Source: Leptolyngbya boryana PCC 6306 (GTDB taxonomy: Bacteria > Cyanobacteriota > Cyanobacteriia > Leptolyngbyales > Leptolyngbyaceae). Taken from it: a stretch of DNA of 64,000 bases. This document shows, piece by piece, positions 1-64,000 of this stretch. The stretch spans positions 2,126,577 through 2,190,576 of the forward strand of contig NZ_KB731324.1 of NCBI RefSeq assembly GCF_000353285.1, read 5' to 3'. Within the stretch, counting starts at the first letter, position 1. Each line of letters opens with the position of its first letter. The notes under the pieces were generated by a model, which had not been told where the DNA came from, searched no databases, and saw nothing but the letters and a program-made list of their open reading frames with translations. Made by a program: the position numbers and the translations under genes.

Positions 1-1146
1 ATCTGCCACAATGTCATCTGCGGCTTGGACTAAGAATCCACCTGCAATCTGTTTGACGTTATTCTTCGCGCCGTTGGTCAAATCTGGAAGGATCAGCACT
101 CGAAGATTTTGCTTGGCTTGCAGAATGGTTTGAGCTTCGGAATCAATGCCAGGTGCAACTACGCATTCTAAGAAGGTTTTGGTGAGAGACGTTGCGGTTG
201 CAGCGTCGATCGCTCTATTCAGTGCAACAATTCCACCGAATGCGGAAGTCGAATCTGCATTGAACGCTTTTTCGTAAGCTTCAGCGATCGATGATCCCAT
301 CGCTGATCCACAAGGGTTGTTATGTTTAATGATCGTTGCGGCTGGATCATCATTGGCAAATTCTGCAATGATCGATCGGGCTGCTTCTAAGTCAACCAAG
401 TTGTTGTAGCTGAGTTCTTTGCCTTGCAATTTTGTAGCGGCTGCCCAACCTGTCGGGGTTGCTCCAGTTTGATACCAAGATGCAGGTTGATGCGGATTTT
501 CTCCGTAACGCAGTTCTTGGATTTGGGTTCCGGTGAGGGTAAAGGTTTCCGATTTCTGTTCGAGTTGCTGTTCGAGATAGGCTGCGATCGCTGCATCATA
601 ACTTGCTGTGTGTTTGAAAGCCTGAAGTGAGCAGGCTTGCCGGAATGCGATCGAGGCTTCTCCATTTTTGCGGAGTTCTTCGAGGTACGTGTCGTACTGA
701 TTGGGATTGCAAAGGATGGTCAGGTTGGCAAAATTCTTCGCCGAAGCGCGAACCATTGCAGGGCCGCCGATGTCAATTTGTTCGATCGCGTCTTCTAATG
801 TGACATCGGGTTTTGCGATCGTTTGTTCAAATGGGTAGAGATTGACGACGACTAAATCGATCGGGCGAATGTTCTGAGCTTCCAAATCTGCCACATGCTC
901 TGGCAAATCGCGTCTTGCTAAAATTCCGCCGTGAATTCGAGGATGTAGGGTTTTGACGCGTCCGCCTAAAATTTCGGGCGATCCGGTGTAGTCGGAGACT
1001 TTCGTCACGGGTAAGCCTGCTGCTTTCAAGGCTTGAGCCGTTCCACCGCTGCTGATAATATCGAAGCCAAATTCTTCGACTAATTGTTTTGCAAATTCGA
1101 CTAATCCTGTTTTGTTGGAGACGCTTAATAGTGCCAAACGTGCCAT
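1..1146 (-). CDS. purH: Bifunctional AICAR formyltransferase / IMP cyclohydrolase, 3' end outside window
   Basis: Catalyses the last two steps of de novo IMP synthesis in the cytosol: formylation of AICAR and ring closure to IMP. Reading the minus strand from the ATG at 1144-1146 gives MARLALLSVSNKTGLVEFAK, the start of the MGS-like IMP cyclohydrolase domain (about residues 1-130). The formyltransferase domain follows, with LRYGENPHQ and the KHNNPCG motif that carries its active-site residues. The frame is open to base 1, so about 382 of an expected 510-530 residues are visible and the C-terminus is lost at the window edge. It is divergent from the esterase at 1212 with only 65 bp between them. 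Family assignment is secure. Confidence 0.95.
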   Translation of the reverse strand, partial: MARLALLSVSNKTGLVEFAKQLVEEFGFDIISSGGTAQALKAAGLPVTKVSDYTGSPEILGGRVKTLHPRIHGGILARRDLPEHVADLEAQNIRPIDLVVVNLYPFEQTIAKPDVTLEDAIEQIDIGGPAMVRASAKNFANLTILCNPNQYDTYLEELRKNGEASIAFRQACSLQAFKHTASYDAAIAAYLEQQLEQKSETFTLTGTQIQELRYGENPHQPASWYQTGATPTGWAAATKLQGKELSYNNLVDLEAARSIIAEFANDDPAATIIKHNNPCGSAMGSSIAEAYEKAFNADSTSAFGGIVALNRAIDAATATSLTKTFLECVVAPGIDSEAQTILQAKQNLRVLILPDLTNGAKNNVKQIAGGFLVQAADDIVAD

Positions 1147-1211
1147 CGATTTAGTTCCCAAGTAAAAAGAGATCTCTAAGCATACAATCGACTGGATGAG
1201 ATAGGAATTTT

Positions 1212-1853
1212 ATGCTGAATACGATGACAATTCCCGCCAAGTCTGGCACTGCAACTGCTGCGATCGTCATATTGCATGGCTGGGGTGCAAATGCTCAGGA
1301 TGTGGCGTTTCTCTGTTCTTTGCTGAAATTGGATCAGGTGCAATTTATTCTGCCTGATGCGCCGTTTCCGTTTCCTTATAGTCCTGAAGGTCGGATGTGG
1401 TACGACTTGAGCGAGTCAAATTTTTCGAGTGATTTTGGTCAGCGATCAGATTTAATCAGCAGTCGCCAGCAGTTAAGGGATTGGCTCAATTCTTTAGAGG
1501 CAACAACCGGAATTCCTTTATCGCGCACAATTTTGGGTGGCTTTTCTCAAGGCGGGGCAATGACGTTGGATGTGGGATTGTCTTTGCCGTTAGCGGGGTT
1601 GATGATTTTGAGTGGGTATCAACATTCCACGCTGCATCCTGGGGCGACGGTTCCGCCGATTTTGATGGTGCATGGTCGGCAAGATATGGTGGTTCCTCTG
1701 GCGGCGGCGCAGCTTGCGAAGAAGAATTTAGAGGGATTGGGTATCGCGATCGACTATCAGGAATTTGATATTGGGCATGAGATTTCGCCGTTGGTTTTGA
1801 ATGAGGTTTATGAGTTTGTGCAGAAGATTTTGCCGGGAGTGGGGGGAAATTAG
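1212..1853 (+). CDS. Alpha/beta hydrolase, carboxylesterase/phospholipase family
   Basis: A 213-residue serine hydrolase of the small carboxylesterase/lysophospholipase (YpfH-like) type. Near the N-terminus LHGWGANAQD forms the oxyanion region. The nucleophile elbow is GGFSQGGAM, with Ser as nucleophile. HGRQDMVVP carries the acidic residue and GHEI the catalytic His, so the triad is complete. PDAPFPFPYSPEGRMWYDL is the substrate-side loop typical of cyanobacterial members. No signal peptide is visible, so it should be cytosolic. The substrate cannot be told from sequence. It is divergent from purH and followed by a large palindromic repeat. Confidence 0.85.
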   Translation: MLNTMTIPAKSGTATAAIVILHGWGANAQDVAFLCSLLKLDQVQFILPDAPFPFPYSPEGRMWYDLSESNFSSDFGQRSDLISSRQQLRDWLNSLEATTGIPLSRTILGGFSQGGAMTLDVGLSLPLAGLMILSGYQHSTLHPGATVPPILMVHGRQDMVVPLAAAQLAKKNLEGLGIAIDYQEFDIGHEISPLVLNEVYEFVQKILPGVGGN

Positions 1854-1910
1854 TCGGCAATTGCATGAATTTTGTGGGTTGGGAGTGGGGCGATTGTTTC
1901 GCTGCGTTGC

Positions 1911-2052
1911 GATTCCGCCCGTGATTGGAAATCCGGGCTAACAGAGAAAAGTCCACTAAAGGGACTGAAAGGCTCTCATACTGGCTGTTTTAGTCCCTTT
2001 AGTGGACTTCATTTTATTAGCCCGGATTTTCAATCACGGGCGAGGCAGAATC
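1911..2052. repeat. Long imperfect palindrome, dispersed repeat copy 1
   Basis: A nested inverted repeat about 142 bp long. The inner arms AAGTCCACTAAAGGGACT (1949-1966) and AGTCCCTTTAGTGGACTT (1992-2009) are perfect 18-bp complements. The outer arms around CCCGTGATTG / CAATCACGGG and ATCCGGGCTAA / TTAGCCCGGAT pair outside them. Related copies lie at 9551-9730 and 53917-54051, and a single arm at 8698-8769. It lies between two convergent genes and could act as a bidirectional terminator, but its size and recurrence point to a mobile, non-autonomous palindromic element. Confidence 0.75.
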
Positions 2053-2093
2053 GGAGCTTAGGGACTTTATTAAACTGTAAGGCTTCTATCTCC

Positions 2094-3254
2094 CTATCCG
2101 TTTTTGGTGAATCGTTCTAGCGAGACTTGTTGCAACAATGCGTCTGGGGTTCCTTTTGACTGAATAGCAAATCTTCGGGCTAAAGGAGGAACGATCGCTA
2201 AAGGGTTGCCAAAGCCTGAGAACACATGCAGCGTCTCGTGTCCTGGAATTTTGCCAACTAAGGGTAAGCGATCGCCGCTGAATGCGACGAGGCAATGTTG
2301 CCAGGTTCCGGCTAGTTCGCTGACTTTGGGTAAGACGCGGCTGATTTTTTTTCGCAGGTCGGCTTCACTTTGACGGGCATCGATCGCGGCATTAGGATCA
2401 GTTAAAGTTCGGCTGACTTGTCCAATTAAAATGCGACTATCTCGGAACTGAACTGCTCCAGCATCGAGAATGGCAGGGGTTGGTTCTTGTCCGGGTTGAT
2501 CCCAGATTGCATCATCACGGCTGGCATTTGCTTCTAGGGTGAATCGCTCGGCTTCGGCTGGCATGACCAACGTACTAAGCTGCACGGAACTAGAAGGGAT
2601 TTCGATAATTTCGGCGTGGGTGAAGTACTGAGCGATCGAGATGCCTGAGTTTTTCAAGAATTGGCGCGTTAAGGCTCCCATGCAGAGGACGATATTGGCT
2701 GCAAAAAATTCGCCTTCGGTGGTGAGAACGCTGGTTTTGAGGAGTTGGGTGACGGTTGCGATCGTATAGGTTCCGGTCGAGCGCTGCATGGCTTGGATGT
2801 AGGCTTGTGCTGTTTTTGCGGCATTGATGTGTCCGTGTTTGACGGTTAAGGCTCCAGCGATGCCGTTTGGGTCGAGTAAGGGTTCTAGCTCACAGGCGGA
2901 TTCGATCGTGAGAAATTGCGGAGGGGTTGCAAAGTTGGCGTAGGCGGCAGTTAGGGTTTCGGGGTTGGATTCGGGGGCGATCGTTAACAGTAGATCGATC
3001 TCGCGAAATTCGGTGTCGGCATCGAGTTCGGCGGAGAGGTTTTGATGAATGATTTTTGCTTCGGTGCAGAGTTGGCGGGTGAGGTCGGTTGTGCCTGACC
3101 AGTAGGCGATGCCGCCATAGCTAAAGCGGGTTGCTGAGGGGGGATTGCGATCGACATCGAGTAAGAGGACGGAGTAGCCTTGTTGGGTGAGTTCGTAGCT
3201 GAGGGATGCGCCTGTGATTCCTGCGCCGATGACGATCCAATCGTAGGTTTGCAT
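2094..3254 (-). CDS. FAD-dependent oxidoreductase, DadA/glycine oxidase-like
   Basis: A 386-residue FAD flavoenzyme of the DAO family. The N-terminal dinucleotide-binding motif VIGAGITGASLSYEL starts about eight residues after the ATG at 3254. The C-terminal half carries the family's second FAD contact, FSGDRLPLVGKIPG followed by FSGFGNPLAI. Such enzymes oxidise D-amino acids, glycine, sarcosine or related amines to imines with FAD as cofactor; the exact substrate is not visible. No signal peptide is seen. The gene stands alone, with a hairpin upstream of its start that belongs to the preceding WD40 gene. Confidence 0.85.
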   Translation of the reverse strand: MQTYDWIVIGAGITGASLSYELTQQGYSVLLLDVDRNPPSATRFSYGGIAYWSGTTDLTRQLCTEAKIIHQNLSAELDADTEFREIDLLLTIAPESNPETLTAAYANFATPPQFLTIESACELEPLLDPNGIAGALTVKHGHINAAKTAQAYIQAMQRSTGTYTIATVTQLLKTSVLTTEGEFFAANIVLCMGALTRQFLKNSGISIAQYFTHAEIIEIPSSSVQLSTLVMPAEAERFTLEANASRDDAIWDQPGQEPTPAILDAGAVQFRDSRILIGQVSRTLTDPNAAIDARQSEADLRKKISRVLPKVSELAGTWQHCLVAFSGDRLPLVGKIPGHETLHVFSGFGNPLAIVPPLARRFAIQSKGTPDALLQQVSLERFTKNG

Positions 3255-3285
3255 AGGTGAGTGTGTTGTGGATGGGTGTGGAGTG

Positions 3286-3323
3286 CTATCACTGCTCAGA
3301 ACTATGAATCTCAGCAGTGATAG
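3286..3323 (-). terminator. Hairpin downstream of the TIR-WD40 gene
   Basis: CTATCACTGCT (3286-3296) pairs perfectly with AGCAGTGATAG (3313-3323). After one mismatch, three more base pairs extend the stem inward. It sits between the stop of the WD40 gene (3381) and the start of the oxidoreductase (3254), both on the minus strand. There is no clear T-run, so it may be a transcript-stabilising hairpin or an inefficient terminator. Confidence 0.6.
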
Positions 3324-3380
3324 TGAGTGAGTCTGGCAAGCTTTTTCATCGTATTGGGTAATTGGGTTTCAGTTGATAGA

Positions 3381-6300
3381 TCAATTCTGCGGTGGAGCAT
3401 TTTCTTCTGCTCTTTCCTCCGGATCAAACTGTAAGCTTTCATCGATCCCTTGAGCTTGGTGATATTTGGCGATCGCGTCTTCAATTTTGCCTGCTTTTGC
3501 TAAGCGATCGGCTTCGTCAAGCAGTTGAGCAGCAGTTGAAAGATTCTGGGCATGGGTTTTGGGGTCAAAGGTAAGGTTGGGATTCCAGGATTTGGCGAGG
3601 GTTAAGTTGGCGATCGCGTCTTCAATTTTGCCTGCTCTGGCAGCATCTTCGCTCTGGTTGACTAGGGTTAGCGAACTGGCGAGGAGTAAGGCAGGCTGAT
3701 GGCAGGTGGAAAGCGATTTGAGAACCTGGGGATTGACGATCAAATAGTTTGTTAGCCATCGGCAGCCACGAGCTAAAAGCATGTTGAGGTCTTCTACAGG
3801 TACAATCTGTGCTGTGTGGTCGAGTGAGGCAGTCAGGATGCGTTGTCCATCGGGGCTGAACTTGGCTGCACTTACCCAGGATTGATGTCCGGTGAGCGTG
3901 GCAATTTCCTGTCCGGTGTTTGCATCCCAAACTCGAGCTGTGTTATCAGCTGATGCCGTCACGACGTGTTGTCCATTGGGGCTGAACTCGGCTGCACCCA
4001 CGCTGCTTTGATGTCCAGTGAGCGTGGCAACTTCCTGTCCGGTGTTTGCATCCCAGACTCGAGCTGTGTTATCGGCTGATGCAGTAATGATGCGTTGCTT
4101 ATTCGGGCTGAACTCGGCTGCACTCACACTGCTTTGATGTCCAGTGAGCGTGGCAACTTCCTGTCCGGTGTTTGCATCCCAGACTCGAGCTGTGTTATCG
4201 GCTGATGCAGTAATGATGCGTTGCCCATCAGCACTAAACTTGGCTGCCCACACTGTGCCTTGATGCCCAGTAAGCGTGGCAATTTGCTGTCCAGTTTTTG
4301 CGTTCCAGACTCGAGCCGTTTTGTCGTCTGATGCAGTGAGGATGTATTGCCCATTCGGGCTGAACTCGGCTACCCACACAGCGCCTTGATGCCCGGTGAG
4401 CGTAGCAATTTGCTGTCCATTTTTGGCATCCCAGACTCGAGCCGTTTTATCGGCTGAAGCAGTCACGATGCGTTGTCCATTCGGGCTGAACTTGGCTACA
4501 ATCGCCCATCCTTGATGCCCAGTGAGCGTGGCAATTTGCTGTCCAGTTTTTGCGTTCCAGACTTGAGCCGTTTTATCGGCTGAAGCAGTCACGATGCGTT
4601 GTCCATCAGGGCTGAACTTAGCTGCCCATACAGTGCCTTGATGCCCGGTGAGCGTAGCAATTTGCTGTCCAGTTTTTGCGTTCCAGACTTGAGCCGTTTT
4701 ATCGGCTGAAGCAGTCACGACGTGTTGTCCATTGGGGCTAAACTCGGCTGCACCCACACTGCTTTGATGTCCAGTGAGCGTGGTAACTTCCTGTCCGACG
4801 TTTGCGTTCCAGACTCGAGCTGTTTTATCGGCTGAAGCAGTCACGATGCGTTGCCCATCGGGGCTGAACTCGGCTGCCATCACCGTGTCTTGATGTCCGG
4901 TGAGCGTGGCAATCTGCTGTCCAGTTTTTGCATCCCAGACTCGAGCTGTGTTGCCCCACGATGGAGAGAGGATGCGTTGCCCATCGGGGCTGAATTTGGT
5001 TGTCATCACAAAGCCTTGATGTCCGGTGAGCGTGGCAATCTGCTGTCCAGTTTTTGCATCCCAGACTCGAGCTGTGTTGTCATCTGATGTAGTCAGGATG
5101 TGTTGCCCATTGGGGCTGAATTTGGCTGCCATCACAAAGCCTTGATGTCCGGTGAGCGGGCCAATCTGCTGTCCAGTTTTTGCATCCCAGACTCGAGCTG
5201 TGTTGTCATCTGATGTAGTCAGGATGTGTTGCCCATTGGGGCTGAATTTGGCTGCCATCACCGTGCCTTGATGTCCGGTGAGTGTGACAATCTGCTGTCC
5301 AGTTTTTGCATCCCAGACTCGAGCCGTTTTATCGGCTGATGCCGTCACGATACGTTGCCCATCGGGACTGAACTCGGCTGCTCCCACACTGCCTTGATGT
5401 CCGGTGAGAGTAGCAACTTCGTCTCCGGTGTTTACATCCCAGACTCGAGCTGTGTTATCAGCTGCTGATCTAGTGAGGATGTGTTGCCCATCGGGACTGA
5501 ACTCGGCTGCTCCCACACTGCCTTGATGTCCGGTGAGAGTAGCAACTTCGTCTCCGGTGTTTGCATCCCAGACTCGAGCTGTGTTATCAGCTGCTGATCT
5601 AGTGAGGATGTGTTGTCCATCGGGGCTGAACTTGGCTGTACTCACACTACCTTGATGTCCGATGAGCGTAGCAACTTCGTCTCCGGTGTTTGCATCCCAA
5701 ACTTGAGCCGTTTTGTCATCTGATGCCGTCACGATGCGTTGCCCATTCGGGCTGAACTCGGCTGCCCACACATTGCCTTGATGTCCGGTGAGAGTGGCAA
5801 CTTCCTCTCCGGTGTTTGCGTCCCAGACTCGAGCCGTTTTATCGGCTGATGCCGTCACGATGCGTTGCCCATTGGGGCTAAACTTGGCTGTTAGCACATT
5901 GGATTCATGTGCTAACAGTATTTGTCTTTGAAAAGGTTGCCGCGATCGATTTTCCACCCTATCCAAGATCGTTTGTAGTGAAAAAATCGGACTCGCCGCA
6001 AATCCATCTTGCCCCTTCGTTTTGATCAAACCCTGTAGGCGCTGCCCTGCTTGCATCGCATCTATTAGCCCTCGGATTTGTTCGACATTAGAGAGCTTTA
6101 GCGCTGCCACGCCGTCTTTCTCCAAAGCATTCGCAGTCAAAATCGTATTGCGTTTATCCTCAGCTACCCTAAGACTCGTCTCTGCCCGTTCAGTCTGTTG
6201 CTGTGCGGCTGTCGTTGCGGCTTGCGCTTTCCCTAACTGCACCTGTGCTACCTGAATCTGCTGCTGTGCCTGTTGCAATTGCTGTTCCGCCTGCTCTTTC

Positions 6301-7062
6301 GCCACAGCCACAACTTCCTTCTCCTGGTTCACCTGCGCCAACTGCTGTGCTGCAACCTTCGCCTGCTGCTGCGCCTGAGTAAATTGCTGCTGCGCCACCC
6401 GTGCTTTTTCTGCCGCCTGTTTTGCCTGCGTTTCTGCTGCCTGCTTCTGCTTTTGTGCCTGCTCAAATTGCTTTTGCGCTAATTGCGCTTTCTCATTCGC
6501 TGCCTTCTCTTTTTCCTGAGTCTGCACTAAACTCTCATTCGCTTCCTGCATCTGCGATCGCGCTTCTGCTGCCTGCCGCTGCGCCTGGATTGAAGCTGGA
6601 ATTGCGATCGCTGCCACAGTTACCGCTGCCCCAACTGCCAATAAACTCAGCAAACTCACCCGCTTCGCTTTCGCTACCGCCTGTTCTAGAATCCGCTTTG
6701 CCTCTGCTGTCGCATCCTCCGTCGATCGACTCGCCCGAATATAGTTCTGCTGCAACTCAGTCGGCTTCGGCTCTTTCGCTTCCCCCTGACTCAGCCATGC
6801 TTCCGCCGATCGCAAATCATCGCCCTTCAGCCCAAAACTCTCATTCCGCTTTTGTTCTTGCCACTCGATCGCTTTTTCCAAAATCCGAGTGTGTGCTCTG
6901 ACATACTCCAAATCGGTATCGATCGCCTTCAACAAAACCCGCATTCCTGACTCAAACTCATCTGTTTCGCGAAAAAACAGCCAATTATGCATCGAGAGGT
7001 TGGGATGTACCTTTGCCATCTCAAAATCATCTCGGCGCACGATTGGAACCAGTCGCTTATTA
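3381..7062 (-). pseudogene. TIR-coiled-coil-WD40 protein, 3' part (cut off from its TIR domain by an IS)
   Basis: This is the C-terminal 1224 or so residues of a protein whose N-terminal TIR domain lies beyond the insertion at 8077-8325. From the junction the frame reads RLVPIVRRDDFEMAKVHPNL, the end of a TIR fold. It continues with a charged linker, a hydrophobic segment SLLSLLAVGAAVTVAAIAI (probable membrane anchor), a long Gln/Ala/Lys-rich coiled coil, about 17 WD40 repeats (bases 3800-5915) and a C-terminal tail with two similar GKIEDAI helices. Joining the parts with one CTTATTA copy gives an uninterrupted 1307-residue frame. The frame continues about 45 codons backwards into the IS to an in-frame Met at 7196, but that stretch is transposon sequence. 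The predicted intact role is a TIR sensor/effector with a WD40 platform; many bacterial TIR proteins cleave NAD+ in defence or cell death. As it stands the gene is disrupted. Confidence 0.85.
3800..5915 (-). repeat. Homogenised WD40 repeat array (about 17 units of 126-129 bp)
   Basis: Each 42-codon unit has the form SADKTARVWDAKTG, then a TLTGHQ motif, then FSPNGQRI. Two units carry an extra codon (SAADNTARVWD). Many neighbouring units are almost identical in DNA: the units around 5040-5230 and around 5400-5610 differ at only a few bases. Near-identity at synonymous sites shows recent duplication or gene conversion. The last unit, near 3830, is diverged. Confidence 0.9.
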
Positions 7063-8076
7063 ACGTGAGTTCGACACGCTAAAAGATGGCAGGAGGCAAA
7101 GCAGGCAACCCTTTCGGTTGCAAATCGAGCGACGGTAACTTGGGCTGATAGGTGTAAGCAATCAACCCGGCCATCAGGTTGACCAGAAAATTCCAATAAC
7201 TGCGATGACGAGAATGCTCAATCTGACAAATGTTCTTCAATTGGTCATTCACTGACTCAATGAGGGAACGCTTTCGCAGCAGAATCTTATCCATCAGCGT
7301 GACGAGCTTCTGTTTCATATTGCGCTTGCGTTTGGTGATCAGTTTCAAGCCGCGCTCGTACAGTTCCTCAAACAACTTCTGTGAGATATAGCCCCGGTCT
7401 CCAAACAGCTTGCCGAAGATGCCTTCGGTCATTTCAGCCACAGGAGCACGGTCGTCAGTATTGGCAGGAGTCAGCTTGAACGCCAGGAGTTCTCCGTGTT
7501 CGTTGATGATCAGATGCAACTTGAAGCCGAACTTCCAGCCCGTTGAGCTTTTGCCCCAACCCACTTGATGTTTGAACACCTTGTGACTGTGGGCACGGGC
7601 GGGATGGCACACCTCAATTGGAGTGGAATCGACAAAGGCAATCCCCGTCATCTCGCCGCGTCGGGTCATCAGGAAGCAACACAACAGCATCAAGCACCAA
7701 GGCATCAGTTCCACAAATCGGGTGTAGCTCACCAAATTCGGAAACGCTTTGCGCCAATGCGGTAGAACGGTCAGGGTATAGAAATCCTTGAATGTCCTTG
7801 CACCAGAAGCATGAAAGGCAATCACGATGGTCATCACTTCACTCAAGCGCAACCGGGAACGACTGCGTTTCTCTCCAGGCATCGACGGCAGTTGGGGCTG
7901 GTGTGCCCATGCCCATTCAAAGGTCTGGCAGAAGTCGTCTACGTCGCAGAACAAAGCTGTCAGGTCGAGGCGCGATACGATAGGTTCCATAAGCTGAGAC
8001 TCGAAAGATTTTGATTACTCTTTCAAACGTAGTCTCAGCTTTTCTTTTGCGCTACTTTCCCTCGTCGAACTCACGT
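7063..8076 (-). mobile_element. IS982-family insertion sequence, complete, 1014 bp
   Basis: The ends are 13-bp inverted repeats: ACGTGAGTTCGAC at 7063-7075 and GTCGAACTCACGT at 8064-8076. They are flanked by a perfect 7-bp target duplication CTTATTA at 7056-7062 and 8077-8083. The element holds one intact transposase gene on the minus strand. The identical target duplication and the restorable host frame show a recent insertion into the TIR-WD40 gene. Family assignment rests on the transposase. Confidence 0.9.
7079..7990 (-). CDS. IS982-family DDE transposase
   Basis: A 303-residue transposase that fills almost the whole insertion sequence. The N-terminal CDVDDFCQTFEW is characteristic of IS982 proteins. 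The DDE catalytic residues can be assigned to D121 (in AFVDSTPIEV), D198 (in LFGDRGYIS) and E245 (in RSLIESVNDQLK). The region between is typical too, with a GWGKSSTGWKFGFKLHL stretch. The frame is intact, so the element may still be active. The stop lies a few bases inside the left inverted repeat and the start about 85 bp inside the right end, leaving room for a promoter. Confidence 0.92.
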   Translation of the reverse strand: MEPIVSRLDLTALFCDVDDFCQTFEWAWAHQPQLPSMPGEKRSRSRLRLSEVMTIVIAFHASGARTFKDFYTLTVLPHWRKAFPNLVSYTRFVELMPWCLMLLCCFLMTRRGEMTGIAFVDSTPIEVCHPARAHSHKVFKHQVGWGKSSTGWKFGFKLHLIINEHGELLAFKLTPANTDDRAPVAEMTEGIFGKLFGDRGYISQKLFEELYERGLKLITKRKRNMKQKLVTLMDKILLRKRSLIESVNDQLKNICQIEHSRHRSYWNFLVNLMAGLIAYTYQPKLPSLDLQPKGLPALPPAIF

Positions 8077-8325
8077 CTTATTATGCTGAACGGCGTGCTC
8101 AATTTCGTCTCGACAAACCTTCGACTCGATCGAATCGCGGCTGATCACAAACACAAATGTATTTGCACTTTCGATGCCACGCTGAATTTCATGCCACCAT
8201 TCTGCACTGAGGGGAATATCTTCCCAATCGACCCACGCATCCCGATTCTGCGCTTCGAGTGCCTGATGTAACTGTTCTACAAATGACTTATCCTTCCGGG
8301 AGTAGGAGATGAAAACGTCACGCAT
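8077..8325 (-). pseudogene. TIR domain, 5' part of the interrupted TIR-WD40 gene
   Basis: From the ATG at 8325 the frame reads MRDVFISYSRKDKSFVEQL, the first strand and BB-loop region of a TIR domain. WVDWEDIPLSAEWWHEIQ and the SKVCRDEIEHAVQHNK helix follow. Glu74 in CRDEI aligns with the position that is the catalytic glutamate in NAD+-cleaving TIR enzymes such as SARM1. The insertion follows Lys83, just before the last TIR strand, so this 83-residue stub lacks part of the fold. Only one extra residue (Thr) is added before a stop formed by the IS end. It is divergent from the heptad-repeat ORF at 8388. Confidence 0.88.
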
Positions 8326-8387
8326 TTTGCCCCTGATAATTTCTGATTTCTCAGCTTTTTAGACTATAAAGCTTTCGTATTTAATTA

Positions 8388-8648
8388 ATGAATTGGGTGC
8401 TAAGTGTTTTGACGGGCGAAACACAACTGAACTCTGCCGATCGTATTGAGTTGGATCGCGATCAAATTAAGTTAGATCATGATCGTATCGAGTTGAATCA
8501 CGATCGCATTAAGTTGAAACGCGATCGCGTCAAGTTGAATCATGATCGTATTGAGTTGAAACGCGATCGCATCAAGTTGAAACGCGATCAAATTAAGTTA
8601 GATCGCGATCGCATCAAGTTGAATCGCGATCAAATTAAATTTAGCTAA
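8388..8648 (+). CDS. Heptad-repeat peptide made of ten 21-bp units
   Basis: An 86-residue frame. Seventeen unique residues (MNWVLSVLTGETQLNSA) are followed by ten seven-residue repeats of the form DRIKLNR or DRIELKR, ending exactly at the stop codon. The repeat is very highly charged with hydrophobic I and L at fixed heptad positions, so it would form an amphipathic, coiled-coil-like helix. I see no Shine-Dalgarno sequence before the ATG and do not recognise a family. It could be a real small helical protein or an open frame created by expansion of a 21-bp DNA repeat; frame preservation across all ten units slightly favours coding. Confidence 0.4.
   Translation: MNWVLSVLTGETQLNSADRIELDRDQIKLDHDRIELNHDRIKLKRDRVKLNHDRIELKRDRIKLKRDQIKLDRDRIKLNRDQIKFS
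8439..8648 (+). repeat. Tandem 21-bp minisatellite, 10 units, HIP1-rich
   Basis: Ten consecutive 21-bp units begin with GATCGC, GATCGT or GATCAA, followed by AAGTTG or GAGTTG. Where a unit ending CGC meets a unit starting GATCGC, the HIP1 octamer GCGATCGC is formed; variants replace it with CATGATCG or CACGATCG. There is no spacer sequence between units, so it is not a CRISPR array. The array ends at a stop codon in the last, diverged unit. Confidence 0.9.
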
Positions 8649-8697
8649 GCGGGTACTTCAAAGTATAAAAAACTCTTCGCTCACGCTGTCCTCCCAC

Positions 8698-8769
8698 CCC
8701 CGAATTCATTCCGTGGCGAGATAGAACGGAGCGAGGAAACTACTGATACTTCTCAAACACCCTCTAAGC
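8698..8769. repeat. 72-bp direct repeat, copy A (single arm of the palindromic element)
   Basis: CCCCGAATTCATTCCGTGGC and the following bases up to CTCTAAGC match 9659-9730 at about 66 of 72 positions, including GAGATAGAACGGAGCGAGG. In the second copy this segment is the right arm of a full palindrome; here no left arm is present. The rest of the stretch 8649-8934 shows no gene, only the promoter region of the next gene. Confidence 0.8.
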
Positions 8770-8934
8770 AACTGCCCAATAGAACAATTCAAATCGCGAT
8801 CGCATAGAGCAAAACGACTAAATTTTCTCTCGCGGTCGGCTACTCCTTACTTGCCTTAGACATTTCTACTCAGCCTCCTCAAAAGCGACAAACAGTGGAG
8901 TGCAGAAAACATTAAATTTCTTGAGGAGTAACTC

Positions 8935-9421
8935 ATGGCAAGACAAAAACGAGGCTCACAAATTCTCGTCCAAGCCGAACAGCGCGCCGCAGGCTTAACC
9001 ACCATCGATCCCAACCTAACCCTCAGCGACGAATCGACCCTCTCCAACTATTCAAAGCTGATCCAAAAACTGCGGACTCAAATCGACACCTACAACGCCA
9101 CCCTTTCCACCCTCGACGAACTCACCCGCGACATCAAAGCCACCGAAACCCTACTTACGCGATCGTTCCGAACGAATGCTCGCAGGAGTCGCTGCCAAAT
9201 ACGGTAAAAATAGCAACGAATACGGCAAAGCAGGCGGCACACTCAAAAGCGAACGCCGCCGCTCAACCAAAAAGAAAACGCCTATCCTTGCCCCTGTCGA
9301 AGAATCCCCCGTCAAAGAGAGCGACTCTCTGCAAATGCTAATCTCTGCCCTCAAAACCGAAGAAGCACCCACTTCAACCAACGGCAACGGTTACAAACCT
9401 ACCCTATCCGAGCTTCAATAG
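8935..9421 (+). pseudogene. Conserved cyanobacterial hypothetical protein, frameshifted
   Basis: The ATG at 8935 follows a good ribosome site (GAGGAG at 8921-8926). The first frame reads MARQKRGSQILVQAEQRAAG and ends out of frame at 9207. The conserved C-terminal part, ERMLAGVAAKYGKNSNEYGK, continues in another frame from about 9162 to 9421. Removing one base around 9157-9161 (CTTACGC to CTTCGC) joins them into a 161-residue protein with LLRDRSERMLAGVAAKYG across the join. The product resembles a family found widely in cyanobacteria with unknown function (recalled from memory). Either the gene is broken, or the base is a sequencing error, or a ribosomal shift occurs. A terminator follows. Confidence 0.75.
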
Positions 9422-9441
9422 TCCAACCCATCAAACCCAAG

Positions 9442-9482
9442 AAAAAGCACTGCGAGAGTTTGATCTCAGCAGTGCTTTTTCT
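9442..9482 (+). terminator. Rho-independent terminator
   Basis: AAAAAGCACTGC (9442-9453) pairs with GCAGTGCTTTTT (9469-9480), with further GAGA/TCTC pairing inside. The right arm ends in a T-run. It lies 20 bp after the stop of the frameshifted gene. Confidence 0.85.
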
Positions 9483-9550
9483 TATAAACCCAATTGATAA
9501 ACCACATCCAAGATCAAATCAGCTTGAAAAGTATCGTTTATCGTATTCAC

Positions 9551-9730
9551 CCGCTCCCGGATTGGATGTCGGGGCTAGTTGAACGAAGTCTACTAAAGGG
9601 ACTAAAAGCCAATTAGAATCAGGTCTTCAGTCCTTTTCAAAGGACTTCGCACTGTTAGCCCCGAATTCATTCCGGGGCGAGATAGAACGGAGCGAGGAAA
9701 CAATTGATACTTCTCAAACATGCTCTAAGC
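9551..9730. repeat. Long imperfect palindrome, dispersed repeat copy 2
   Basis: The inner arms GAAGTCTACTAAAGGGACT (from 9585) and AGTCCTTTTCAAAGGACTTC pair with few mismatches. The outer arms CGGGGCTA / TAGCCCCG and CCCGGATTGGAT / ATTCCGGGG enclose them. The architecture and core bases (CTAAAGGGACT) match the copy at 1911. The right arm and its tail (9659-9730) recur at 8698-8769. The tail runs into the last codons of the cyclophilin gene and supplies its stop codon. Confidence 0.75.
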
Positions 9731-10837
9731 GTTCTTCGGCTCCACCAAATTCTCCAACCCATCAACCACTTTCATCGACTCAATCTTATCCCCCGCCCGC
9801 AGCTCTCTTAAAACATCTGCGCCTTCCGTCACAAATCCGAAAATCGAATAGCGACCATCCAGCAGATTCGCACCCGCAGGCGTTAGCTCCGGCTCAAACA
9901 AGAAAAAGAAAAACTGAGACGATCCCCCATTCGCATCAAAATCAGGACGCGCCAGAGCCATCGCCCCATAAGCAGAAAACGGCAGCACAGGCGGATCAAG
10001 ATAGCGTCCCGCATCCTCTAACGTGATGCCATACGTCGGAACCTTATCGCCTTTGACTAAAACTTCCAAAGGAATCGCCCGATACTTCTTCGTCTTCGGA
10101 TCGACAAAGCCAACCTCATCTCCAGGTGGATCACCGACTTGCAACACGTAAGACTCTTCTGCACGAGTAAACGGCAACCCGTTATAAAAACCACGCTGCA
10201 CCAAATCAACAAAATTCCCTGCCGTTACAGGCGCACTAAACCCATCTACCACGATCGTTAAATCCCCTTTCGAGGTCTTCGCTGCGATCGTTGCGCGTCC
10301 CTTTAACTGCGGCAAATTGCTATACTCTTGCGGCACTTCATACGGGAACTTAGAAACCATTGCTGCTTCCAAGTCGCCTATTTTATCTAATAGTTCTGCT
10401 CGCTTCTCTAGCGTTTTGGTTTTATCTTTTGCAGTAGCAATTTCGGTCATCTCCGCAATCCCAGCTTTCAGTTGCTCGATCAACTGCTCCGCTTCAGACT
10501 TGCGATCGTCCACCACGCTTGCCAATAATTTGTCACTTTTCTTCGTCAAAATGTTATTCGCACGACTCAAATCCGAATTCACCGCACCCCAGCGTCGATT
10601 TGCCCGCAACTGAGCCGCGACATCCTCCAAACTGTCCTGAAGTTGACGCACTTCAGGATTCTCGATCGGTAACGCATAGCGCAACAACGCTTTCGGATCT
10701 TTAATCGCATTCCCCTGCGGCAGTGCCAACACTGGTGGCTCAAATCCCACCAAAATCACCACCACGCAGAGCAAGGCAACTCCGCATTGGCTCAAGCGCA
10801 CGATCGCGCGTTTCCATGAATCATTACAAAAAGACAT
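9725..10837 (-). CDS. Cyclophilin-type peptidyl-prolyl isomerase, thylakoid-lumen TLP40/CYP38-like
   Basis: A 370-residue exported protein. The N-terminus has a basic stretch and a hydrophobic signal segment (about residues 18-40). A helical domain of about 130 residues follows, with a leucine/lysine-rich region (QLIEQLKAGIAEMTE). The C-terminal cyclophilin domain (about 180-360) shows FVDLVQRGFYNGLPFTR and FDANGGSSQFFFFL. This order matches TLP40/CYP38 of plants and cyanobacteria, which helps assemble photosystem II in the lumen; the cyclophilin active site in that family is often degenerate. It is divergent from efp. Its last codons overlap a dispersed repeat. Confidence 0.9.
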   Translation of the reverse strand: MSFCNDSWKRAIVRLSQCGVALLCVVVILVGFEPPVLALPQGNAIKDPKALLRYALPIENPEVRQLQDSLEDVAAQLRANRRWGAVNSDLSRANNILTKKSDKLLASVVDDRKSEAEQLIEQLKAGIAEMTEIATAKDKTKTLEKRAELLDKIGDLEAAMVSKFPYEVPQEYSNLPQLKGRATIAAKTSKGDLTIVVDGFSAPVTAGNFVDLVQRGFYNGLPFTRAEESYVLQVGDPPGDEVGFVDPKTKKYRAIPLEVLVKGDKVPTYGITLEDAGRYLDPPVLPFSAYGAMALARPDFDANGGSSQFFFFLFEPELTPAGANLLDGRYSIFGFVTEGADVLRELRAGDKIESMKVVDGLENLVEPKNA

Positions 10838-10961
10838 ACAGCTTCAACCCTAGAGATCAGTCAGCCACTCCGATTGTCCCATGTCGAGTCGCGATAAAAA
10901 GCGGTCGGGGGACGGTAAAATGAAGTGCCGAATGTTCTCCCCCAATTAGTAAGTTAAAGTC

Positions 10962-11525
10962 ATGATTTCCAGTAACGATTTTCGTCCCGGTGTCAGTATT
11001 GAGCTAGACGGCTCAGTCTGGCGTGTAGTGGAATTTTTACACGTCAAGCCGGGTAAGGGTTCTGCATTTGTTCGTACCAAGCTCAAAAACGCCCAAAATG
11101 GCAACGTGGTCGAGCGCACATTCCGAGCCGGGGAGACCGTACCGCAAGCAACGCTCGAAAAAAGCACGATGCAACACACCTACAAAGAAGGTGATGAGTT
11201 CGTGTTTATGGACATGGAAACTTACGATGAAGGTCGGCTCAGCGCGGCTCAAATCGGCGATCGCGTCAAATACCTCAAAGAAGGCATGGAAGTGAACGTC
11301 GTCCGCTGGAACGAACAAGTTTTGGAAGTTCAACTTCCAAACTCCGTCGTGCTGGAAGTGACTCAAACTGATCCCGGTGTCAAAGGCGATACCGCAACGG
11401 GTGGCACAAAGCCCGCGATCGTTGAAACGGGCGCACAGGTCATGGTTCCGTTATTCATCACCATCGGTGAAAAGATCAAAATTGACACTCGCAACGATAC
11501 ATATTTAGGTCGCGAGAAAGAATAG
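10962..11525 (+). CDS. efp: Translation elongation factor P
   Basis: Rescues ribosomes stalled at polyproline stretches. The 187 residues begin [17 protein letters not shown] and comprise the three usual beta-barrel domains. The loop [14 protein letters not shown] places Lys32 at the tip that contacts the P-site tRNA; this is the position modified in many bacteria. FMDMETYDE and the C-terminal [20 protein letters not shown] are classical. The gene is followed by accB at 80 bp, the conserved cyanobacterial order, with an intergenic hairpin between. Confidence 0.97.
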
Positions 11526-11540
11526 CGAACCCCCGATCTG

Positions 11541-11575
11541 AGATCAGAAAGATCCTCTACATATCTTTCTGATCT
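11541..11575 (+). promoter_or_regulatory. Intercistronic hairpin between efp and accB
   Basis: AGATCAGAAAGAT (11541-11553) and ATCTTTCTGATCT (11563-11575) are perfect 13-bp complements with a 9-base loop. No T-run follows at once, so it looks more like a stability element or attenuating hairpin than a strong terminator. It sits 16 bp after the efp stop and 30 bp before the accB start. Confidence 0.6.
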
Positions 11576-11605
11576 CCCATCTAATTTTTGAGGAGTATAA
11601 GAACT

Positions 11606-12059
<454 letters not shown>

Positions 12060-12073
<14 letters not shown>

Positions 12074-13457
12074 TCTTGTCGAGCATTGCCGGGGTCTCAA
12101 TGCGATGGACACGAATCTGATGCAAGCGTGGCCCCTCCACCGAAACCACGGTTAATTCATAATTGGCATATTGCAGCGTTTCTCCAGGCTGCGGAATTTT
12201 TTGCCATTGGTAAAATAGAAAACCGCCTAAAGTTTGATACTCCTCGATCACAGGTAGATTGAGATCCAATCGATCGTTAATTTCTTCTAGATTCATCTGT
12301 GCCTGAATCATAAAGGTATTTTCATCGATCGTTTGAATCGGCTGCTCCTCATCGCTTTCTTCTGTCTCCCCAATAATTTGAGTCACGAGATCTTGAATCG
12401 TGACCAATCCCGCTGTGCCGCCAAACTCATCGACCACTAAAACCATATGTTGTCGATCGCGCTGCATCAGCGTCAGTAGCTCTCCCAAACTCGTATACTC
12501 CGGGACAAATCGCGCTGGCTGAATCCAAGACTTCAAGGGACTATCCATGTTTAACGTCCCTTGCACCAAAGGCTCAGCCAGCTCTTTCAAATGCACAAAC
12601 CCACAAATATCATCCAGCGATTCTCCCGTAATGGGAAATCGCGAATGTCCGCTTTCCGCCACTTCGACCAACAAGTCGCGCACCGTTGCCTCGATCGGTA
12701 AAGTAATCATGCTCGGTCGCCGCACCATCACTTCTTCCGCCGAAACTTCCGCAAATTCAAACACATTGCTGAGCAATTCGCGTTCTTCCTGCTCCAACCC
12801 GCTCGACTCGCTAGAAGTCGCAATAATCAGCTGTAATTCTTCCGGTGTGACCTGGTTGTACCACCCTTGCCCGGTATACTGCACCCCAATCAAGCGCAAT
12901 AAGAACTGAGTCGATTGATTCAAAATCCAGATAAAAGGATTGAAAAATCGCGCGATCGCCAAACTAAACGGACCCAAAAACCGCGCAATTTCCTCGGAGT
13001 ACCGCATCGCCAGAGACTTTGGGCACAGTTCACCGAGCACAATTTGCAGATAAGCAATCAGCAAAAACGAGATCGGAATCGAAGCCGAGTGTGACAAAGG
13101 CTGTATCCAGGTTTGCGGCAAAGGAAGCTGAGTGATCCACATGGACACGATCACCGCCATCGATGATTCACCAATCCAGCCCAGCGCTAGACTCGATAAC
13201 GTAATGCCAAGCTGAGTGGTAGACAGTAAGCGATCGATACTTTGTTGTAAAGACTGTACGGTGCGAGCTTGAATATCCCCCGCATCGACCAATTGATTAA
13301 TTCGAGAGCGACGCACTGACACGATCGAGAACTCAGCCGTCACGAAGAACGCATTAATCGCGATCAAGAGCAGCACCGAGAGAAATCGCAAACTGACATC
13401 GGTAAAATTTAGAGGCTGAAGCACTACCGCTAGAGCAAGCGGAATGGGGGCAGTCAT
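12060..13457 (-). CDS. CNNM/HlyC-CorC family membrane protein with CBS pair
   Basis: A 465-residue member of the CNNM (DUF21) - CBS - CorC/HlyC family, often called hemolysin-like; members act in Mg2+ or Co2+ homeostasis. The N-terminal about 200 residues hold the hydrophobic CNNM domain ([19 protein letters not shown] at about 25-43, then [15 protein letters not shown]). A CBS pair follows ([19 protein letters not shown] and [18 protein letters not shown]). The C-terminal transporter-associated domain is marked by [18 protein letters not shown]. The likely location is the plasma membrane. Its 3' end overlaps the 3' end of accB, and a small membrane-anchored protein gene lies upstream on the same strand. 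Confidence 0.9.
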
Positions 13458-13504
13458 TGGGCAATCAGAGTAAGAAAATTCGGGCTGAGAAGTTGAGTTT
13501 AGCG

Positions 13505-14176
13505 TTATTTAATGGGAATGTCTGCCATCTTCAGTTGCAGTTTTTGGTCAGGATAATCACTCAGTTGAATTGAGAGCTTCTGAGCATCATCTAGCATCGA
13601 AGTTGGAATACTAATCGTCCCACTTAAGCGATCGCTCTTGGCAGGCAATTCCGATGGCAATCCGGTTGTTTCTGCAACGATCAGGCGACCTTTATCATCC
13701 GTGACATTCAGGAAACTATAGAGAAATTTCACGGGTTGACTGCCATCATTTTTCATCGCTACGTCGAGCAGCATCGAATCACCCTGTTTGCGAATCCCCG
13801 TTACTTCCATCGCAACATCATTCGATCGTGTAAGAATGGGCAGCTTTGCCGTTGTCACAGTCGCCACAGATTTCTCAGATTTTGCTGGAGGTGCTGCGCT
13901 TGTATTCGAGCTTGTACTCGCTGAACCTGCCCGACCCGTCGCATTGATTTTTTCTTTGACCGATTTGATGATGTCTTCTTCTTTCAAGATCACCAATTCT
14001 TCTCGTCCACTCGAATTTTTGGCAGTGCCCTTATTCGTGGGGCGAGAGTCGGGTTGGGTAATGCCTTTGAGTGCTTCTCGTCCGATCGCGTATCCCCAAG
14101 TCGCGGTAAAAACTCCTGCTCCTAACATCAGGGCAAGTAACGTAAAGGTTAGGGCAACGGTGGAATTAACTTTCAT
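13505..14176 (-). CDS. Membrane-anchored hypothetical protein
   Basis: A 223-residue protein with one N-terminal hydrophobic segment (VALTFTLLALMLGAGVFTA). A Ser/Ala-rich low-complexity linker (about 70-105) follows. The folded C-terminal domain (about 110-223) has alternating beta-like pattern, such as VAMEVTGIRKQGDSMLLDVA and VKFLYSFLNVTDDKGRLI. The pattern resembles extracellular Ig-like domains of the DUF4352 kind, but I cannot assign a family. The topology suggests an anchored periplasmic domain. It lies 47 bp upstream of the CNNM gene on the same strand and could share its transcript. Confidence 0.65.
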   Translation of the reverse strand: MKVNSTVALTFTLLALMLGAGVFTATWGYAIGREALKGITQPDSRPTNKGTAKNSSGREELVILKEEDIIKSVKEKINATGRAGSASTSSNTSAAPPAKSEKSVATVTTAKLPILTRSNDVAMEVTGIRKQGDSMLLDVAMKNDGSQPVKFLYSFLNVTDDKGRLIVAETTGLPSELPAKSDRLSGTISIPTSMLDDAQKLSIQLSDYPDQKLQLKMADIPIK

Positions 14177-14380
14177 GGGCGATCCAACGCAATGGGAACT
14201 GGAAATTTATATCAGCAATTGTATGCTGCAATTCTCATTCTTGGACAATTTGAATTTTTGAGGCTGGACAGAGCGAGAGATAGGTGAAGCGCGGCGTTAT
14301 CAATCGCAAAAATCGATCGGTTCAATTTTTCTAAGCGAGGCGTTAAAACCGAAAAAGTCGAGTTAAAATACGGCTAATTC

Positions 14381-14453
14381 CCAGGGTTGGCCGAGCGGTT
14401 TAGGCAGCGAACTCATAATTCGCCTCAGGCGGGTTCAACTCCTGCACCCTGGA
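14381..14453 (+). tRNA. tRNA with CAU anticodon, probably tRNA-Ile2
   Basis: A 73-base cloverleaf. The acceptor arms CCAGGGT / ACCCTGG pair 7 of 7. The D arm is GCC/GGC. The anticodon stem GCGAA/TTCGC encloses the loop CTCATAA, giving anticodon CAU. The T arm GCGGG/CCTGC has loop TTCAACT. The discriminator base is A and CCA is not encoded. The CAACTCATAATT-like anticodon arm and the GCCGAGCGGTTTAGGC D arm resemble chloroplast trnI-CAU rather than initiator or elongator Met tRNA, so the C34 would be lysidine-modified. Met cannot be excluded by eye. Confidence 0.8.
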
Positions 14454-14463
14454 TTCAGTTAAT

Positions 14464-14497
14464 TTTGGATTCAGTCAATTCAAGAACTGAATCCAAA
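14464..14497. terminator. Hairpin between the tRNA and the exported hypothetical gene
   Basis: TTTGGATTCAGT (14464-14475) pairs perfectly with ACTGAATCCAAA (14486-14497) over 12 bp with a 10-base loop. It is placed downstream of both the tRNA (plus) and the gene ending at 14508 (minus), so it could end both transcripts. There is no strong T-run. Confidence 0.6.
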
Positions 14498-14507
14498 CTC
14501 CAAATTC

Positions 14508-14981
14508 CTAGTATCGCTGCGGCAATAGTGAATTCGGCGGGGTCATCGGCTGGACTGGAAATTGTGGATCGAGTGGCTGTTCGATCGCAAATTCACTTCC
14601 CACAACGCGATTGCCAGAAGTTGGCAGCGTTTGCACCGACAGATTAAATGGGTTGGGCAAATCGGCTGTCCGAATCAACGGATCGCTTGAATTTTGCTGA
14701 TTCATTAAGTCTAAGTAAATGCGATGAATCCGCTCCCCATCGCGAGAAATTTGATTTTCCGGATACCCATAAGGCGTTCCGATGATGGTTTGGGTATACC
14801 GTAGGGGATTGCGATCGGAGAATTCGCCGAGTGCTCCGAAATAGGCACGATCGATCGCATTCGGAATGGTTTCGTTCGGACGAAATACGGGTGCCTCTTG
14901 CGCGCTGGCTGCGATCGCCATCAAACTAGAAGAGGCACTGAGCGCAATTGCGCTAAATAGGCTCTTGATCCTCACGCCCAT
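14508..14981 (-). CDS. Exported hypothetical protein
   Basis: A 157-residue protein with a clear Sec signal peptide: MGVRIKSLFSAIALSASSSL, then a hydrophobic stretch and cleavage near ASAQE (about residue 27). The mature part has no repeats or known catalytic motif that I recognise; it contains AIDRAYFGALGEFSDRN and a proline-rich C-terminus (PQFPVQPMTPPNSLLPQRY). It is presumably periplasmic or lumenal. It resembles small exported proteins conserved among cyanobacteria, with no known function. It has its own 140-bp upstream region divergent from pyrE. Confidence 0.6.
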   Translation of the reverse strand: MGVRIKSLFSAIALSASSSLMAIAASAQEAPVFRPNETIPNAIDRAYFGALGEFSDRNPLRYTQTIIGTPYGYPENQISRDGERIHRIYLDLMNQQNSSDPLIRTADLPNPFNLSVQTLPTSGNRVVGSEFAIEQPLDPQFPVQPMTPPNSLLPQRY

Positions 14982-15123
14982 AGTTCTTTATCCTCAATGA
15001 TTGGCTAAAAGGTAGAAAAGATTGGGTGGTTTCACAATTAACTGCGTGTTTTACCGCATTCATGTATGAAATTTAACCAAATCCATGCTTTTTGACACGT
15101 AATATTCATTAGTTTGCCCGCAT

Positions 15124-15741
15124 ATGACAAATGTGACTAAGTTCGACGCAAAAACATTTCCTTGGTCAACGGCTGAGATTGAGGAAGTGCGCGATCGCCT
15201 TTTGGATCTGTTCTGTTTGGGTGCTTATCGGGAGGGAGATTTTCTCTTGTCTTCGGGTCAGCGCAGTTCGTATTACATCAATGGGAAGCAGGTGACCTTG
15301 CATCCCCAAGGTGCTTTGGCAGTCGGACGAGTGTTGTTAGCGTTATTGGAGCCGGATACCGTTGCTGTGGCGGGTTTAACGTTAGGGGCTGATCCGATTG
15401 TAACGGCGACGAGTGTGGTCGGGGCGTATGAAGGAAAATCGATCTCCGCGTTGATTGTCCGTAAAGAGGCGAAAGGGCATGGAACGCAGGCATATATTGA
15501 GGGGTTGACGTTACCGGAGGGAAGCCGAGTTGTTGTTTTAGAAGATGTCGTGACAACGGGGCAATCCGCGATGAAGGCGGTTGAGCGATTGCGCGATGCC
15601 GGATATCAAGTCGATGAAGTGATCTCGCTCGTCGATCGTCAACAGGGGGGCGCAGAATTTTATCAGCAGCAAGGGTTAAAATTCCGAGCGGTTTATACGA
15701 TCGAAGATCTCCAAAAACGTTGGAAGCAATTGCAAGCTTAG
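15124..15741 (+). CDS. pyrE: Orotate phosphoribosyltransferase
   Basis: Converts orotate and PRPP to OMP in pyrimidine synthesis. The 205-residue protein has the PRPP-binding signature VVVLEDVVTTGQSAMKAVE (about residues 137-156) and the substrate segment SSGQRSSYYINGKQVTLHP near the N-terminus. KEAKGHGTQAYIEG is the flexible catalytic loop region. Length and order fit the family. It is a single gene, with a strong hairpin downstream. Confidence 0.93.
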   Translation: MTNVTKFDAKTFPWSTAEIEEVRDRLLDLFCLGAYREGDFLLSSGQRSSYYINGKQVTLHPQGALAVGRVLLALLEPDTVAVAGLTLGADPIVTATSVVGAYEGKSISALIVRKEAKGHGTQAYIEGLTLPEGSRVVVLEDVVTTGQSAMKAVERLRDAGYQVDEVISLVDRQQGGAEFYQQQGLKFRAVYTIEDLQKRWKQLQA

Positions 15742-16247
15742 ACGCAGAAGAGATTCAACTTTCTGCATGAATCCCTCCGAAGTTAATTTGCAGAGGCACT
15801 CATGCAGAAAGAAATGATTTGCACGGCTTGACCCATTGTTTGGTCGCAAGCCGTCGAGGCATTTTCACTTGAAAGATCGAGTTCACGCCTAACCCGAATT
15901 ACCCCACCTATTCCTTCTGCTTCTGCTTAATCTTGATGTTCTGCGATCGGGACTCCCCATCAACAAAGCTGAGATTATCATCCTAATTATTACAATTTGT
16001 TATACGAATGAAATCACTTGATCGTTGCCGCATTCCAGCGAAATGACGGCAGGATGCACAAATCATTCTTGAGCTATATACCAGGGATGCACAACAAAAC
16101 TCTATATTTGTGACTATGTTTAAAGTGTTTAAAGTTGAACATTAGTAGCCGCACATCCGGTTAGTGGTCGGCTGAACAACTGTACAAAGAATCGTTATTT
16201 TTCTATGCAAATTTGATATTTTCTAAACATTGTGGGAGTCTTCGTAT
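15742..16247 (+). other. 506-bp intergenic region with two hairpins
   Basis: No convincing gene. Two stem-loops follow pyrE. The first is TTTCTGCATGA (15760-15770) with TCATGCAGAAA (15800-15810), 11 bp perfect. The second is ACGGCTTG (15823-15830) with CAAGCCGT (15847-15854), extended inward by ACC/GGT. The first probably ends pyrE. Together they could also be part of a small structured RNA. The remaining 390 bp contain the promoter of the response regulator gene. Confidence 0.5.
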
Positions 16248-16970
16248 ATGAATGATATTCGCATTACGCTGATTGAAGATCATGATCTAACGCGAGTCGG
16301 TATGAAAACGGCTTTACAGCAAAGACCCGGCTTTCAAGTGGTTGGCGAGGCTGCAAATGGCACAGATGGGCTAAAATTGCTGCTCCAGCATAAACCCGAT
16401 GTTGCGATCGTCGATATTGGTTTACCGGATATCGACGGCATCGAGTTGACGCGCCGCTTCCGCCAAGCTCAAGCTGCCTCGGAGGATCAATCCGATACGA
16501 GAGTCTTAATTCTTACCCTACAAGATCAAGAAGATACGGTTTTAGCAGCATTCGCGGCAGGTGCAGATTCTTACTGCATGAAAGATGTCAGTCTCGATCA
16601 GTTGGTCGATGCATTGCGGGTGACGAATGAAGGAAATTCTTGGATTGATCCTGCAATTGCGAGAGTCGTGCTCCGTCAAACTCAGACGCAGACCCCGCCT
16701 ACCCCGATTACAGACGAACTACAGCAGGTTGCGATTACCGCTGCCGAACCGGAATACAACCAAATTATTGAAGCCTATCCGCTGACTGAGCGTGAGTTAG
16801 AAGTGCTGCAACTGATTGTCGATGGCTGTAGTAATGCTGTGATTGCAGAAAAGCTCTACATCACAGTAGGTACAGTCAAAACACATGTCCGCAATATTCT
16901 CAATAAGCTCTGTGCCGACGATCGGACTCAAGCAGCAGTGCGAGCGCTGAGAGCAGGATTAGTTGGCTAA
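16248..16970 (+). CDS. NarL/FixJ-family two-component response regulator
   Basis: A 240-residue transcription regulator. Residues 1-125 form a receiver domain with acidic residues IEDHD, the phospho-acceptor Asp56 (VAIVDIGLPD) and the conserved Lys in MKDVSLDQL. The C-terminal LuxR-type helix-turn-helix reads LTERELEVLQLIVDGCSN and VGTVKTHVRNILNKL. I chose the ATG at 16248, preceded by GGGAG; the longer TTG-started frame from 16230 has no support. There is no kinase gene beside it, so the partner is unknown. It has a 500-bp upstream region of its own and is convergent with pcrA. Confidence 0.9.
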   Translation: MNDIRITLIEDHDLTRVGMKTALQQRPGFQVVGEAANGTDGLKLLLQHKPDVAIVDIGLPDIDGIELTRRFRQAQAASEDQSDTRVLILTLQDQEDTVLAAFAAGADSYCMKDVSLDQLVDALRVTNEGNSWIDPAIARVVLRQTQTQTPPTPITDELQQVAITAAEPEYNQIIEAYPLTERELEVLQLIVDGCSNAVIAEKLYITVGTVKTHVRNILNKLCADDRTQAAVRALRAGLVG

Positions 16971-17077
16971 CGTGAATTCGAGATAAGAGATTTCGCCCAT
17001 TCGCCAGCCGCCCAAACGTTAACCCGAGCTGACATTGACTAGGTTACTCAACTCAGATTAAATACGACTGATATTCT

Positions 17078-19420
17078 TTAATCGATCGCAGTTAAGCCGC
17101 GATCGCCAATCGGCAAGATCTTCCGTTTCATTCCGGTTAGATTGTCAAATCGAATGGCTAATGTTGCTTTGCTTCCACTACCAAACACATTCGTCACTTC
17201 GCCGATGCCAAACTGACTGTGCATGACGCGATCTCCCACGCTCCATTCAACATCACTCTGTAAAACGGGTGCAGGCTTAGATTGAGGTTTCTTTTCTGTG
17301 AATTTCTTAGGAATCGCAGCTTTTGTATTGCTATCCATCAATTCACGCGGGAGTTCTCCCAGGAAAAGCGAAGGACTCGCAGGTTCGCGGTTTCCATACA
17401 ATCGACGTTCGCGAGCATGAGAGATAAATAACCGCTCTTGAGCACGGGTAATGCCCACATAGCAAAGGCGACGTTCTTCTTCGATCGCGGCTGGATCATC
17501 AAGCGATCGATAACTGGGAAATAACCCTTGCTCTAAACCGACGAGAAATACGATCGGAAATTCCAACCCTTTCGACGAGTGCAAGGTCATCAGCGAGACT
17601 TTCGTCGATTCTTCCTCGGTGTCATCCAAATCGGAGGCTAAAGAGGCGCTTGCTAAGAAGCCGATCAAACTCTTGTCGTCTTCGTTTTCTTCTTCGTATT
17701 GCAGAACCGCGTTATATAACTCCTGTACGTTCTGTAAGCGATCTTCTGCTTCGTCGGTGCCTTGAGCTTTCAAATCTCTGACATAGCCTGAATCTTCTAA
17801 AACCCCTTGAACGAGTTCTGAAGCGCTTACGGTGTCAATCTGTGCGCGCCATCGCTGAATAATTTCGACAAATTGAATCACTCCTTTCGAGGATCGACCC
17901 GCCAGAGTTTTGATCGAGGTTTCATCGCTGAGAATTTCCCACAGTGGAGTACCAAGCTCGATCGCTGCTTTTTGTAAGGCTTCGATCGTGGTTTTGCCTA
18001 CGCCACGACGCGGAGTATTAATCACACGCAGCAAACTTAATGAATCCGATGGATTTGCGATCGCTCTCAAGTAAGCTAGAACGTCTTTAATTTCTTTACG
18101 ATCGTAGAATCGCAGCCCGCCGACAATCTTGTAAGGGACACCCCACCGCACCAAAATTTCTTCAAAGGCTCGGGATTGAGCGTTGGTACGATAGAGAATA
18201 GCAAACTTACCCCAATGCAGATCAGAATTTACCGCTTCTAATCTCCGCATTTGTTGAATCACGAATTCGGCTTCATCGATCTCATCTTGAGCGCGATAGC
18301 AGAAAGTCGGTTCGCCTTGTCCGCGAGTTGGTTTGAGAACTTTATCAATCCGTTCTGTGTTGTTCTCGATCAGGTCGTTTGCAAGTTGGAGAATGTTCTC
18401 TGTCGATCGATAGTTCTCTTCTAATTTCACCATCGTTCGCGTATCATCATCGGGCAGTCCATCGCCAAAGTCTTGCTGGAAGCCCATCAGAATCGTGAAA
18501 TCTGCCATGCGGAACGAGTAAATCGATTGATCTGCGTCGCCGACAACGAAGATCGATCGATAATCCCACTCTTTAAAGCTGCGGGCAGATTCTCCATTCG
18601 TGGTCAGAAGTTGCAGCAATTCGTATTGTGTGCGATTTGTATCTTGATACTCATCTACTAGAATGTGACGAAAGCGTTTGTGCCAGTATGCGCGAATCTG
18701 TTCATTCTGACGGAATAGTTGCACCGGAATCCAAATCAGATCATCAAAGTCAACCGCATTGTTTTCAGCGAGTTTATCTTGATAAACGCTGTAGATATTT
18801 GCAATCACTTTTCCTTTAAAGTTAGATTGCTCTCGCTCGTAATCTCGCGGGGTTAACCCCTTATTCTTAGCGTTGCTGATTGCATACCGAACGCTGCGTG
18901 GATCAAATTTCTTATCGTCAATATTCAGTTGATTGATGATGATGTCTTTGACTAAGCTCTGGGCATCGGATTCATCAAAAATCGAGAAAGACTTTGTCCA
19001 TTTCCGCCCTTTCTCATCTTGGAATTTCTCAATATCGAAGCGCAGAATCCGGCAGCAGAGTGCGTGGAAGGTTCCGATCCAGAGATCTTTCGTAATGGAT
19101 TTGTAGACTTGCGATCGCAATTTCGTCTGCACATGTCCCGGAAGCGATTGCAGCGATTGCCCATACTCAGTCAATGCCTGCTGTTCTGCAAACAGTCGTT
19201 CGATGCGATCCTTCATCTCCCGTGCTGCTTTGTTCGTAAAGGTTACAGCCAGAATATTTTCAGGATCAACTCGATGAGTCAGCACCAAGTTGGCAATCCG
19301 ATAAGTCAATGCGCGCGTCTTTCCTGAGCCTGCACCTGCAATCACGAGCAGAGGACCACAAAAATGCTGAACGGCTTGTTTTTGGGACGGATTCAGATGA
19401 CTCAAAAAATCGACAGCCAT
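17078..19420 (-). CDS. pcrA: UvrD/PcrA-type 3'-5' DNA helicase
   Basis: A superfamily 1A helicase of 780 residues that acts in DNA repair and displacement of proteins from DNA. The visible motifs in order are Walker A AGAGSGKTRALTYR (about 28-41), TFTNKAAREM, the DEYQDTN Walker B (near 255), VGDADQSIYSFRMA, LEENYRS, and the C-terminal VSLMTLHSSKGLEFPIVFL with YVGITRAQERL. The C-terminal tail with VEWSVGDRVMHSQFGIGEV is the UvrD/PcrA-like tudor-type domain. Length and motif order are complete. It is transcribed alone and convergent with the response regulator. Confidence 0.96.
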   Translation of the reverse strand: MAVDFLSHLNPSQKQAVQHFCGPLLVIAGAGSGKTRALTYRIANLVLTHRVDPENILAVTFTNKAAREMKDRIERLFAEQQALTEYGQSLQSLPGHVQTKLRSQVYKSITKDLWIGTFHALCCRILRFDIEKFQDEKGRKWTKSFSIFDESDAQSLVKDIIINQLNIDDKKFDPRSVRYAISNAKNKGLTPRDYEREQSNFKGKVIANIYSVYQDKLAENNAVDFDDLIWIPVQLFRQNEQIRAYWHKRFRHILVDEYQDTNRTQYELLQLLTTNGESARSFKEWDYRSIFVVGDADQSIYSFRMADFTILMGFQQDFGDGLPDDDTRTMVKLEENYRSTENILQLANDLIENNTERIDKVLKPTRGQGEPTFCYRAQDEIDEAEFVIQQMRRLEAVNSDLHWGKFAILYRTNAQSRAFEEILVRWGVPYKIVGGLRFYDRKEIKDVLAYLRAIANPSDSLSLLRVINTPRRGVGKTTIEALQKAAIELGTPLWEILSDETSIKTLAGRSSKGVIQFVEIIQRWRAQIDTVSASELVQGVLEDSGYVRDLKAQGTDEAEDRLQNVQELYNAVLQYEEENEDDKSLIGFLASASLASDLDDTEEESTKVSLMTLHSSKGLEFPIVFLVGLEQGLFPSYRSLDDPAAIEEERRLCYVGITRAQERLFISHARERRLYGNREPASPSLFLGELPRELMDSNTKAAIPKKFTEKKPQSKPAPVLQSDVEWSVGDRVMHSQFGIGEVTNVFGSGSKATLAIRFDNLTGMKRKILPIGDRGLTAID

Positions 19421-19690
19421 AGGACGACTAGCACAAATCTACTTCCATTAGATAGGCTATCCTATCTCGCCCCAGAATGTTGTGCAATTTTCGGTACGTA
19501 TCTCTCTACTTCCAAACTCGCTCAATGGATGACTCTACTGCGGATTGGAGAATGGAGTTTTATCGATCTCTGACTCAACTGCACTTAAGCGCGGTTGAAT
19601 CACTCCACCAAGCTCGATGAAAGCTTTTGGCAAACCGCAGTATACGCATCTTTTTAATGGTTCAGCGTTTGTGTGAACTGAGCGCTGATT

Positions 19691-19900
19691 CTAGAGAGAT
19701 GTGAAAAATCCAATGATTCCGTGTCCGGTGAAGACTTCCAGTGCTAAGAGGGAAACGAATCCAATCATTGCGAGACGACCATTCAAGCGTTCTGCATTAA
19801 TGTTGAAGCCGAATTGGGGCTGATCGGTGACGTACATTTGAGGCTCGATCGCGAAATTGTTCAGTTTGCCTTGATCGTCGATGATTGAACCGCTTCTCAT
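19691..19900 (-). CDS. High-light-inducible (Hli/SCP) chlorophyll-binding protein
   Basis: A 69-residue single-helix protein that binds chlorophyll and carotenoid and protects photosystem assembly under stress. The conserved motif AERLNGRLAMIGFVSLLALE carries the chlorophyll ligands E and N/R of the Lhc superfamily. The C-terminus is FTGHGIIGFFTSL. I start at the ATG at 19900 (MRSGSIIDDQGKLNNF); the 36-residue extension to 20008 is not Hli-like and is promoter sequence. The upstream region contains the TTACA-type elements TTTACAAA and GTTACG that resemble RpaB-bound HLR1 half-sites. Confidence 0.9.
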   Translation of the reverse strand: MRSGSIIDDQGKLNNFAIEPQMYVTDQPQFGFNINAERLNGRLAMIGFVSLLALEVFTGHGIIGFFTSL

Positions 19901-20042
19901 AATTTTGATCTCAATGAATATTTTACGTTGTTCTTTACAAAGCGTAACATTAAGTATTGAGATTTGTAAACAAAACTTAAAATGATGTGAGTTGATCAGC
20001 GATCGCATTGAGATTCAACGGCTGAAGTCCTTATAAATTGAG

Positions 20043-20083
20043 AAATTCAGGATCGAGCCTCATCAGAGATCAATCCTGAATTT
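20043..20083 (-). terminator. Hairpin downstream of the aldo/keto reductase gene
   Basis: AAATTCAGGAT (20043-20053) and ATCCTGAATTT (20073-20083) pair perfectly over 11 bp. It lies 80 bp after the stop of the minus-strand reductase gene and before the hli promoter region. No long T-run is present. Confidence 0.55.
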
Positions 20084-20165
20084 GGTTAATATCTCGGCTC
20101 AATCGGCGAGGATTTCAGTTCTGAAGTGGTGAGCAGGGTCAAACTGCGTCGGCTTGGAGAGGTTG

Positions 20166-21071
20166 TTAAACCTGAGCGATCGCATCTTCAACGATCGCGA
20201 TCTCTTGGGGATCGAGTCGAACTTCTGCGGCTTTGACAGAATCCGCAATACTCTCAGGCTTGCTTGCACCTGGAATCGGCACAATACAAGGCGATTTCGA
20301 CAACATCCACGCCAAAATCAAGCTGTAAATCGAGATATTTTTCTCGTTTGCCAAGTCGGAAATTCCATGAATCTCTTTTAACTGAGACACACGCTGGCTG
20401 CCACCTAACGGACTCCAAGGCAGAAAAGTGATTCCTTCCGCTTCACAATATTCCAGAACGCCATCATATTCAGGATTGCGATGCCAAGGATTGTATTGAT
20501 TCTGCACAGAGACGATTTCAACGACATCGCGCGCTTGCTTGATTTGTTCGACGCTAAAGTTCGATACGCCTACATAGCGAACAATCCCTTGGTGAACCGC
20601 TTCTTTCGCAGGCGTGAGCGCTTGAGCGATCGAATAATTTGGATCGGGTGAATGATACTGCCAAATATCGATCGGCTGATCTCCACCGAGGGCTTCAAAA
20701 CTTTCTCGAATGGTCTGTCGCAGATGATCTGGATTCCCATTCTGTGTCCAAGCTCCGTCTGGACGCATCAAACCACCTTTGGTTGCAACCATGACTTGGC
20801 TTTTGTCACCCGAATATTGCTGTAATGCCTTGTAAATGAGTTTTTCGTTGTGATGCTTATCGGATTCATCGATGCAATAAGCATCGGCGGTATCAATCAA
20901 TGTGACACCCAGTTCTAAAGCTCGATGAATTGTAGCGATCGCTTGAGATTCCGACGGGCGATCGCGGATTGACATTGGCATTCCACCTAGCCCGATCGGA
21001 AAGACCATTTCCCGAGTGTTTCCTAACTCTCTAAGATGTGCAAGTTCTGCAACTTTATCCTGAGTTGCCAT
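20166..21071 (-). CDS. Aldo/keto reductase
   Basis: A 301-residue NADPH-dependent oxidoreductase of the AKR TIM-barrel fold. GLGGMPMSIRDRPSESQ and ELGVTLIDTADAY hold the catalytic Asp, followed by HHNEKLIYKAL. VATKGGLMRPDGAW supplies the Lys, and IDIWQYHSPDPN occupies the place of the usual catalytic His. VGVSNFSVEQIKQAR and a C-terminal PIPGASKPESI cofactor-binding loop complete it. The substrate cannot be told. It is a single gene with its own upstream region. Confidence 0.9.
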   Translation of the reverse strand: MATQDKVAELAHLRELGNTREMVFPIGLGGMPMSIRDRPSESQAIATIHRALELGVTLIDTADAYCIDESDKHHNEKLIYKALQQYSGDKSQVMVATKGGLMRPDGAWTQNGNPDHLRQTIRESFEALGGDQPIDIWQYHSPDPNYSIAQALTPAKEAVHQGIVRYVGVSNFSVEQIKQARDVVEIVSVQNQYNPWHRNPEYDGVLEYCEAEGITFLPWSPLGGSQRVSQLKEIHGISDLANEKNISIYSLILAWMLSKSPCIVPIPGASKPESIADSVKAAEVRLDPQEIAIVEDAIAQV

Positions 21072-21221
21072 GACACTACCTCGATATACTGTTTTTCAGT
21101 AAAATCGATATTGTTATGATCTCACGTCACACTCTAGAAAGAGTTTTGAAATGATTCAAGTGCAAGATACAGGAATTGGGATTGTAACAGCACAGTAGAA
21201 GCGAGTTTACGATCGCTGACC

Positions 21222-22267
21222 CTAATGAGCTAATGGAATCTCTACTATAAAAATACTCCCTTGCCCAACTTGACTTTCAACCTTGAGTGTCGCTTGATGA
21301 TGGTGAGCGATCGCCTGTGCAATGGCGAGTCCTAGCCCTGTTCCACCTGTTTTGCGAGAGCGATCTCTATCGACTCGATAGAAGCGATCAAAGATTCGAT
21401 CCTGATCCTTGGGGGCAATGCCAATTCCGGTATCTTTCACCGTAATGAATGCTGTGCGATCGCGAGCGATTAAGCTGATAATAATCTTTCCATTACTGGC
21501 TGTGTACTGAATCGAATTTGCAATTAGGTTTGAAACTAAACGGTAAAGTTGAGACTCATTCCCTAAAACGTAAACATCACGATCGGGAACCTGATGGATA
21601 AGATCAAGTTTCGCCAGGGTTGCTAACTCTAAAAATTCTTCAGTTAAGTCACTAATTAGATCATTTAAGCAACAGCGCTGCGAGGGCTTAAGTGACGAAT
21701 GGTGCTCAAGACTCGTCAGAAAGAGCAGGTCTGCAATCAAATGGCTCAATCGTCTGCCCTGCCGTTCAACCGTGTGCAGCATGGTTTGCATCTCTTGGGG
21801 ATCAGACTGAGGCACTCGCAAGATTGCCTCTACGGTTGCTAAGAGACTAGCTAGGGGCGATCGCAGTTCGGGTGCAGCATTTGCGGTAAACTGCTGCTGC
21901 TGTTGGTAAGACTGATAAATCGGTTGCATTGCTAAGCCGGAAAGCCACCAGCTTGAAACCGCGACTAAACCTAACGCGATCGGAAATCCAACCAGTAAGA
22001 TCCATCGCATTTGCAGAATTTCGGTATCAAACACCTCTAAGTTTCGTCCAAGTTGGAGATAGCCCCATGATCCATGAGGTTCTGAAGGATTGTGATTGCC
22101 ATGCAAGATGATTGTAAATTGGCGATAGCGCGTTCCTGATGCGGTTTGAAATGTTTGCCACGGAGTCGGATTGAGCGTTTGAGGCAGTTCAGTCGGGGGA
22201 TTCGGAGAAAAAGCAAGCAGCTTACCTCGGTGATTGAACAGGCGAATGTAGTAGGTGCTGCGATCGC
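21222..22267 (-). pseudogene. RppB/NrsS-like sensor histidine kinase, 5'-truncated and missing its phospho-His
   Basis: The C-terminal about 345 residues of a membrane sensor kinase resembling RppB/NrsS (redox or nickel sensing). Visible parts are the end of the periplasmic region (STYYIRLFNHRGKLLAFSP), a transmembrane helix (ILLVGFPIALGLVAVSSWWL), the linker MQPIYQSYQQ, the DHp region and an intact HATPase (LVSNLIANSIQYTA, DTGIGIAPKDQ, GTGLGLAIAQ). In the H-box the expected AHELRTPL reads APELRSPL: the codon at 21870-21872 is CCC, so the phospho-acceptor His is Pro. The first transmembrane helix and start are gone. Homology ends at the HIP1 site 22260-22267, beyond which the frame runs antisense through the RND gene. 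Two independent defects point to a dead gene. Confidence 0.85.
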
Positions 22268-23396
22268 GGTGAAAATCTTCGGTCCTGATCTCGCTGAACT
22301 GAGAAAGATCGGGGAACAAGTTCGCGATGTGATTCAGCCGATTCAGGGTGTTGTAGACTTGCAGCTTGAACCTCAGTTGCCAATTCGACAAGTACAAATT
22401 CAATACGATCGGGCTGCCGCTGCGACTTATGGCTTGAGTATGGAGCAGATCTCGAACACTGTTGAAACGGCGCTCAATGGTCGTGTGGTTTCTCAAGTCG
22501 CAGAAAATCAACAGTTAATTGATATTGCAGTTTCGCTGACAGAACCCGCCCGTAACAACCTAGACGCGATTCGGGCGATTCCGATCGTTGCTCCAACTGG
22601 ACAAACGATTTCGCTTGGTACTGTCGCCAAAGTAGACTACGGCATGGGCGCGAATATTGTGAATCGGGAAGATGTTTCTCGCTTGATTGTGGTTTCTGCG
22701 AACGTTGCAGAACGCGATCTCGGGAGCGTGGTCGGTGACATTCAATCGCAGATTCAGCAAAGGGTGAAACTGCCGAATGGCTACTTTATCCAGTACGGCG
22801 GACAGTTCGAGTCTGAGCAGCGGGCAACTAATAATCTACTGGTGTTTAGTATTTTGGCAGCCGTTATGATTGCTGTGCTGATGTTCTTCTCAGTTCGATC
22901 TCTGCCTGCTACGATCGCTATCATGATCAACCTTCCCTTAGCACTTGTGGGTGGTATTGTCTCAATTCTGTTAAGTGGGGGTGTGATGTCTGTTGCTTCT
23001 TTAGTAGGCTTCATCACATTGTTTGGGGTTGCAGTTCGCAATGGGTTGTTGCTGGTTGATAACTACAACAACAAGTTTGCGCAAGGAATGCCGCTGAAAG
23101 ATGTTATCGTCAAAGGCTCGCTTGAGCGGATTGATGCCATTTTGATGACGGCTTTAACTTCGGCGTTAGGAACCTTGCCGCTGGTACTTTCGAGCGGAGC
23201 CGGAAACGAAATCCTGCAACCGTTAGCTATTGTGGTGTTAGGGGGCTTGTTTACGTCTACGGCGCTAACACTACTCGTCATTCCTGCCATCTATGCGAAG
23301 GTTGGCAAGCGATTGATTCCGAGACAGTGGGATTCTACTGTTGACGAAGGCTTTTCGCGCAGTTCAACTCAGCCTTCCGCAGACTCCGTGCTGTAA
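22260..23396 (+). pseudogene. CzcA/CusA/NrsA-like RND metal efflux pump, C-terminal third only
   Basis: About 375 residues matching the end of a heavy-metal RND transporter of about 1040 residues. Homology begins at AIAVKIFGPDLAELRKI, in the periplasmic porter region. It continues through IQYDRAAAATYGLSMEQIS and the terminal transmembrane bundle (TNNLLVFSILAAVMIAVLMF, LIVVSANVAERDLG upstream of it, LTSALGTLPLVLSSGAG, ALTLLVIPAIYAKVG). The first two thirds, including the first transmembrane bundle, are absent. The apparent start at 22146 lies in sequence antisense to the kinase gene. Homology starts at exactly the HIP1 site where the kinase ends. No adaptor or outer-membrane partner is nearby. 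Confidence 0.85.
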
Positions 23397-23415
23397 TTCT
23401 GTTAATCCCAAAAGT

Positions 23416-23458
23416 AGAGGCGCGATTGTTTCTGGATTAAAGAAGCGATCGCGCCTCT
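23416..23458 (+). terminator. Hairpin downstream of the truncated RND gene
   Basis: AGAGGCGCGA (23416-23425) pairs perfectly with TCGCGCCTCT (23449-23458), 10 bp, with a 23-base loop. The right arm contains part of a HIP1 site. No T-run is seen. It is placed 20 bp after the stop. Confidence 0.55.
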
Positions 23459-23580
23459 CCATCTAGCATGAATCAGCGATTGCTATCAGCAAGTGGTTTT
23501 TGTCTGAATATTCTGAAGCGTTTAATGGACTTTTCTAGCAGATTAAAGTAACACGCTCCTGTTTTGAAATTGCTACTCTA

Positions 23581-23922
23581 TTAATTTTCAAATAGCAATT
23601 CAAATTCGGTTTTGAGCGCATCAATATCTGCGACACGGCTGACTAAAAGACTGTCTTTTCCTGCATCTTGAAGTCGATCCTTCCAGTGAGAAATCGCATC
23701 TGAATTTTTCACCCAAAAGCTCACAACAGTATCAACCACTTCATCTAGATTCCACGGATGGTGAGGGCTGACCGTTTCCACGGAATAAATCAGTGCATCT
23801 AAAGTACACTCAAAGCTCGATAAGTATTCAACTCCTGTTTCTAAATCTTTTTGAAGAAGGTCTTGTTGTTGATTGAAGAAAGACAAAATTGGAGAGACTC
23901 CAACAATGTTAAACGTATACAT
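23581..23922 (-). CDS. Hypothetical protein
   Basis: A 113-residue soluble protein without signal peptide or membrane segment. The N-terminus reads MYTFNIVGVSPILSFFNQQQ, and the middle holds ECTLDALIYSVETVSPHHPW. A predicted helical C-terminus follows (DAISHWKDRLQDAGKDSLL). It is acidic overall. The pattern resembles small conserved cyanobacterial proteins of unknown function, but I cannot name a family. It is divergent from the FGGY kinase with about 110 bp between, and good codon use supports it as real. Confidence 0.6.
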   Translation of the reverse strand: MYTFNIVGVSPILSFFNQQQDLLQKDLETGVEYLSSFECTLDALIYSVETVSPHHPWNLDEVVDTVVSFWVKNSDAISHWKDRLQDAGKDSLLVSRVADIDALKTEFELLFEN

Positions 23923-24034
23923 CTATACTTTTTCTCCTCAAAATTGCGAACAATCTTTTTATGAGAATAGTTTAAGTAGTTCTAAATAGATTTGAATAGA
24001 TTTGTATCACAAATTTAATGTTGATTCGTCACCC

Positions 24035-25267
24035 ATGCATCTATCTCTAGGTATTGATTTCGGCACTTCTGGCGCACGCGCGATCGCGATTCGCCCCGAT
24101 GGCAAAATCGAGGCTCAAGCCGCAGTCTCTTATACTTCTAATCTTGCCCAGACTTGGCTTGAAACACTGTGGCAATTGCTACGAAATCTGCCCGAAGTGG
24201 TGAGAAATCATCTCGATCGCATCGCAATTAATGGGACATCTTCAACCGTGCTACTGTGCGATCGCGCAGGTCGTCCGATCACTGAACCTCTGTTGTACAA
24301 CGATGCACGTGGAGTGAGTGTTTTAGAGAGAATTCGAGCGATCGCACCTGCTGATCATCCGGTTGTGAGTTCAACGTCTACACTGGCTAAATTGCTGTGG
24401 TGGCAAGAGAACTGCGAGGATTTTTCCCAAGCGAGATATCTATTGCATCAAGCTGACTGGTTAGCATTTCAACTGCACGGTCAATGTGGAATTAGTGACT
24501 ATCACAATAGTTTGAAGCTTGGATACGATGTCGAGCACTTCAACTATCCCAGTTGGCTTCCACTTCAAGAATTATTACCAATCGTCCAAGAGCCAGGAAG
24601 CGCGATCTCACCGATTCAATCTTCGATCGCTCAAGCATTTAACATTCCTGCTGACTGTCGAATTCATGTAGGTACAACCGATAGCATTGCAGCTTTTATT
24701 GCTAGTCGAGCTAGTACCTCTGGAGAAGCTGTGACTTCACTCGGATCAACGCTTGTTCTGAAACTCCTCAGTGATACTCGGATTGATGATACTCGTTACG
24801 GGATCTATAGCCATCGATTTGGCAAGCGCTGGCTCGTCGGTGGAGCTTCAAATACAGGTGGAGCAGTGTTAAAGCAGTTCTTCACGACAGAAGAACTGAT
24901 TGAATTGAGCGATCGTATTTCTGCTAGTCAAGAAAGTCCGTTAGATTACTATCCGTTGTTAAAACCGGGAGATCGATTTCCAATCAATGATCCTGAATTA
25001 ATGCCGAGATTAGAGCCGCAACCGCTCGATCGTGTTGAGTTTTTACATGGCTTACTCGAAAGTATGGCAAGGATTGAAGCTCAGGGATATCGATTACTTG
25101 AATCGTTCGGTGCAACGCCGTTAAAGCAGGTTTTCACCGCAGGAGGCGGAGCAAAAAATTCGGCTTGGACAGCAATTCGACACAGACAGCTTGGTGTGTC
25201 TGTGAGCGAGGCAGTCCAGACAGAAGCGGCATATGGGACGGCTTATCTTGCTTTGGAGGGGATTTGA
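24035..25267 (+). CDS. FGGY-family sugar kinase (D-ribulose/xylulose kinase-like)
   Basis: A 410-residue ATP-dependent sugar kinase with the two-lobed actin-like fold. The phosphate-1 motif is LGIDFGTSGARAIAI, right after the ATG at 24035. The middle has INGTSSTVLLCDRAG and the substrate region LLYNDARG. The second lobe shows VGTTDSIAAFIASRAS, VTSLGSTLVLKLL and the adenosine motif AGGGAKNSAW. It is shorter than classic xylulokinase (about 480-500), like the cyanobacterial SePSK / plant AtXK1 group, for which D-ribulose was reported as the preferred sugar. I chose this ATG over the in-frame TTG at 24002. It is a single gene, convergent with the sulfate transport operon. Confidence 0.85.
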   Translation: MHLSLGIDFGTSGARAIAIRPDGKIEAQAAVSYTSNLAQTWLETLWQLLRNLPEVVRNHLDRIAINGTSSTVLLCDRAGRPITEPLLYNDARGVSVLERIRAIAPADHPVVSSTSTLAKLLWWQENCEDFSQARYLLHQADWLAFQLHGQCGISDYHNSLKLGYDVEHFNYPSWLPLQELLPIVQEPGSAISPIQSSIAQAFNIPADCRIHVGTTDSIAAFIASRASTSGEAVTSLGSTLVLKLLSDTRIDDTRYGIYSHRFGKRWLVGGASNTGGAVLKQFFTTEELIELSDRISASQESPLDYYPLLKPGDRFPINDPELMPRLEPQPLDRVEFLHGLLESMARIEAQGYRLLESFGATPLKQVFTAGGGAKNSAWTAIRHRQLGVSVSEAVQTEAAYGTAYLALEGI

Positions 25268-25379
25268 AGAGGTGGGGAGTGGGGAGTGCCTAGATTTAGA
25301 TTACTCCCTATCCCTCTATCTTCTTATCCGATTGATTGGGGTGAACGACTAGCGGAATCTTTCTGACTGACACAATCTC

Positions 25380-26234
25380 TTATTCTTCCTCTGAAATTCG
25401 CGACTTCCGTTGCATAATTTCTTTCACGATGAGCGTGACGACTGCAAGCAATGCGAGCAACACTGCTGCTGAATAAGCTGACTCGGTTGCATACTGCTTA
25501 TACTCTTCCTCGATAAACAGTGGCAAACTTTGCGTCTTACCTGCCAAATTTCCTGACACAACTGACACAGCCCCGAACTCACCCATCGCTCTTGCATTCG
25601 TCAAAATGACCCCATAAAGCAAGCCCCAACGAATACTCGGTAACGTGACTCGCCAAAACGTTTGCCAGTGACTAGCACCTAAAGTACTTGCTGCTTCTTC
25701 CTGCTCTGGGCCAATCTCATCTAAGACTGGAATCACTTCTCGTGCTACAAACGGCAAGCTCACAAACATCGTTGCTAGTACCATGCCCGGAAACGCAAAA
25801 ATAATTTTAATATCAGCAGCATTCAGCATTGGTCCAAACCAGCCATTCCGTCCATACAGCAAGACCAACATCAAACCTGCAACTACAGGCGAAATCGCAA
25901 ACGGCAGGTCAATAATGCTCAACAATAAAGCGCGACCTCGAAACTGCTTTCGTGCGAGTGCCCAAGCTGTACACAATCCAAAAATGATGTTCAGCGGTAC
26001 AGAAATAGCGGCTAATGCGATCGTCAATCTCACGGCTGCCATAAAGTTCGGCTGTCGTAAATTCGCGAGAAATGGAGCAACCCCATTCTTAAAAGCCTGA
26101 TAGAAAACATTGATCGCGGGAATGTAAATGATCAGCGCGAGAAATGCGATCGCGATCGTAATTAAAACGGCTGGAACCCATGCGACTTTCTTCCTTGAAC
26201 GAGTTGAACTCACGATCGTACTCATCTCATTCAC
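25380..26234 (-). CDS. cysW: Sulfate/thiosulfate ABC transporter permease CysW
   Basis: A 284-residue inner-membrane permease with about six transmembrane helices, for example VLITIAIAFLALIIYIPAI and a C-terminal AAVLLALLAVVTLIV. The cytoplasmic EAA loop, which docks the ATPase, reads EEAASTLGASHWQTFWRVT. The segment NARAMGEFGAVSVVSGNLAG is typical of CysW. It pairs with CysT to form the sulfate channel. The stop-to-start gap to cysT is only 3 bp, so the two are cotranscribed. It is the last gene of the operon; no cysA ATPase gene follows. Confidence 0.93.
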   Translation of the reverse strand: MNEMSTIVSSTRSRKKVAWVPAVLITIAIAFLALIIYIPAINVFYQAFKNGVAPFLANLRQPNFMAAVRLTIALAAISVPLNIIFGLCTAWALARKQFRGRALLLSIIDLPFAISPVVAGLMLVLLYGRNGWFGPMLNAADIKIIFAFPGMVLATMFVSLPFVAREVIPVLDEIGPEQEEAASTLGASHWQTFWRVTLPSIRWGLLYGVILTNARAMGEFGAVSVVSGNLAGKTQSLPLFIEEEYKQYATESAYSAAVLLALLAVVTLIVKEIMQRKSRISEEE

Positions 26235-26237
26235 TCC

Positions 26238-27119
26238 TTAATGTCCTACTCGTTTACTCGAAGAACCCGAATCGTAACGTCTACCCCACGCTTGCAGTAG
26301 ATTGAGTCCCAACAGCATCAACAGCGAAATTGCGAGTAGCACAATTCCGATCACAGTTGCACCCGCATAGTCATACTGTTCCAACCGTTGAAAAATCAAC
26401 ACAGGTGCAATCAAATCCCTAAATGGCGTATTCGAGGCAACAATCACCGTCGAACCATATTCACCCACTGCACGCGAGAATCCCAAAGCAACCCCGGTTA
26501 AGATTGCAGGTAACAGAGGCGGCAAAATCACATGTCGAAACGTCTCCCATTCAGAAGCACCCAAACTCCAAGCAGCCTCCTCAGTCTCTTTCTCCATTTC
26601 AGCTAAGACTGGTTGCACGGTGCGAATCACAAATGGCAGGGAAATAAACACCATCGCAATCCCAACACCCAATCGAGTGAACGCAATCTTAATGCCAAAA
26701 GGAGCCAACAGCGAGCCAATCCATCCTTCCTCGCTATACACTGTTGCCAACGTTAAACCTGCAACGGCTGTTGGCAAAGCAAACGGCAAATCGACTGAAG
26801 CATCGATGAACTTTTTGAAAGGAAAATCGTATCGGACTAAAACCCAAGCAATCAATGTGCCAAACACGCCATTAATTAAAGCTGCGATTAAAGCAGTCGT
26901 AAACGTGATGTCATACGTTGACAAAGCGATCGGGCTAGTAGCAATACTCCAAAACTTCTCTACTCCGACGGTTGATGCTTTCAAGAACATTGCAACTGTT
27001 GGAATGATTAGCATCACAGTGAGATAGCCAATCATGATCCGCCATGTCCAAGGAGCCTGAACAATCGATCGGAATGCGACCTTCCAAAATGGGACTTTCT
27101 CAGAGCTAGAAGTAACCAT
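26238..27119 (-). CDS. cysT: Sulfate/thiosulfate ABC transporter permease CysT
   Basis: A 293-residue permease, partner of CysW. The start is the ATG at 27119 ([16 protein letters not shown]), preceded by GAGGA; the longer frame to 27215 would overlap the binding-protein gene. Transmembrane segments include [18 protein letters not shown] and [20 protein letters not shown]. The EAA loop reads [35 protein letters not shown] is the CysT signature. The gene lies 10 bp after sbpA and 3 bp before cysW. Confidence 0.94.
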
Positions 27120-27129
27120 CAATTTCCTC

Positions 27130-28152
27130 TTATGACTGTTTTGATGCAGTGATCGTTTGATCAAAAATGCCGCCGTCTTCAAAGAATTTTTTCTGAACTT
27201 TGCCCCAGCCGCCAAAGTCCTGAATCGTTGCTAAATCCTTGACAGGCTGGAATTGTCCAGCATCTTTGCTAAAGGGACGAAATCCTAATTTGACAAACTC
27301 TGCTTGCGCTGCGGGCGTAAATAAGAACTTTGCATACGCTTCTGCGGCGTCGCGAGTTTTATTGCGATCGACATTCTTATCGACCACTGCTAAAGGAGTA
27401 TCGATCGAAATATTCACGTCTGGAACAATGTATTCGATTGGAATTCCTTTCTGCTGCGCGAGAATTACCTCATTTTCATAGTTGATCAGCGCATCTCCCT
27501 GTCCCTGTTTTGCGAAAGCATCGGTTGCTTCCCGCGCATCTCGAGCCAGGACTGCAACATTCTTAAACTCCTTCGCAACTAAGATTTTCGCTTTCGCTTC
27601 ATCATTGTTACTGCGTTTCAAGGCATCATTCCACAGCGCCATAAAATTCCAACGTGCACCTCCTGATGTTTTGGGATCAGGCGTTACCCACTTCACATCA
27701 TCGCGTGTTAGATCTTGAAAGGACTGAATATTTTTAGGATTTCCAGGTCGCACCACGATCGCGACAACTGTTCTCGCAACAATGCCTTGATTTGGAACTC
27801 TCGCTGCCCAGTCTTGACGAATCAATCCCTCTTTGACAATTCTCTCCGTGTCGGCTGCCACTGCTAAATGTGTAATATCAGCATCGAGTCCATCAATCAC
27901 AGCCCGAGTTTGAGAGCCTGATGCGCCATAGCTATAGCTGAAGATCACATCTTGACCCTTTTCTTTTTTCCACTGTTCGATGAATCTTGGAATAATGGCA
28001 TCATGTGCCGCTTTGGGAACTGCATAGCCAACCAGCGTCAGTGCCACATTCGAGCCAGCATTGCCACCACTACAGGCAGCAACCGTCATACTCAATGTCA
28101 CGCCTAGCAAAAATAGGGCGATTGATTGGATTCCAAGTCGTCGAAACTGCAT
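27130..28152 (-). CDS. sbpA: Sulfate-binding lipoprotein of the sulfate ABC transporter
   Basis: A 340-residue periplasmic substrate-binding protein. The N-terminus is a lipoprotein signal ([20 protein letters not shown]) with Cys in the lipobox. [19 protein letters not shown] and the segment around [16 protein letters not shown] are the sulfate-binding loops of the SbpA/CysP family. The first gene of an sbpA-cysT-cysW operon, it is probably induced when sulfur is scarce. A palindrome just upstream (28170-28197) is a candidate operator. Sulfate and thiosulfate cannot be separated by eye. Confidence 0.93.
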
Positions 28153-28169
28153 CGTGCTCTCCCTGCCTT

Positions 28170-28197
28170 TTACGGTTGATCACAGGTGTTACCGTAA
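28170..28197. promoter_or_regulatory. Candidate operator upstream of the sulfate transport operon
   Basis: TTACGGT (28170-28176) and ACCGTAA (28191-28197) form a 7-bp inverted repeat with a 14-base spacer. It starts 18 bp before the sbpA ATG on the minus strand, so it is in the leader or core promoter. The dyad spacing would fit a dimeric regulator such as CysR, but no regulator gene is in the window. Confidence 0.35.
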
Positions 28198-28337
28198 TTA
28201 GGCGATCCCTATCCTATCGGGGAATGAGCGCGATCGCAATAGAATTCCTCATTTTCTGACCGGAATATGCGGGATTAGATATAAATCGAGTTTGAACTGT
28301 TATCTTGGCGGAAGATGATGTCTTTTCAGGAATAAGT

Positions 28338-28844
28338 ATGCTCAAGCTCAACTTCCGATGGCTAGCGGCTCTTTTTGTGAGTTGTGTCTTATTTATCAGT
28401 TGCGCGGCAAATTCTCAGAATATCGCAGAGCCTCCAATCCAAACTCAACGAGAACTTGCAAAAGCAGTGCTGGCTGAAGCTGGAATTGATCAAAGATACG
28501 ATCTATATCTCGGCAACAGTATTGATATGGCAATGTTTTCACCAGAACCAAGAAACTTAAAACTGATGGCATGGCTCAAATCACTCGTCGCCAAAGAAGC
28601 AGGATGGAAATTTGCTGAAACAACCTACGTGACTCAGTTAGAAGCAAATTTTTCAGCACCGGAACTCAAGGAACTCTTAGCTCTAGCAAAGCAGCCATTG
28701 ATGAAAAAACTGCTCCAGGCTGATTTAGATGCCTATGTTGCAGCAGGTGGAGAACGGCGCAAGCGATTCTTTCAAGTTTGGGATGACTACAATTACGGGA
28801 AGTTCGATATCCCCGCTGAAGTTCGCAACGATCACTCAAACTAG
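28338..28844 (+). CDS. Putative lipoprotein, hypothetical
   Basis: A 168-residue exported protein. The N-terminus (MLKLNFRWLAALFVSCVLF, then ISCAANSQ) looks like a lipoprotein signal with the acylated Cys in ISCAA, though Phe at -3 is not ideal. The mature part is helical: TQRELAKAVLAEAGIDQRYD and PELKELLALAKQPLMKKLLQ recall the DUF2059 type. I chose the ATG at 28338 after a CAGGA ribosome site rather than the codon at 28305. It is divergent from the sulfate operon and convergent with the ZIP transporter gene. No function can be assigned. Confidence 0.65.
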   Translation: MLKLNFRWLAALFVSCVLFISCAANSQNIAEPPIQTQRELAKAVLAEAGIDQRYDLYLGNSIDMAMFSPEPRNLKLMAWLKSLVAKEAGWKFAETTYVTQLEANFSAPELKELLALAKQPLMKKLLQADLDAYVAAGGERRKRFFQVWDDYNYGKFDIPAEVRNDHSN

Positions 28845-28891
28845 CGCAACTCACAGTTATGACTTGCAAGTCAACCCTATTGCCTACAGCA

Positions 28892-29647
28892 TTAACCTCC
28901 AAGCTTACTCAGAACGAATGCAGCGAGAAATCCGCACACTGTAATTAGTCCTGCGAAATCATGTGTGTATTCAAACGCCTCAGGAATCATCGTATCTGCA
29001 ATCATGGCGAGAATGGCTCCTGCTGCAATTGCATCCGTCGCTGCGATAATCTCCGTGGAAACGTGGCTAAACACAACATAGCCAAATAATGCAGCAATGC
29101 CTGATGAGATCGCAATCAAGCTCCAAATTCCGAAAATATATTTGAGCGATCGACCCGCTTGCTTCATGCCCGCAGCGCTGGACAATCCTTCAGGAACATT
29201 CGATAAAAACACGGCTGCTACCGTCACCCAACTCACCACACCCCCACCGAGCATACTCACACCAATCACGATCGATTCAGGAATACCGTCGAGTAGCGCG
29301 CCGACTGCGATCGCGGCTCCGCTGCCCGAATTATCCGCTTCACTCGGTTGCTTTTGCCCAGACCGCTTGCGATGTTTTGCCCCTTGAGTCGAGAGAAACC
29401 AATTGGCTAAGGTGTAAACGGTAGCTCCGCTGATAAAGCCGATCGCAGTTGAATCAAATCCACCGCGCTGAAAGGCTTTGTCCATCAATTCAAAAGACAA
29501 CGCTGAAATCAGTACTCCAGCACCAAACGCCATAATTGCAGCGATGAGGCGTTGGGGTAATCGGGCAAAATAACCTACTGCCGCTCCTAAAACAAGCGCT
29601 GAACCGCCAAGTAAGCCCCATAAGCCTGCAATGAACCAAGAAGGCAT
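28892..29647 (-). CDS. ZIP-family metal transporter
   Basis: A 251-residue polytopic membrane protein for divalent metals (probably zinc). The N-terminus is FIAGLWGLLGGSALVLGAAV, a transmembrane helix. Next comes AAIMAFGAGVLISALSFELM, then a hydrophilic loop with basic residues between helices 3 and 4 (HRKRSGQKQ). The core helices hold GALLDGIPESIVIGVS, whose DGIPE replaces the usual HNxPEG, and VFLSNVPEGLSSAAG. These NVPEG/DGIPE motifs are the metal-binding helices of the GufA/ZupT-like group. It is preceded by a possible 28-residue ORF. Confidence 0.88.
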   Translation of the reverse strand: MPSWFIAGLWGLLGGSALVLGAAVGYFARLPQRLIAAIMAFGAGVLISALSFELMDKAFQRGGFDSTAIGFISGATVYTLANWFLSTQGAKHRKRSGQKQPSEADNSGSGAAIAVGALLDGIPESIVIGVSMLGGGVVSWVTVAAVFLSNVPEGLSSAAGMKQAGRSLKYIFGIWSLIAISSGIAALFGYVVFSHVSTEIIAATDAIAAGAILAMIADTMIPEAFEYTHDFAGLITVCGFLAAFVLSKLGG

Positions 29648-29658
29648 GGTTCTCTCAC

Positions 29659-29745
29659 TTAGAATTGATTGTTTTCTAATAAGCGTGCTAGAAAAGCACT
29701 ACTGATTGCGCCATAACCCACGATTAATAAGAGTCCAGTTAACAT
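29659..29745 (-). CDS. Possible 28-residue membrane peptide
   Basis: An ATG-to-TAA frame of 28 codons reads MLTGLLLIVGYGAISSAFLA and then RLLENNQF: one hydrophobic helix with a short charged end. This is the size and shape of small photosynthetic-complex subunits (for example PetL or PsbX-like), but I do not recognise it as any of them. No good Shine-Dalgarno precedes the ATG. It sits 11 bp upstream of the ZIP gene and is read in the same direction. Chance is a real alternative. Confidence 0.35.
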   Translation of the reverse strand: MLTGLLLIVGYGAISSAFLARLLENNQF

Positions 29746-29837
29746 AAGGTTCGCCCCTAATGCTTAGAATAGCTACACTTTAGAGCGACGAATTAACAAT
29801 GACTTCCTCACTGGGATATTATCCGATCGAGAGAGTT

Positions 29838-30770
29838 CTATGTCCGAAGCTGAAGAACAGCCTTACCTAGAAATCGCCGATCAGTTAGTTGCTGGGCGAC
29901 TTGAGCAACCTCTTGCCATGAAGCTTCTAAATCGATGTGAGGCTTCAGTAAGCCTTGTTCCACGAGTTTGACTAGGCGCGTCAGTCCAGCAGCAGCAGTT
30001 TGCTTGGTCAGTTCATGAAACAGAATAAACCCATACAGACTCAAGCCACCTTTGCCATAGAATTTGGAGACGTTGAAAGTTACTTCTGACCCTGCTGTCG
30101 CTCCGAAGGTTACGCAGGTTCCATCGAGTGCAAGGTTTTCTAGCACACCTGGTAATACGTCTCCGCCCACAGAATCGAGGGCAAGATCATAAGGCGCAAA
30201 CTGATCAAATCGATTGCCAACAATCACTTGATGCGCTTTGGCGGTTTTGACAAATTCTACTAACTCAGAGCGACGCACTTGAGCCGTGACGATCGCGCCT
30301 GCTGCTGCCGCAAGTTGACAGGCAAAATATCCGACTCCACCCGATGCACCCGTAATTAGAACCGAACGATCGAGTAAACTCCCACCTTTCTCCAACGCTA
30401 ACAATGCGGTCAATCCTGCCACAGGTAGCGTCGCGGCAGTTTTAAAATCAACCGAATCTGGTAAAGCCGCGATCGCATCCGTCGAAACGGCAACTTCTTC
30501 TGCCCAAGCTCCCCCGCTCAAAAATCCTACAACCCGAGTTCCAACCGGAAATCCAGAGCCATCAGCGGCAGCGACTGAAATCGTTCCGGCAAAGTCCCAA
30601 CCGGGTCGCCAACCTGCTGCTGCACTCAGCGATCGTCGAACTTCACCGCGATTCAGCGAAATGGCAGCAACTTCAACAATTGCTTGATTCGGCAAGGCTG
30701 AAGGGGGATCAACTAATGCGATCGCTAAGCGTCCAGGTACATCTGGGTCAACAACAACGGCTCGAATCAT
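29838..30770 (-). CDS. MDR-family NAD(P)H:quinone oxidoreductase-like protein
   Basis: A 310-residue medium-chain dehydrogenase of the zinc-free quinone-oxidoreductase branch. MIRAVVVDPDVPGRLAI starts the catalytic domain at the ATG at 30770; an in-frame codon at 30782 adds four residues. AISLNRGEVRRSL, WRPGWDFAG and FPVGTRVVGFL mark the GroES-like domain. The cofactor motif is LITGASGGVGYFACQLA, and LALDSVGGDVL follows. No zinc ligands are visible. It probably reduces quinones or alkenals with NADPH. The substrate is unknown. It lies 41 bp downstream of the Ser/Thr kinase gene on the same strand. Confidence 0.88.
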   Translation of the reverse strand: MIRAVVVDPDVPGRLAIALVDPPSALPNQAIVEVAAISLNRGEVRRSLSAAAGWRPGWDFAGTISVAAADGSGFPVGTRVVGFLSGGAWAEEVAVSTDAIAALPDSVDFKTAATLPVAGLTALLALEKGGSLLDRSVLITGASGGVGYFACQLAAAAGAIVTAQVRRSELVEFVKTAKAHQVIVGNRFDQFAPYDLALDSVGGDVLPGVLENLALDGTCVTFGATAGSEVTFNVSKFYGKGGLSLYGFILFHELTKQTAAAGLTRLVKLVEQGLLKPHIDLEASWQEVAQVAQQLTDRRFLGKAVLQLRT

Positions 30771-30811
30771 ATCTGTACCCATGCACTTTTTCGACGATCA
30801 GTTTATCAGAT

Positions 30812-32482
30812 TCACATCCCCACAAAATCCTCCCGCACCCAACCTCTTGCCTTAGAAGCTGGAAATTCAACGAAATACCAGGTTCTATTATCCTCGCCCA
30901 GCGTTTGCTCCAAGACAACGACTCGATCCCCAACTAATCCATAGCTTGGCGCACTCGCAGTAGTCGAAGGTGCAGAACGGATATTCACACGACTTCCAAT
31001 CGTTTCGCCTAGCAATCGTCCCTCACGAGGAAATTGGGAAATTTCAGATGGATCATTGATGGAATCGGTTTGTTCTGCTTGAATCCAGCCCTCCGCACCT
31101 GACGGAAACTTCACATAGTACCAAAGCTCTTGAGTATCATTTTCTGTCAGTCGGGTAGCAATTACTTGATCACCTGTCAGACCGTAATGGGGGGAATTCG
31201 ATCGCGTAGAAGGCTGAGCATAAACTTTTACCTGTCCTCCAGCAATTCCTTTAAGAACCAGCGGCACAGAAATCACTTCCCCGGGTGGATTATTGTCCGT
31301 TGGAGAGGGTTTAGGATTGCTAGAAGTAATAGGACTCGGCTCAGGAGAAGCAGTGCGAACCCGAGGACTTTCAACCGGCGATGGGGATGGGCTTGCTTCC
31401 GTGAAAGGCTTCCCGGTTGGGTTAGGACTCGCAATCGTAGATCGAACAATGGGCGGCAGAGTGAGAACATGAGGATCACGACTAAGGAAAAAGCTCACTG
31501 TTCCAACGGCTGCAAGTAATCCACCGCCAACAATTCCAGCCGTGATCAGTTTTGAGCGATCGGGTTGAGTCGATGAAGCAGACACCACACTCGATGAATT
31601 CGAGGCGAGCATGACAGTGCCGACCTCAGTGCTAGCTTGATGAATCTGAGTCGAAGGGACGGTAGACGTTGGAGATTCTAGGACAGCTCGAAGTTGAGCC
31701 GCACTCGCATATCGATCGCGTGGATGCGAGTGCACCATTTTGGTTAAAATTGCCGCAAATTCAGGGCTTAACTGAGGTGCGTTCTGCTGCCATAAAATTT
31801 CTCCAGTTTGCGGATCGGTTTCTAACAGTTGAGGCGATCGACCTGTGATCAGATAGATTGCAGTCAATCCTAAACTGTAAAGATCACTTGAGGGAATGGG
31901 TCTACCTGCGGCTTGTTCAGAGGGCATATAGCCTGGTGTGCCAATCACGATCGAACTGGTAGGATTTCCTCTCGAATTAAACACCGTGCCCATTGTTTCG
32001 CGAACCGCTCCATAGTCAATCAGCACTGGCTCCTGATTAGAATTTCGCAGAATGATATTTTCAGGTTTGATATCGCGGTGAATCATGCCCTGAGCGTGGA
32101 TAAATTCCAGCACAGGTAAAAGATCGAGCAAGATCTTACGGACAGAATTTTCGGTGAACAGTGCTTTGCGATCGACGAGTTGTTCTAACGTTTCGCCTTC
32201 AATCCATTCTTGTACGAGATAAAACTGCCCCGCATCATTGAAATAGGCGTAGAGTCTAGGAATTTGGAGATGATTTTCGCCTAGTTTTTCTAAAATCGCA
32301 GCTTCTCGCTGAAATCGGTCTTGAATCACTTGATAAACGCCTGCTTCAGTCGTGACAGGCTTGAGTTGTTTAATCACACAAATCCGTCTAGAGGGCATTT
32401 GGGTGTCTTCTGCTAAGAAGGTCTGACCAAATCCTCCTTCGCCTAACGTTCGTAAGATCTGATATCGATTCGCAAGCAGCAT
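30812..32482 (-). CDS. Serine/threonine protein kinase with two bacterial SH3 domains
   Basis: A 556-residue Hanks-type kinase. The P-loop is [14 protein letters not shown] (about 13-26) and the catalytic loop is [13 protein letters not shown]. The Mg motif is DYGAVRE (DYG for DFG), common in cyanobacterial Pkn kinases. After the kinase domain comes a transmembrane helix ([17 protein letters not shown]), a Pro/Ser-rich linker and two SH3b domains ([17 protein letters not shown] and [18 protein letters not shown]), probably periplasmic. The start is the ATG at 32482; the codon at 32488 is a TTG. It may sense the cell wall, an inference from SH3b domains. It is divergent from tatC. Confidence 0.92.
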
Positions 32483-32621
32483 TGTCAAGTTTTTAAGGGA
32501 GTTGAAGAACCTAGACCCTGATGTGGAGACATTTTCCCAACTATATCAACAGAAGCCAGTTTGTCTCTATGCCTCTCCTCGATACAATGAGTACAACCCA
32601 TCGGACAGAAAGATAGAATCC

Positions 32622-33434
32622 ATGACTGCTCCCTCGGAACTCGAAACGACTCAATCCACCGATATCACTTCAGATACGGCGAAGGATCTCGCGCCTGCTG
32701 ATCCACCGACCCTAGCAGATGATGGAGACATTCTCGATGATGTTGAGATGTCGCTGTTTGATCATTTAGAAGAATTGCGGCAGCGAATTTTTTATTCGTT
32801 AATCGCGATCGTCGTTTGCATTATTGGGTGTTTTGTCTATGTCAAACCGCTGGTGCAATTCTTGGAAGTGCCAGCCGTTGGGGTGAAATTCCTCCAGCTT
32901 GCGCCCGGAGAATATTTCTTTGTTTCGATGAAGGTGGCGGGATATAGCGGTCTGGTGCTGGCTGCACCGATGATTTTGTATCAGATTGTCGCGTTTGTGC
33001 TGCCGGGGCTGACACGCCGAGAGAAACGGTTTTTAGCGCCCGTGATCTTTGGGTCAAGTATTTTATTTCTGGCAGGATTGGCATTTGCTTATGCGTTGCT
33101 GATTCCGGCAGCGTTGAATTTCTTTATCTCTTACGGTGCGGAAGTGGTTGAGCAGGCTTGGTCAATCGATCGCTATTTTGAGTTTGTGTTGCTTTTGATG
33201 TTTAGTACTGGATTGGCGTTTCAAATTCCAGTTGTGCAGGCATTGTTGGGATTCTTGGGAATTGTTTCTTCTCAAACGATGCTGTCAGGATGGAAATATG
33301 TGCTGTTAGGTTCAGCGATTTTGGGTGCAGTGATTACGCCTTCAACTGATCCATTGACGCAGAGTTTATTAGGTGGAGCGGTTTTGGGCTTGTATTTTGG
33401 TGGAATTGGCTTGGTGAAACTGTTAGGCAAGTAA
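32622..33434 (+). CDS. tatC: Twin-arginine translocase subunit TatC
   Basis: A 270-residue core subunit of the Tat pathway, which exports folded proteins across plasma and thylakoid membranes. The typical N-terminus [20 protein letters not shown] follows an acidic extension (DILDDVE). Six transmembrane helices follow. [19 protein letters not shown] contains the conserved Tat periplasmic loop, and [13 protein letters not shown] is the first cytoplasmic loop. The ATG at 32622 is preferred; a frame open from 32502 would add 40 unlike residues. No tatA is nearby. It is convergent with the dual-ATPase gene, with a shared terminator. Confidence 0.95.
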
Positions 33435-33446
33435 TTGCATTCAACA

Positions 33447-33480
33447 CAAAAGCGGCAAACGATTCAGTTTGCCGCTTTTG
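33447..33480. terminator. Bidirectional rho-independent terminator
   Basis: CAAAAGCGGCAAAC (33447-33460) and GTTTGCCGCTTTTG (33467-33480) form a perfect 14-bp stem with a 6-base loop. T-rich sequence follows on both strands. It ends tatC (plus) and the ABC ATPase gene (minus). Confidence 0.9.
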
Positions 33481-33493
33481 TTTTAAGCGAGGA

Positions 33494-35377
33494 TTATGCC
33501 GATCGAGATTGCTGACGTTGCTGAATGCGATCGATTGAACCGACTGGAATTGCAGAAATTAATTGCCGTGTGTAAGGGGTTTGCGGTTTGGAGTAGATTG
33601 TATCGGCTGTACCAATTTCTTCGATCTTGCCGCGATTCATCACGATAATGCGATCGCTCATGAACTTGACTACACTCAAGTCGTGTGAAATGAAAATGTA
33701 AGTCAAGCCGAATTCTGCCTGCAATTCCTTTAATAGGTTGAGCACTTGTGCCTGCACAGAAACATCGAGCGCAGAGACAGACTCATCGCAAATAATGAAT
33801 TTAGGATTCAGGGCAAGCGATCGCGCAATACAAATCCGCTGCCGCTGACCGCCTGAGAATTCATGCGGATAGCGTCGCATCCATTTGGGGTCAAGTCCAA
33901 CTCGCTGTAAAAGATATTCGGCGCGCTCTCGATACTGCTTGCGATTGCCTCGACCATAAATCACCAAAGGCTCCATCACCGCATCCCCAATATTCATCCG
34001 CGGATCGAGGGAGCTAAATGGATTTTGGAAAATAATTTGGGCTTCTCGGCGCAGTTGACGCAATTGAGATTTTGACAGCTTGAGAATGTCTTGATCCTCA
34101 AAAAAGATCTTGCCTTGCTTCGGTTCGATCAATCTCAGCAACGTTCGTGCCAAGGTGGATTTGCCACAGCCCGATTCACCCACTAATCCCAGGGTTTCCC
34201 CAGGATAGACATCGAATGAAACATCATTCACTGCCATGAGATATCGCTTGGTCTGTCCAAACACGCCACGAACTGGAAAGGCGACTTGCAAATTTTGTAC
34301 GGAAACGAGCGGAGCATGTTTCTGGAGGTCTTGCAGTCTTTGATCGAGTTCTGCTTCGCTGACTTCTTGAGCTTCCGCTAGAACTGCCTGAACATCTTGT
34401 TTTTTTGCCTGGATCAATTTTTCACCCGTTGGCAACATGGAGACTTCCATGAAATCTGAAACTGTGGGCAGGAATCTCAACCGTCGATGAGGCTGTGGGC
34501 GGCAAGTCAACAATCCGCGCGTGTAAGGATGTTTGGGATTGGAGAAAATTTCTAGAACCGAACCATATTCGACGATTTTGCCTTCGTACATCACCGCCAC
34601 GTCATCCGCGATTTCTGCAATCAAGCCTAAATCATGCGTGATGAACATCATTGCCATTCCCCGACGATCGCGCAGTTCTCGCAGCAGATCCAAAATCGTT
34701 GCCTGCACCGTTACATCCAATGCAGTCGTCGGTTCATCTGCAATCAGCAGGGTTGGGTTACACGCGATCGCCATTGCAATCATGATCCGCTGCAACTGTC
34801 CGCCGGAAAGTTCGTGCGGATAGCGATCGAGCATTGAGGTTTTTTGGCGATTTAGTTCTGCATCGATTTCTGAATCCGAAATTGATTGCTCTTCTAAAAT
34901 TCGCCGCTTCATTTCGTCATCGGGCGGCAATACGCGGACTTCTTGCAGCAGTGCAGCCGCACGACGACGGGCTTCGGATTGAGAAATATCTTCATGCTGC
35001 CGAATAGCTTCGACGAGCTGAAAACCGCATGTGTAAACCGGATTCAGCGAAGTCATCGGTTCTTGGAAGATCATCGAGATCTGCTCACCCCGATACTTCT
35101 GGATCTGTTTTTCGGGAACCGTGAGTAAATCAATTGGCTCTTGGGCATCTCTCGCCTGAAACCAAATTTCGCCGCTTGTAATCCGTCCAGGGGGATTGGG
35201 AATTAATTGCATCACTGCAAGAGAAGTCACCGATTTCCCTGAGCCTGATTCGCCGACAATTCCTAAAGTGCGTCCACGTCTGACCTGAAATGAAATACTA
35301 TCAACAGCTTTGATGATTCTTTCATCGGTTTTGAATTGAACCTGCAAGTTGCGGACATTCAGGATAGTGTCGCTCAT
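33494..35377 (-). CDS. Dual ATP-binding protein of a peptide/oligopeptide-type ABC importer
   Basis: A 627-residue protein with two ABC ATPase domains in tandem, like a fused DppD-DppF or GsiA. The first (about 1-290) has Walker [15 protein letters not shown], the signature [13 protein letters not shown] and Walker [13 protein letters not shown]. The second (about 360-610) has [27 protein letters not shown] and [11 protein letters not shown]. Both show complete motifs. Such proteins energise uptake of peptides, glutathione or metals. Permease and binding-protein genes are not beside it, so its partners must lie elsewhere. Confidence 0.93.
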
Positions 35378-35455
35378 GAGAATCGGTGCACTCTAGAGAA
35401 GATTAATGATGTGATTTTAACAACGCGATCGCCGTTTGGAAGGTTCCAAGTGCAA

Positions 35456-36412
35456 CTAAAGCATGGAAAGTTCGCCCGCGACATCGAGTCGCTTATATTG
35501 TCCGATCGTGATGTACTTCTCAGAGAGATTTTCCGCAATGGCAGGGGTAATCCACCCCATTTGGCGCAAAACGTGAATGGCGATCGCGTATTTGGCGCGT
35601 TTTGCACCGTCCATCACCTTAATCGCCAGCCCCATGCCTTCCCCGACTCGCCCAATACACTGAATGCCTTCCGCACCCGATTTGCTGACGAGTTCGCCTT
35701 CACTCAGCCGCATTAATTCGGTGTCAAACTCGCCTTCTCCCGCCACCAAGGTTGGATGATGAGTCATGGCTCTGACAATGCGTTCCATGTCGAGATTTCC
35801 GCCAGAAGCAAGCTGACCATAGAGCCAAGCCAGTTGGCGAAGCTGCATAAAATAAGTCGGTGCGCCACAGTCGTCACGGGCAGGAATGAATTCTTCGGCA
35901 GGATTTTTGAGAAATTCTGCGAGCTTACTCAGAATCAGTTGCTGCACCGGATGATGGTAGTTCAGATAGTCAGTAAATGGAAAGCCTAGTTGTTGAGAGA
36001 CTGCCAACATTCCCGCATGTTTGCCTGAGCAGTTGTATTCTAGGGGGCTTTTCTTGCCAGCAGGAATAGGACATTGCAGGGCGCTCGGATCGATATCAGC
36101 ACGCCAGAGAATGTTAAAAGCTTGGCGAACTTGTTCGATCGAGCCTTTGTGCGAACTACAAATAATGGCTAAATCGCGATCGGTCAAGTTAAACCGCTCC
36201 AATGTGCCAGATGCAGTCACAGCAATGGCTTGAAACGGTTTGAGTGCGGATCGAGCAAATGTGGCGGTTTCAGGATTGCCCGCGCATAGGAGCAATCGAC
36301 CGCGATCGTCACAAATGACCGCTTGAGCATGATGTACGGATTCGGTGATCCCTTCGCGCAGTAACCGGACTTCGAGTTCTGCGGTAGTTTGAATTTTTCT
36401 TCCCCTTGTCAT
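35456..36412 (-). CDS. Asparaginase II-family protein
   Basis: A 318-residue protein of the asparaginase II family (PF06089 type), distinct from classic bacterial asparaginases. The start is the ATG at 36412 (MTRGRKIQTTAELEVRLLRE); the frame extends 9 codons to a TTG. Conserved blocks are FARSALKPFQAIAV, ICSSHKGSIEQV, YNCSGKHAGMLAVSQQLGF and PARDDCGAPTYFMQL. It would hydrolyse L-asparagine to aspartate and ammonia; activity in this family is less well tested. It is a single gene, divergent from hliC. Confidence 0.88.
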   Translation of the reverse strand: MTRGRKIQTTAELEVRLLREGITESVHHAQAVICDDRGRLLLCAGNPETATFARSALKPFQAIAVTASGTLERFNLTDRDLAIICSSHKGSIEQVRQAFNILWRADIDPSALQCPIPAGKKSPLEYNCSGKHAGMLAVSQQLGFPFTDYLNYHHPVQQLILSKLAEFLKNPAEEFIPARDDCGAPTYFMQLRQLAWLYGQLASGGNLDMERIVRAMTHHPTLVAGEGEFDTELMRLSEGELVSKSGAEGIQCIGRVGEGMGLAIKVMDGAKRAKYAIAIHVLRQMGWITPAIAENLSEKYITIGQYKRLDVAGELSML

Positions 36413-36544
36413 ACGTAGAAATCTAGCATATGGACTCAAATCCGATTCATGAATGTTAGGAATTGCAATGCACTCAACGACCAGATTTCTCTATACCCCC
36501 TATCTACCCGCCTCAATGATCTAGTTTGATCGATTGTCAAGAAG

Positions 36545-36562
36545 TTTAAGAAATGTTACGTT
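36545..36562 (+). promoter_or_regulatory. HLR1-like element upstream of hliC
   Basis: TTTAAGAA and GTTACGTT are separated by 2 bases, an arrangement like the HLR1 element (two KTTACAWW octamers 2 bp apart) bound by RpaB; 13 of 16 positions agree. It ends 38 bp upstream of the hliC ATG, which fits repression at the promoter. Confidence 0.4.
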
Positions 36563-36600
36563 ATGGAGAGTAATCTATCTTGAGAAAGAGGTCACGAAAG

Positions 36601-36741
36601 ATGGAGAAGAAAAGCACTTTTGGATTTACCGATTTTGCTGAGAACTGGAATGGTCGTTTGGCGATGTTAGGTCTTGCGATCGGACTTGCAACTGAGTTGA
36701 TGACTGGAAAAGGGATTTTGGCTCAGTTGGGTTTGATGTAA
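36601..36741 (+). CDS. hliC: Small high-light-inducible protein, HliC/ScpB-like
   Basis: A 46-residue single-helix protein. It reads MEKKSTFGFTDFAENWNGRL and then AMLGLAIGLATELMTGKGIL; the chlorophyll-binding E..N.R motif lies in AENWNGRLAM. Length and composition match HliC (ScpB), which pairs with HliD in chlorophyll-binding complexes that assist photosystem II assembly. A purine-rich site, AAGAGG, is 13 bases upstream. It is followed by a strong terminator. Confidence 0.9.
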   Translation: MEKKSTFGFTDFAENWNGRLAMLGLAIGLATELMTGKGILAQLGLM

Positions 36742-36772
36742 TTTTTCACGGCTAGTTTTTATCGTTACTGTG

Positions 36773-36801
36773 CCTGGGGATGTTCTGTCCCCAGGTTTTT
36801 T
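36773..36801 (+). terminator. Rho-independent terminator of hliC
   Basis: CCTGGGGA (36773-36780) pairs with TCCCCAGG (36788-36795) and is followed at once by a run of six T. It ends the hliC transcript. The T-run reaches the last codon of the convergent GldG-like gene. Confidence 0.9.
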
Positions 36802-38461
36802 AGCGTCGTTGCCACCAGAGTGCGCCTGCGGTGATGAAGCCGAAAAGCGGCACGATCGCTAAAGCGAGGAATCCGAGCAGTAAGGCTTGCTCACCGCTAA
36901 GAGCAATGCGGCGATTTTTTACATCTTTAGGTCGAATGGAGAGCGGTTGCTGCTGATCTGGAGTCAACCAATTCACAGAATTCAGAAAAACATCCGCATT
37001 CAACTGCTGAGCAAAAAATCCGTTCACCATAAAGGTTGAATTGCCAAACACGACCATGCGTGAAGGTTTGGCAGGTGTAGAAGCGGTTGGACTGGGAACT
37101 GGACTCGGCGAGACAGTTGGAGATGGACTCGGAGAGGGAGAAGCAGTTGGGCTAGGAGAAGCAGTTGGGCTAGGAGAAGCAGTTGCGTTGACCGTGCGTT
37201 CGAGTGCAACTGCAAGCGCTAAAGGTCCAGGTCGATCGCCACCATCTAGCTTTAACGGTTGTTCTTTGAGATTGCTTTCTGCCCAGCTATTGGGGTCAGT
37301 CAGTAAGAGCGGAGTGGCTTGAACGCCTGGAATCGGTGTGATATCGATCGGGCGAGCAACCGGATAGAACGAAATGCCCTTGCCGAAGGGGGCAGTAATC
37401 GGATGATTTCCGTATTGAGTGACGATCGCTACAGCCGGGCCTGCGTTGCTCAATCGCTGGTTTGGCGCATTGATTGCAACGCGATCGTCGAGTTTCACGC
37501 CCCACGAATTGAGAAACTGATCAAGTCCAGATTTCGTGTTGGGATCGCTCGCGATGAGGAGATTTCCGCCTCGGTTGGCATACGCTTCGAGGGCTTTCGT
37601 TTCTCCTTCTGCTAAAGGACGAGTTGAGCCAATGACCAGCACGATAGAAGCATCTTCGGGAACAGAACCCAGTTGGGCAAGATTCAGAGGTTCATTGATA
37701 AAATTCTTATCTTCTAAAGCTTTCACCGATTCTGAAATCGAGTTGTCTCCTGCTGTGAGCGATTTTTCTCCATGACCTTGCACGAAATAGGCTTTGGAGC
37801 GGCGATCGCTAGTAATCTGCAAGATTCCATTCGTGATGCGATTTTCGGAGAGACGGATTTCAGGTGAAATACTCTGGAGAAACTGTCGCCGTTTACTCGA
37901 TTGCAGTTCGATAAATACATCGCGGGTTTCGCCTGCGTTCTTGATGCCAAAGGCTTGAGCGACTCCAGGATTAGAGTTGGGGTCTAGATATTCAAATGAG
38001 AATTTAGGCGTGATCCGCTGATAGTTTTCGAGCAACGCCCGATCTTGAGGATTTTGATCGTTCGTGAAAATCCAGAGTTTTACGCCTTGCTGCATTTCGC
38101 GCAAGACTTGCTGGGATTCTGGCGAGAGTGTGAACAGTCCTGATTCGGTCAGGTCGAATCGCTGTACCGATCGCACCGCGAGAAAATTGATCAATCCGAG
38201 AATTGCTAAAACCGCGATCGTACTCACTAACGCATTCGTGCTGGCTTGTGTCGATCGTCTTCGCCAAAAGCTCGGCTCTAACGGATCGTCAAATTGCCCA
38301 ATCAGCAGCATCCACAGCCCAATCACGACAATTCCAGCAATGATCAATCCCAGCGGAATCGATCCCCAAGTGCCTGAAACAATCCCTGCGGAGATGCCCG
38401 CCAAAATCAGCATGAATCCTGGCAGGATCAGGAATTTTACAAAATTAAGTCGTCTTTTCAT
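36800..38461 (-). CDS. GldG-family ABC transporter auxiliary membrane protein
   Basis: A 553-residue protein of the GldG/ABC-type auxiliary family. N-terminal transmembrane segments (LILPGFMLILAGISAGIVSG and LIIAGIVVIGLWMLLIGQF) are followed by a third hydrophobic helix near residue 85. A large extracytoplasmic domain follows, with FDLTESGLFTLSPESQQVL and KAYFVQGHGEKSL. A Ser/Pro/Thr repeat (ASPSPTASPSPTASPSPSP) links it to the C-terminal helix LLLGFLALAIVPLFGFITAG. The gene overlaps the permease gene by 4 bp. In Bacteroidetes GldA-F-G support gliding; in cyanobacteria the role is unknown. The repeat is a flexible linker and may vary in length. Confidence 0.88.
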   Translation of the reverse strand: MKRRLNFVKFLILPGFMLILAGISAGIVSGTWGSIPLGLIIAGIVVIGLWMLLIGQFDDPLEPSFWRRRSTQASTNALVSTIAVLAILGLINFLAVRSVQRFDLTESGLFTLSPESQQVLREMQQGVKLWIFTNDQNPQDRALLENYQRITPKFSFEYLDPNSNPGVAQAFGIKNAGETRDVFIELQSSKRRQFLQSISPEIRLSENRITNGILQITSDRRSKAYFVQGHGEKSLTAGDNSISESVKALEDKNFINEPLNLAQLGSVPEDASIVLVIGSTRPLAEGETKALEAYANRGGNLLIASDPNTKSGLDQFLNSWGVKLDDRVAINAPNQRLSNAGPAVAIVTQYGNHPITAPFGKGISFYPVARPIDITPIPGVQATPLLLTDPNSWAESNLKEQPLKLDGGDRPGPLALAVALERTVNATASPSPTASPSPTASPSPSPSPTVSPSPVPSPTASTPAKPSRMVVFGNSTFMVNGFFAQQLNADVFLNSVNWLTPDQQQPLSIRPKDVKNRRIALSGEQALLLGFLALAIVPLFGFITAGALWWQRR

Positions 38462-39258
38462 GAGCGTTGGAAGCGGAATGTATCGATCGATTGAGCAGTG
38501 AGGAAAATTCCCAGCAGAATGTAGCTTGCAAAGACCACTAAGCTACTGGTATCGACAATGCCTTGAATTAAATTCGTGTAGTGCTTGAGTAAAGATAAAT
38601 GCCCGATCGCACTACCAACAACTCCACCAAAATTTTGAGCGATTAGATCCACAACCCACAAGGCGAGAACCAAAGCAAAGGTCAGAATTGCAGCTACGAT
38701 CGTGCTATCGGTGAGCGACGACATAAACATACCGAGCGAGAGTACTGCACCCGCAAGAAGCAATAACCCTGCGTGACCGAGCAGTAAAACACTGATTTGA
38801 ATCGGTGGATTGAGATTCGCAAGTGCGATCGCTTCATATAACAACAGCGGCAACGACATGGTGAAAAAGAAGGTCATCACACCTAGCAATTTCCCGACTG
38901 CAACCGACCAATTCGTCAGCGGTGATGTTGCTAGCAATTCTAATGTGCCGCGTTTTCGTTCTTCGGCATATAGACCCATAGACAGCATGGGTAATACAAA
39001 GAGAGATAAAGAACCAATCACGCCGAGCAGCAAGCGAATAAATTCGTAAGGAATATCGACGGGAGCAGTATTAATGCCCGATGCAGTAGCTTGGTCATAC
39101 TGTGCTGCATTCGCAATCACACCATCTAAAGTCGCTGTAAACAGAAAGCCAGAAATTAACCAAAATACAGCCGCGATCGTATAAGCGAACGGCGAAGTAA
39201 AGTAGCTCAGAAGCTCCCGTCGATAGATCGCCACAATATTCAACAATACAGTCTTCAT
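38458..39258 (-). CDS. ABC-2 type permease, GldF-like
   Basis: A 266-residue polytopic permease. It starts MKTVLLNIVAIYRRELLSYF, has the hydrophobic segment LLGVIGSLSLFVLPMLSMGL and the conserved YAEERKRGTLELLATSPLTNW. Several further helices follow, including LLLGHAGLLLLAGAVLSLGM. The start overlaps the ATPase stop by 4 bp and the stop overlaps the GldG-like start by 4 bp, a tight ATPase-permease-auxiliary operon. The substrate is not known. Confidence 0.9.
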   Translation of the reverse strand: MKTVLLNIVAIYRRELLSYFTSPFAYTIAAVFWLISGFLFTATLDGVIANAAQYDQATASGINTAPVDIPYEFIRLLLGVIGSLSLFVLPMLSMGLYAEERKRGTLELLATSPLTNWSVAVGKLLGVMTFFFTMSLPLLLYEAIALANLNPPIQISVLLLGHAGLLLLAGAVLSLGMFMSSLTDSTIVAAILTFALVLALWVVDLIAQNFGGVVGSAIGHLSLLKHYTNLIQGIVDTSSLVVFASYILLGIFLTAQSIDTFRFQRS

Positions 39259-40214
39259 TCTTCCGCCTCGGTAGACTCTTCAACAGGGTTTTCTTCGGTC
39301 GTCAACTTTAAGAACACATCTTCTAAACTCGCCTGTACTCGCCGCATTTCATAGAGTCCTAATCCGTGACTCACGAGTGCATTCGCGATTTCTCGACCCA
39401 AATCGACCTCTGAAAAGACGCGAACGCGATGCCGTTGATGAACCGTCGATTGCTGCTCGACAGATTGCACGGCTTGAATCATGTTTAAGCAATGATCGAT
39501 CGTGTTCCAATCGCCTTCGACTTCGAGTTCATAGCCTGCACCCCGATTGAGTTGTGCCATTAATTGATCGGGCGTATTGGTTGCGACGACTCGACCGCGA
39601 TTGATAATGGTGACGCGATCGCAGGTCATACTCACTTCCGGCAAGATATGCGTGGAAAGAATGACCGTGTGATCGCTTGCTAATTGTTTGATCAGATTGC
39701 GGACTTCGATGATTTGGCGCGGGTCAAGTCCGACGGTCGGTTCGTCCAAAATAATCACGGGTGGATCATGCACGATCGCTTGAGCTATGCCTACCCGTTG
39801 CCGATAGCCTTTAGAAAGTTTGCGAATGATCGTTTTTCGCTTCTCGACGAGTCCTGTTTTTTCGAGTGCGATTTGAATGCGATTTGGGCGATCGCCTGCA
39901 TTCACCCCTTTAATTTGGGCAACGAAATTCAAGAATCCCTGGACGGTCATTTCAGGATAAAGCGGGGGAGATTCCGGCAAGTAGCCAATCTTTTGTCGGA
40001 CTGCCATGAGATTTTCATGCACCTCGAAGCCTGCGACTTTAGCCGTTCCTCGACTAGCTGGTAAATAGCCCGACAGGATTCGCATTGTGGTGGTTTTTCC
40101 GGCTCCATTGGGACCGAGAAAGCCGAGAATTTCGCCAGGTTCGACTGAAAACGTGACATCTTCGATCGCAGCGGTAGAACCGTAAAGTTTGCTGAGGTGT
40201 TCGACTTCAATCAT
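39255..40214 (-). CDS. ABC transporter ATPase, GldA-like
   Basis: A 319-residue ATPase of the ABC-2/ABCA type. The start ATG at 40214 gives MIEVEHLSKLYGSTAAIEDV. Walker A is GPNGAGKTTTMRILSGYLP, the signature is KLSKGYRQRVGIAQAIVHD, Walker B is VIILDEPTVGLDP. A C-terminal regulatory domain typical of GldA follows (VEGDWNTIDHCLNMIQAV). First gene of the three-gene operon. A partial palindrome at 40465-40481 lies 250 bp upstream. Confidence 0.93.
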   Translation of the reverse strand: MIEVEHLSKLYGSTAAIEDVTFSVEPGEILGFLGPNGAGKTTTMRILSGYLPASRGTAKVAGFEVHENLMAVRQKIGYLPESPPLYPEMTVQGFLNFVAQIKGVNAGDRPNRIQIALEKTGLVEKRKTIIRKLSKGYRQRVGIAQAIVHDPPVIILDEPTVGLDPRQIIEVRNLIKQLASDHTVILSTHILPEVSMTCDRVTIINRGRVVATNTPDQLMAQLNRGAGYELEVEGDWNTIDHCLNMIQAVQSVEQQSTVHQRHRVRVFSEVDLGREIANALVSHGLGLYEMRRVQASLEDVFLKLTTEENPVEESTEAEE

Positions 40215-40659
40215 GAGGGATTCGCTCGATCGCAGAATTTGGGTCGCAGTCTCGTAGGGTAGCAAAATTTAACGACCACTGCTCAACGTTCGACGCAAAC
40301 CGATACGATTTTGCTCCAGGATAATTATGCAAAGAGCGATCGTGCTCCCTAGACGAACTCACAGGGCAATCTCACACACAGGACACTCTTGTTTAGAATT
40401 TTTTCAGCGATCGAAACGGTGAAAACTCAGGGTCAAACCTGTCTAAGTTGTAATCTTAACTAGGTGTTCACTGTATACACTATCTGATAAAAAAAACAGC
40501 CTAATTAAAATTAAGGCTGCCGAAAACGCTCCGAAGCAAGTCTGATTATATCTAATCAGATTTTTTGCAAAATGGCTATCACACAATTTAGTGAGGAAAT
40601 CTGTTAGTAGATTCTCCTGGTTTCTCCTATATCCACAAGTTAAGGATCAAACATTACGC
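40215..40659. other. Intergenic region between the Gld-type operon and the TAXI gene
   Basis: No gene is seen in these 445 bp. An imperfect 17-bp palindrome, GTGTTCACTGTATACAC, lies at 40465-40481. A strong minus-strand terminator occupies 40489-40519. The sequence between 40520 and 40659 is AT-rich and featureless. Confidence 0.5.
40489..40519 (-). terminator. Rho-independent terminator of the TAXI gene
   Basis: On the minus strand the stem CAGCCT / AGGCTG (40514-40519 with 40497-40502), extended by A/T pairs around TTAATTTTAATTA, is followed by eight T (A at 40489-40496 on plus). It lies 140 bp after the stop at 40660. Confidence 0.75.
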
Positions 40660-42201
40660 CTACTGAGAATATGGGGACGAAATGATCTCAGAATCAGGAG
40701 AGCGATTCTCGTGTGCTTCGGTTTTCCGAGCCAATGACATTACGGATAAGAGCGTCAGTTCCATCAGCTCAATGTATGCCTGAATCTCGACTTGATCCTG
40801 GATCAGCATCTTCCGGTATTGCTGTTTTAGGGACGTGAGTTTTTGCAGCGCTGATTCTGGGTCGATTTGCAGCGCAGCTTGCCAGTCGTCCAGAATCAGC
40901 AAGGTATCGAGCACTAATTCTTTATGCTGTTGCTTAATGGTTTTGCGGCATTCCTCGGTGAAGGTCTGGGTTTTGTGCTGAACTTGCTCATAGGTATCAG
41001 CGGTGATCCGTCCATCAATGAACATCAGACGATGTTCTTGACTGAGATCTTCAACACCCGAAAGTGCTTGTTGAGCATTTTGAGGCAGCAGTTGATTGAG
41101 TTCGTTGAGACGAGTAATGGTGGATGTGAGGAGCTTTTTGCAGCGCTCGCGGTTCCAACGCCGCATGATCAAACCAATCCCGCTCGTTCCTACCAGAATC
41201 ACAATCCCGGCTTGAAGGTCGTTATTGGATTCTAAGTATCGTAGCCAGGCTTCGCGAGGATCGGCGTTTTGACTGTAAACGCTTTGTGCGCCCGGATGTA
41301 CATAAAGCAAGTTCTTTTGCAGCAGCGATCGCGCTTCTCCGGTTTGTAATTCAGGATAAAAGAGAGAGAACTGGCGCGAGTTGTAGAGAATTGACCAGGT
41401 GAGGAGTCCAACGGTTTTTTCATCGACATCCGGGCGCGTCACGAGAACGGTGGCAGTTGCGAGCGTGGAAATATCGCGATCGGGAATCGTGGGACGCGCG
41501 CTGTAAATACCTTGAGGAATGCCCATGGCTTGATATGCGCCAGGATTGCGATTCATCAAATAGTTAATGAATGTCGGTTGGATTGAAACAAGTTGCAAAG
41601 AGGGTTGTGCGACGAGTTGTTGGCGGATACGATCGCTCGCGCCGATTGAGCCGACGTAGATGGCAGCATCAATTTGGCGGTTGTTGAGTTTGCGAAACGC
41701 TTCGTCAAATCCAGACGTGTCTTTCTGAATGTTTAAGTTGAAAGCGGTATTGATCAGTTCAGAAGTGTAGTAAATTCCGCTGCCTGGAGCGCCGATACCG
41801 ACTCGTTTTTTTTCTAAATCGCTCAGCGATCGCACGTTTGAATTTTTAAGGGCAATGATATGAATGGGTTCATCGGCAAGCACGGCGATCGCTTGGACTT
41901 TTCCTTGCTGCATTGCCTCACTCACAACATCCAACTGCACCAGCGCAAAATCGACTTGACGATCGAGGAGACGATTGAGATTCTCGATCGAGCCTTCGGA
42001 TTTTTGATCTTGAATCTGGACATTGACGGTGCGGTTTGTGGCAGTGGTAATCTGCTTGGCGAGGCGGCTGTAATAGCCATTGCTGGTGCCGCTAGAGAGT
42101 GTGATCGGTTTGGGCGATCGACTGCATCCAGCAAGCAGAGAAAAAACAGCCACAAGACTGAGAGTCAGAAGGTTCGATGGTTGCAGAAAAAGTTTTTGCA
42201 T
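40660..42201 (-). CDS. TAXI-family solute receptor with C-terminal membrane/helical extension
   Basis: A 513-residue protein. The N-terminal lipoprotein signal (LTLSLVAVFSLLAGCSRSP) is followed by a periplasmic binding domain of the TRAP-associated TAXI type. Visible blocks are TLSSGTSNGYYSRLAKQIT, IHIIALKNSNVRSLSDLEKK, GAPGSGIYYTSELINTAF and IDAAIYVGSIGASD. After about residue 320 come a transmembrane helix (AGIVILVGTSGIGLIM) and a cytoplasmic helical domain (about 345-490). No TRAP membrane subunits are near, so this is a stand-alone receptor, perhaps a sensor. The ligand (glutamate or similar in known TAXI proteins) cannot be told. Confidence 0.85.
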   Translation of the reverse strand: MQKLFLQPSNLLTLSLVAVFSLLAGCSRSPKPITLSSGTSNGYYSRLAKQITTATNRTVNVQIQDQKSEGSIENLNRLLDRQVDFALVQLDVVSEAMQQGKVQAIAVLADEPIHIIALKNSNVRSLSDLEKKRVGIGAPGSGIYYTSELINTAFNLNIQKDTSGFDEAFRKLNNRQIDAAIYVGSIGASDRIRQQLVAQPSLQLVSIQPTFINYLMNRNPGAYQAMGIPQGIYSARPTIPDRDISTLATATVLVTRPDVDEKTVGLLTWSILYNSRQFSLFYPELQTGEARSLLQKNLLYVHPGAQSVYSQNADPREAWLRYLESNNDLQAGIVILVGTSGIGLIMRRWNRERCKKLLTSTITRLNELNQLLPQNAQQALSGVEDLSQEHRLMFIDGRITADTYEQVQHKTQTFTEECRKTIKQQHKELVLDTLLILDDWQAALQIDPESALQKLTSLKQQYRKMLIQDQVEIQAYIELMELTLLSVMSLARKTEAHENRSPDSEIISSPYSQ

Positions 42202-42352
42202 TCAAATTTGATTGCCGTCACGCCTGATGTCATGTTTAACAGAATATAGACAGCTTTTTCTGAAGACGCGCACAAAATTTTCAATGCAACTTTACCGATG
42301 CTCAGATCAATGAAATCTGCGGCAAACCAAACGGGAGTTGTGCAGTCTGAAA

Positions 42353-43414
42353 TCAGCTAACCGACATCTCCAGCAATTCGGCTTCCGATTCTTCTTGCCA
42401 TCCTGTTGCTGACAAGCGATCGATTGCCTTATTGATTAATTCCAATCCCTGATTCACATTCTCAATCAGACTTAACTGCCCTCGGAGTTCTGCTGCTCCA
42501 GCAAATCCTTTTGAGTACCAAGTCATGTGCTTGCGCGCTTGTCGAACTCCGCGATCGCCTTTGTACTCCCACAACATTTGCAGATGATCGCGCGCACATT
42601 CTAAACGCTCGATCGGAGTCGGTTTTGCTTTCTCTTCTCCTGTCTTGAGAAAATAGTCAATCTCTCCGACTAAAAACGGATATCCTAATGTCCCGCGCGA
42701 ACACATCACACCGTCGGCTTTGGTAAATTCCAAGCATTTGACTGCTGCTTCTACCGAGAAAATATCGCCGTTTGCAATCACTGGAATCGAGAGAATTTCT
42801 TTGACTTTGGCAATCCATTCCCACTTAGCTGCGCCGTTGTACCCTTGCGATCGCGTACGTCCATGAACGGTGATCATTTTCGCGCCTGCATCTTCCATGC
42901 GCTTCGCAAATTCCAGAATCGTAATTTCTTTATCCGTCCAACCAATTCGAGTTTTAACCGTGACGGGAACATCGACTGCATTCACTACCGATCGCACAAT
43001 CTCTTCTGCAAGTTCTGGCTGCCGGAGTAAAGAAGATCCACCCCCATTTTTCGTAATTTTATTCACGGGGCAACCCATATTGATATCAACCGTGTCTGCT
43101 CCCTCGTCTACTGCTTTTTGTGCGGCTTCCGCTAGAAAATCAGGGCGACAATCAAACAGTTGAATACTAATCGGGCGCTCATTCGGATCGACTTCCATGA
43201 GAATCGGAATCTCTTTGACATAATGCAATCCGGTTGCGTTCACCATCTCGGTATACATCATCGAATCCGGAGCATGACGACGCACTAATCTCCGAAATAC
43301 GAGATCTGTTACACCCGATAGTGGCGATTGCAACACCCGACTTTTCACCTCAAAATCACCAATCTTCAGAGGTTGAGCTAAGCGAGTTTGCAGTTCGGGA
43401 GAAAGAATCATCAT
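42353..43414 (-). CDS. tRNA-dihydrouridine synthase
   Basis: An FMN-dependent enzyme that reduces uridines in the tRNA D-loop. Residues include the FMN-binding LQSPLSGVTDLVFRRLVRR, the catalytic Cys segment VDINMGCPVNKITKNGGG, TVKTRIGWTDKE, ITVHGRTRSQGYNG and IPVIANGDIF. The strongest N-terminal candidate is MMILSPELQTRLAQPLKIG at 43414 (353 residues); an in-frame ATG at 43489 adds 25 residues that look unrelated. It is closest to the DusB/Nifr3 branch. A long AT-rich region lies upstream. Confidence 0.9.
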   Translation of the reverse strand: MMILSPELQTRLAQPLKIGDFEVKSRVLQSPLSGVTDLVFRRLVRRHAPDSMMYTEMVNATGLHYVKEIPILMEVDPNERPISIQLFDCRPDFLAEAAQKAVDEGADTVDINMGCPVNKITKNGGGSSLLRQPELAEEIVRSVVNAVDVPVTVKTRIGWTDKEITILEFAKRMEDAGAKMITVHGRTRSQGYNGAAKWEWIAKVKEILSIPVIANGDIFSVEAAVKCLEFTKADGVMCSRGTLGYPFLVGEIDYFLKTGEEKAKPTPIERLECARDHLQMLWEYKGDRGVRQARKHMTWYSKGFAGAAELRGQLSLIENVNQGLELINKAIDRLSATGWQEESEAELLEMSVS

Positions 43415-44585
43415 AGCCAGAGAAGCAGTTTGACGTTTTCCAGCATAGATCATCCTTGCCGAAATCGGATCGATTGCGCGCTTACGCATTGCTTATGAAG
43501 TAAAAAATGATGCATTAAACTATTAGTTGAAATCGCCCCTCTAACCAAAGTGAGAGATTAGAATTTCCTCTAAAAATTAAGTCCAAAAAAAGTGATCTGC
43601 TCTACTTTCTATGAGGTTAGTTCTTTTGTAATTTCAGATGAGTCTGAAATCGTTCTATCTAATTGTTAGGGTTCTAATGGATTGGTATTTCTAATCCATC
43701 GTAGAAGTTGATTCGCTCGTTCTTATTCTTGCTGCACTCAATTTGGTGATTATAATAACGTGCATCCTTCACAATATGTTCCACGCTTGATATCTAGACG
43801 TGATGTAGCAATCTTTGGGTAATTTGTATAGCCCATATAGTTAATAAAAATAATTTTTGTAATTGACTTGACAGCAATCATTTCGTTTCTTAGGCTTTTT
43901 ACAGAACGCCTTCGCACTCAAATCCTAAATCTAAATATATCTAAATATTATTTGGTTTCGGTTTGGGCAAGTCTTTGCAAAAGCAAGTCTGTGTTCCGAG
44001 GTTATCAACGATTCACTTTACATTACTCGGAATTAGCTTCATACAGCCTGAGCGAACTGATCGTATTTCGCTTGGTGCGAGTTTGAATTCGATCGAAACG
44101 TGTTGTTTTCTAATGTTAGGTAGGCTAAAGATGTCGAGATTCAAAATTATTTGTAGACGCGGCTTACGATACCGACGATGGGATAGACAGCACCACTGAG
44201 TTTGTCGCTTCTAATAATGGAATCACTCAGAATAACAAGATTCATTGAATCTTGATCGTTGTTTTATGGCTTGGTAATCGAGATTTGTACGAGGTCATCC
44301 TAACGCCCCAAGGATGTCAATTCATTATGAGGAAATTTGTCATGCACACTCGCATCAGTGCAGGGATATTCCATTCTATTGCAACGATTTCGAGAGTTCT
44401 AGGGAATACCAGTTCATTAATTTATTCAAACTGACGCTCAAACTTGAGTCCATCGCTCAAAAAATCTGCCAAATTGGCGACAAATTTGCGGAGAGATTGT
44501 CACCATTGAGAGCAAGCATTTTAACGCTCGCTGGAGAGATAGTCAGCTTTTAAGAAAAATACTCAAAATGCCAGGAAGTTAGGAT
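43415..44585. other. 1.17-kb AT-rich intergenic region upstream of the exporter locus
   Basis: No convincing gene. Several short open frames exist (for example 43868-44086 and 44252-44434), but they have no ribosome sites and no recognisable product. A short stretch from about 44130 to 44240 reads DAAYDTDDGIDSTTEFVA in one frame without a start and may be a peptide-gene remnant. The palindrome TGCCAAATTGGCG at 44467-44479 lies 106 bp upstream of the exporter ATG and probably belongs to its promoter. Base composition is lower in GC than the flanking genes. Confidence 0.5.
44467..44479. promoter_or_regulatory. TGCC-N5-GGCA palindrome, site 1
   Basis: TGCCAAATTGGCG, with one base off the full palindrome. 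It is 106 bp upstream of the exporter ATG. It matches the sites at 49712, 51287, 51355, 54510 and 54577, all in this locus. Confidence 0.5.
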
Positions 44586-47500
44586 ATGAATTCAGCCTCG
44601 AACCTTCAGGCACTGCTTCAGCCTCAACGCTTAGGAGGCGCGATCGACATCCAAATTGCCCTCCGAAAACTGCTCGCTGCTGCCCAGATGGATGAAACGA
44701 TCGCGCAAGCTTTGAGCCAGGACTTTCAGCTGTGCGAATTTCAGCTTGGGAATGAATTGAACGATAACGCAGAAGACAAATCCCCTGCTGCTTCTGACGA
44801 ACAAAATGCACACTTTTATGTCATTTGTCAGGGGAAAGTTAGATTGATCTGCCCTGATCTGCGGCAGCAGCGAGATCTATCAGTCATGCTTTTAGAGACC
44901 GGGCAATGCTTTGGGGCAGAGTCGATATTTTGCCAGAATTCACTCCCTTATACTGCGATCGCGGCGAGTCCTGTGACGCTTGCGCGTATCTCTGTGACCA
45001 AACTTGAAAGTTGGTTAAAAAAGCTTCCCCAACTGCGGAATTTTTTAGTCCAGCAAGCGACTCGCTTCGCCCGTTTAATCTTTCTCAGAACTGCTATCGC
45101 TTGGGATATAGAGGGTGCTAGCTCGAAGAAAACGCTGACGAGTCATCAGGCGCAGCAGTTGTTATTTTTCTTAGAGACGATTGAAGTGCCGGCAGGGGCA
45201 AAACTGGTGGAAGCAGGCATTGATTCGGGTTACTTCTGGCTATACCAAGGTGAGATTGACGCTCAAAATTCTGAGGTGACACCCGCGATCGTCGGGGAAA
45301 GTTGGGGAGAGATTCAGAAAACTCCCCCAGATTGGATCGCGAAGACAAAATTGCTGATTTACAAAGTCTCGATCGAGCAATGGAAAGCAATTTCCTCGCC
45401 AGTCACGGCTTCTGGAACATTGGGGCGCTACCAGCAAGAAACGATCGCCTTGGGGCGCGGCTCACCGCAACTTTTACTCTCAACTTCGACTCAGGGAGAT
45501 GCGACTCAAAAAGCCCTGAGTCAGGATGTGACTCATTCAACGCCAGCGAATCAGGTTGCAGTCAACTTTCCTAAACCCGCTCGGCATGTTCCTTGGCAAC
45601 CCAAACTGCTGAAGCGGTATCCATTGATTCAGCAGCAGAGCGCAGCAGATTGTGGGGTTGCCTGTATTGCAATGATTGGTCAGTACTGGGGAAATCGGCT
45701 GAGCCTGAACACACTGCGGGAACTAGCAAAGGTGGGACGTTCTGGGGCTTCACTCAAGAACTTAGCACTCGCAGCAGAGAATGTTGGGTTTCAGGCACGA
45801 CCGGTTCGGGCAAGTTTAGGGCGGATGGCGGAGCAGAGAAATCCCTGGATTGCTCACTGGGAAGGGGATCACTATGTGGTCGTTTATCGGGTCAAAGGGG
45901 GACGGGTACTGGTCGCCGATCCTGCCCGTGGTAAACGCAATCTCACTCATCAAGACTTTCTCAAGCATTGGTCGGGCTATGCCTTGATGCTTGATCCGAC
46001 CCCGCAACTCAAAACGGTTCAAACCACAGAGCGTAACTTAAAACGGTTTTGGGAAGTCTTGTGGTCATATCGGTCTGTGCTGTGGCAAATCATTCTACTT
46101 TCTTTGCTACTGCAACTGTTTGGGCTAGTTACACCGCTCTTTACTCAAATTATTCTTGATCAGGTCGTCACGCAGAAAAGCTTGCCCATGCTGCATCTTT
46201 TCAGCCTTGGGTTGCTGTTGTTTAGCGTTTGGCGGATTGGACTGGTTGGGGTACGGCAGTATCTATTAGATTATTTTTCTAATCGATTTGATTTGACGTT
46301 GATCAGTGGGTTTGTTGGTCATGCTTTAGTGTTGCCTCTGAAATTCTTTGAATCTCGCCAGGTTGGAGACATTCTGACGCGGGTGCAAGAAAATAGCAAA
46401 ATTCAAGCTTTTCTAACGCGGCAGGCGGTTGCGACTTGGCTAGATACGACGATGGCGATCGTTTATCTCGGGTTGATGTTCTACTACAACTGGCATCTGA
46501 CTCTCTTCGTCATCGCATTGATTCCACCGATCGTAATTTTGACCCTGGTTGCGACTCCATTTCTGCGGCAAATTTCGCGGGAAGCCTTTAGCGCAACGGC
46601 TGAGCAAAACTCGCTGCTGGTGGAAATGATGACAGGTGTCGCAACCGTAAAATCGGTGGCAGCAGAGCGAGAAGTCCGCTGGCGTTGGGAAGACCGCCTA
46701 ATTGGAATGCTCAACATCCACTTTAAGGCGCAAAAACTGACCAATGGGCTGCAAGTGACAGGCGGATTGGTCAATTCGATCGGAAGTACTTCGCTACTTT
46801 GGTACGGTGCAAGTTTGGTGATTCAAGATCAGTTAACGATCGGGCAATTCGTTGCTTTTAATATGTTAATTGGTAATGTGATTGGACCTGTACTAGCACT
46901 CGTTGGACTGTGGGATGAGTTCCAGGAAGTTTTGATTTCAGTCGAACGATTGAATGATGTATTTTCCGTTAAACCGGAAGAGACACCTGGACAATCGATG
47001 TTAGTGCTCCCTCCGATACGAGGGGAAGTACAGTTCGAGAAAGTTACGTTTCGCTATGAGCAAGCCGAAGAACGCAACACGCTGGAAAACATTTCAGCAA
47101 AAGTTGAAGCAGGTCAAACGATCGCGATCGTGGGGCGGAGCGGGTCTGGAAAAAGTACATTGATCAAGCTCCTGCAAGGGTTATATCATCCCACCACTGG
47201 TCGAATTTGGATCGATGGTCATGACATTAAGCATGTCTCACCCCAGTCTTTACGCAGCCAATTAGGAGTTGTGCCGCAAGAGTGCTTTTTGTTTTCAGGC
47301 ACGATTCTAGACAATATTCAGCTTTATCGTCCTGAATACACGCTAGAGCAAGTGGTAGAGGTTGCGAAGCTAGCAGAAGCTCATGCTTTTATCCAGGATT
47401 TACCCTTGGGATATAACACCAAAGTTGGTGAGCGCGGTGCAAATCTATCGGGTGGACAGCGGCAGCGAATTGCGATCGCTCGTGCGCTTTTAGGGCAACC

Positions 47501-47753
47501 CGCAATTTTGATTTTAGACGAAGCCACGAGTTCTCTCGATACAGAATCAGAGCGCCGCTTTCAGCAGAATTTAGCCAGAATTAGTCGAGGACGCACCACA
47601 TTTGTGATTGCTCATCGTCTATCTACGGTGCGAAATGCCGATCGCATTTGGGTCCTCGATCGTGGAGTTTTAGCAGAGCAAGGAACTCCTGAAGAATTAA
47701 TTGAACTCAAAGGCATTTATGCACATCTAGCTCAGCAACAACTCGATCTCTAA
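44586..47753 (+). CDS. HetC-like peptidase-containing ABC exporter (C39 peptidase, cNMP-like N-terminus)
   Basis: A 1055-residue peptide exporter. Residues 60-300 resemble two cyclic-nucleotide-binding-like domains (FYVICQGKVRLICPDLRQQR; LETIEVPAGAKLVEAGIDSG). The C39 peptidase follows, with catalytic Cys356 (SAADCGVACIAMIGQYWG), His429 (GDHYVVVYRV) and Asp445 (VADPARG): a full triad able to cut after double-glycine leaders. Next come the six-helix membrane domain (about 485-770) and the ATPase with Walker A GRSGSGKSTL (near 849), signature [12 protein letters not shown] and ILDEATSSLD. The order cNMP-C39-TM-NBD is that of Anabaena HetC. An HlyD gene and a HetP-like gene follow. A TTAGGA site precedes the ATG, and the palindrome at 44467 lies upstream. 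It should export the leader peptides of this locus (inference). Confidence 0.93.
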   Translation: MNSASNLQALLQPQRLGGAIDIQIALRKLLAAAQMDETIAQALSQDFQLCEFQLGNELNDNAEDKSPAASDEQNAHFYVICQGKVRLICPDLRQQRDLSVMLLETGQCFGAESIFCQNSLPYTAIAASPVTLARISVTKLESWLKKLPQLRNFLVQQATRFARLIFLRTAIAWDIEGASSKKTLTSHQAQQLLFFLETIEVPAGAKLVEAGIDSGYFWLYQGEIDAQNSEVTPAIVGESWGEIQKTPPDWIAKTKLLIYKVSIEQWKAISSPVTASGTLGRYQQETIALGRGSPQLLLSTSTQGDATQKALSQDVTHSTPANQVAVNFPKPARHVPWQPKLLKRYPLIQQQSAADCGVACIAMIGQYWGNRLSLNTLRELAKVGRSGASLKNLALAAENVGFQARPVRASLGRMAEQRNPWIAHWEGDHYVVVYRVKGGRVLVADPARGKRNLTHQDFLKHWSGYALMLDPTPQLKTVQTTERNLKRFWEVLWSYRSVLWQIILLSLLLQLFGLVTPLFTQIILDQVVTQKSLPMLHLFSLGLLLFSVWRIGLVGVRQYLLDYFSNRFDLTLISGFVGHALVLPLKFFESRQVGDILTRVQENSKIQAFLTRQAVATWLDTTMAIVYLGLMFYYNWHLTLFVIALIPPIVILTLVATPFLRQISREAFSATAEQNSLLVEMMTGVATVKSVAAEREVRWRWEDRLIGMLNIHFKAQKLTNGLQVTGGLVNSIGSTSLLWYGASLVIQDQLTIGQFVAFNMLIGNVIGPVLALVGLWDEFQEVLISVERLNDVFSVKPEETPGQSMLVLPPIRGEVQFEKVTFRYEQAEERNTLENISAKVEAGQTIAIVGRSGSGKSTLIKLLQGLYHPTTGRIWIDGHDIKHVSPQSLRSQLGVVPQECFLFSGTILDNIQLYRPEYTLEQVVEVAKLAEAHAFIQDLPLGYNTKVGERGANLSGGQRQRIAIARALLGQPAILILDEATSSLDTESERRFQQNLARISRGRTTFVIAHRLSTVRNADRIWVLDRGVLAEQGTPEELIELKGIYAHLAQQQLDL

Positions 47754-47926
47754 ACTGAGGCTCGATCGATAGTTCCAATGCTGAAGAAGGTCTGAAAAGT
47801 TTCCGCAAGGTGTGTTTACTAACACTTGAAAAGCAGCACCCTAATGACTAAGATGATCGACGTTTTAGGGTTAGTTCTCACAAGATTTGTCCTATCTGAA
47901 TACTATGACTCTACGAGGCATACTCT

Positions 47927-49300
47927 ATGGTTCAGCTTGCCCCTCACAACCAAGGTTCTCCAGTCAATGATCAACAGCATGATCAACAGACGGAGAATTC
48001 CTTTCCCAAACCCTCAGGTTCCGCCCATTCTCACTGGTCTGCCCCTTTAGAAGCGGTGCTCGATCAACCTCCTTCTACATTGCCCCTGCGTCTGATGGTA
48101 GGAGGTGCGGTATTTTCGATTTGTTTTGCATCTTGGGCTTGGTTTGGTCAGATCAATGAAGTCGCTCGCGCTCAGGGCAGGCTGATTCCCAGAGGTAGCG
48201 TGTATAAAGTCAATCCGACTGAGACAGGCAAGGTTTCTCGCATCTTAGTTGAGGAAGGGAAGCCTGTGAAAGCTGGACAAGTCATGATGGAACTGGATAA
48301 TGAACAAGCCAATCATGAAGTAGAACGGTTAGAGAAAGAAAGAACCGCAGCCCAGATCGAGTGGAGTCAGACTCAATCTTTACTGGCTCAAGTTCAGCTT
48401 CAGGCAGAGAGCCGTTTAGATGCGATGCACGCTGAAATGAGAGCGCAGCAGGTCGAAATTTCCCAAGGTAAAACCAATATTGCGACTACTCAACAATTAC
48501 TGGATCAACTGAATGAAGATGCGATCGCTCAGGAAACTCGGCTGAAGCGATTCCAACCTTTAGTAGAAGCAGGCGCGATCGCGCAAGAACAAGTTTTTCA
48601 AGTTCAACAAGGGTTACGCGATCGCCAACGAACGATCACAGAGCAGCAAGGAACCTTGCAACGATCGGTAGAAGATATCGAACGCCTCAATGCAGGAATC
48701 GCCCAAAAGCAAGCAGAACAAGCAGAACTGCAACAACAGTCGAACCAGCAAGTGCGCCAACTCGAAATCAAACTCTCTCAGATTCAAGCAAGAATTAGTG
48801 AACTACAAACCTTGATTGCAGCAGCAAATTCTAAACTTCGGGAACGTTACTTATACGCACCGACGAGTGGTATCGTTTCTGCACTGAGTCTGCGGCATCC
48901 TGGAGAAGTCGTTCAACTGGGACAAGCGATCGCAGAGATTTCTCCAGCCCAAAAGCCACTGATCTTATCCGCAGTCCTTCCAAACCAAGAAGCAGGGTTT
49001 GTCAAAGTAGGGATGCCTGTACAGGTAAAGCTTGATGCTTATCCGTATCAGGACTATGGCATTGTTACTGGACATGTTGCGAAGATTTCTCCCGATGCTC
49101 AACCCGACGAACGCTTGGGACGCGTGTACCACATCGAAGTGGAATTAGAACGCTCCTATATTACGAAAGATCAACAGAAAGTTTTGTTTAAGGCAGGGCA
49201 AACTGCGACGGCTGAGATTGTGACTCGGCAGCGGCGCATTGTCGATTTATTGTTTGATCCTCTGAAAAAGCTTCAGGCAAGCAACAACGTGATCCAGTGA
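47927..49300 (+). CDS. HlyD-family membrane fusion protein
   Basis: A 457-residue periplasmic adaptor that links an ABC exporter to the outer membrane. The ATG at 47927 follows GAGG. A cytoplasmic N-terminus is followed by one transmembrane helix (LMVGGAVFSICFASWAWFG). A lipoyl-like segment follows (VNPTETGKVSRILVEEGKPV), then a long coiled-coil hairpin (about 130-310; KERTAAQIEWSQTQSLLAQV). The C-terminal barrel includes LSLRHPGEVVQLGQAIAEI and VQVKLDAYPYQDYGIV. It lies 173 bp downstream of the C39 exporter and 38 bp upstream of the HetP-like gene, so it should be the partner of that exporter. Confidence 0.94.
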   Translation: MVQLAPHNQGSPVNDQQHDQQTENSFPKPSGSAHSHWSAPLEAVLDQPPSTLPLRLMVGGAVFSICFASWAWFGQINEVARAQGRLIPRGSVYKVNPTETGKVSRILVEEGKPVKAGQVMMELDNEQANHEVERLEKERTAAQIEWSQTQSLLAQVQLQAESRLDAMHAEMRAQQVEISQGKTNIATTQQLLDQLNEDAIAQETRLKRFQPLVEAGAIAQEQVFQVQQGLRDRQRTITEQQGTLQRSVEDIERLNAGIAQKQAEQAELQQQSNQQVRQLEIKLSQIQARISELQTLIAAANSKLRERYLYAPTSGIVSALSLRHPGEVVQLGQAIAEISPAQKPLILSAVLPNQEAGFVKVGMPVQVKLDAYPYQDYGIVTGHVAKISPDAQPDERLGRVYHIEVELERSYITKDQQKVLFKAGQTATAEIVTRQRRIVDLLFDPLKKLQASNNVIQ

Positions 49301-49338
49301 TTTTAAGATCTGACTAGGATATAAAAAAGGTGAAAAGC

Positions 49339-49749
49339 ATGACTCAACAAGGCTTTAGAAATTCGAGCGCATCGCTCGATCGCGTCATGGAAACTGAGCA
49401 ATTTAACCAAGTGATTGAAGCGATCTTAGCAGGAAAATATTCGTGGGCTTGTGTTTTAATTTTGCAGTTTGGTGGCTATAATCCGCTCCACTACATTCCC
49501 TACAGAACCTATAACCGGATTATGAAGGATCACTATCAAGCAGGGCAAAAGCAAGCTCAAACTCCTGATTCAAATCCGCAGCAACCGAATCCGATCAAGG
49601 ATTTGAATTACTTGGAAGTCGTGAGTGAGCCTCGAACTCGAATTAAAGGCGGAACATTTGCAACCTTAGAACAATGGTTGGGTCAATGCAACGACTTGCC
49701 CGTGAATAAGGTGCCAAAATGGCAGGCTTCTCTGTTGACAACTGACTAG
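49339..49749 (+). CDS. HetP-like protein carrying a C-terminal double-glycine leader-like segment
   Basis: A 136-residue protein. Residues 19-63 match the HetP family core: TEQFNQVIEAILAGKYSWAC, VLILQFGGYNPLHYIPYRTY, NRIMKD. HetP is a commitment regulator of heterocyst development in Anabaena, where hetC and hetP are adjacent. A Gln/Pro linker (67-85) is followed by PIKDLNYLEVVSEPRTRIKG and a second G (residues 85-105). This segment copies the leaders of the small peptides in this locus, including the GG; 31 residues follow. The ATG at 49339 is preferred (AAGG 8 bases before); a GTG at 49330 overlaps that site. A 27-bp gap separates it from the first peptide gene. The palindrome at 49712 overlaps its last codons. 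Confidence 0.9.
   Translation: MTQQGFRNSSASLDRVMETEQFNQVIEAILAGKYSWACVLILQFGGYNPLHYIPYRTYNRIMKDHYQAGQKQAQTPDSNPQQPNPIKDLNYLEVVSEPRTRIKGGTFATLEQWLGQCNDLPVNKVPKWQASLLTTD
49712..49724. promoter_or_regulatory. TGCC-N5-GGCA palindrome, site 2
   Basis: TGCCAAAATGGCA lies inside the last codons of the HetP-like gene and 52 bp upstream of the peptide gene at 49776, so it may drive that gene separately. Confidence 0.5.
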
Positions 49750-49775
49750 AATACTGGCAAATAAGGAGTATTTAT

Positions 49776-50114
49776 ATGCTGATTCGCGACTTGTCTCATC
49801 TTGAAATTCTGGATCACTCATCAGATATTTTTGGTGCTCTACAAGCGAATGACGGTATCCTGACCCTTTCACTGAGTGAGGACAACACGCTTTCTCTGAA
49901 ACAGGGTAGTACAGAGCTGTGGAGCACAAAGCTAGCAAATTCACCTCAAGGTATCAGCCTCTCTCTCCCTGGTAATCCAAATCTTGCAGTCTCTAGCACA
50001 ACAATGGCGACAGCAGATGGCAAGTCTAGAACAATCTTGGCTCTAAACTTCGGCACATCTCCGGTTGTCTCTTTCGCCTCTGCTCGGAGCTTGACAGCCA
50101 GTTTCCCATTCTAA
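49776..50114 (+). CDS. Leader peptide B (112 aa, GA cleavage site)
   Basis: Strong ribosome site AAGGAG eight bases before the ATG. The N-terminus MLIRDLSHLEILDHSSDIFG plus Ala21 is a double-glycine-type leader of 21 residues ending GA (C39 peptidases also accept GA). The mature part is Ser/Leu/Thr-rich with few charges and a beta-like pattern (STELWSTKLANSPQGISLSL). I do not recognise its family. It lies 27 bp after the HetP-like gene on the same strand and has a terminator after it. Likely a substrate of the C39 exporter (inference). Confidence 0.75.
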   Translation: MLIRDLSHLEILDHSSDIFGALQANDGILTLSLSEDNTLSLKQGSTELWSTKLANSPQGISLSLPGNPNLAVSSTTMATADGKSRTILALNFGTSPVVSFASARSLTASFPF

Positions 50115-50133
50115 ATCTAATTACGACCTAGTA

Positions 50134-50164
50134 AAAACACAACACGGAACTCGTGTTGTGTTTT
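50134..50164. terminator. Bidirectional rho-independent terminator
   Basis: AAAACACAACACG (50134-50146) and CGTGTTGTGTTTT (50152-50164) form a perfect 13-bp stem with a 5-base loop, T-rich on both strands. It separates peptide B (plus) from peptide C (minus). Confidence 0.88.
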
Positions 50165-50186
50165 CTGTATGATTAGATTGAATTTA

Positions 50187-50390
50187 CTAGCTCGATGCTG
50201 AAGAACTGTTGGAGCAACTTGTAGAGCGACTACTTGCGCTTTGGCTCGTTCCTGCCGAAGAGACGCTGATGCTGACAGATTGATGGGAAACCGTTGTGGG
50301 GTCTGAGAGAATCACCTCACTTCTAGCTTCGGCTCTCGATCGCCCATCAGTTGAAATAATTCGTCGAATCAAGATCTTGTGCTGGCTCAT
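50187..50390 (-). CDS. Small Ser-rich peptide C (67 aa)
   Basis: Starts at an ATG preceded by GAGGA at 10 bases. The product MSQHKILIRRIISTDGRSRA has a basic, hydrophobic N-terminus. The second half is almost only Ser with Val, Ala and Thr (SVSISVSSAGTSQSASSRST). It does not carry the DLNYLE leader or a clear GG. Ribosome site, position between two peptide genes and Ser-rich composition like peptide D support it as real. Whether the C39 exporter handles it is not clear. Confidence 0.5.
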   Translation of the reverse strand: MSQHKILIRRIISTDGRSRAEARSEVILSDPTTVSHQSVSISVSSAGTSQSASSRSTSCSNSSSASS

Positions 50391-50424
50391 CTTTCGGTAT
50401 CCTCAACTTTACTGCATTTGATTG

Positions 50425-50742
50425 CTATTTGTTCGACACACTGACATAGATCGAGGTGCTATTTGATCGCGCGATCGCGGTATTGTATTGCGCTGCGGCT
50501 AGCGCATAGGCATCTGCATTTGCATTGCTGGAATATAAATAGCCAACGTTATTAATCCGTGTGGATGTTTTTGTGGAAGTATAGGTCATTGAACCACTTG
50601 CACCTGCATTCGCATTCGCATAAGTAAAATTCTTCGTGCTGTAAGTTGTGGTACTGACGCTCACACTGACGCCGCCATGAATGCTCTCTTTCACAGTCGA
50701 GTCTACGCGATAGTCTAGATCAGTGATCATCAAACAAGTCAT
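50425..50742 (-). CDS. Leader peptide D (105 aa, GG cleavage site)
   Basis: An ideal ribosome site (GGAGG) precedes the ATG at 50742. The N-terminus MTCLMITDLDYRVDSTVKES is followed by IHGG, giving a 24-residue leader (or 20 if translation starts at the second ATG, M5). The mature part is Ser/Thr/Asn/Ala/Tyr-rich with few charges (FTYANANAGASGSMTYTSTK), and looks like a surface or adhesive peptide. The gene lies downstream of peptide E on the same strand. The family is not recognised. Confidence 0.72.
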   Translation of the reverse strand: MTCLMITDLDYRVDSTVKESIHGGVSVSVSTTTYSTKNFTYANANAGASGSMTYTSTKTSTRINNVGYLYSSNANADAYALAAAQYNTAIARSNSTSIYVSVSNK

Positions 50743-50856
50743 TCTTTTTCCTCCAATACTATGCAATTTGCACAAGCAATTTTGGTACGACAATATCGCC
50801 CTTAAATTTTTCAATTTAATCATTCGTGCAAAAAGCTTAAGGCAGAACAAAACAAA

Positions 50857-50903
50857 TTAAGGTAGGGCAACAACGGAGAGATTCCATGGTTGCCCTACCT
50901 TAA
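50857..50903 (-). terminator. Hairpin between peptides E and D
   Basis: TTAAGGTAGGGCAAC (50857-50871) and GTTGCCCTACCTTAA (50889-50903) are perfect 15-bp complements. The hairpin lies 28 bp after the stop of peptide E on the minus strand and is long enough to terminate. It is followed by T-poor sequence. Confidence 0.7.
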
Positions 50904-50930
50904 ACTAGTCACTCAATAATTAATTGAGTT

Positions 50931-51194
50931 CTAGTTGGAAGCAGAGATAGAAGTACCGCTCGAATAAGACGAGTAAGGCGTAGTTTTCGTGTAGGTGAAA
51001 ATCTGAGCCAAACTGTCTTTTCCATAAGCTTCTGCATCAGATTCAGCAGTAGCGACGTTACCTTTCAGATTGACTTTCGAGTTGATGTATTTGTTGATTT
51101 TTACGGTTTCTTTGAAGGAGACAGAGGGATAAGTAAAGCCACCGAAAACTTCTGTTTGAGCGGTTTCTAAGTAGTTGAGATCAGAAATAATCAT
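50931..51194 (-). CDS. Leader peptide E (87 aa, GG cleavage site)
   Basis: The ATG at 51194 is preceded by AGGAG. The N-terminus MIISDLNYLETAQTEVFGG is a 19-residue leader ending in GG. The mature part is Ser/Thr/Lys-rich (FTYPSVSFKETVKINKYINS and TPYSSYSSGTSISASN). Its DLNYLE is identical to the segment in the HetP-like protein and in peptide F. The palindrome at 51287 lies 93 bp upstream. A perfect hairpin follows the stop. Likely a substrate of the C39 exporter (inference). Confidence 0.8.
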   Translation of the reverse strand: MIISDLNYLETAQTEVFGGFTYPSVSFKETVKINKYINSKVNLKGNVATAESDAEAYGKDSLAQIFTYTKTTPYSSYSSGTSISASN

Positions 51195-51286
51195 TGGATT
51201 TCTCCTTGGAATTTTTGTTTCTTAGTTGTTTCAACTCTGTTGTTTGAGTTGATATTTATAAGATAAAGGATGCGTTTTTTAGAGGT

Positions 51287-51367
51287 TGCCATTTTGGCAG
51301 TTTTGTTTGTGTTTTAGTAATTTTTTTCGACATTACATTTATGAGATTGAATTCTGCCAGAATGGCA
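51287..51367. promoter_or_regulatory. Two TGCC-N5-GGCA palindromes, sites 3 and 4, in a divergent promoter
   Basis: TGCCATTTTGGCA (51287-51299) lies 93 bp upstream of peptide E (minus), and TGCCAGAATGGCA (51355-51367) lies 85 bp upstream of the GNAT-TPR gene (plus). Centre-to-centre distance is 68 bp. Each side of the divergent pair has its own site. Confidence 0.55.
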
Positions 51368-51451
51368 CATCGATACATTTTTTGATTGCTAAAATCCTTG
51401 GCGGCGGCAGAAATATTGATTGTTGATAAACAATTTCAGGAGAAACCAGAT

Positions 51452-53791
51452 ATGGAAGACATAGAAATTGACATTATTGATGATTTTGAAATGTTTCAGA
51501 CGATTAGAAATACCTGGGAATCCATATACAATGCTGATCATCAGGCTCGATTCTTCTCATCTTGGATCTGGCTATCTGGAGTACTGAAACGGTATGATCA
51601 GTTTCATGAATCGTGGTTTATATTAGCAGCCAAATCAAGGAGCCGCGGTTCAGAGTATGTCGCATTTTTTCCGCTATACCTTACAGCACTTGAGAATCCA
51701 GATGGATCATTTCATAGTGAACTTGTGATGGCAGGAGTAGCTGATGCAGACCATGTTGGATTTATCTGTTTGCCTGAATATGAAATAGCTGTAAGCTCTG
51801 CGTTTGCTGCATTTCTTCAACAAGAAGAATGGTGGACTTTTGAGCTAGATAATATTGCGACGATCGAGGGAAGAATTAGCCTAATTTTGAAGGAGTTTCT
51901 GACAGAAGGATTTGAATTGAAGGAACGATGCTACGTTAGTGACTTAGATCATATCGACAATAACATTGTTCCATATATTGATTTGCCAGGCACCTGGGAA
52001 CAGTATCTTCAGACCGTTGTTAGCTCAAATACTCGGCACAAAATCAGACGCTTTTTCAGAAAAATTGAGGATTCTTCTGAATTCCATTTGACCTATGCCA
52101 ACGCAGATAATTTTGAGGATCATCTTGAGGTACTTTTGGAACTCTGGAGATCAAACTGGGAAAGCAGAAAAGGGGCGGATCAATGCCAGAAGATTTTGGA
52201 TAAGATTGGGCATACATTGCGGCATTGCTTTGAACATCAAGCCTTGTCTTTGTCTGCGCTATGGCAGGGAGAAAAGCCACTCGGCGCGATCGCGAATCTC
52301 TTAGATTGGAGCCATAAAACGGTTTTGTTTTTGATCGGAGGACGCGACGATACTGTGAAAGATCTGGCTCCAGGAATCATTCTCCATGCGGACGCGATTC
52401 GGGATGCGATTCAGAAGGGGTTTCAAGTTTATGACTTTCTACTGGGCAATGAGGCGTATAAGTTTTCTTTTGGCGCAAAAGAGCGGCGAATTAAGATTGT
52501 TGCGATCGAGCGTAAGCACTTGCTCAATCCAATTCAGCCGCTAAATATTCGGCTGATTCCTAAAGCACTTCAAATTGCAGCAAGTTACCAACAGACGAAT
52601 CAACTGAGTCAGGCTGAGCAAGCATACCGCCAGATTCTAAGGGTGCAACCTCAATATCCAGAAGCTCTGTATAACTTAGGAGTGGTGATGCATCACCAGG
52701 GAGATTATCCAACTGCCGAGGAGTGTTTTAGAAGTTTGCTACAGCTACAGCCGAACGATGTCAGAGCTTGGTTTAGTTTAGGAAACTTGTACCAAATTCA
52801 AGAGCAGTTACTAGAAGCAGAAAAGGTGTATCGGCAAGCTTTAATGCTTCAGCCTCAATCCTCTAATGTTGCATTTGCTCTCTATCACAATCTGGGCTAT
52901 GCCTTACAGCAGCAGAACAAATGGGACGATGCGATCGCTTGTTATCAAACGGCTCGTGAACTGAAACCGGATTCGATTGAAGCAGAAGTGATTTGGGCGA
53001 ATGCACTTTACGCTCAGGGCACATTACCCCCGGAACAACAGGAGCACTATGCTGTCATCAATGCTACTTTGGGCAACAAACGCCAACAAGCAGGCGACTT
53101 AAAGGTTGCGATCGCATATTACCAGCAGGCGATCACCATGAACCCAGAGTTAGCTGAAGCTTACTATACTCTGGGGCGTGCTCTACAAAAACAAGAGCGC
53201 TGGGAAGACGCGATCTCAGCTTATCAAAGAGCGCAGGAGCTTCAGCCGGAGGTGCGTGAAATCGCCGTTTGTCTAGCAAATGCTTTTTATGCTCAGGGGA
53301 CGCTCCCATTAGACCAGCAGGTGCATTATGCAACAGTCAATTCTGAGCTAGGCGACGAGTGCCAACAGATGGGTGATGATAACGGCGCTATTGAGTGCTA
53401 TCAGCAAGCGATCGCGATGAATCCAGCACTAGTAGAAGCTTACCTTGCTCTGGGGCTTGTCTTGCAAAAACAGAAAAGATGGGAAGCCGCGATCGCGGCT
53501 TATCAAAAAGTACAGACACTTCAACCTGATAATCTTCAAGCCGAGTTGGGTATCGCTGCTGTGCTTCATGCCCAGAACAAATTATCGATTGAAGATCAAG
53601 CTCGTTATGCTGCACTCAGCTACGAATTAGGGAATGCTCAGCGGCAAGCGGGTGATTTAAAGAGCGCGATCGAATCTTATCGGCAGGCAATTACTTTACG
53701 ACCCGATTTAGTTGAGGTTCGCAATCATCTACGACTTGCATTGCAAGATCAGGGCAACGTCAAAATTAAGGTCAGTTGTGCAAAACAGTAG
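51452..53791 (+). CDS. GNAT-type (FemAB/BioF2-like) acyltransferase fused to TPR repeats
   Basis: A 779-residue protein. The start ATG at 51452 follows AGGAGA. The first about 350 residues resemble the GNAT-like domain of the CelD/BioF2 family: FEMFQTIRNTWESIYNADHQ, TWEQYLQTVVSSNTRHKIRR, LWQGEKPLGAIANLLDWSHK, APGIILHADAIRDAIQKGF. A C-terminal array of about ten TPR motifs begins near residue 380 (AEQAYRQILRVQPQYPEALY and DDAIACYQTARELKPDSIEA). GNAT domains of this kind transfer acyl or aminoacyl groups, so peptide tailoring is possible; TPR would hold the substrate. The gene lies beside peptide E and has its own palindrome. I know of no assigned function for this fusion. Confidence 0.8.
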   Translation: MEDIEIDIIDDFEMFQTIRNTWESIYNADHQARFFSSWIWLSGVLKRYDQFHESWFILAAKSRSRGSEYVAFFPLYLTALENPDGSFHSELVMAGVADADHVGFICLPEYEIAVSSAFAAFLQQEEWWTFELDNIATIEGRISLILKEFLTEGFELKERCYVSDLDHIDNNIVPYIDLPGTWEQYLQTVVSSNTRHKIRRFFRKIEDSSEFHLTYANADNFEDHLEVLLELWRSNWESRKGADQCQKILDKIGHTLRHCFEHQALSLSALWQGEKPLGAIANLLDWSHKTVLFLIGGRDDTVKDLAPGIILHADAIRDAIQKGFQVYDFLLGNEAYKFSFGAKERRIKIVAIERKHLLNPIQPLNIRLIPKALQIAASYQQTNQLSQAEQAYRQILRVQPQYPEALYNLGVVMHHQGDYPTAEECFRSLLQLQPNDVRAWFSLGNLYQIQEQLLEAEKVYRQALMLQPQSSNVAFALYHNLGYALQQQNKWDDAIACYQTARELKPDSIEAEVIWANALYAQGTLPPEQQEHYAVINATLGNKRQQAGDLKVAIAYYQQAITMNPELAEAYYTLGRALQKQERWEDAISAYQRAQELQPEVREIAVCLANAFYAQGTLPLDQQVHYATVNSELGDECQQMGDDNGAIECYQQAIAMNPALVEAYLALGLVLQKQKRWEAAIAAYQKVQTLQPDNLQAELGIAAVLHAQNKLSIEDQARYAALSYELGNAQRQAGDLKSAIESYRQAITLRPDLVEVRNHLRLALQDQGNVKIKVSCAKQ

Positions 53792-53799
53792 CAAAAAAG

Positions 53800-53831
53800 T
53801 AGGGGTGAGATACTCTCTACTCTCGCCCCTA
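53800..53831 (+). terminator. Hairpin terminator of the GNAT-TPR gene
   Basis: TAGGGGTGAGA (53800-53810) pairs with TCTCGCCCCTA (53821-53831), one G-T pair, with a 10-base loop. It lies 9 bp after the stop. Confidence 0.75.
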
Positions 53832-53916
53832 TCAAAATTAAAGAAAATCAAAAAGCTTGAGAGCTTGAACTGGGTAACTGACAAAACGTTGAACATCATC
53901 TTGGCTGCGTTTCTGT

Positions 53917-54051
53917 CCCGCACCAGATTCAAAACCCGGTGCTAACCATGCGAACTCCCTAAAGGGACTCCTGAACCCAGCTAATGGCTTAGGAATACAG
54001 TCTCTTCAGAGACTTCGTTCGATGAGCACGGGGTTTCAACCTCGTGCGGAG
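53917..54051. repeat. Long imperfect palindrome, dispersed repeat copy 4
   Basis: Outer arms run from CCGCACCAG to AACCCGGTGCT and pair with AGCACGGGGTTTCAACC and CTCGTGCGG. The inner pair ACTCCCTAAAGGGACT / AGTCTCTTCAGAGACT mirrors the inner arms of the copies at 1911 and 9551. It sits between the GNAT-TPR gene and peptide F, so the peptide locus is interrupted by a repeat. Base identity with the other copies is low outside the cores. Confidence 0.6.
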
Positions 54052-54115
54052 CAATGCGATCGCGTGCAAGCCATGCGAGATGAGAAAGATTTGTCAGTCA
54101 ATCAGGAGCTTGAGA

Positions 54116-54448
54116 CTAAGGTTTATCGATGACCAGGATTTTACCCTTAACAATCATCGTGTCTTTGTTTGAAAAGTATTTTACTTTTGTCTTCTCGATC
54201 ACCTTGTCTCCCGAGCCAAAGAGATCAACTCCAGCCAGCGAATCGGTTCCGGTCGCAACTGCTATCCCACTGCCTTTTCCGATAGATCCTCCATTTCCCA
54301 ATTCTTTCACTTTAGTTCTGGTATCAGTTAGGGTGAAGCTTGAATCTCCGGTAGCGGATGCGTCAGCCGTTACACCGACAATAACTCCTCCTGAAATTGT
54401 CTTGATGTCTAGAACATGTTCTAAATAGTTCAAATCGTTGATCTGCAT
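54116..54448 (-). CDS. Leader peptide F (110 aa, GG cleavage site)
   Basis: The ATG at 54448 gives MQINDLNYLEHVLDIKTISG plus a second G, a 21-residue double-glycine leader. DLNYLE matches peptide E and the HetP-like protein exactly. The mature part is Gly/Ala/Thr-rich (VIVGVTADASATGDSSFTLT; GNGGSIGKGSGIAVATG). The longer frame up to 54523 would precede the leader and overlap the palindrome at 54510-54522. The ribosome site is weak. Likely exported by the C39 transporter (inference). Confidence 0.78.
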   Translation of the reverse strand: MQINDLNYLEHVLDIKTISGGVIVGVTADASATGDSSFTLTDTRTKVKELGNGGSIGKGSGIAVATGTDSLAGVDLFGSGDKVIEKTKVKYFSNKDTMIVKGKILVIDKP

Positions 54449-54509
54449 AGGATGTATCTCACAGATAAAGCTATTTTTACAATCTAAGCAGGTGTTCGTT
54501 GAAACAAAT

Positions 54510-54589
54510 TGCCAATTTGGCACATTCTACTCAATAGTCCACATCGAGAGAATGGCAAAGCTTTGTTAGCAGAATTAGCCAAAATGGCA
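54510..54589. promoter_or_regulatory. Two TGCC-N5-GGCA palindromes, sites 5 and 6
   Basis: TGCCAATTTGGCA (54510-54522) lies 62 bp upstream of peptide F (minus). AGCCAAAATGGCA (54577-54589), one base off, lies between it and the isomerase gene starting at 54840. Spacing between sites (about 67 bp centre to centre) is almost the same as between sites 3 and 4. Confidence 0.5.
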
Positions 54590-54839
54590 ACATCTAATTT
54601 TTTTCAATCCCTACACTAGCTAAAAAGCCTTATTTGATCGTTTAGCTTTATACATCTTCAGGGCTGCTTGAGTCTCAATCATCTCATTTCATCTCTTGTA
54701 TAAACGATCATGAAAGCGATCGCGAATAATTCCGTCTCAATACACAATCGCCCTGCCTCCATCAGTCGGTAAAATTAATTCCTACTGTAGAAGGCTGGAT
54801 AGATCCTTCAATTATTCTTTCAACTCTACAGGTTCAGTG

Positions 54840-55595
54840 ATGTTTATTCAGATTGAAAACGGCATGGTTTCCTCGTCATACTCTTCGATTCAACCTGATG
54901 AGATTGTTGGTTACTTGAAGAAGAACCTGCAATTCAAAGAAGTGTGTCAGGCGATTTTCACTCAAAAAATTATTGATCAAACGGCTCGTGAGCGTGAGAT
55001 TTTTGTCTCGCCTGAGGAAATCCAAGCAGAGGCCGATCTCATCCGACGTGACCTACGGCTAGAGCGTGCCACTGATACATTAGCTTGGCTGGCAGAGCAG
55101 CAAATTACAGTTGAAGATTGGGAAGCGGGCATCCGCGATCGACTACTCACCCAAAAATTAAAAGAGACGCTATTTGGGCAGCAAGTTGAAGGTTTTTTCG
55201 CCCAGAATCGCCTGAATTTTGAGCGGGTGATTCTGTATCAAGTTCTTGTTCCTTACGAGCATGTGGCTCGAGAAGTTTTTTATCAAACCGAGGAACGAGA
55301 AATTAGTTTTTATGAGGCGGCTCATCTTTACGATATGGATAGTAAACGGCGATATCAGTGTGGATATGAAGGAGCCGTATATCGTTGGAATTTGAAACCA
55401 GAAATTGCAGCGGCAGCATTTGGTGCGACCCCAGGAGAAGTGGTGCGCCCCATTCAGACTGACCAAGGGTTTCACCTTTTATTAGTCGAAGAGTTTATTC
55501 CCGCTCAACTGACTCCTGAAATTCGCGAAGAGATTCTCTCGACTTTGTTTAGTGAGTGGCTGAGTGGAGAATTAAATCATTGGCTGAATCAATAG
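54840..55595 (+). CDS. PpiC/SurA-type peptidyl-prolyl isomerase (rotamase)
   Basis: A 251-residue protein without a signal peptide. The N-terminal helical part (IVGYLKKNLQFKEVCQAIFT) is followed by a SurA_N-like segment (EEIQAEADLIRRDLRLERAT). A parvulin domain with VPYEHVAREVFYQTEEREIS, GYEGAVYRWNLKPEIAAAAF and FHLLLVEEFIPAQLTPE completes it. The active-site residues are not clear by eye. Such isomerases are frequent beside HlyD/C39 export genes in cyanobacteria and may assist folding of exported peptides (inference from context). It overlaps the 3' end of the lipase gene by 7 bp, convergent. Confidence 0.85.
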   Translation: MFIQIENGMVSSSYSSIQPDEIVGYLKKNLQFKEVCQAIFTQKIIDQTAREREIFVSPEEIQAEADLIRRDLRLERATDTLAWLAEQQITVEDWEAGIRDRLLTQKLKETLFGQQVEGFFAQNRLNFERVILYQVLVPYEHVAREVFYQTEEREISFYEAAHLYDMDSKRRYQCGYEGAVYRWNLKPEIAAAAFGATPGEVVRPIQTDQGFHLLLVEEFIPAQLTPEIREEILSTLFSEWLSGELNHWLNQ

Positions 55596-56206
55596 GTTGT
55601 CAATGGTGAACTGGCTTTCTCAAGTGGCTTTCTCAGGGCTTCGGCAACCAGTGTCATCGATCGTGGATCAGTCACCATCCACGCATGAAGCGGAACTTTG
55701 ATTTGAATCGCTTCTCCAACGGGAAGAACAGAGCTATTTGCTGGAACGATAATGCCATCCAAAGGTGTCCAAATCGAAGTGAAATTAATGCGATCGAGCA
55801 TTTGCACATCTTGATTCAAATCACGCAAAAAAGAGCTATTCGGGCGCATCTGTATGCAGCCAGGACGTTGAGAAAGATAGGCTGCAAGTGTGCCATTGTG
55901 CGGTGTAGAAATCGTGATAAATCGCTGCACTCGGCTAATACCACCCAAGCGCTGAACGTAATAGCGACTGACCAGTCCACCCATGCTAAAGCCAACGAGA
56001 TCAATCTGTTGATCGGCGGGAATGGTGGCTTCGATATAGGCTGCAAGTTGTTTTGCTAAGAGATCAAGGTGGCTATCTCCATTGGCTGGAATCAAGTCTA
56101 ATCCATAAGTCTGCCATCCTGAACGCTCTAGGTACTGTGTCATCGGGTCGAAGAGAGCGAAGGTATCGGTGATGCCGTGAACGAAAATGACGGGATTGAG
56201 AGGCAT
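55589..56206 (-). CDS. Alpha/beta hydrolase, lipase/acyltransferase-like
   Basis: A 205-residue hydrolase. The oxyanion region is VIFVHGITDTFALFDPM, and the nucleophile elbow is DLVGFSMGGLVSRYYVQRL with Ser. The Asp and His expected for the triad may be in the TPLDG and PLHAWMV regions. No signal peptide is visible. The profile is of the small triacylglycerol lipase type; the substrate is unknown. It is divergent from fumC with 71 bp between. Confidence 0.8.
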   Translation of the reverse strand: MPLNPVIFVHGITDTFALFDPMTQYLERSGWQTYGLDLIPANGDSHLDLLAKQLAAYIEATIPADQQIDLVGFSMGGLVSRYYVQRLGGISRVQRFITISTPHNGTLAAYLSQRPGCIQMRPNSSFLRDLNQDVQMLDRINFTSIWTPLDGIIVPANSSVLPVGEAIQIKVPLHAWMVTDPRSMTLVAEALRKPLEKASSPLTTY

Positions 56207-56277
56207 GATTGAGCACTAGAAATGTCTTTCTTCTAGCGTAAATCGGTCAACCGTTTTTGGGATGATAAATTGGACAG

Positions 56278-57711
56278 GTGGTGGAATGTCCTACGATTAC
56301 GGCGGAGAAACTCAGTGTGGATTTAACGACTCGGACAGAAACAGATAGTATGGGCGCGATCGCGGTCGAGTGCGATCGCTATTGGGGAGCGCAAACTCAG
56401 CGATCGCTCACGTATTTCGCAATCGGACAAGACAAAATGCCGACAGAACTGATTCGGGCATTTGGCATTTTGAAAAAAGCTGCCGCGATCGTCAATCAAG
56501 ACTTAGGCAAGCTCCCTGCGGAAAAAGCAACATTGATGATTCAAGCCGCTGATGAAGTGATTGCTGGCAAGCTCAATGATCATTTTCCCTTGTCTGTCTG
56601 GCAGACCGGAAGTGGAACGCAAACGAATATGAATGCGAATGAGGTGATCTCGAATCGTGCGATCGAGATAGCGGGCGGAGAGCTGGGAAGTAAAACTCCC
56701 ATTCATCCGAATGATCATGTCAATATGTCTCAATCCTCAAACGATACATTCCCAACTGCAATGCATATTGCCGCAGCAGAAGCGATTCATCAACGATTGC
56801 TCCCGATGATTAAAAAGTTGCGCGATGCGTTGCAAAGTAAATCCAATGAGTTTGAGGACATCATTAAAATTGGGCGGACTCATTTGATGGATGCTGTGCC
56901 TTTAACTTTAGGTCAAGAATTCTCCGGCTATGTGGCACAGTTGGAGCAAGCGATCTCCAGAATCGAAGCAACTCTCCCCGGATTGTATGAACTCGCCATT
57001 GGTGGAACCGCAGTTGGAACCGGAATCAATACCCATCCTGAGTTTGCAGTGCGATCGGCAAGTAAAATTGCAGAATTAACCGGACTTCCTTTTGTCAGTG
57101 CCCCGAATAAGTTTGCGGCCTTAGCGGCTCATGATGCGATCGTCTTTACGAGCGGAGCGATTAAAACGCTCGCTTGTGCGTTGATGAAAATCGCCAATGA
57201 TCTGCGCTGGATGGGGTCAGGTCCTCGCTGTGGATTAGGAGAATTAGTGTTACCTGCGAATGAGCCTGGATCATCGATTATGCCTGGTAAGGTCAATCCG
57301 ACTCAATGCGAGGCAATGACAATGGTCTGTGTGCAAGTTATGGGCAACGATAGTGCGATCGCGATTGCAGCAAGCCAAGGTAACTTTGAGCTAAATGTGT
57401 TCAAGCCTGTGTTGATTCATAATTTGATTCATTCGATTCGCATTCTTTCTGATGCGTGCTCTTCGTTTACCGATCACATGGTTGTGGGAATTGTGCCGAA
57501 TCGCGATCGCATCAATCATTTTTTGGAAAACTCCTTGATGCTCGTGACAGCTTTGAATCCTAAGATTGGATACGATAACGCTGCCAAAGTTGCTTACAAA
57601 GCTTACAAGGAGAACTCTACTTTGCGTCAAGCTTGTATTGAACTCGGATTGCTCACGGGAGAAGAATTCGATCAATTCGTGCGTCCAGAGCAAATGATTA
57701 ATCCAAGTTAA
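56278..57711 (+). CDS. fumC: Fumarate hydratase class II
   Basis: Hydrates fumarate to L-malate in the TCA cycle. The 477-residue protein has [20 protein letters not shown] and TQRS at the N-terminus, [36 protein letters not shown], and the superfamily signature [19 protein letters not shown], whose loop carries the catalytic serine. A GTG at 56278 gives a 20-residue pre-sequence before the family start (TRTETDSMG), so the true start may be later. It ends 14 bp inside the convergent DUF3445-type gene. Confidence 0.95.
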
Positions 57712-58582
57712 GTTCCCTCAAAAGCCTGTCTCGAATTGGCTGAATGTTCTTGTAAAGCTGCATTTCTGGCGACAGCGATCGCACATTCTCAGCAAGTCCC
57801 TTCGCCAATTCGGGATACGCTTTCAAAATCTTGATCGGATAACGATAGGTGCGAATCCCAAACAAAATACTATGCTCAAATCTTCGCAGAGTTTGCCGTT
57901 CAACCCGAATCCATAGATGCTCTCCTGTATTGTGTGACTCGCTTTGATATCCCAAAAATAGCTCTGGCGTATCCACAATGCTCCAATTCAATCGAACGCC
58001 AGGAAATTCAGGCTTTAAGCGATCGAAGAACCGATCGACCGGATGTTCTAACTGCTCTGGATAGTCAGGCACAGGTTGGTGAATCTCGACTAAAGGTCGT
58101 CCAAGTTTGTCTCTCAATCGCCATCGGGACGGAAAACAAAGTGATGCTGCACTCAGAAAATACTGATTCTCATGCTTTTGCATCACACACAGGTCTTCTT
58201 GAACTAAGCGACCGGCTAAATCTAAAGGATTTTCAAATTCAGAGATTTGCCAAGTTTGATCCGTAAGCCGAATTGTAATGCGATCGCCGATTCGCTGATA
58301 AAAATCAGGAAAGTAATGCAAGAGATGATCGAGTAAGCGATCGAGAACTTCCCGCTGTGCAGCCTCGCTCCCTGCTAAACTCGCGAATACTTCTGAATAG
58401 TTCGTTTCTAGTAACTTTGCTTTTCGCTGCAAATACGACTCAAACTGATCATCAATTTCGATCCAGTCTTCCACCCTGAGTGATTTCAAACCGAGTTTCA
58501 AAGTTCGGTTGCCCTCAAACGGCAAATAAATTCGTTGACTTCTACCCGTAAAATAAGAATTCAACCCCTTTCCTCCCCGCAT
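57698..58582 (-). CDS. DUF3445-type (heme-dependent oxidative N-demethylase-like) protein
   Basis: A 294-residue protein resembling the DUF3445 family, some members of which are heme-dependent oxidative N-demethylases. Blocks include [76 protein letters not shown] and [20 protein letters not shown]. The FPSRW and RVERQTL motifs are the core. The role here is unknown. The ATG at 58582 lies only 4 bp from the ATG of the divergent ilvA gene, so the two share their promoter sequence with each other's coding DNA. Confidence 0.75.
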
Positions 58583-58586
58583 CTTT

Positions 58587-60098
58587 ATGTCCGGTGACTA
58601 CCTAGAACGCATTCTCAATGCCCGTGTATACGATGTTGCACAAGAAACGCCGTTAGAATTTGCTCCGAATCTCTCTGCTCGGTTGAACAATCGAGTCTTG
58701 CTCAAACGCGAAGACATGCAGTCTGTTTTTTCTTTCAAACTGCGCGGAGCTTACAACAAAATGGCGCAACTCTCGCCAGAGATCTTAGCGCAGGGTGTCA
58801 TTGCTGCCTCAGCGGGAAATCATGCGCAAGGTGTTGCTCTGGGTGCAAAGCGCTTAGGCACAACGGCAATCATTGTCATGCCTGTCACCACACCGCAAGT
58901 GAAAATTGATGCTGTGCGATCGCGCGGTGGAGAAGTCGTTCTACACGGAGACACCTACGACGATGCGTATGCGTATGCCCGTCAATTAGAAGCCGAAAAA
59001 GGACTGACGTTTGTGCATCCTTTCGACGATCCCGATGTGATCGCGGGACAAGGCACGATCGGCATGGAAATTCTGCGGCAGTATCAGCAACCAATTCATG
59101 CGGTCTTTGTCGCGATCGGTGGGGGCGGTTTAATTTCCGGAATTGCAGCTTATATCAAACGATTGCGCCCAGAAACAAAAATCATCGGAGTCGAGCCTGT
59201 TGATGCAGATGCGATGACTCAATCTCTTAAGGCGGGACATCGGATCAAATTGCCGAATGTCGGACTGTTTGCGGATGGGGTTGCCGTGCGAGAAGTGGGA
59301 GCCGAAACGTTTCGGCTGTGCCAGCAGTATGTGGATGACATGATTTTGGTCGATACCGATGACACTTGTGCGGCGATTAAAGATGTCTTTGAAGACACCC
59401 GATCGATTCTCGAGCCTGCTGGAGCTTTAGCGATCGCGGCAATGAAAGCCTATGTCGAACGCGAACAAATGACCGGACAGACTCTTGTCGCGGTCGCTTG
59501 TGGGGCGAATATGAACTTCGATCGTCTGAGATTTGTTGCCGAACGTGCAGAACTGGGAGAACGCCGAGAAGCCATTTTTGCCGTCACCATTCCCGAAGAA
59601 CGCGGCAGTTTAAGAAAATTCTGCGATCTTCTCGGGGGAAGAAGTATTACTGAATTCAATTACCGAATTGCTGATGAGAAAATCGCTCACATTTTCGTTG
59701 GGATGCAGGTTTCAGGGCGCTCTGATGCGGCTCAAATGGTCACAACTTTTGAATCGAATGGATTCAAGACGCTGGATCTCACGGATGATGAATTTGCGAA
59801 ACTGCATCTGCGGCACATGGTCGGAGGTCGCTCTGCTTTGGCAGAGAACGAGGTTTTATACCGATTTGAATTTCCCGAACGTCCAGGAGCCTTGATCAAA
59901 TTTCTTACCTCAATGCGTCCAGACTGGAACATCAGCCTCTTTCACTACCGCAATCACGGAGCCGACTACGGGAGAATTGTACTCGGAATTCAAGTCCCAC
60001 CGCATGAAATGGAAGACTGGCAAGCTTTTCTCGATACGATTCACTATCGATATTGGGACGAAAATCAAAATCCCGCCTACAAACTCTTCTTGGCGTGA
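58587..60098 (+). CDS. ilvA: Threonine ammonia-lyase (biosynthetic)
   Basis: Deaminates L-threonine to 2-oxobutyrate, the first step to isoleucine. The PLP lysine is Lys51 in SVFSFKLRGAYNKM, and the phosphate-binding loop is VFVAIGGGGLISGIAAYI. VDADAMTQSLKAGHRIKLPN and EPAGALAIAAMKAY are typical. The C-terminal 170 residues hold two ACT-like regulatory domains (FAVTIPEERGSLRKFCDLLG and YRFEFPERPGALIKFLTSM), so isoleucine feedback is expected. Full length (503). The ATG is 4 bp from a divergent gene. ppa follows at 54 bp. Confidence 0.95.
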   Translation: MSGDYLERILNARVYDVAQETPLEFAPNLSARLNNRVLLKREDMQSVFSFKLRGAYNKMAQLSPEILAQGVIAASAGNHAQGVALGAKRLGTTAIIVMPVTTPQVKIDAVRSRGGEVVLHGDTYDDAYAYARQLEAEKGLTFVHPFDDPDVIAGQGTIGMEILRQYQQPIHAVFVAIGGGGLISGIAAYIKRLRPETKIIGVEPVDADAMTQSLKAGHRIKLPNVGLFADGVAVREVGAETFRLCQQYVDDMILVDTDDTCAAIKDVFEDTRSILEPAGALAIAAMKAYVEREQMTGQTLVAVACGANMNFDRLRFVAERAELGERREAIFAVTIPEERGSLRKFCDLLGGRSITEFNYRIADEKIAHIFVGMQVSGRSDAAQMVTTFESNGFKTLDLTDDEFAKLHLRHMVGGRSALAENEVLYRFEFPERPGALIKFLTSMRPDWNISLFHYRNHGADYGRIVLGIQVPPHEMEDWQAFLDTIHYRYWDENQNPAYKLFLA

Positions 60099-60152
60099 AC
60101 CGCTCTCCCCTACAATTCAGAATGGTAAAACTGTTTAGCTTGGAGAAACGCA

Positions 60153-60662
60153 GTGGATTTATCACGCATTCCCGCCCAACCCAAACCGGGCTTAATTAAC
60201 GTCTTGATCGAAATTCCCGCAGGCAGCAAAAACAAATACGAATTTGACAAAGATCTCAATGCCTTCGCCCTCGATCGCGTTCTGTATGCCTCGGTCATGT
60301 ACCCCTTCGATTACGGCTTCGTCCCCAATACCCTCGCGGATGATGGCGATCCGCTCGACGGCATGGTGATTATGGATCAGCCCACTTTCCCTGGATGCGT
60401 GATCGCAGCCCGTCCGATCGGCATGTTAGAGATGATTGATGGTGGCGATCGCGATGAAAAGATTCTCTGCGTTCCCGACAAAGATCCTCGGTACGCAAAC
60501 GTCAAATCACTCAATGATATTGCCTCTCATCGTTTAGACGAAGTGGCAGAATTCTTTAGAACCTACAAAAATCTGGAGAAAAAAGTCACCGAAATTCTCG
60601 GTTGGCAAGATGTGGATAAAGTGATGCCACTGGTTGAAAAATGCATTAAAGCTGCAATCTAG
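60153..60662 (+). CDS. ppa: Inorganic pyrophosphatase
   Basis: Hydrolyses pyrophosphate and pulls biosynthetic reactions forward. The 169-residue family I enzyme starts at the GTG 60153, with GGAG 11 bases upstream. [20 protein letters not shown] begins it. The metal-binding signature is [20 protein letters not shown], and [19 protein letters not shown] follows. Length and motifs are complete. A rho-independent terminator follows. Confidence 0.97.
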
Positions 60663-60686
60663 ATTCCGTAAATTTACGTAGATTAC

Positions 60687-60717
60687 AAGGCTCAGGAAAA
60701 TTCCTCAGCCTTTTTTT
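60687..60717 (+). terminator. Rho-independent terminator of ppa
   Basis: AAGGCTCAGGAA pairs with TTCCTCAGCCTT over two blocks interrupted by C-C, and a run of seven T ends at 60717. It is 25 bp after the stop. Confidence 0.88.
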
Positions 60718-60910
60718 ATATCTGCGTCTATAATTCATGTCAACTTGGTAGTCGTGAAAACCTGTTGGGTAGCTTAGAAGTAGGGACAACCCTCCCACCG
60801 TCAAATCATACGGTTCTGTCGCAAACTGCTTGTGGCAATCGACACAATAAAGATAGTTTTATCTGCCGAAGTCGAGTTCATGAGCGCTTGAAGTAAACGC
60901 AAATCCAGCA

Positions 60911-61756
60911 ATGACCCAGTCTTCCGATTTTTTCATTCACTTTTGGGGTGTTCGAGGCAGCATCGCCGTTCCCGGAAAAGAAACCGTTCGCTATGGTGGC
61001 AATACATCCTGTATTGAAATGCGAGTTGGTGGCAAACGCTTGATTTTTGATGGCGGGACTGGGTTGCGAGTTCTTGGCAAGTCGATGCTCAAGCAGATGC
61101 CCGTCGAAGCCCACATGTTTTTCTCCCATTCCCACTGGGATCACATTCAAGGCTTTCCTTTCTTCGTTCCTGCCTTTATTCCTGGCAATTGCTTTCACAT
61201 CTATGGTGCGATCGCTCCCAATGGCGCAACGATGCAAAAGCGACTCAGCGATCAAATGCACGACCCCAATTTTCCAGTGCCGATGCAGATCATGAAGTCC
61301 GATCTCAAATTCACCGATCTGATGGTGGGGGATGTCATTGACCTAGACGGCATTCGCATTGAGACCGGACCGTTAAATCATCCGAATAGTGCGATCGGCT
61401 ATCGCGTCACCTATAACGGTAAAACTGTTGTTTATGCAACCGATACCGAACATTATCCCGATCGCATTGATGAAGATTTGGTCTATCTTGCTCGTGATGC
61501 AGATATTTTGATCTACGACGCTTGCTATACCGATGAGGAATATCACGATCCCAAAGCTCCGAAAATCGGTTGGGGACATTCCACCTGGCAAGAAGCACTG
61601 AAAGTCGTAGATGCGGCACGCGTGAAAAAAGCAGTGATGTTCCACCATGATCCGAATCACGATGATGACATGTTGGATCAGATTGAAGCAGATGTGAGAT
61701 CGGTCTTTCCCAATAGCTTGTTAGCGCGTGAAGGAATGATTCTCCCCGTCGATTAA
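60911..61756 (+). CDS. MBL-fold metallo-hydrolase
   Basis: A 281-residue metallo-beta-lactamase-fold hydrolase. The metal motif HSHWDH (His73, His75, Asp77, His78) lies in FSHSHWDHIQGFPFF. Other ligands are in GPLNHPNSAIGYRV, VVYATDTEH and YDACYTDEEY, and VMFHHDPNHDDDMLD closes it. Cyanobacterial homologues are annotated as MBL hydrolases near the phosphodiesterase/RNase Z side of the fold. The substrate cannot be told. It ends in a strong terminator shared with glnN. The 248 bp upstream show nothing beyond the ppa terminator. Confidence 0.9.
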   Translation: MTQSSDFFIHFWGVRGSIAVPGKETVRYGGNTSCIEMRVGGKRLIFDGGTGLRVLGKSMLKQMPVEAHMFFSHSHWDHIQGFPFFVPAFIPGNCFHIYGAIAPNGATMQKRLSDQMHDPNFPVPMQIMKSDLKFTDLMVGDVIDLDGIRIETGPLNHPNSAIGYRVTYNGKTVVYATDTEHYPDRIDEDLVYLARDADILIYDACYTDEEYHDPKAPKIGWGHSTWQEALKVVDAARVKKAVMFHHDPNHDDDMLDQIEADVRSVFPNSLLAREGMILPVD

Positions 61757-61798
61757 GGTCGCCCAAGAGTATCATTGTCCATCGTGCAATTGCGTTGA

Positions 61799-61829
61799 AA
61801 AAAGCCGCCTTCATTGAAGGCGGCTTTTT
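61799..61829. terminator. Bidirectional rho-independent terminator
   Basis: AAAAAGCCGCCTTC (61799-61812) pairs perfectly with GAAGGCGGCTTTTT (61816-61829); the loop is ATT. T-runs flank both strands. It ends the MBL gene (plus) and glnN (minus). Confidence 0.93.
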
Positions 61830-61847
61830 CTTAGGTAAAACGATCAG

Positions 61848-64000
61848 CTATTTCACAAACAGCATCTCTTGATAAGTCGGCATCGGCCACAGATCATCTG
61901 CGACCTCACCTTCGAGGGCATCTGCATACTCGCGCACCTTGTCCATTAAAGGACGAATGGTTTGAGAGCAGTACTGCATATGAGCCTCTACACTCTCAAA
62001 ATCATGCTGGCTCATGGCTGTGCTCAATTTACTAACGTTATCCATCATCGATTGAATCAAAGCTGCCACTTTTTCAGCCGTGTCTTTCTCAAGCGTCAAG
62101 CCAATACCGCTAATTGCTGAGATCGAAGTTGCTAAATCTGTTAGATACCTGACTGCCGCAGGGTAAATGATCGTTTTCGCCATGGTTACGACGAGCTTCG
62201 CTTCAACCTCGATCGATTGAATATACTGCTCCGCATAAACATCAAAGCGGCTTTCAAGTTCAACGGGAGTGAGCACTCCAACCTTCTCAAAGAGATCTTC
62301 GATCGCCTTATCTTTCAACACCGGCAAGGCATCGGCAGTTGTCCGAAGATTCGGCAGTCCGCGCTCTTCCACTGCCATGCGATGCCATTCTTCAGAGTAG
62401 CCATCTCCTCCAAAGATGACAGCACTATGTTTGTCCATCACTTCTTTGAGCACAGTGAACACTGCTGCACTCAATTCGGTTCCTTTTGCCAGTTCAGCTT
62501 CCAGTTGGTCAGATACCCAGGACAGCGAATCTGCCAAGATCGTATTCATTGCGACCAAGGGACCCGAAACAGATTGACCCGAGCCAACCGCACGGAATTC
62601 AAAGCGGTTGCCAGTAAAAGCAAAGGGAGACGTACGATTGCGATCGCCCGGATCTTTCGCAAATATCGGTAAGGTATCGACTCCTAGATCCATCATTCCG
62701 CCGTGGGTCGAATCTTTGACTTCACCTTTGGCGATCTGTTCAAACACTTCTTCGAGCTGCGTGCCGAGATAGACCGAAATGATGGCAGGTGGAGCTTCAT
62801 TTGCTCCGAGACGGTGATCGTTACTCGCCGTTGCCACAACCGCTCGTAACAGTGAGCCATAGGTATGAACCCCTCGAATCACTGCGCCACAGAACAACAG
62901 AAATTGGAGGTTTTTGTGCGGTGTATCACCTGGATCTAGCAAATTCCCTTGAGTGGGATTGCCGACCGACCAGTTTACGTGCTTTCCTGAACCATTCACG
63001 CCTGCAAATGGCTTCTCATGCAGTAAGCACATGAAACCATGCTTTTTAGCAGTCGTCTTGAGAATGGTCATGATCAACTGCTGGTGATCACTCGCAACGT
63101 TGGCTGCTTCAAAAAAGGGCGCAATTTCAAACTGCCCAGGAGCGACTTCGTTGTGTCGAGTTTTGGCGGGAATTCCCAGTCGGTATAGTTTCTCTTCCAC
63201 GTCCTGCATGAAGACCTGAACCCGTTCTGGAATTGCACCGAAGTAGTGGTCGTCAAATTGCTGACCTTTCGCTGCAGGTTTGCCAAACAAAGTTCGACCC
63301 GTGAGCAGCAAATCTGGACGATTGTGGGCAAAGTGAGCATCCACTAAGAAATACTCTTGCTCTGCACCACAGCTTGAGTTGACAGGAGCAACTTCAGTGT
63401 AGCCCAGTAGTTTCAGGGCGCGAGTCGCAGCTTTATTCATTGCAGCGATCGAGCGCAGTAACGGCGTTTTTTTATCGAGTGCTTCGCCTGTCCAAGAGAC
63501 AAACACCGTCGGAATGCACAAGGTCACGCCGTTATCGGTTTCCATCACATAGGCAGGACTCGTCACATCCCAAGCCGTGTATCCGCGTGCTGCATTGGTG
63601 GCTCGCAGTCCGCCATTCGGAAATGATGAGCCATCCGGTTCACCTTGAACCAGCACTTTGCCCGTAAATTCTGAGATCACAGACCCATCACTTTGTACGG
63701 AAATGAATCCATCGTGCTTTTCAGCCGTTGCATTCGTGAGTGGGTAAAAGACGTGAGCATAATACAGTGCGCCCTTCGAGATTGCCCAATCTTTCATGGC
63801 TGCCGCAACGACACCTGCGACAGAAACATCGAGTTTCCCACCGGTTTTAACTGTGCTTTGGAGTGATTTGAAGACATCCTTGGGTAAGCAAGCTTGCATC
63901 TTGCTCAAGGTAAACACATCGCTTGCCCAGATTGCTTCTAGACGAGCAGGAACTTTCGGAGGAAGGGGAACTCGATCGGTAACTTGAGAGATCGCTTTAA
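61848..64000 (-). CDS. glnN: Glutamine synthetase type III, 5' end outside window
   Basis: Joins ammonia to glutamate with ATP. The frame on the minus strand is open to base 64000 and reads [20 protein letters not shown] before the GTG at 63917, so the start lies beyond the window. About 717 of an expected 720-730 residues are visible. GSIII blocks are [56 protein letters not shown] and [20 protein letters not shown]. It is the cyanobacterial nitrogen-starvation GS (family knowledge), often NtcA-controlled, but its promoter is outside the window. Confidence 0.96.

Follow-up and report, generated by a model that had tools for sequence, protein, structure and literature searches.

A C39/HlyD peptide-export locus of Leptolyngbya boryana PCC 6306 and a promoter palindrome that covaries with HetP

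Genes of the locus and class of the cluster

The locus described here lies at positions 44586-55595 of a 64-kb window (the whole stretch of Leptolyngbya boryana PCC 6306 DNA that was analysed, 64,000 nucleotides). An earlier inspection of the letters without database searches, referred to below as the sequence-only reading, had proposed that it forms one peptide-export locus, and the genes on which that proposal was built were all found at the positions given for them. The genes and the protein segments discussed below are as follows.

44586-47753, plus strand: HetC-like exporter (Pfam cNMP_binding, Peptidase_C39, ABC_membrane and ABC_tran)
47927-49300, plus strand: HlyD-family periplasmic adaptor (TIGR01843, above cut-off)
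49330-49749, plus strand: HetP-family protein (NF037966), a putative DNA-binding activator to judge from its covariation with the palindrome
49501-49551, plus strand: HetP residues 58-74 (YRTYNRIMKDHYQAGQK), a predicted helix starting at Tyr58-Arg59 and putative recognition helix
49594-49653, plus strand: leader-like segment within HetP (IKDLNYLEVVSEPRTRIKGG); the 31 residues past its GG are the would-be released tail
49776-50114, plus strand: precursor peptide, leader MLIRDLSHLEILDHSSDIFGA
50187-50390, minus strand: small Ser-rich conserved protein without GG leader
50425-50742, minus strand: precursor peptide, leader (MTCL)MITDLDYRVDSTVKESIHGG
50931-51194, minus strand: precursor peptide, leader MIISDLNYLETAQTEVFGG; beta strands in the model of its core
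51452-53791, plus strand: GNAT-TPR protein (Acetyltransf_6 plus TPRs)
54116-54448, minus strand: precursor peptide, leader MQINDLNYLEHVLDIKTISGG
54837-55595, plus strand: PpiC-type peptidyl-prolyl isomerase (Pfam Rotamase; TIGR04500-like, under that model's cut-off)

The domains of the exporter and its intact catalytic triad (C, H and D at residues 356, 429 and 445, i.e. C356/H429/D445), which is the Cys-His-Asp of a C39 peptidase-containing ABC transporter (PCAT), bear out the sequence-only reading, and family or domain matches did the same for the HlyD, HetP-like, GNAT-TPR and PpiC genes. HetP scored 115.4 bits (E 6e-34) against NF037966, for which the curated cut-off is 45. For the GNAT-TPR protein the likely start, not picked up before, is ATG 51452, to judge from the -10-like box at 51390-51395. 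An N-terminal CAP_ED/cNMP domain on the C39 exporter, the HlyD gene and the rotamase gene (the PpiC-type isomerase, which corresponds to SurA in the description by Wang et al., PMC3140520) are features of long-exporter (group I/II) clusters. An M16 peptidase gene, typical of group II, was absent among the 20 proteins scanned (36.8-63.9 kb of the window). The gene content is that of the long-exporter (group I/II) kind, with no claim made for group II proper.

Four small peptides, three of them encoded on the minus strand, indeed have in common the leader that had been noticed before, DLxYLE...GG/GA, with GG or GA 19-24 residues in. This leader pattern matches five times in the 64-kb window, always within the locus, against a chance expectation of 0.05 on average and 1 at most (60 order-3 Markov sequences). 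The fifth match, previously overlooked, is the segment within HetP (IKDLNYLEVVSEPRTRIKGG, 49594-49653). The four peptides gave no precursor-relevant NCBIfam match at E<=1, the best being at chance level; the peptide cores are of low complexity and often occur as tandem near-copies. The Ser-rich protein, overlooked as well, matches no Pfam or NCBIfam family; at E<=0.01 it has homologous ORFs elsewhere, 18 besides itself, or 16 once two duplicate loci are subtracted.

The domains and the leaders, together with the fact that other cyanobacteria have this gene set too, make the reading of this region as a C39/HlyD peptide-export locus well supported, as far as sequence comparison reaches. Bacteriocin-type clusters with C39 and HlyD are known in cyanobacteria, as the sequence-only reading stated, and group I/II clusters have been published (PMC3140520). 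Less of what had been thought to stand out did so: HetP genes beside exporters and the leader motif in HetP are already in print, and GNAT-TPR homologues are patchy, being detected next to the cluster in four loci only (the window, L072, L075 and L085). Because the machinery and the HetP tail motif match the long-exporter clusters as described in PMC3140520, the export reading is largely known already, and it is the promoter palindrome that is the new part.

A palindrome that accompanies HetP

Of the 15 copies of the palindrome TGCCA-N3-TGGCA (the box) in the genome, four lie here, before the GNAT gene and all but one of the four peptide genes. These copies and two near-copies are listed here.

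49712-49724, plus strand: palindrome TGCCAAAATGGCA for the peptide at 49776; TAGAAT at 49747-49752, 22-nt spacing
51287-51299, minus strand: palindrome for the peptide at 50931-51194; TATCTT at 51260-51265, 21-nt spacing
51355-51367, plus strand: palindrome for the GNAT-TPR gene; TAAAAT at 51390-51395, 22-nt spacing
54510-54522, minus strand: palindrome for the peptide at 54116-54448; TAGATT at 54481-54486, 23-nt spacing
44467-44479, plus strand: weak near-copy TGCCAAATTGGCG, 107 bp before the exporter ATG, with no TAnnnT at 21-23 nt
54577-54589, plus strand: weak near-copy AGCCAAAATGGCA directed toward PpiC; TACACT at 54612-54617, 22-nt spacing

A good box is absent for the exporter and for the minus-strand peptide at 50425-50742, the latter having none within 300 bp. 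These palindromic promoter elements, like the leader-like tail of HetP, had been missed when the region was read as one peptide-export locus.

Across cyanobacteria, no inverted repeat was more frequent before leader ORFs than the box (22 of 47); a shifted form of it came second (7), and none of the others among 13,312 patterns exceeded 3. It was also found in 10 of 21 named loci, versus 2; this set and the 47-ORF set have one locus in common. All 35 boxes were followed on the 3' side by TAnnnT at 21-23 nt, 34 of them at 21-22 nt, a spacing at which TAnnnT occurred in 116 of 2625 control positions. The combination of box and TAnnnT was present in 78 of 98 loci with both HetP and exporter and in 37 of 47 with HetP and no exporter, and in none of the 15 with an exporter and no HetP; in two of the HetP-less exporter loci (L224 and L232) leader peptides of this kind are present and the box is absent. 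At the level of genomes, HetP is carried by 20 of the 32 that have the extended box, compared with 64 of 386 overall (p 8e-10). Against the link speaks that one of 10 box loci in HetP-less genomes (L114) has TAnnnT at 22 nt as well.

The letters of the box also change with those of HetP. Tyr58-Arg59 is near-invariant, and 113 of 126 Tyr-Arg HetPs have the canonical box; it is missing within 6 kb for the remaining 13, several of which, not all, lie at contig ends. The single R59T HetP lacks the canonical box and has TACCA-N3-TGGTA, and both Y58R HetPs lack it and have AGCCA-N3-TGACCC. None of the four Y58H HetPs has the canonical box, nor did a search for a replacement turn one up. S58 and Q58 are ambiguous cases, as a canonical box lies near one of the two S58 HetPs and near the sole Q58 HetP, a Tyr-Arg HetP being encoded in these genomes as well. 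The 22-nt spacing is kept at variant boxes, namely at both L068 sites, at L067 and at one of three L249 sites, TAnnnT being missing at the other two. In the HetP tree the Y58R, R59T and Y58H rows lie apart; the operator change itself is seen in two lineages only. Co-occurrence and covariation together suggest that HetP binds the box. Its AF2 model has four helices at modest confidence, fold-search matches are weak, and HetP gave no match to Pfam HTH families.

Regulation, export and competing explanations

The interpretation that we lean towards, with some reserve, is that of a peptide-secretion cluster of the group I/II long-exporter kind that carries its own regulator, the cell-differentiation protein HetP, as an activator binding the box. 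HetP would bind TGCCA-N3-TGGCA immediately upstream of the -10 box, where Tyr58 and Arg59 would recognise the two outermost base pairs in each half site. The genes activated would be those of the peptides and of the GNAT-TPR protein, with PpiC as a possible further target. By analogy to known families, the C39 domain would cut the leaders after GG/GA during export. The route out would lead via HlyD and a channel in the outer membrane whose gene lies elsewhere, and the cores probably act at the cell surface or beyond it. Because HetP has this leader too, close to its C-terminus (the motif was found there in 118 of 136 HetPs, the GG being degenerate in some Nostoc tails), it may itself be bound or cut by the exporter, a weaker proposition by which expression might be coupled to export; HetP is, in any case, a candidate substrate of C39 exporters, HetC included.

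The tail of HetP may also be explained quite differently. In an ordinary long-exporter bacteriocin cluster HetP could be an exported precursor, as has been proposed and listed as a precursor class in the account of Wang et al. (PMC3140520), with the palindrome bound by an unrelated factor encoded elsewhere. The leader-like motif and the lack of a recognised HTH family in HetP would fit this, but the box follows HetP even where no exporter is present (37/47) and is missing where the exporter stands alone (0/15), its letters shift with residues 58-59, and the N-terminal domain of HetP is highly conserved, unlike the variable exported cores; we find this explanation rather unlikely. Less probable still is an indirect action, for example as partner of a true DNA-binding protein, which residues 58-59 would touch. 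The missing Pfam HTH match agrees with it, and HetP homologues are proposed, according to PMC9045159, to work together with HetR by direct contacts between the proteins. However, R59T goes with a symmetric change in both half sites (TGCCA to TACCA), which is what direct reading predicts and which argues against indirect action.

As to the peptides themselves, the chances are nearly even that they are secreted to build a coat, matrix or fibre at the surface, helped by GNAT-TPR and PpiC, and are neither signals nor bacteriocins that kill. In one core the model shows strands of 11-12 residues (pLDDT 71-79 for residues 51-87), and low-complexity cores in tandem near-copies would suit such a role. 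On the other hand, the strand model was built on 5 sequences with a mean pLDDT of 55, the other four models were worse, its structural search gave no significant match, and GNAT-TPR was detected in so few loci.

Returning to HetP as box-binding activator, a bolder form of the idea is that the N-terminal domain acts on the box as transcription factor while the tail is held and cut by the C39 exporter, so that the secretion machine would control its own regulator and export a HetP-derived peptide. In heterocyst formers this pair would have turned into HetC-HetP: HetP would be the HetC substrate, the box would drive the structured RNA downstream of hetP, and the tail, once released, could serve as a signal between cells; we put this forward tentatively, as a possibility with the chances against it. 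What the locus offers is a DNA site at which switches of HetP specificity are predicted, together with a putative position in HetP at which a HetC-type protease would cut, and it suggests that a switch of multicellular differentiation may have parts in common with peptide secretion in non-heterocystous cyanobacteria.

Comparison with known systems

The promoter arrangement resembles that of class II activator promoters such as those of NtcA, in which a palindrome is likewise followed by TAnnnT about 22 nt later. The NtcA site is GTA-N8-TAC, whereas the half site here is TGCCA with a 3-bp gap and the likely binder is HetP.

In the group I/II clusters of Wang, Fewer and Sivonen (2011), as far as their description goes, HetP genes lie beside long exporters and HetP contains KIXDLXYLEX10GG (PMC3140520; PMC4558948). 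The CAP_ED long C39 exporter, HlyD, the rotamase, the nearby small GG precursors and HetP with this motif are the same here (PMC3140520). The locus differs from that description in that the motif stands at the N-terminus of four dedicated peptides as their leader, and in that the peptide genes have a common palindromic promoter element which covaries with HetP. The biofilm GG-motif proteins of Synechococcus elongatus, in the account of PMC4997328, are also small, secreted and non-killing, a likeness by description only.

HetC-HetP of Anabaena/Nostoc PCC 7120 combines the same cNMP-C39-ABC exporter with HetP. Unlike here, where HlyD adjoins the exporter and precursors are recognisable, no adaptor gene lies near hetC according to PMC10986499 and PMC4133259. 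In many loci of heterocyst formers an isomerase gene also lies 3' of hetP, and the box is found downstream of hetP, where it precedes a conserved structured RNA.

Leader peptides, exported cores and accessory genes

In the window, the genes follow the order exporter, HlyD, HetP-family protein, leader peptides (with a GNAT-TPR gene between them) and PpiC. The exporter is a protein of 1055 residues with cNMP-binding, C39 and ABC domains, and the Cys-His-Asp triad that the sequence-only reading had named for its C39 domain was confirmed in the translated sequence. The leader pattern matches five times in 64 kb, always at the export locus (0.05 expected); four matches are N-terminal leaders and one lies inside HetP. 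A degenerate 18-base leader search of the whole 7.26-Mb genome gave 19 sites, four of them at the export locus, and among the approximately 3-kb stretches around these 19 sites the full pattern occurred at export locus sites only. The export locus is genuine and belongs to a known type: the available part of Wang et al. 2011 (PMC3140520) describes such machinery (groups I and II) with nearby HetP genes, together with the motif KIXDLXYLEX10GG within HetP, which is given again in a part of PMC4558948. A scan of 20 proteins contained no M16 peptidase, and we therefore do not assign the cluster to group II in the strict sense. The same genome holds a second exporter-HlyD-HetP cluster (L106, C1:5275100-5295000), whose HetP is of the IPHRT type and has a leader-like tail of its own; neither a leader peptide nor the palindromic box TGCCA-N3-TGGCA was found there.

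The exported cores vary; many are rich in Ser, Thr, Ala, Asn and Gly, and some occur as tandem near-copies. One core family unites the window peptide at 50931-51194 (-) with peptides of loci L184, L147, L200 and L208. Its model has strands at residues 38-44, 47-58, 61-72 and 75-86, with pLDDT of 71-79 across residues 51-87 and a mean of 55 (four further models were worse), and a Foldseek search with it gave no match at E<=0.001. With moderate confidence, we favour a surface or matrix role for the cores.

GNAT homologues adjoin the cluster in three other loci (L072, L075, L085) and were not detected in the remaining locus sets. In L112, from the genome of L085, the palindrome lies 77 bp upstream of the GNAT-homologue ATG, with no TAnnnT at 21-23 nt. 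A further small protein is encoded in the window:

50187-50390, minus strand: small Ser-rich protein of 67 residues, RRIISTDGRSRAEARS-type start, Ser-rich tail

It belongs to no known family; its homologues are 18 other ORFs at E<=0.01 (16 without two duplicate loci), and at least 9 of the 16, in other cyanobacteria, directly adjoin PpiC, as judged by coordinates.

The palindromic box and its association with HetP

The genome has 15 exact copies of the box, four of which lie within 5 kb at the export locus; the reversed control pattern has 10. All four window boxes have the -10-like element TAnnnT on the gene-facing side; peptide 50425-50742 (-) has no box, and the exporter gene has only a near-copy devoid of TAnnnT. 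The first comparison set consisted of 40 regions around HetP matches, one being the genome's own second cluster. When 13,312 inverted-repeat patterns were scanned in the 300 bp upstream of 47 leader ORFs (a few perhaps spurious) from 18 loci including the window, the box was found upstream of 22, its own shifted form upstream of 7 and any other pattern upstream of at most 3. It was again the top inverted repeat (10 of 21 vs 2) in the second set, the best 80 of 438 relatives, with one locus repeated from the first. Across all loci collected up to that point, 38 contributed 75 distinct leader ORFs. The box stands no more than 300 bp upstream of 35 of these ORFs, at a median of 100 bp before the ATG, and the ORFs lacking it include later members of tandem arrays. 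TAnnnT follows at 21-23 nt in all 35 cases, and at 21-22 nt in 34 of 35, vs 116 of 2625 control positions. We take this layout to be that of a class II activator site. On the minus strand of L118, a box near 1501 has TACAAT 22 nt downstream and faces a 225-residue Ser-rich open frame with no leader motif.

The extended box TGCCAWNWTGGCAACA matches 55 times, in 32 of the 386 genomes (14 matches were counted for the reversed control), and HetP is carried by 20 of these 32 genomes vs 64 of 386 overall (Fisher p 8e-10). Box plus TAnnnT was present in 78 of the 98 loci that have both HetP and exporter, in 37 of the 47 that have HetP but no exporter within the stretch, and in none of the 15 that have the exporter and lack HetP. 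Some loci are shared by the two sets, so that not all are independent. The 15 HetP-less loci were drawn from 20 chosen exporter regions; among the other five, L229 has HetP and lacks the box. Of the pattern-search loci, 10 of 20 from HetP genomes and 1 of 10 from HetP-less genomes show the TAnnnT spacing. Locus L114 (genome G354, with no HetP match) has TAGATT at 22 nt from the box and no leader peptide; its box is possibly a relic, or a HetP was missed. DLxYLE-type peptides stand beside HetP-less exporters in L224 and L232, where the palindrome is absent; the leader also occurs outside HetP clusters.

Among the second set, 63 of 80 loci were classed as heterocyst formers by organism name, and in 58 of them the box lies no more than 1.3 kb past the stop codon of hetP; three of the other five loci end less than 300 bp beyond this stop. 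Twelve Nostoc-type loci picked from this group were aligned past the box:

L148:10650-11060 and equivalents: conserved structured RNA, after the palindrome promoter, downstream of hetP

The consensus fold was derived from the same alignment as was used to score it. Of its 92 pairs, 24 show changes on both sides; shuffles gave 8.8 (sd 2.0) such pairs, and slid versions 3-6. No Rfam family reached the gathering score over the RNA (three loci with the fold, searched whole, and L148), and no conserved ORF was seen there by eye.

HetP residues 58-59 and the letters of the box

Tyr-Arg occupies residues 58-59 in 126 of 136 distinct HetPs, 113 of these 126 having a canonical box within 6 kb. At the locus of the R59T HetP (L068) the canonical box is absent, and a variant is present twice:

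L068 8200: TACCA-N3-TGGTA, upstream of hlyD
L068 10781: TACCA-N3-TGGTA, with the ATG of a leader ORF about 97 bp downstream

Both Y58R HetPs (L067, L249) lack a canonical box; at their loci AGCCA-N3-TGACC stands some 100 bp upstream of the start codons of leader ORFs. Across 42 genomes from the order, TACCAWNWTGGTAACA occurs three times, twice at the R59T locus, and AGCCAAAATGACCCC three times, always at the loci of the two Y58R HetPs. Both L068 boxes, the L067 box and one of three in L249 retain TAnnnT at 22 nt. Neither a canonical nor a replacement box was found for the four Y58H HetPs, including the genome's own second HetP. A canonical box lies near one of two S58 HetPs and near the single Q58 HetP, and the genomes of these two encode a Tyr-Arg HetP as well. 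A tree of 84 HetPs, built from few columns and with many forks open, places the Y58R pair, the R59T row and the Y58H group apart from one another amid Tyr-Arg rows; the Y58R pair is probably a single event. Loss of the arginine paired with loss of G-C at half-site position 2 is what would be expected if HetP reads the box directly.

HetP as a candidate HetC substrate

AlphaFold2 places HetP helices at residues 22-33, 37-47, 52-55 and 58-74, with good confidence for residues 21-50 only, and Pfam and structure searches gave no HTH match and no clear structural match. A DLxYL...G[GSA] segment follows the conserved domain in 118 of 136 HetPs, by a pattern that overlooks a few visible segments. Several heterocyst-former tails, e.g. 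in L101, carry EIRGSG or EVRGG, which resemble the PatS/HetN pentapeptide RGSGR, a resemblance only. The GG is degenerate in some Nostoc HetP tails, which weakens the idea of HetP as HetC substrate.

The new findings are a promoter box that tracks HetP, a covariation pointing to HetP as the protein that reads this box, and a leader carried by HetP; together they open HetP function and the HetC substrate to experimental test. According to the available part of PMC10986499, HetC is an active C39-type protease, and its authors' model is that the cut substrate keeps a regulatory N-terminal part inside the cell, the rest being exported. By its predicted features, HetP would fit this description.
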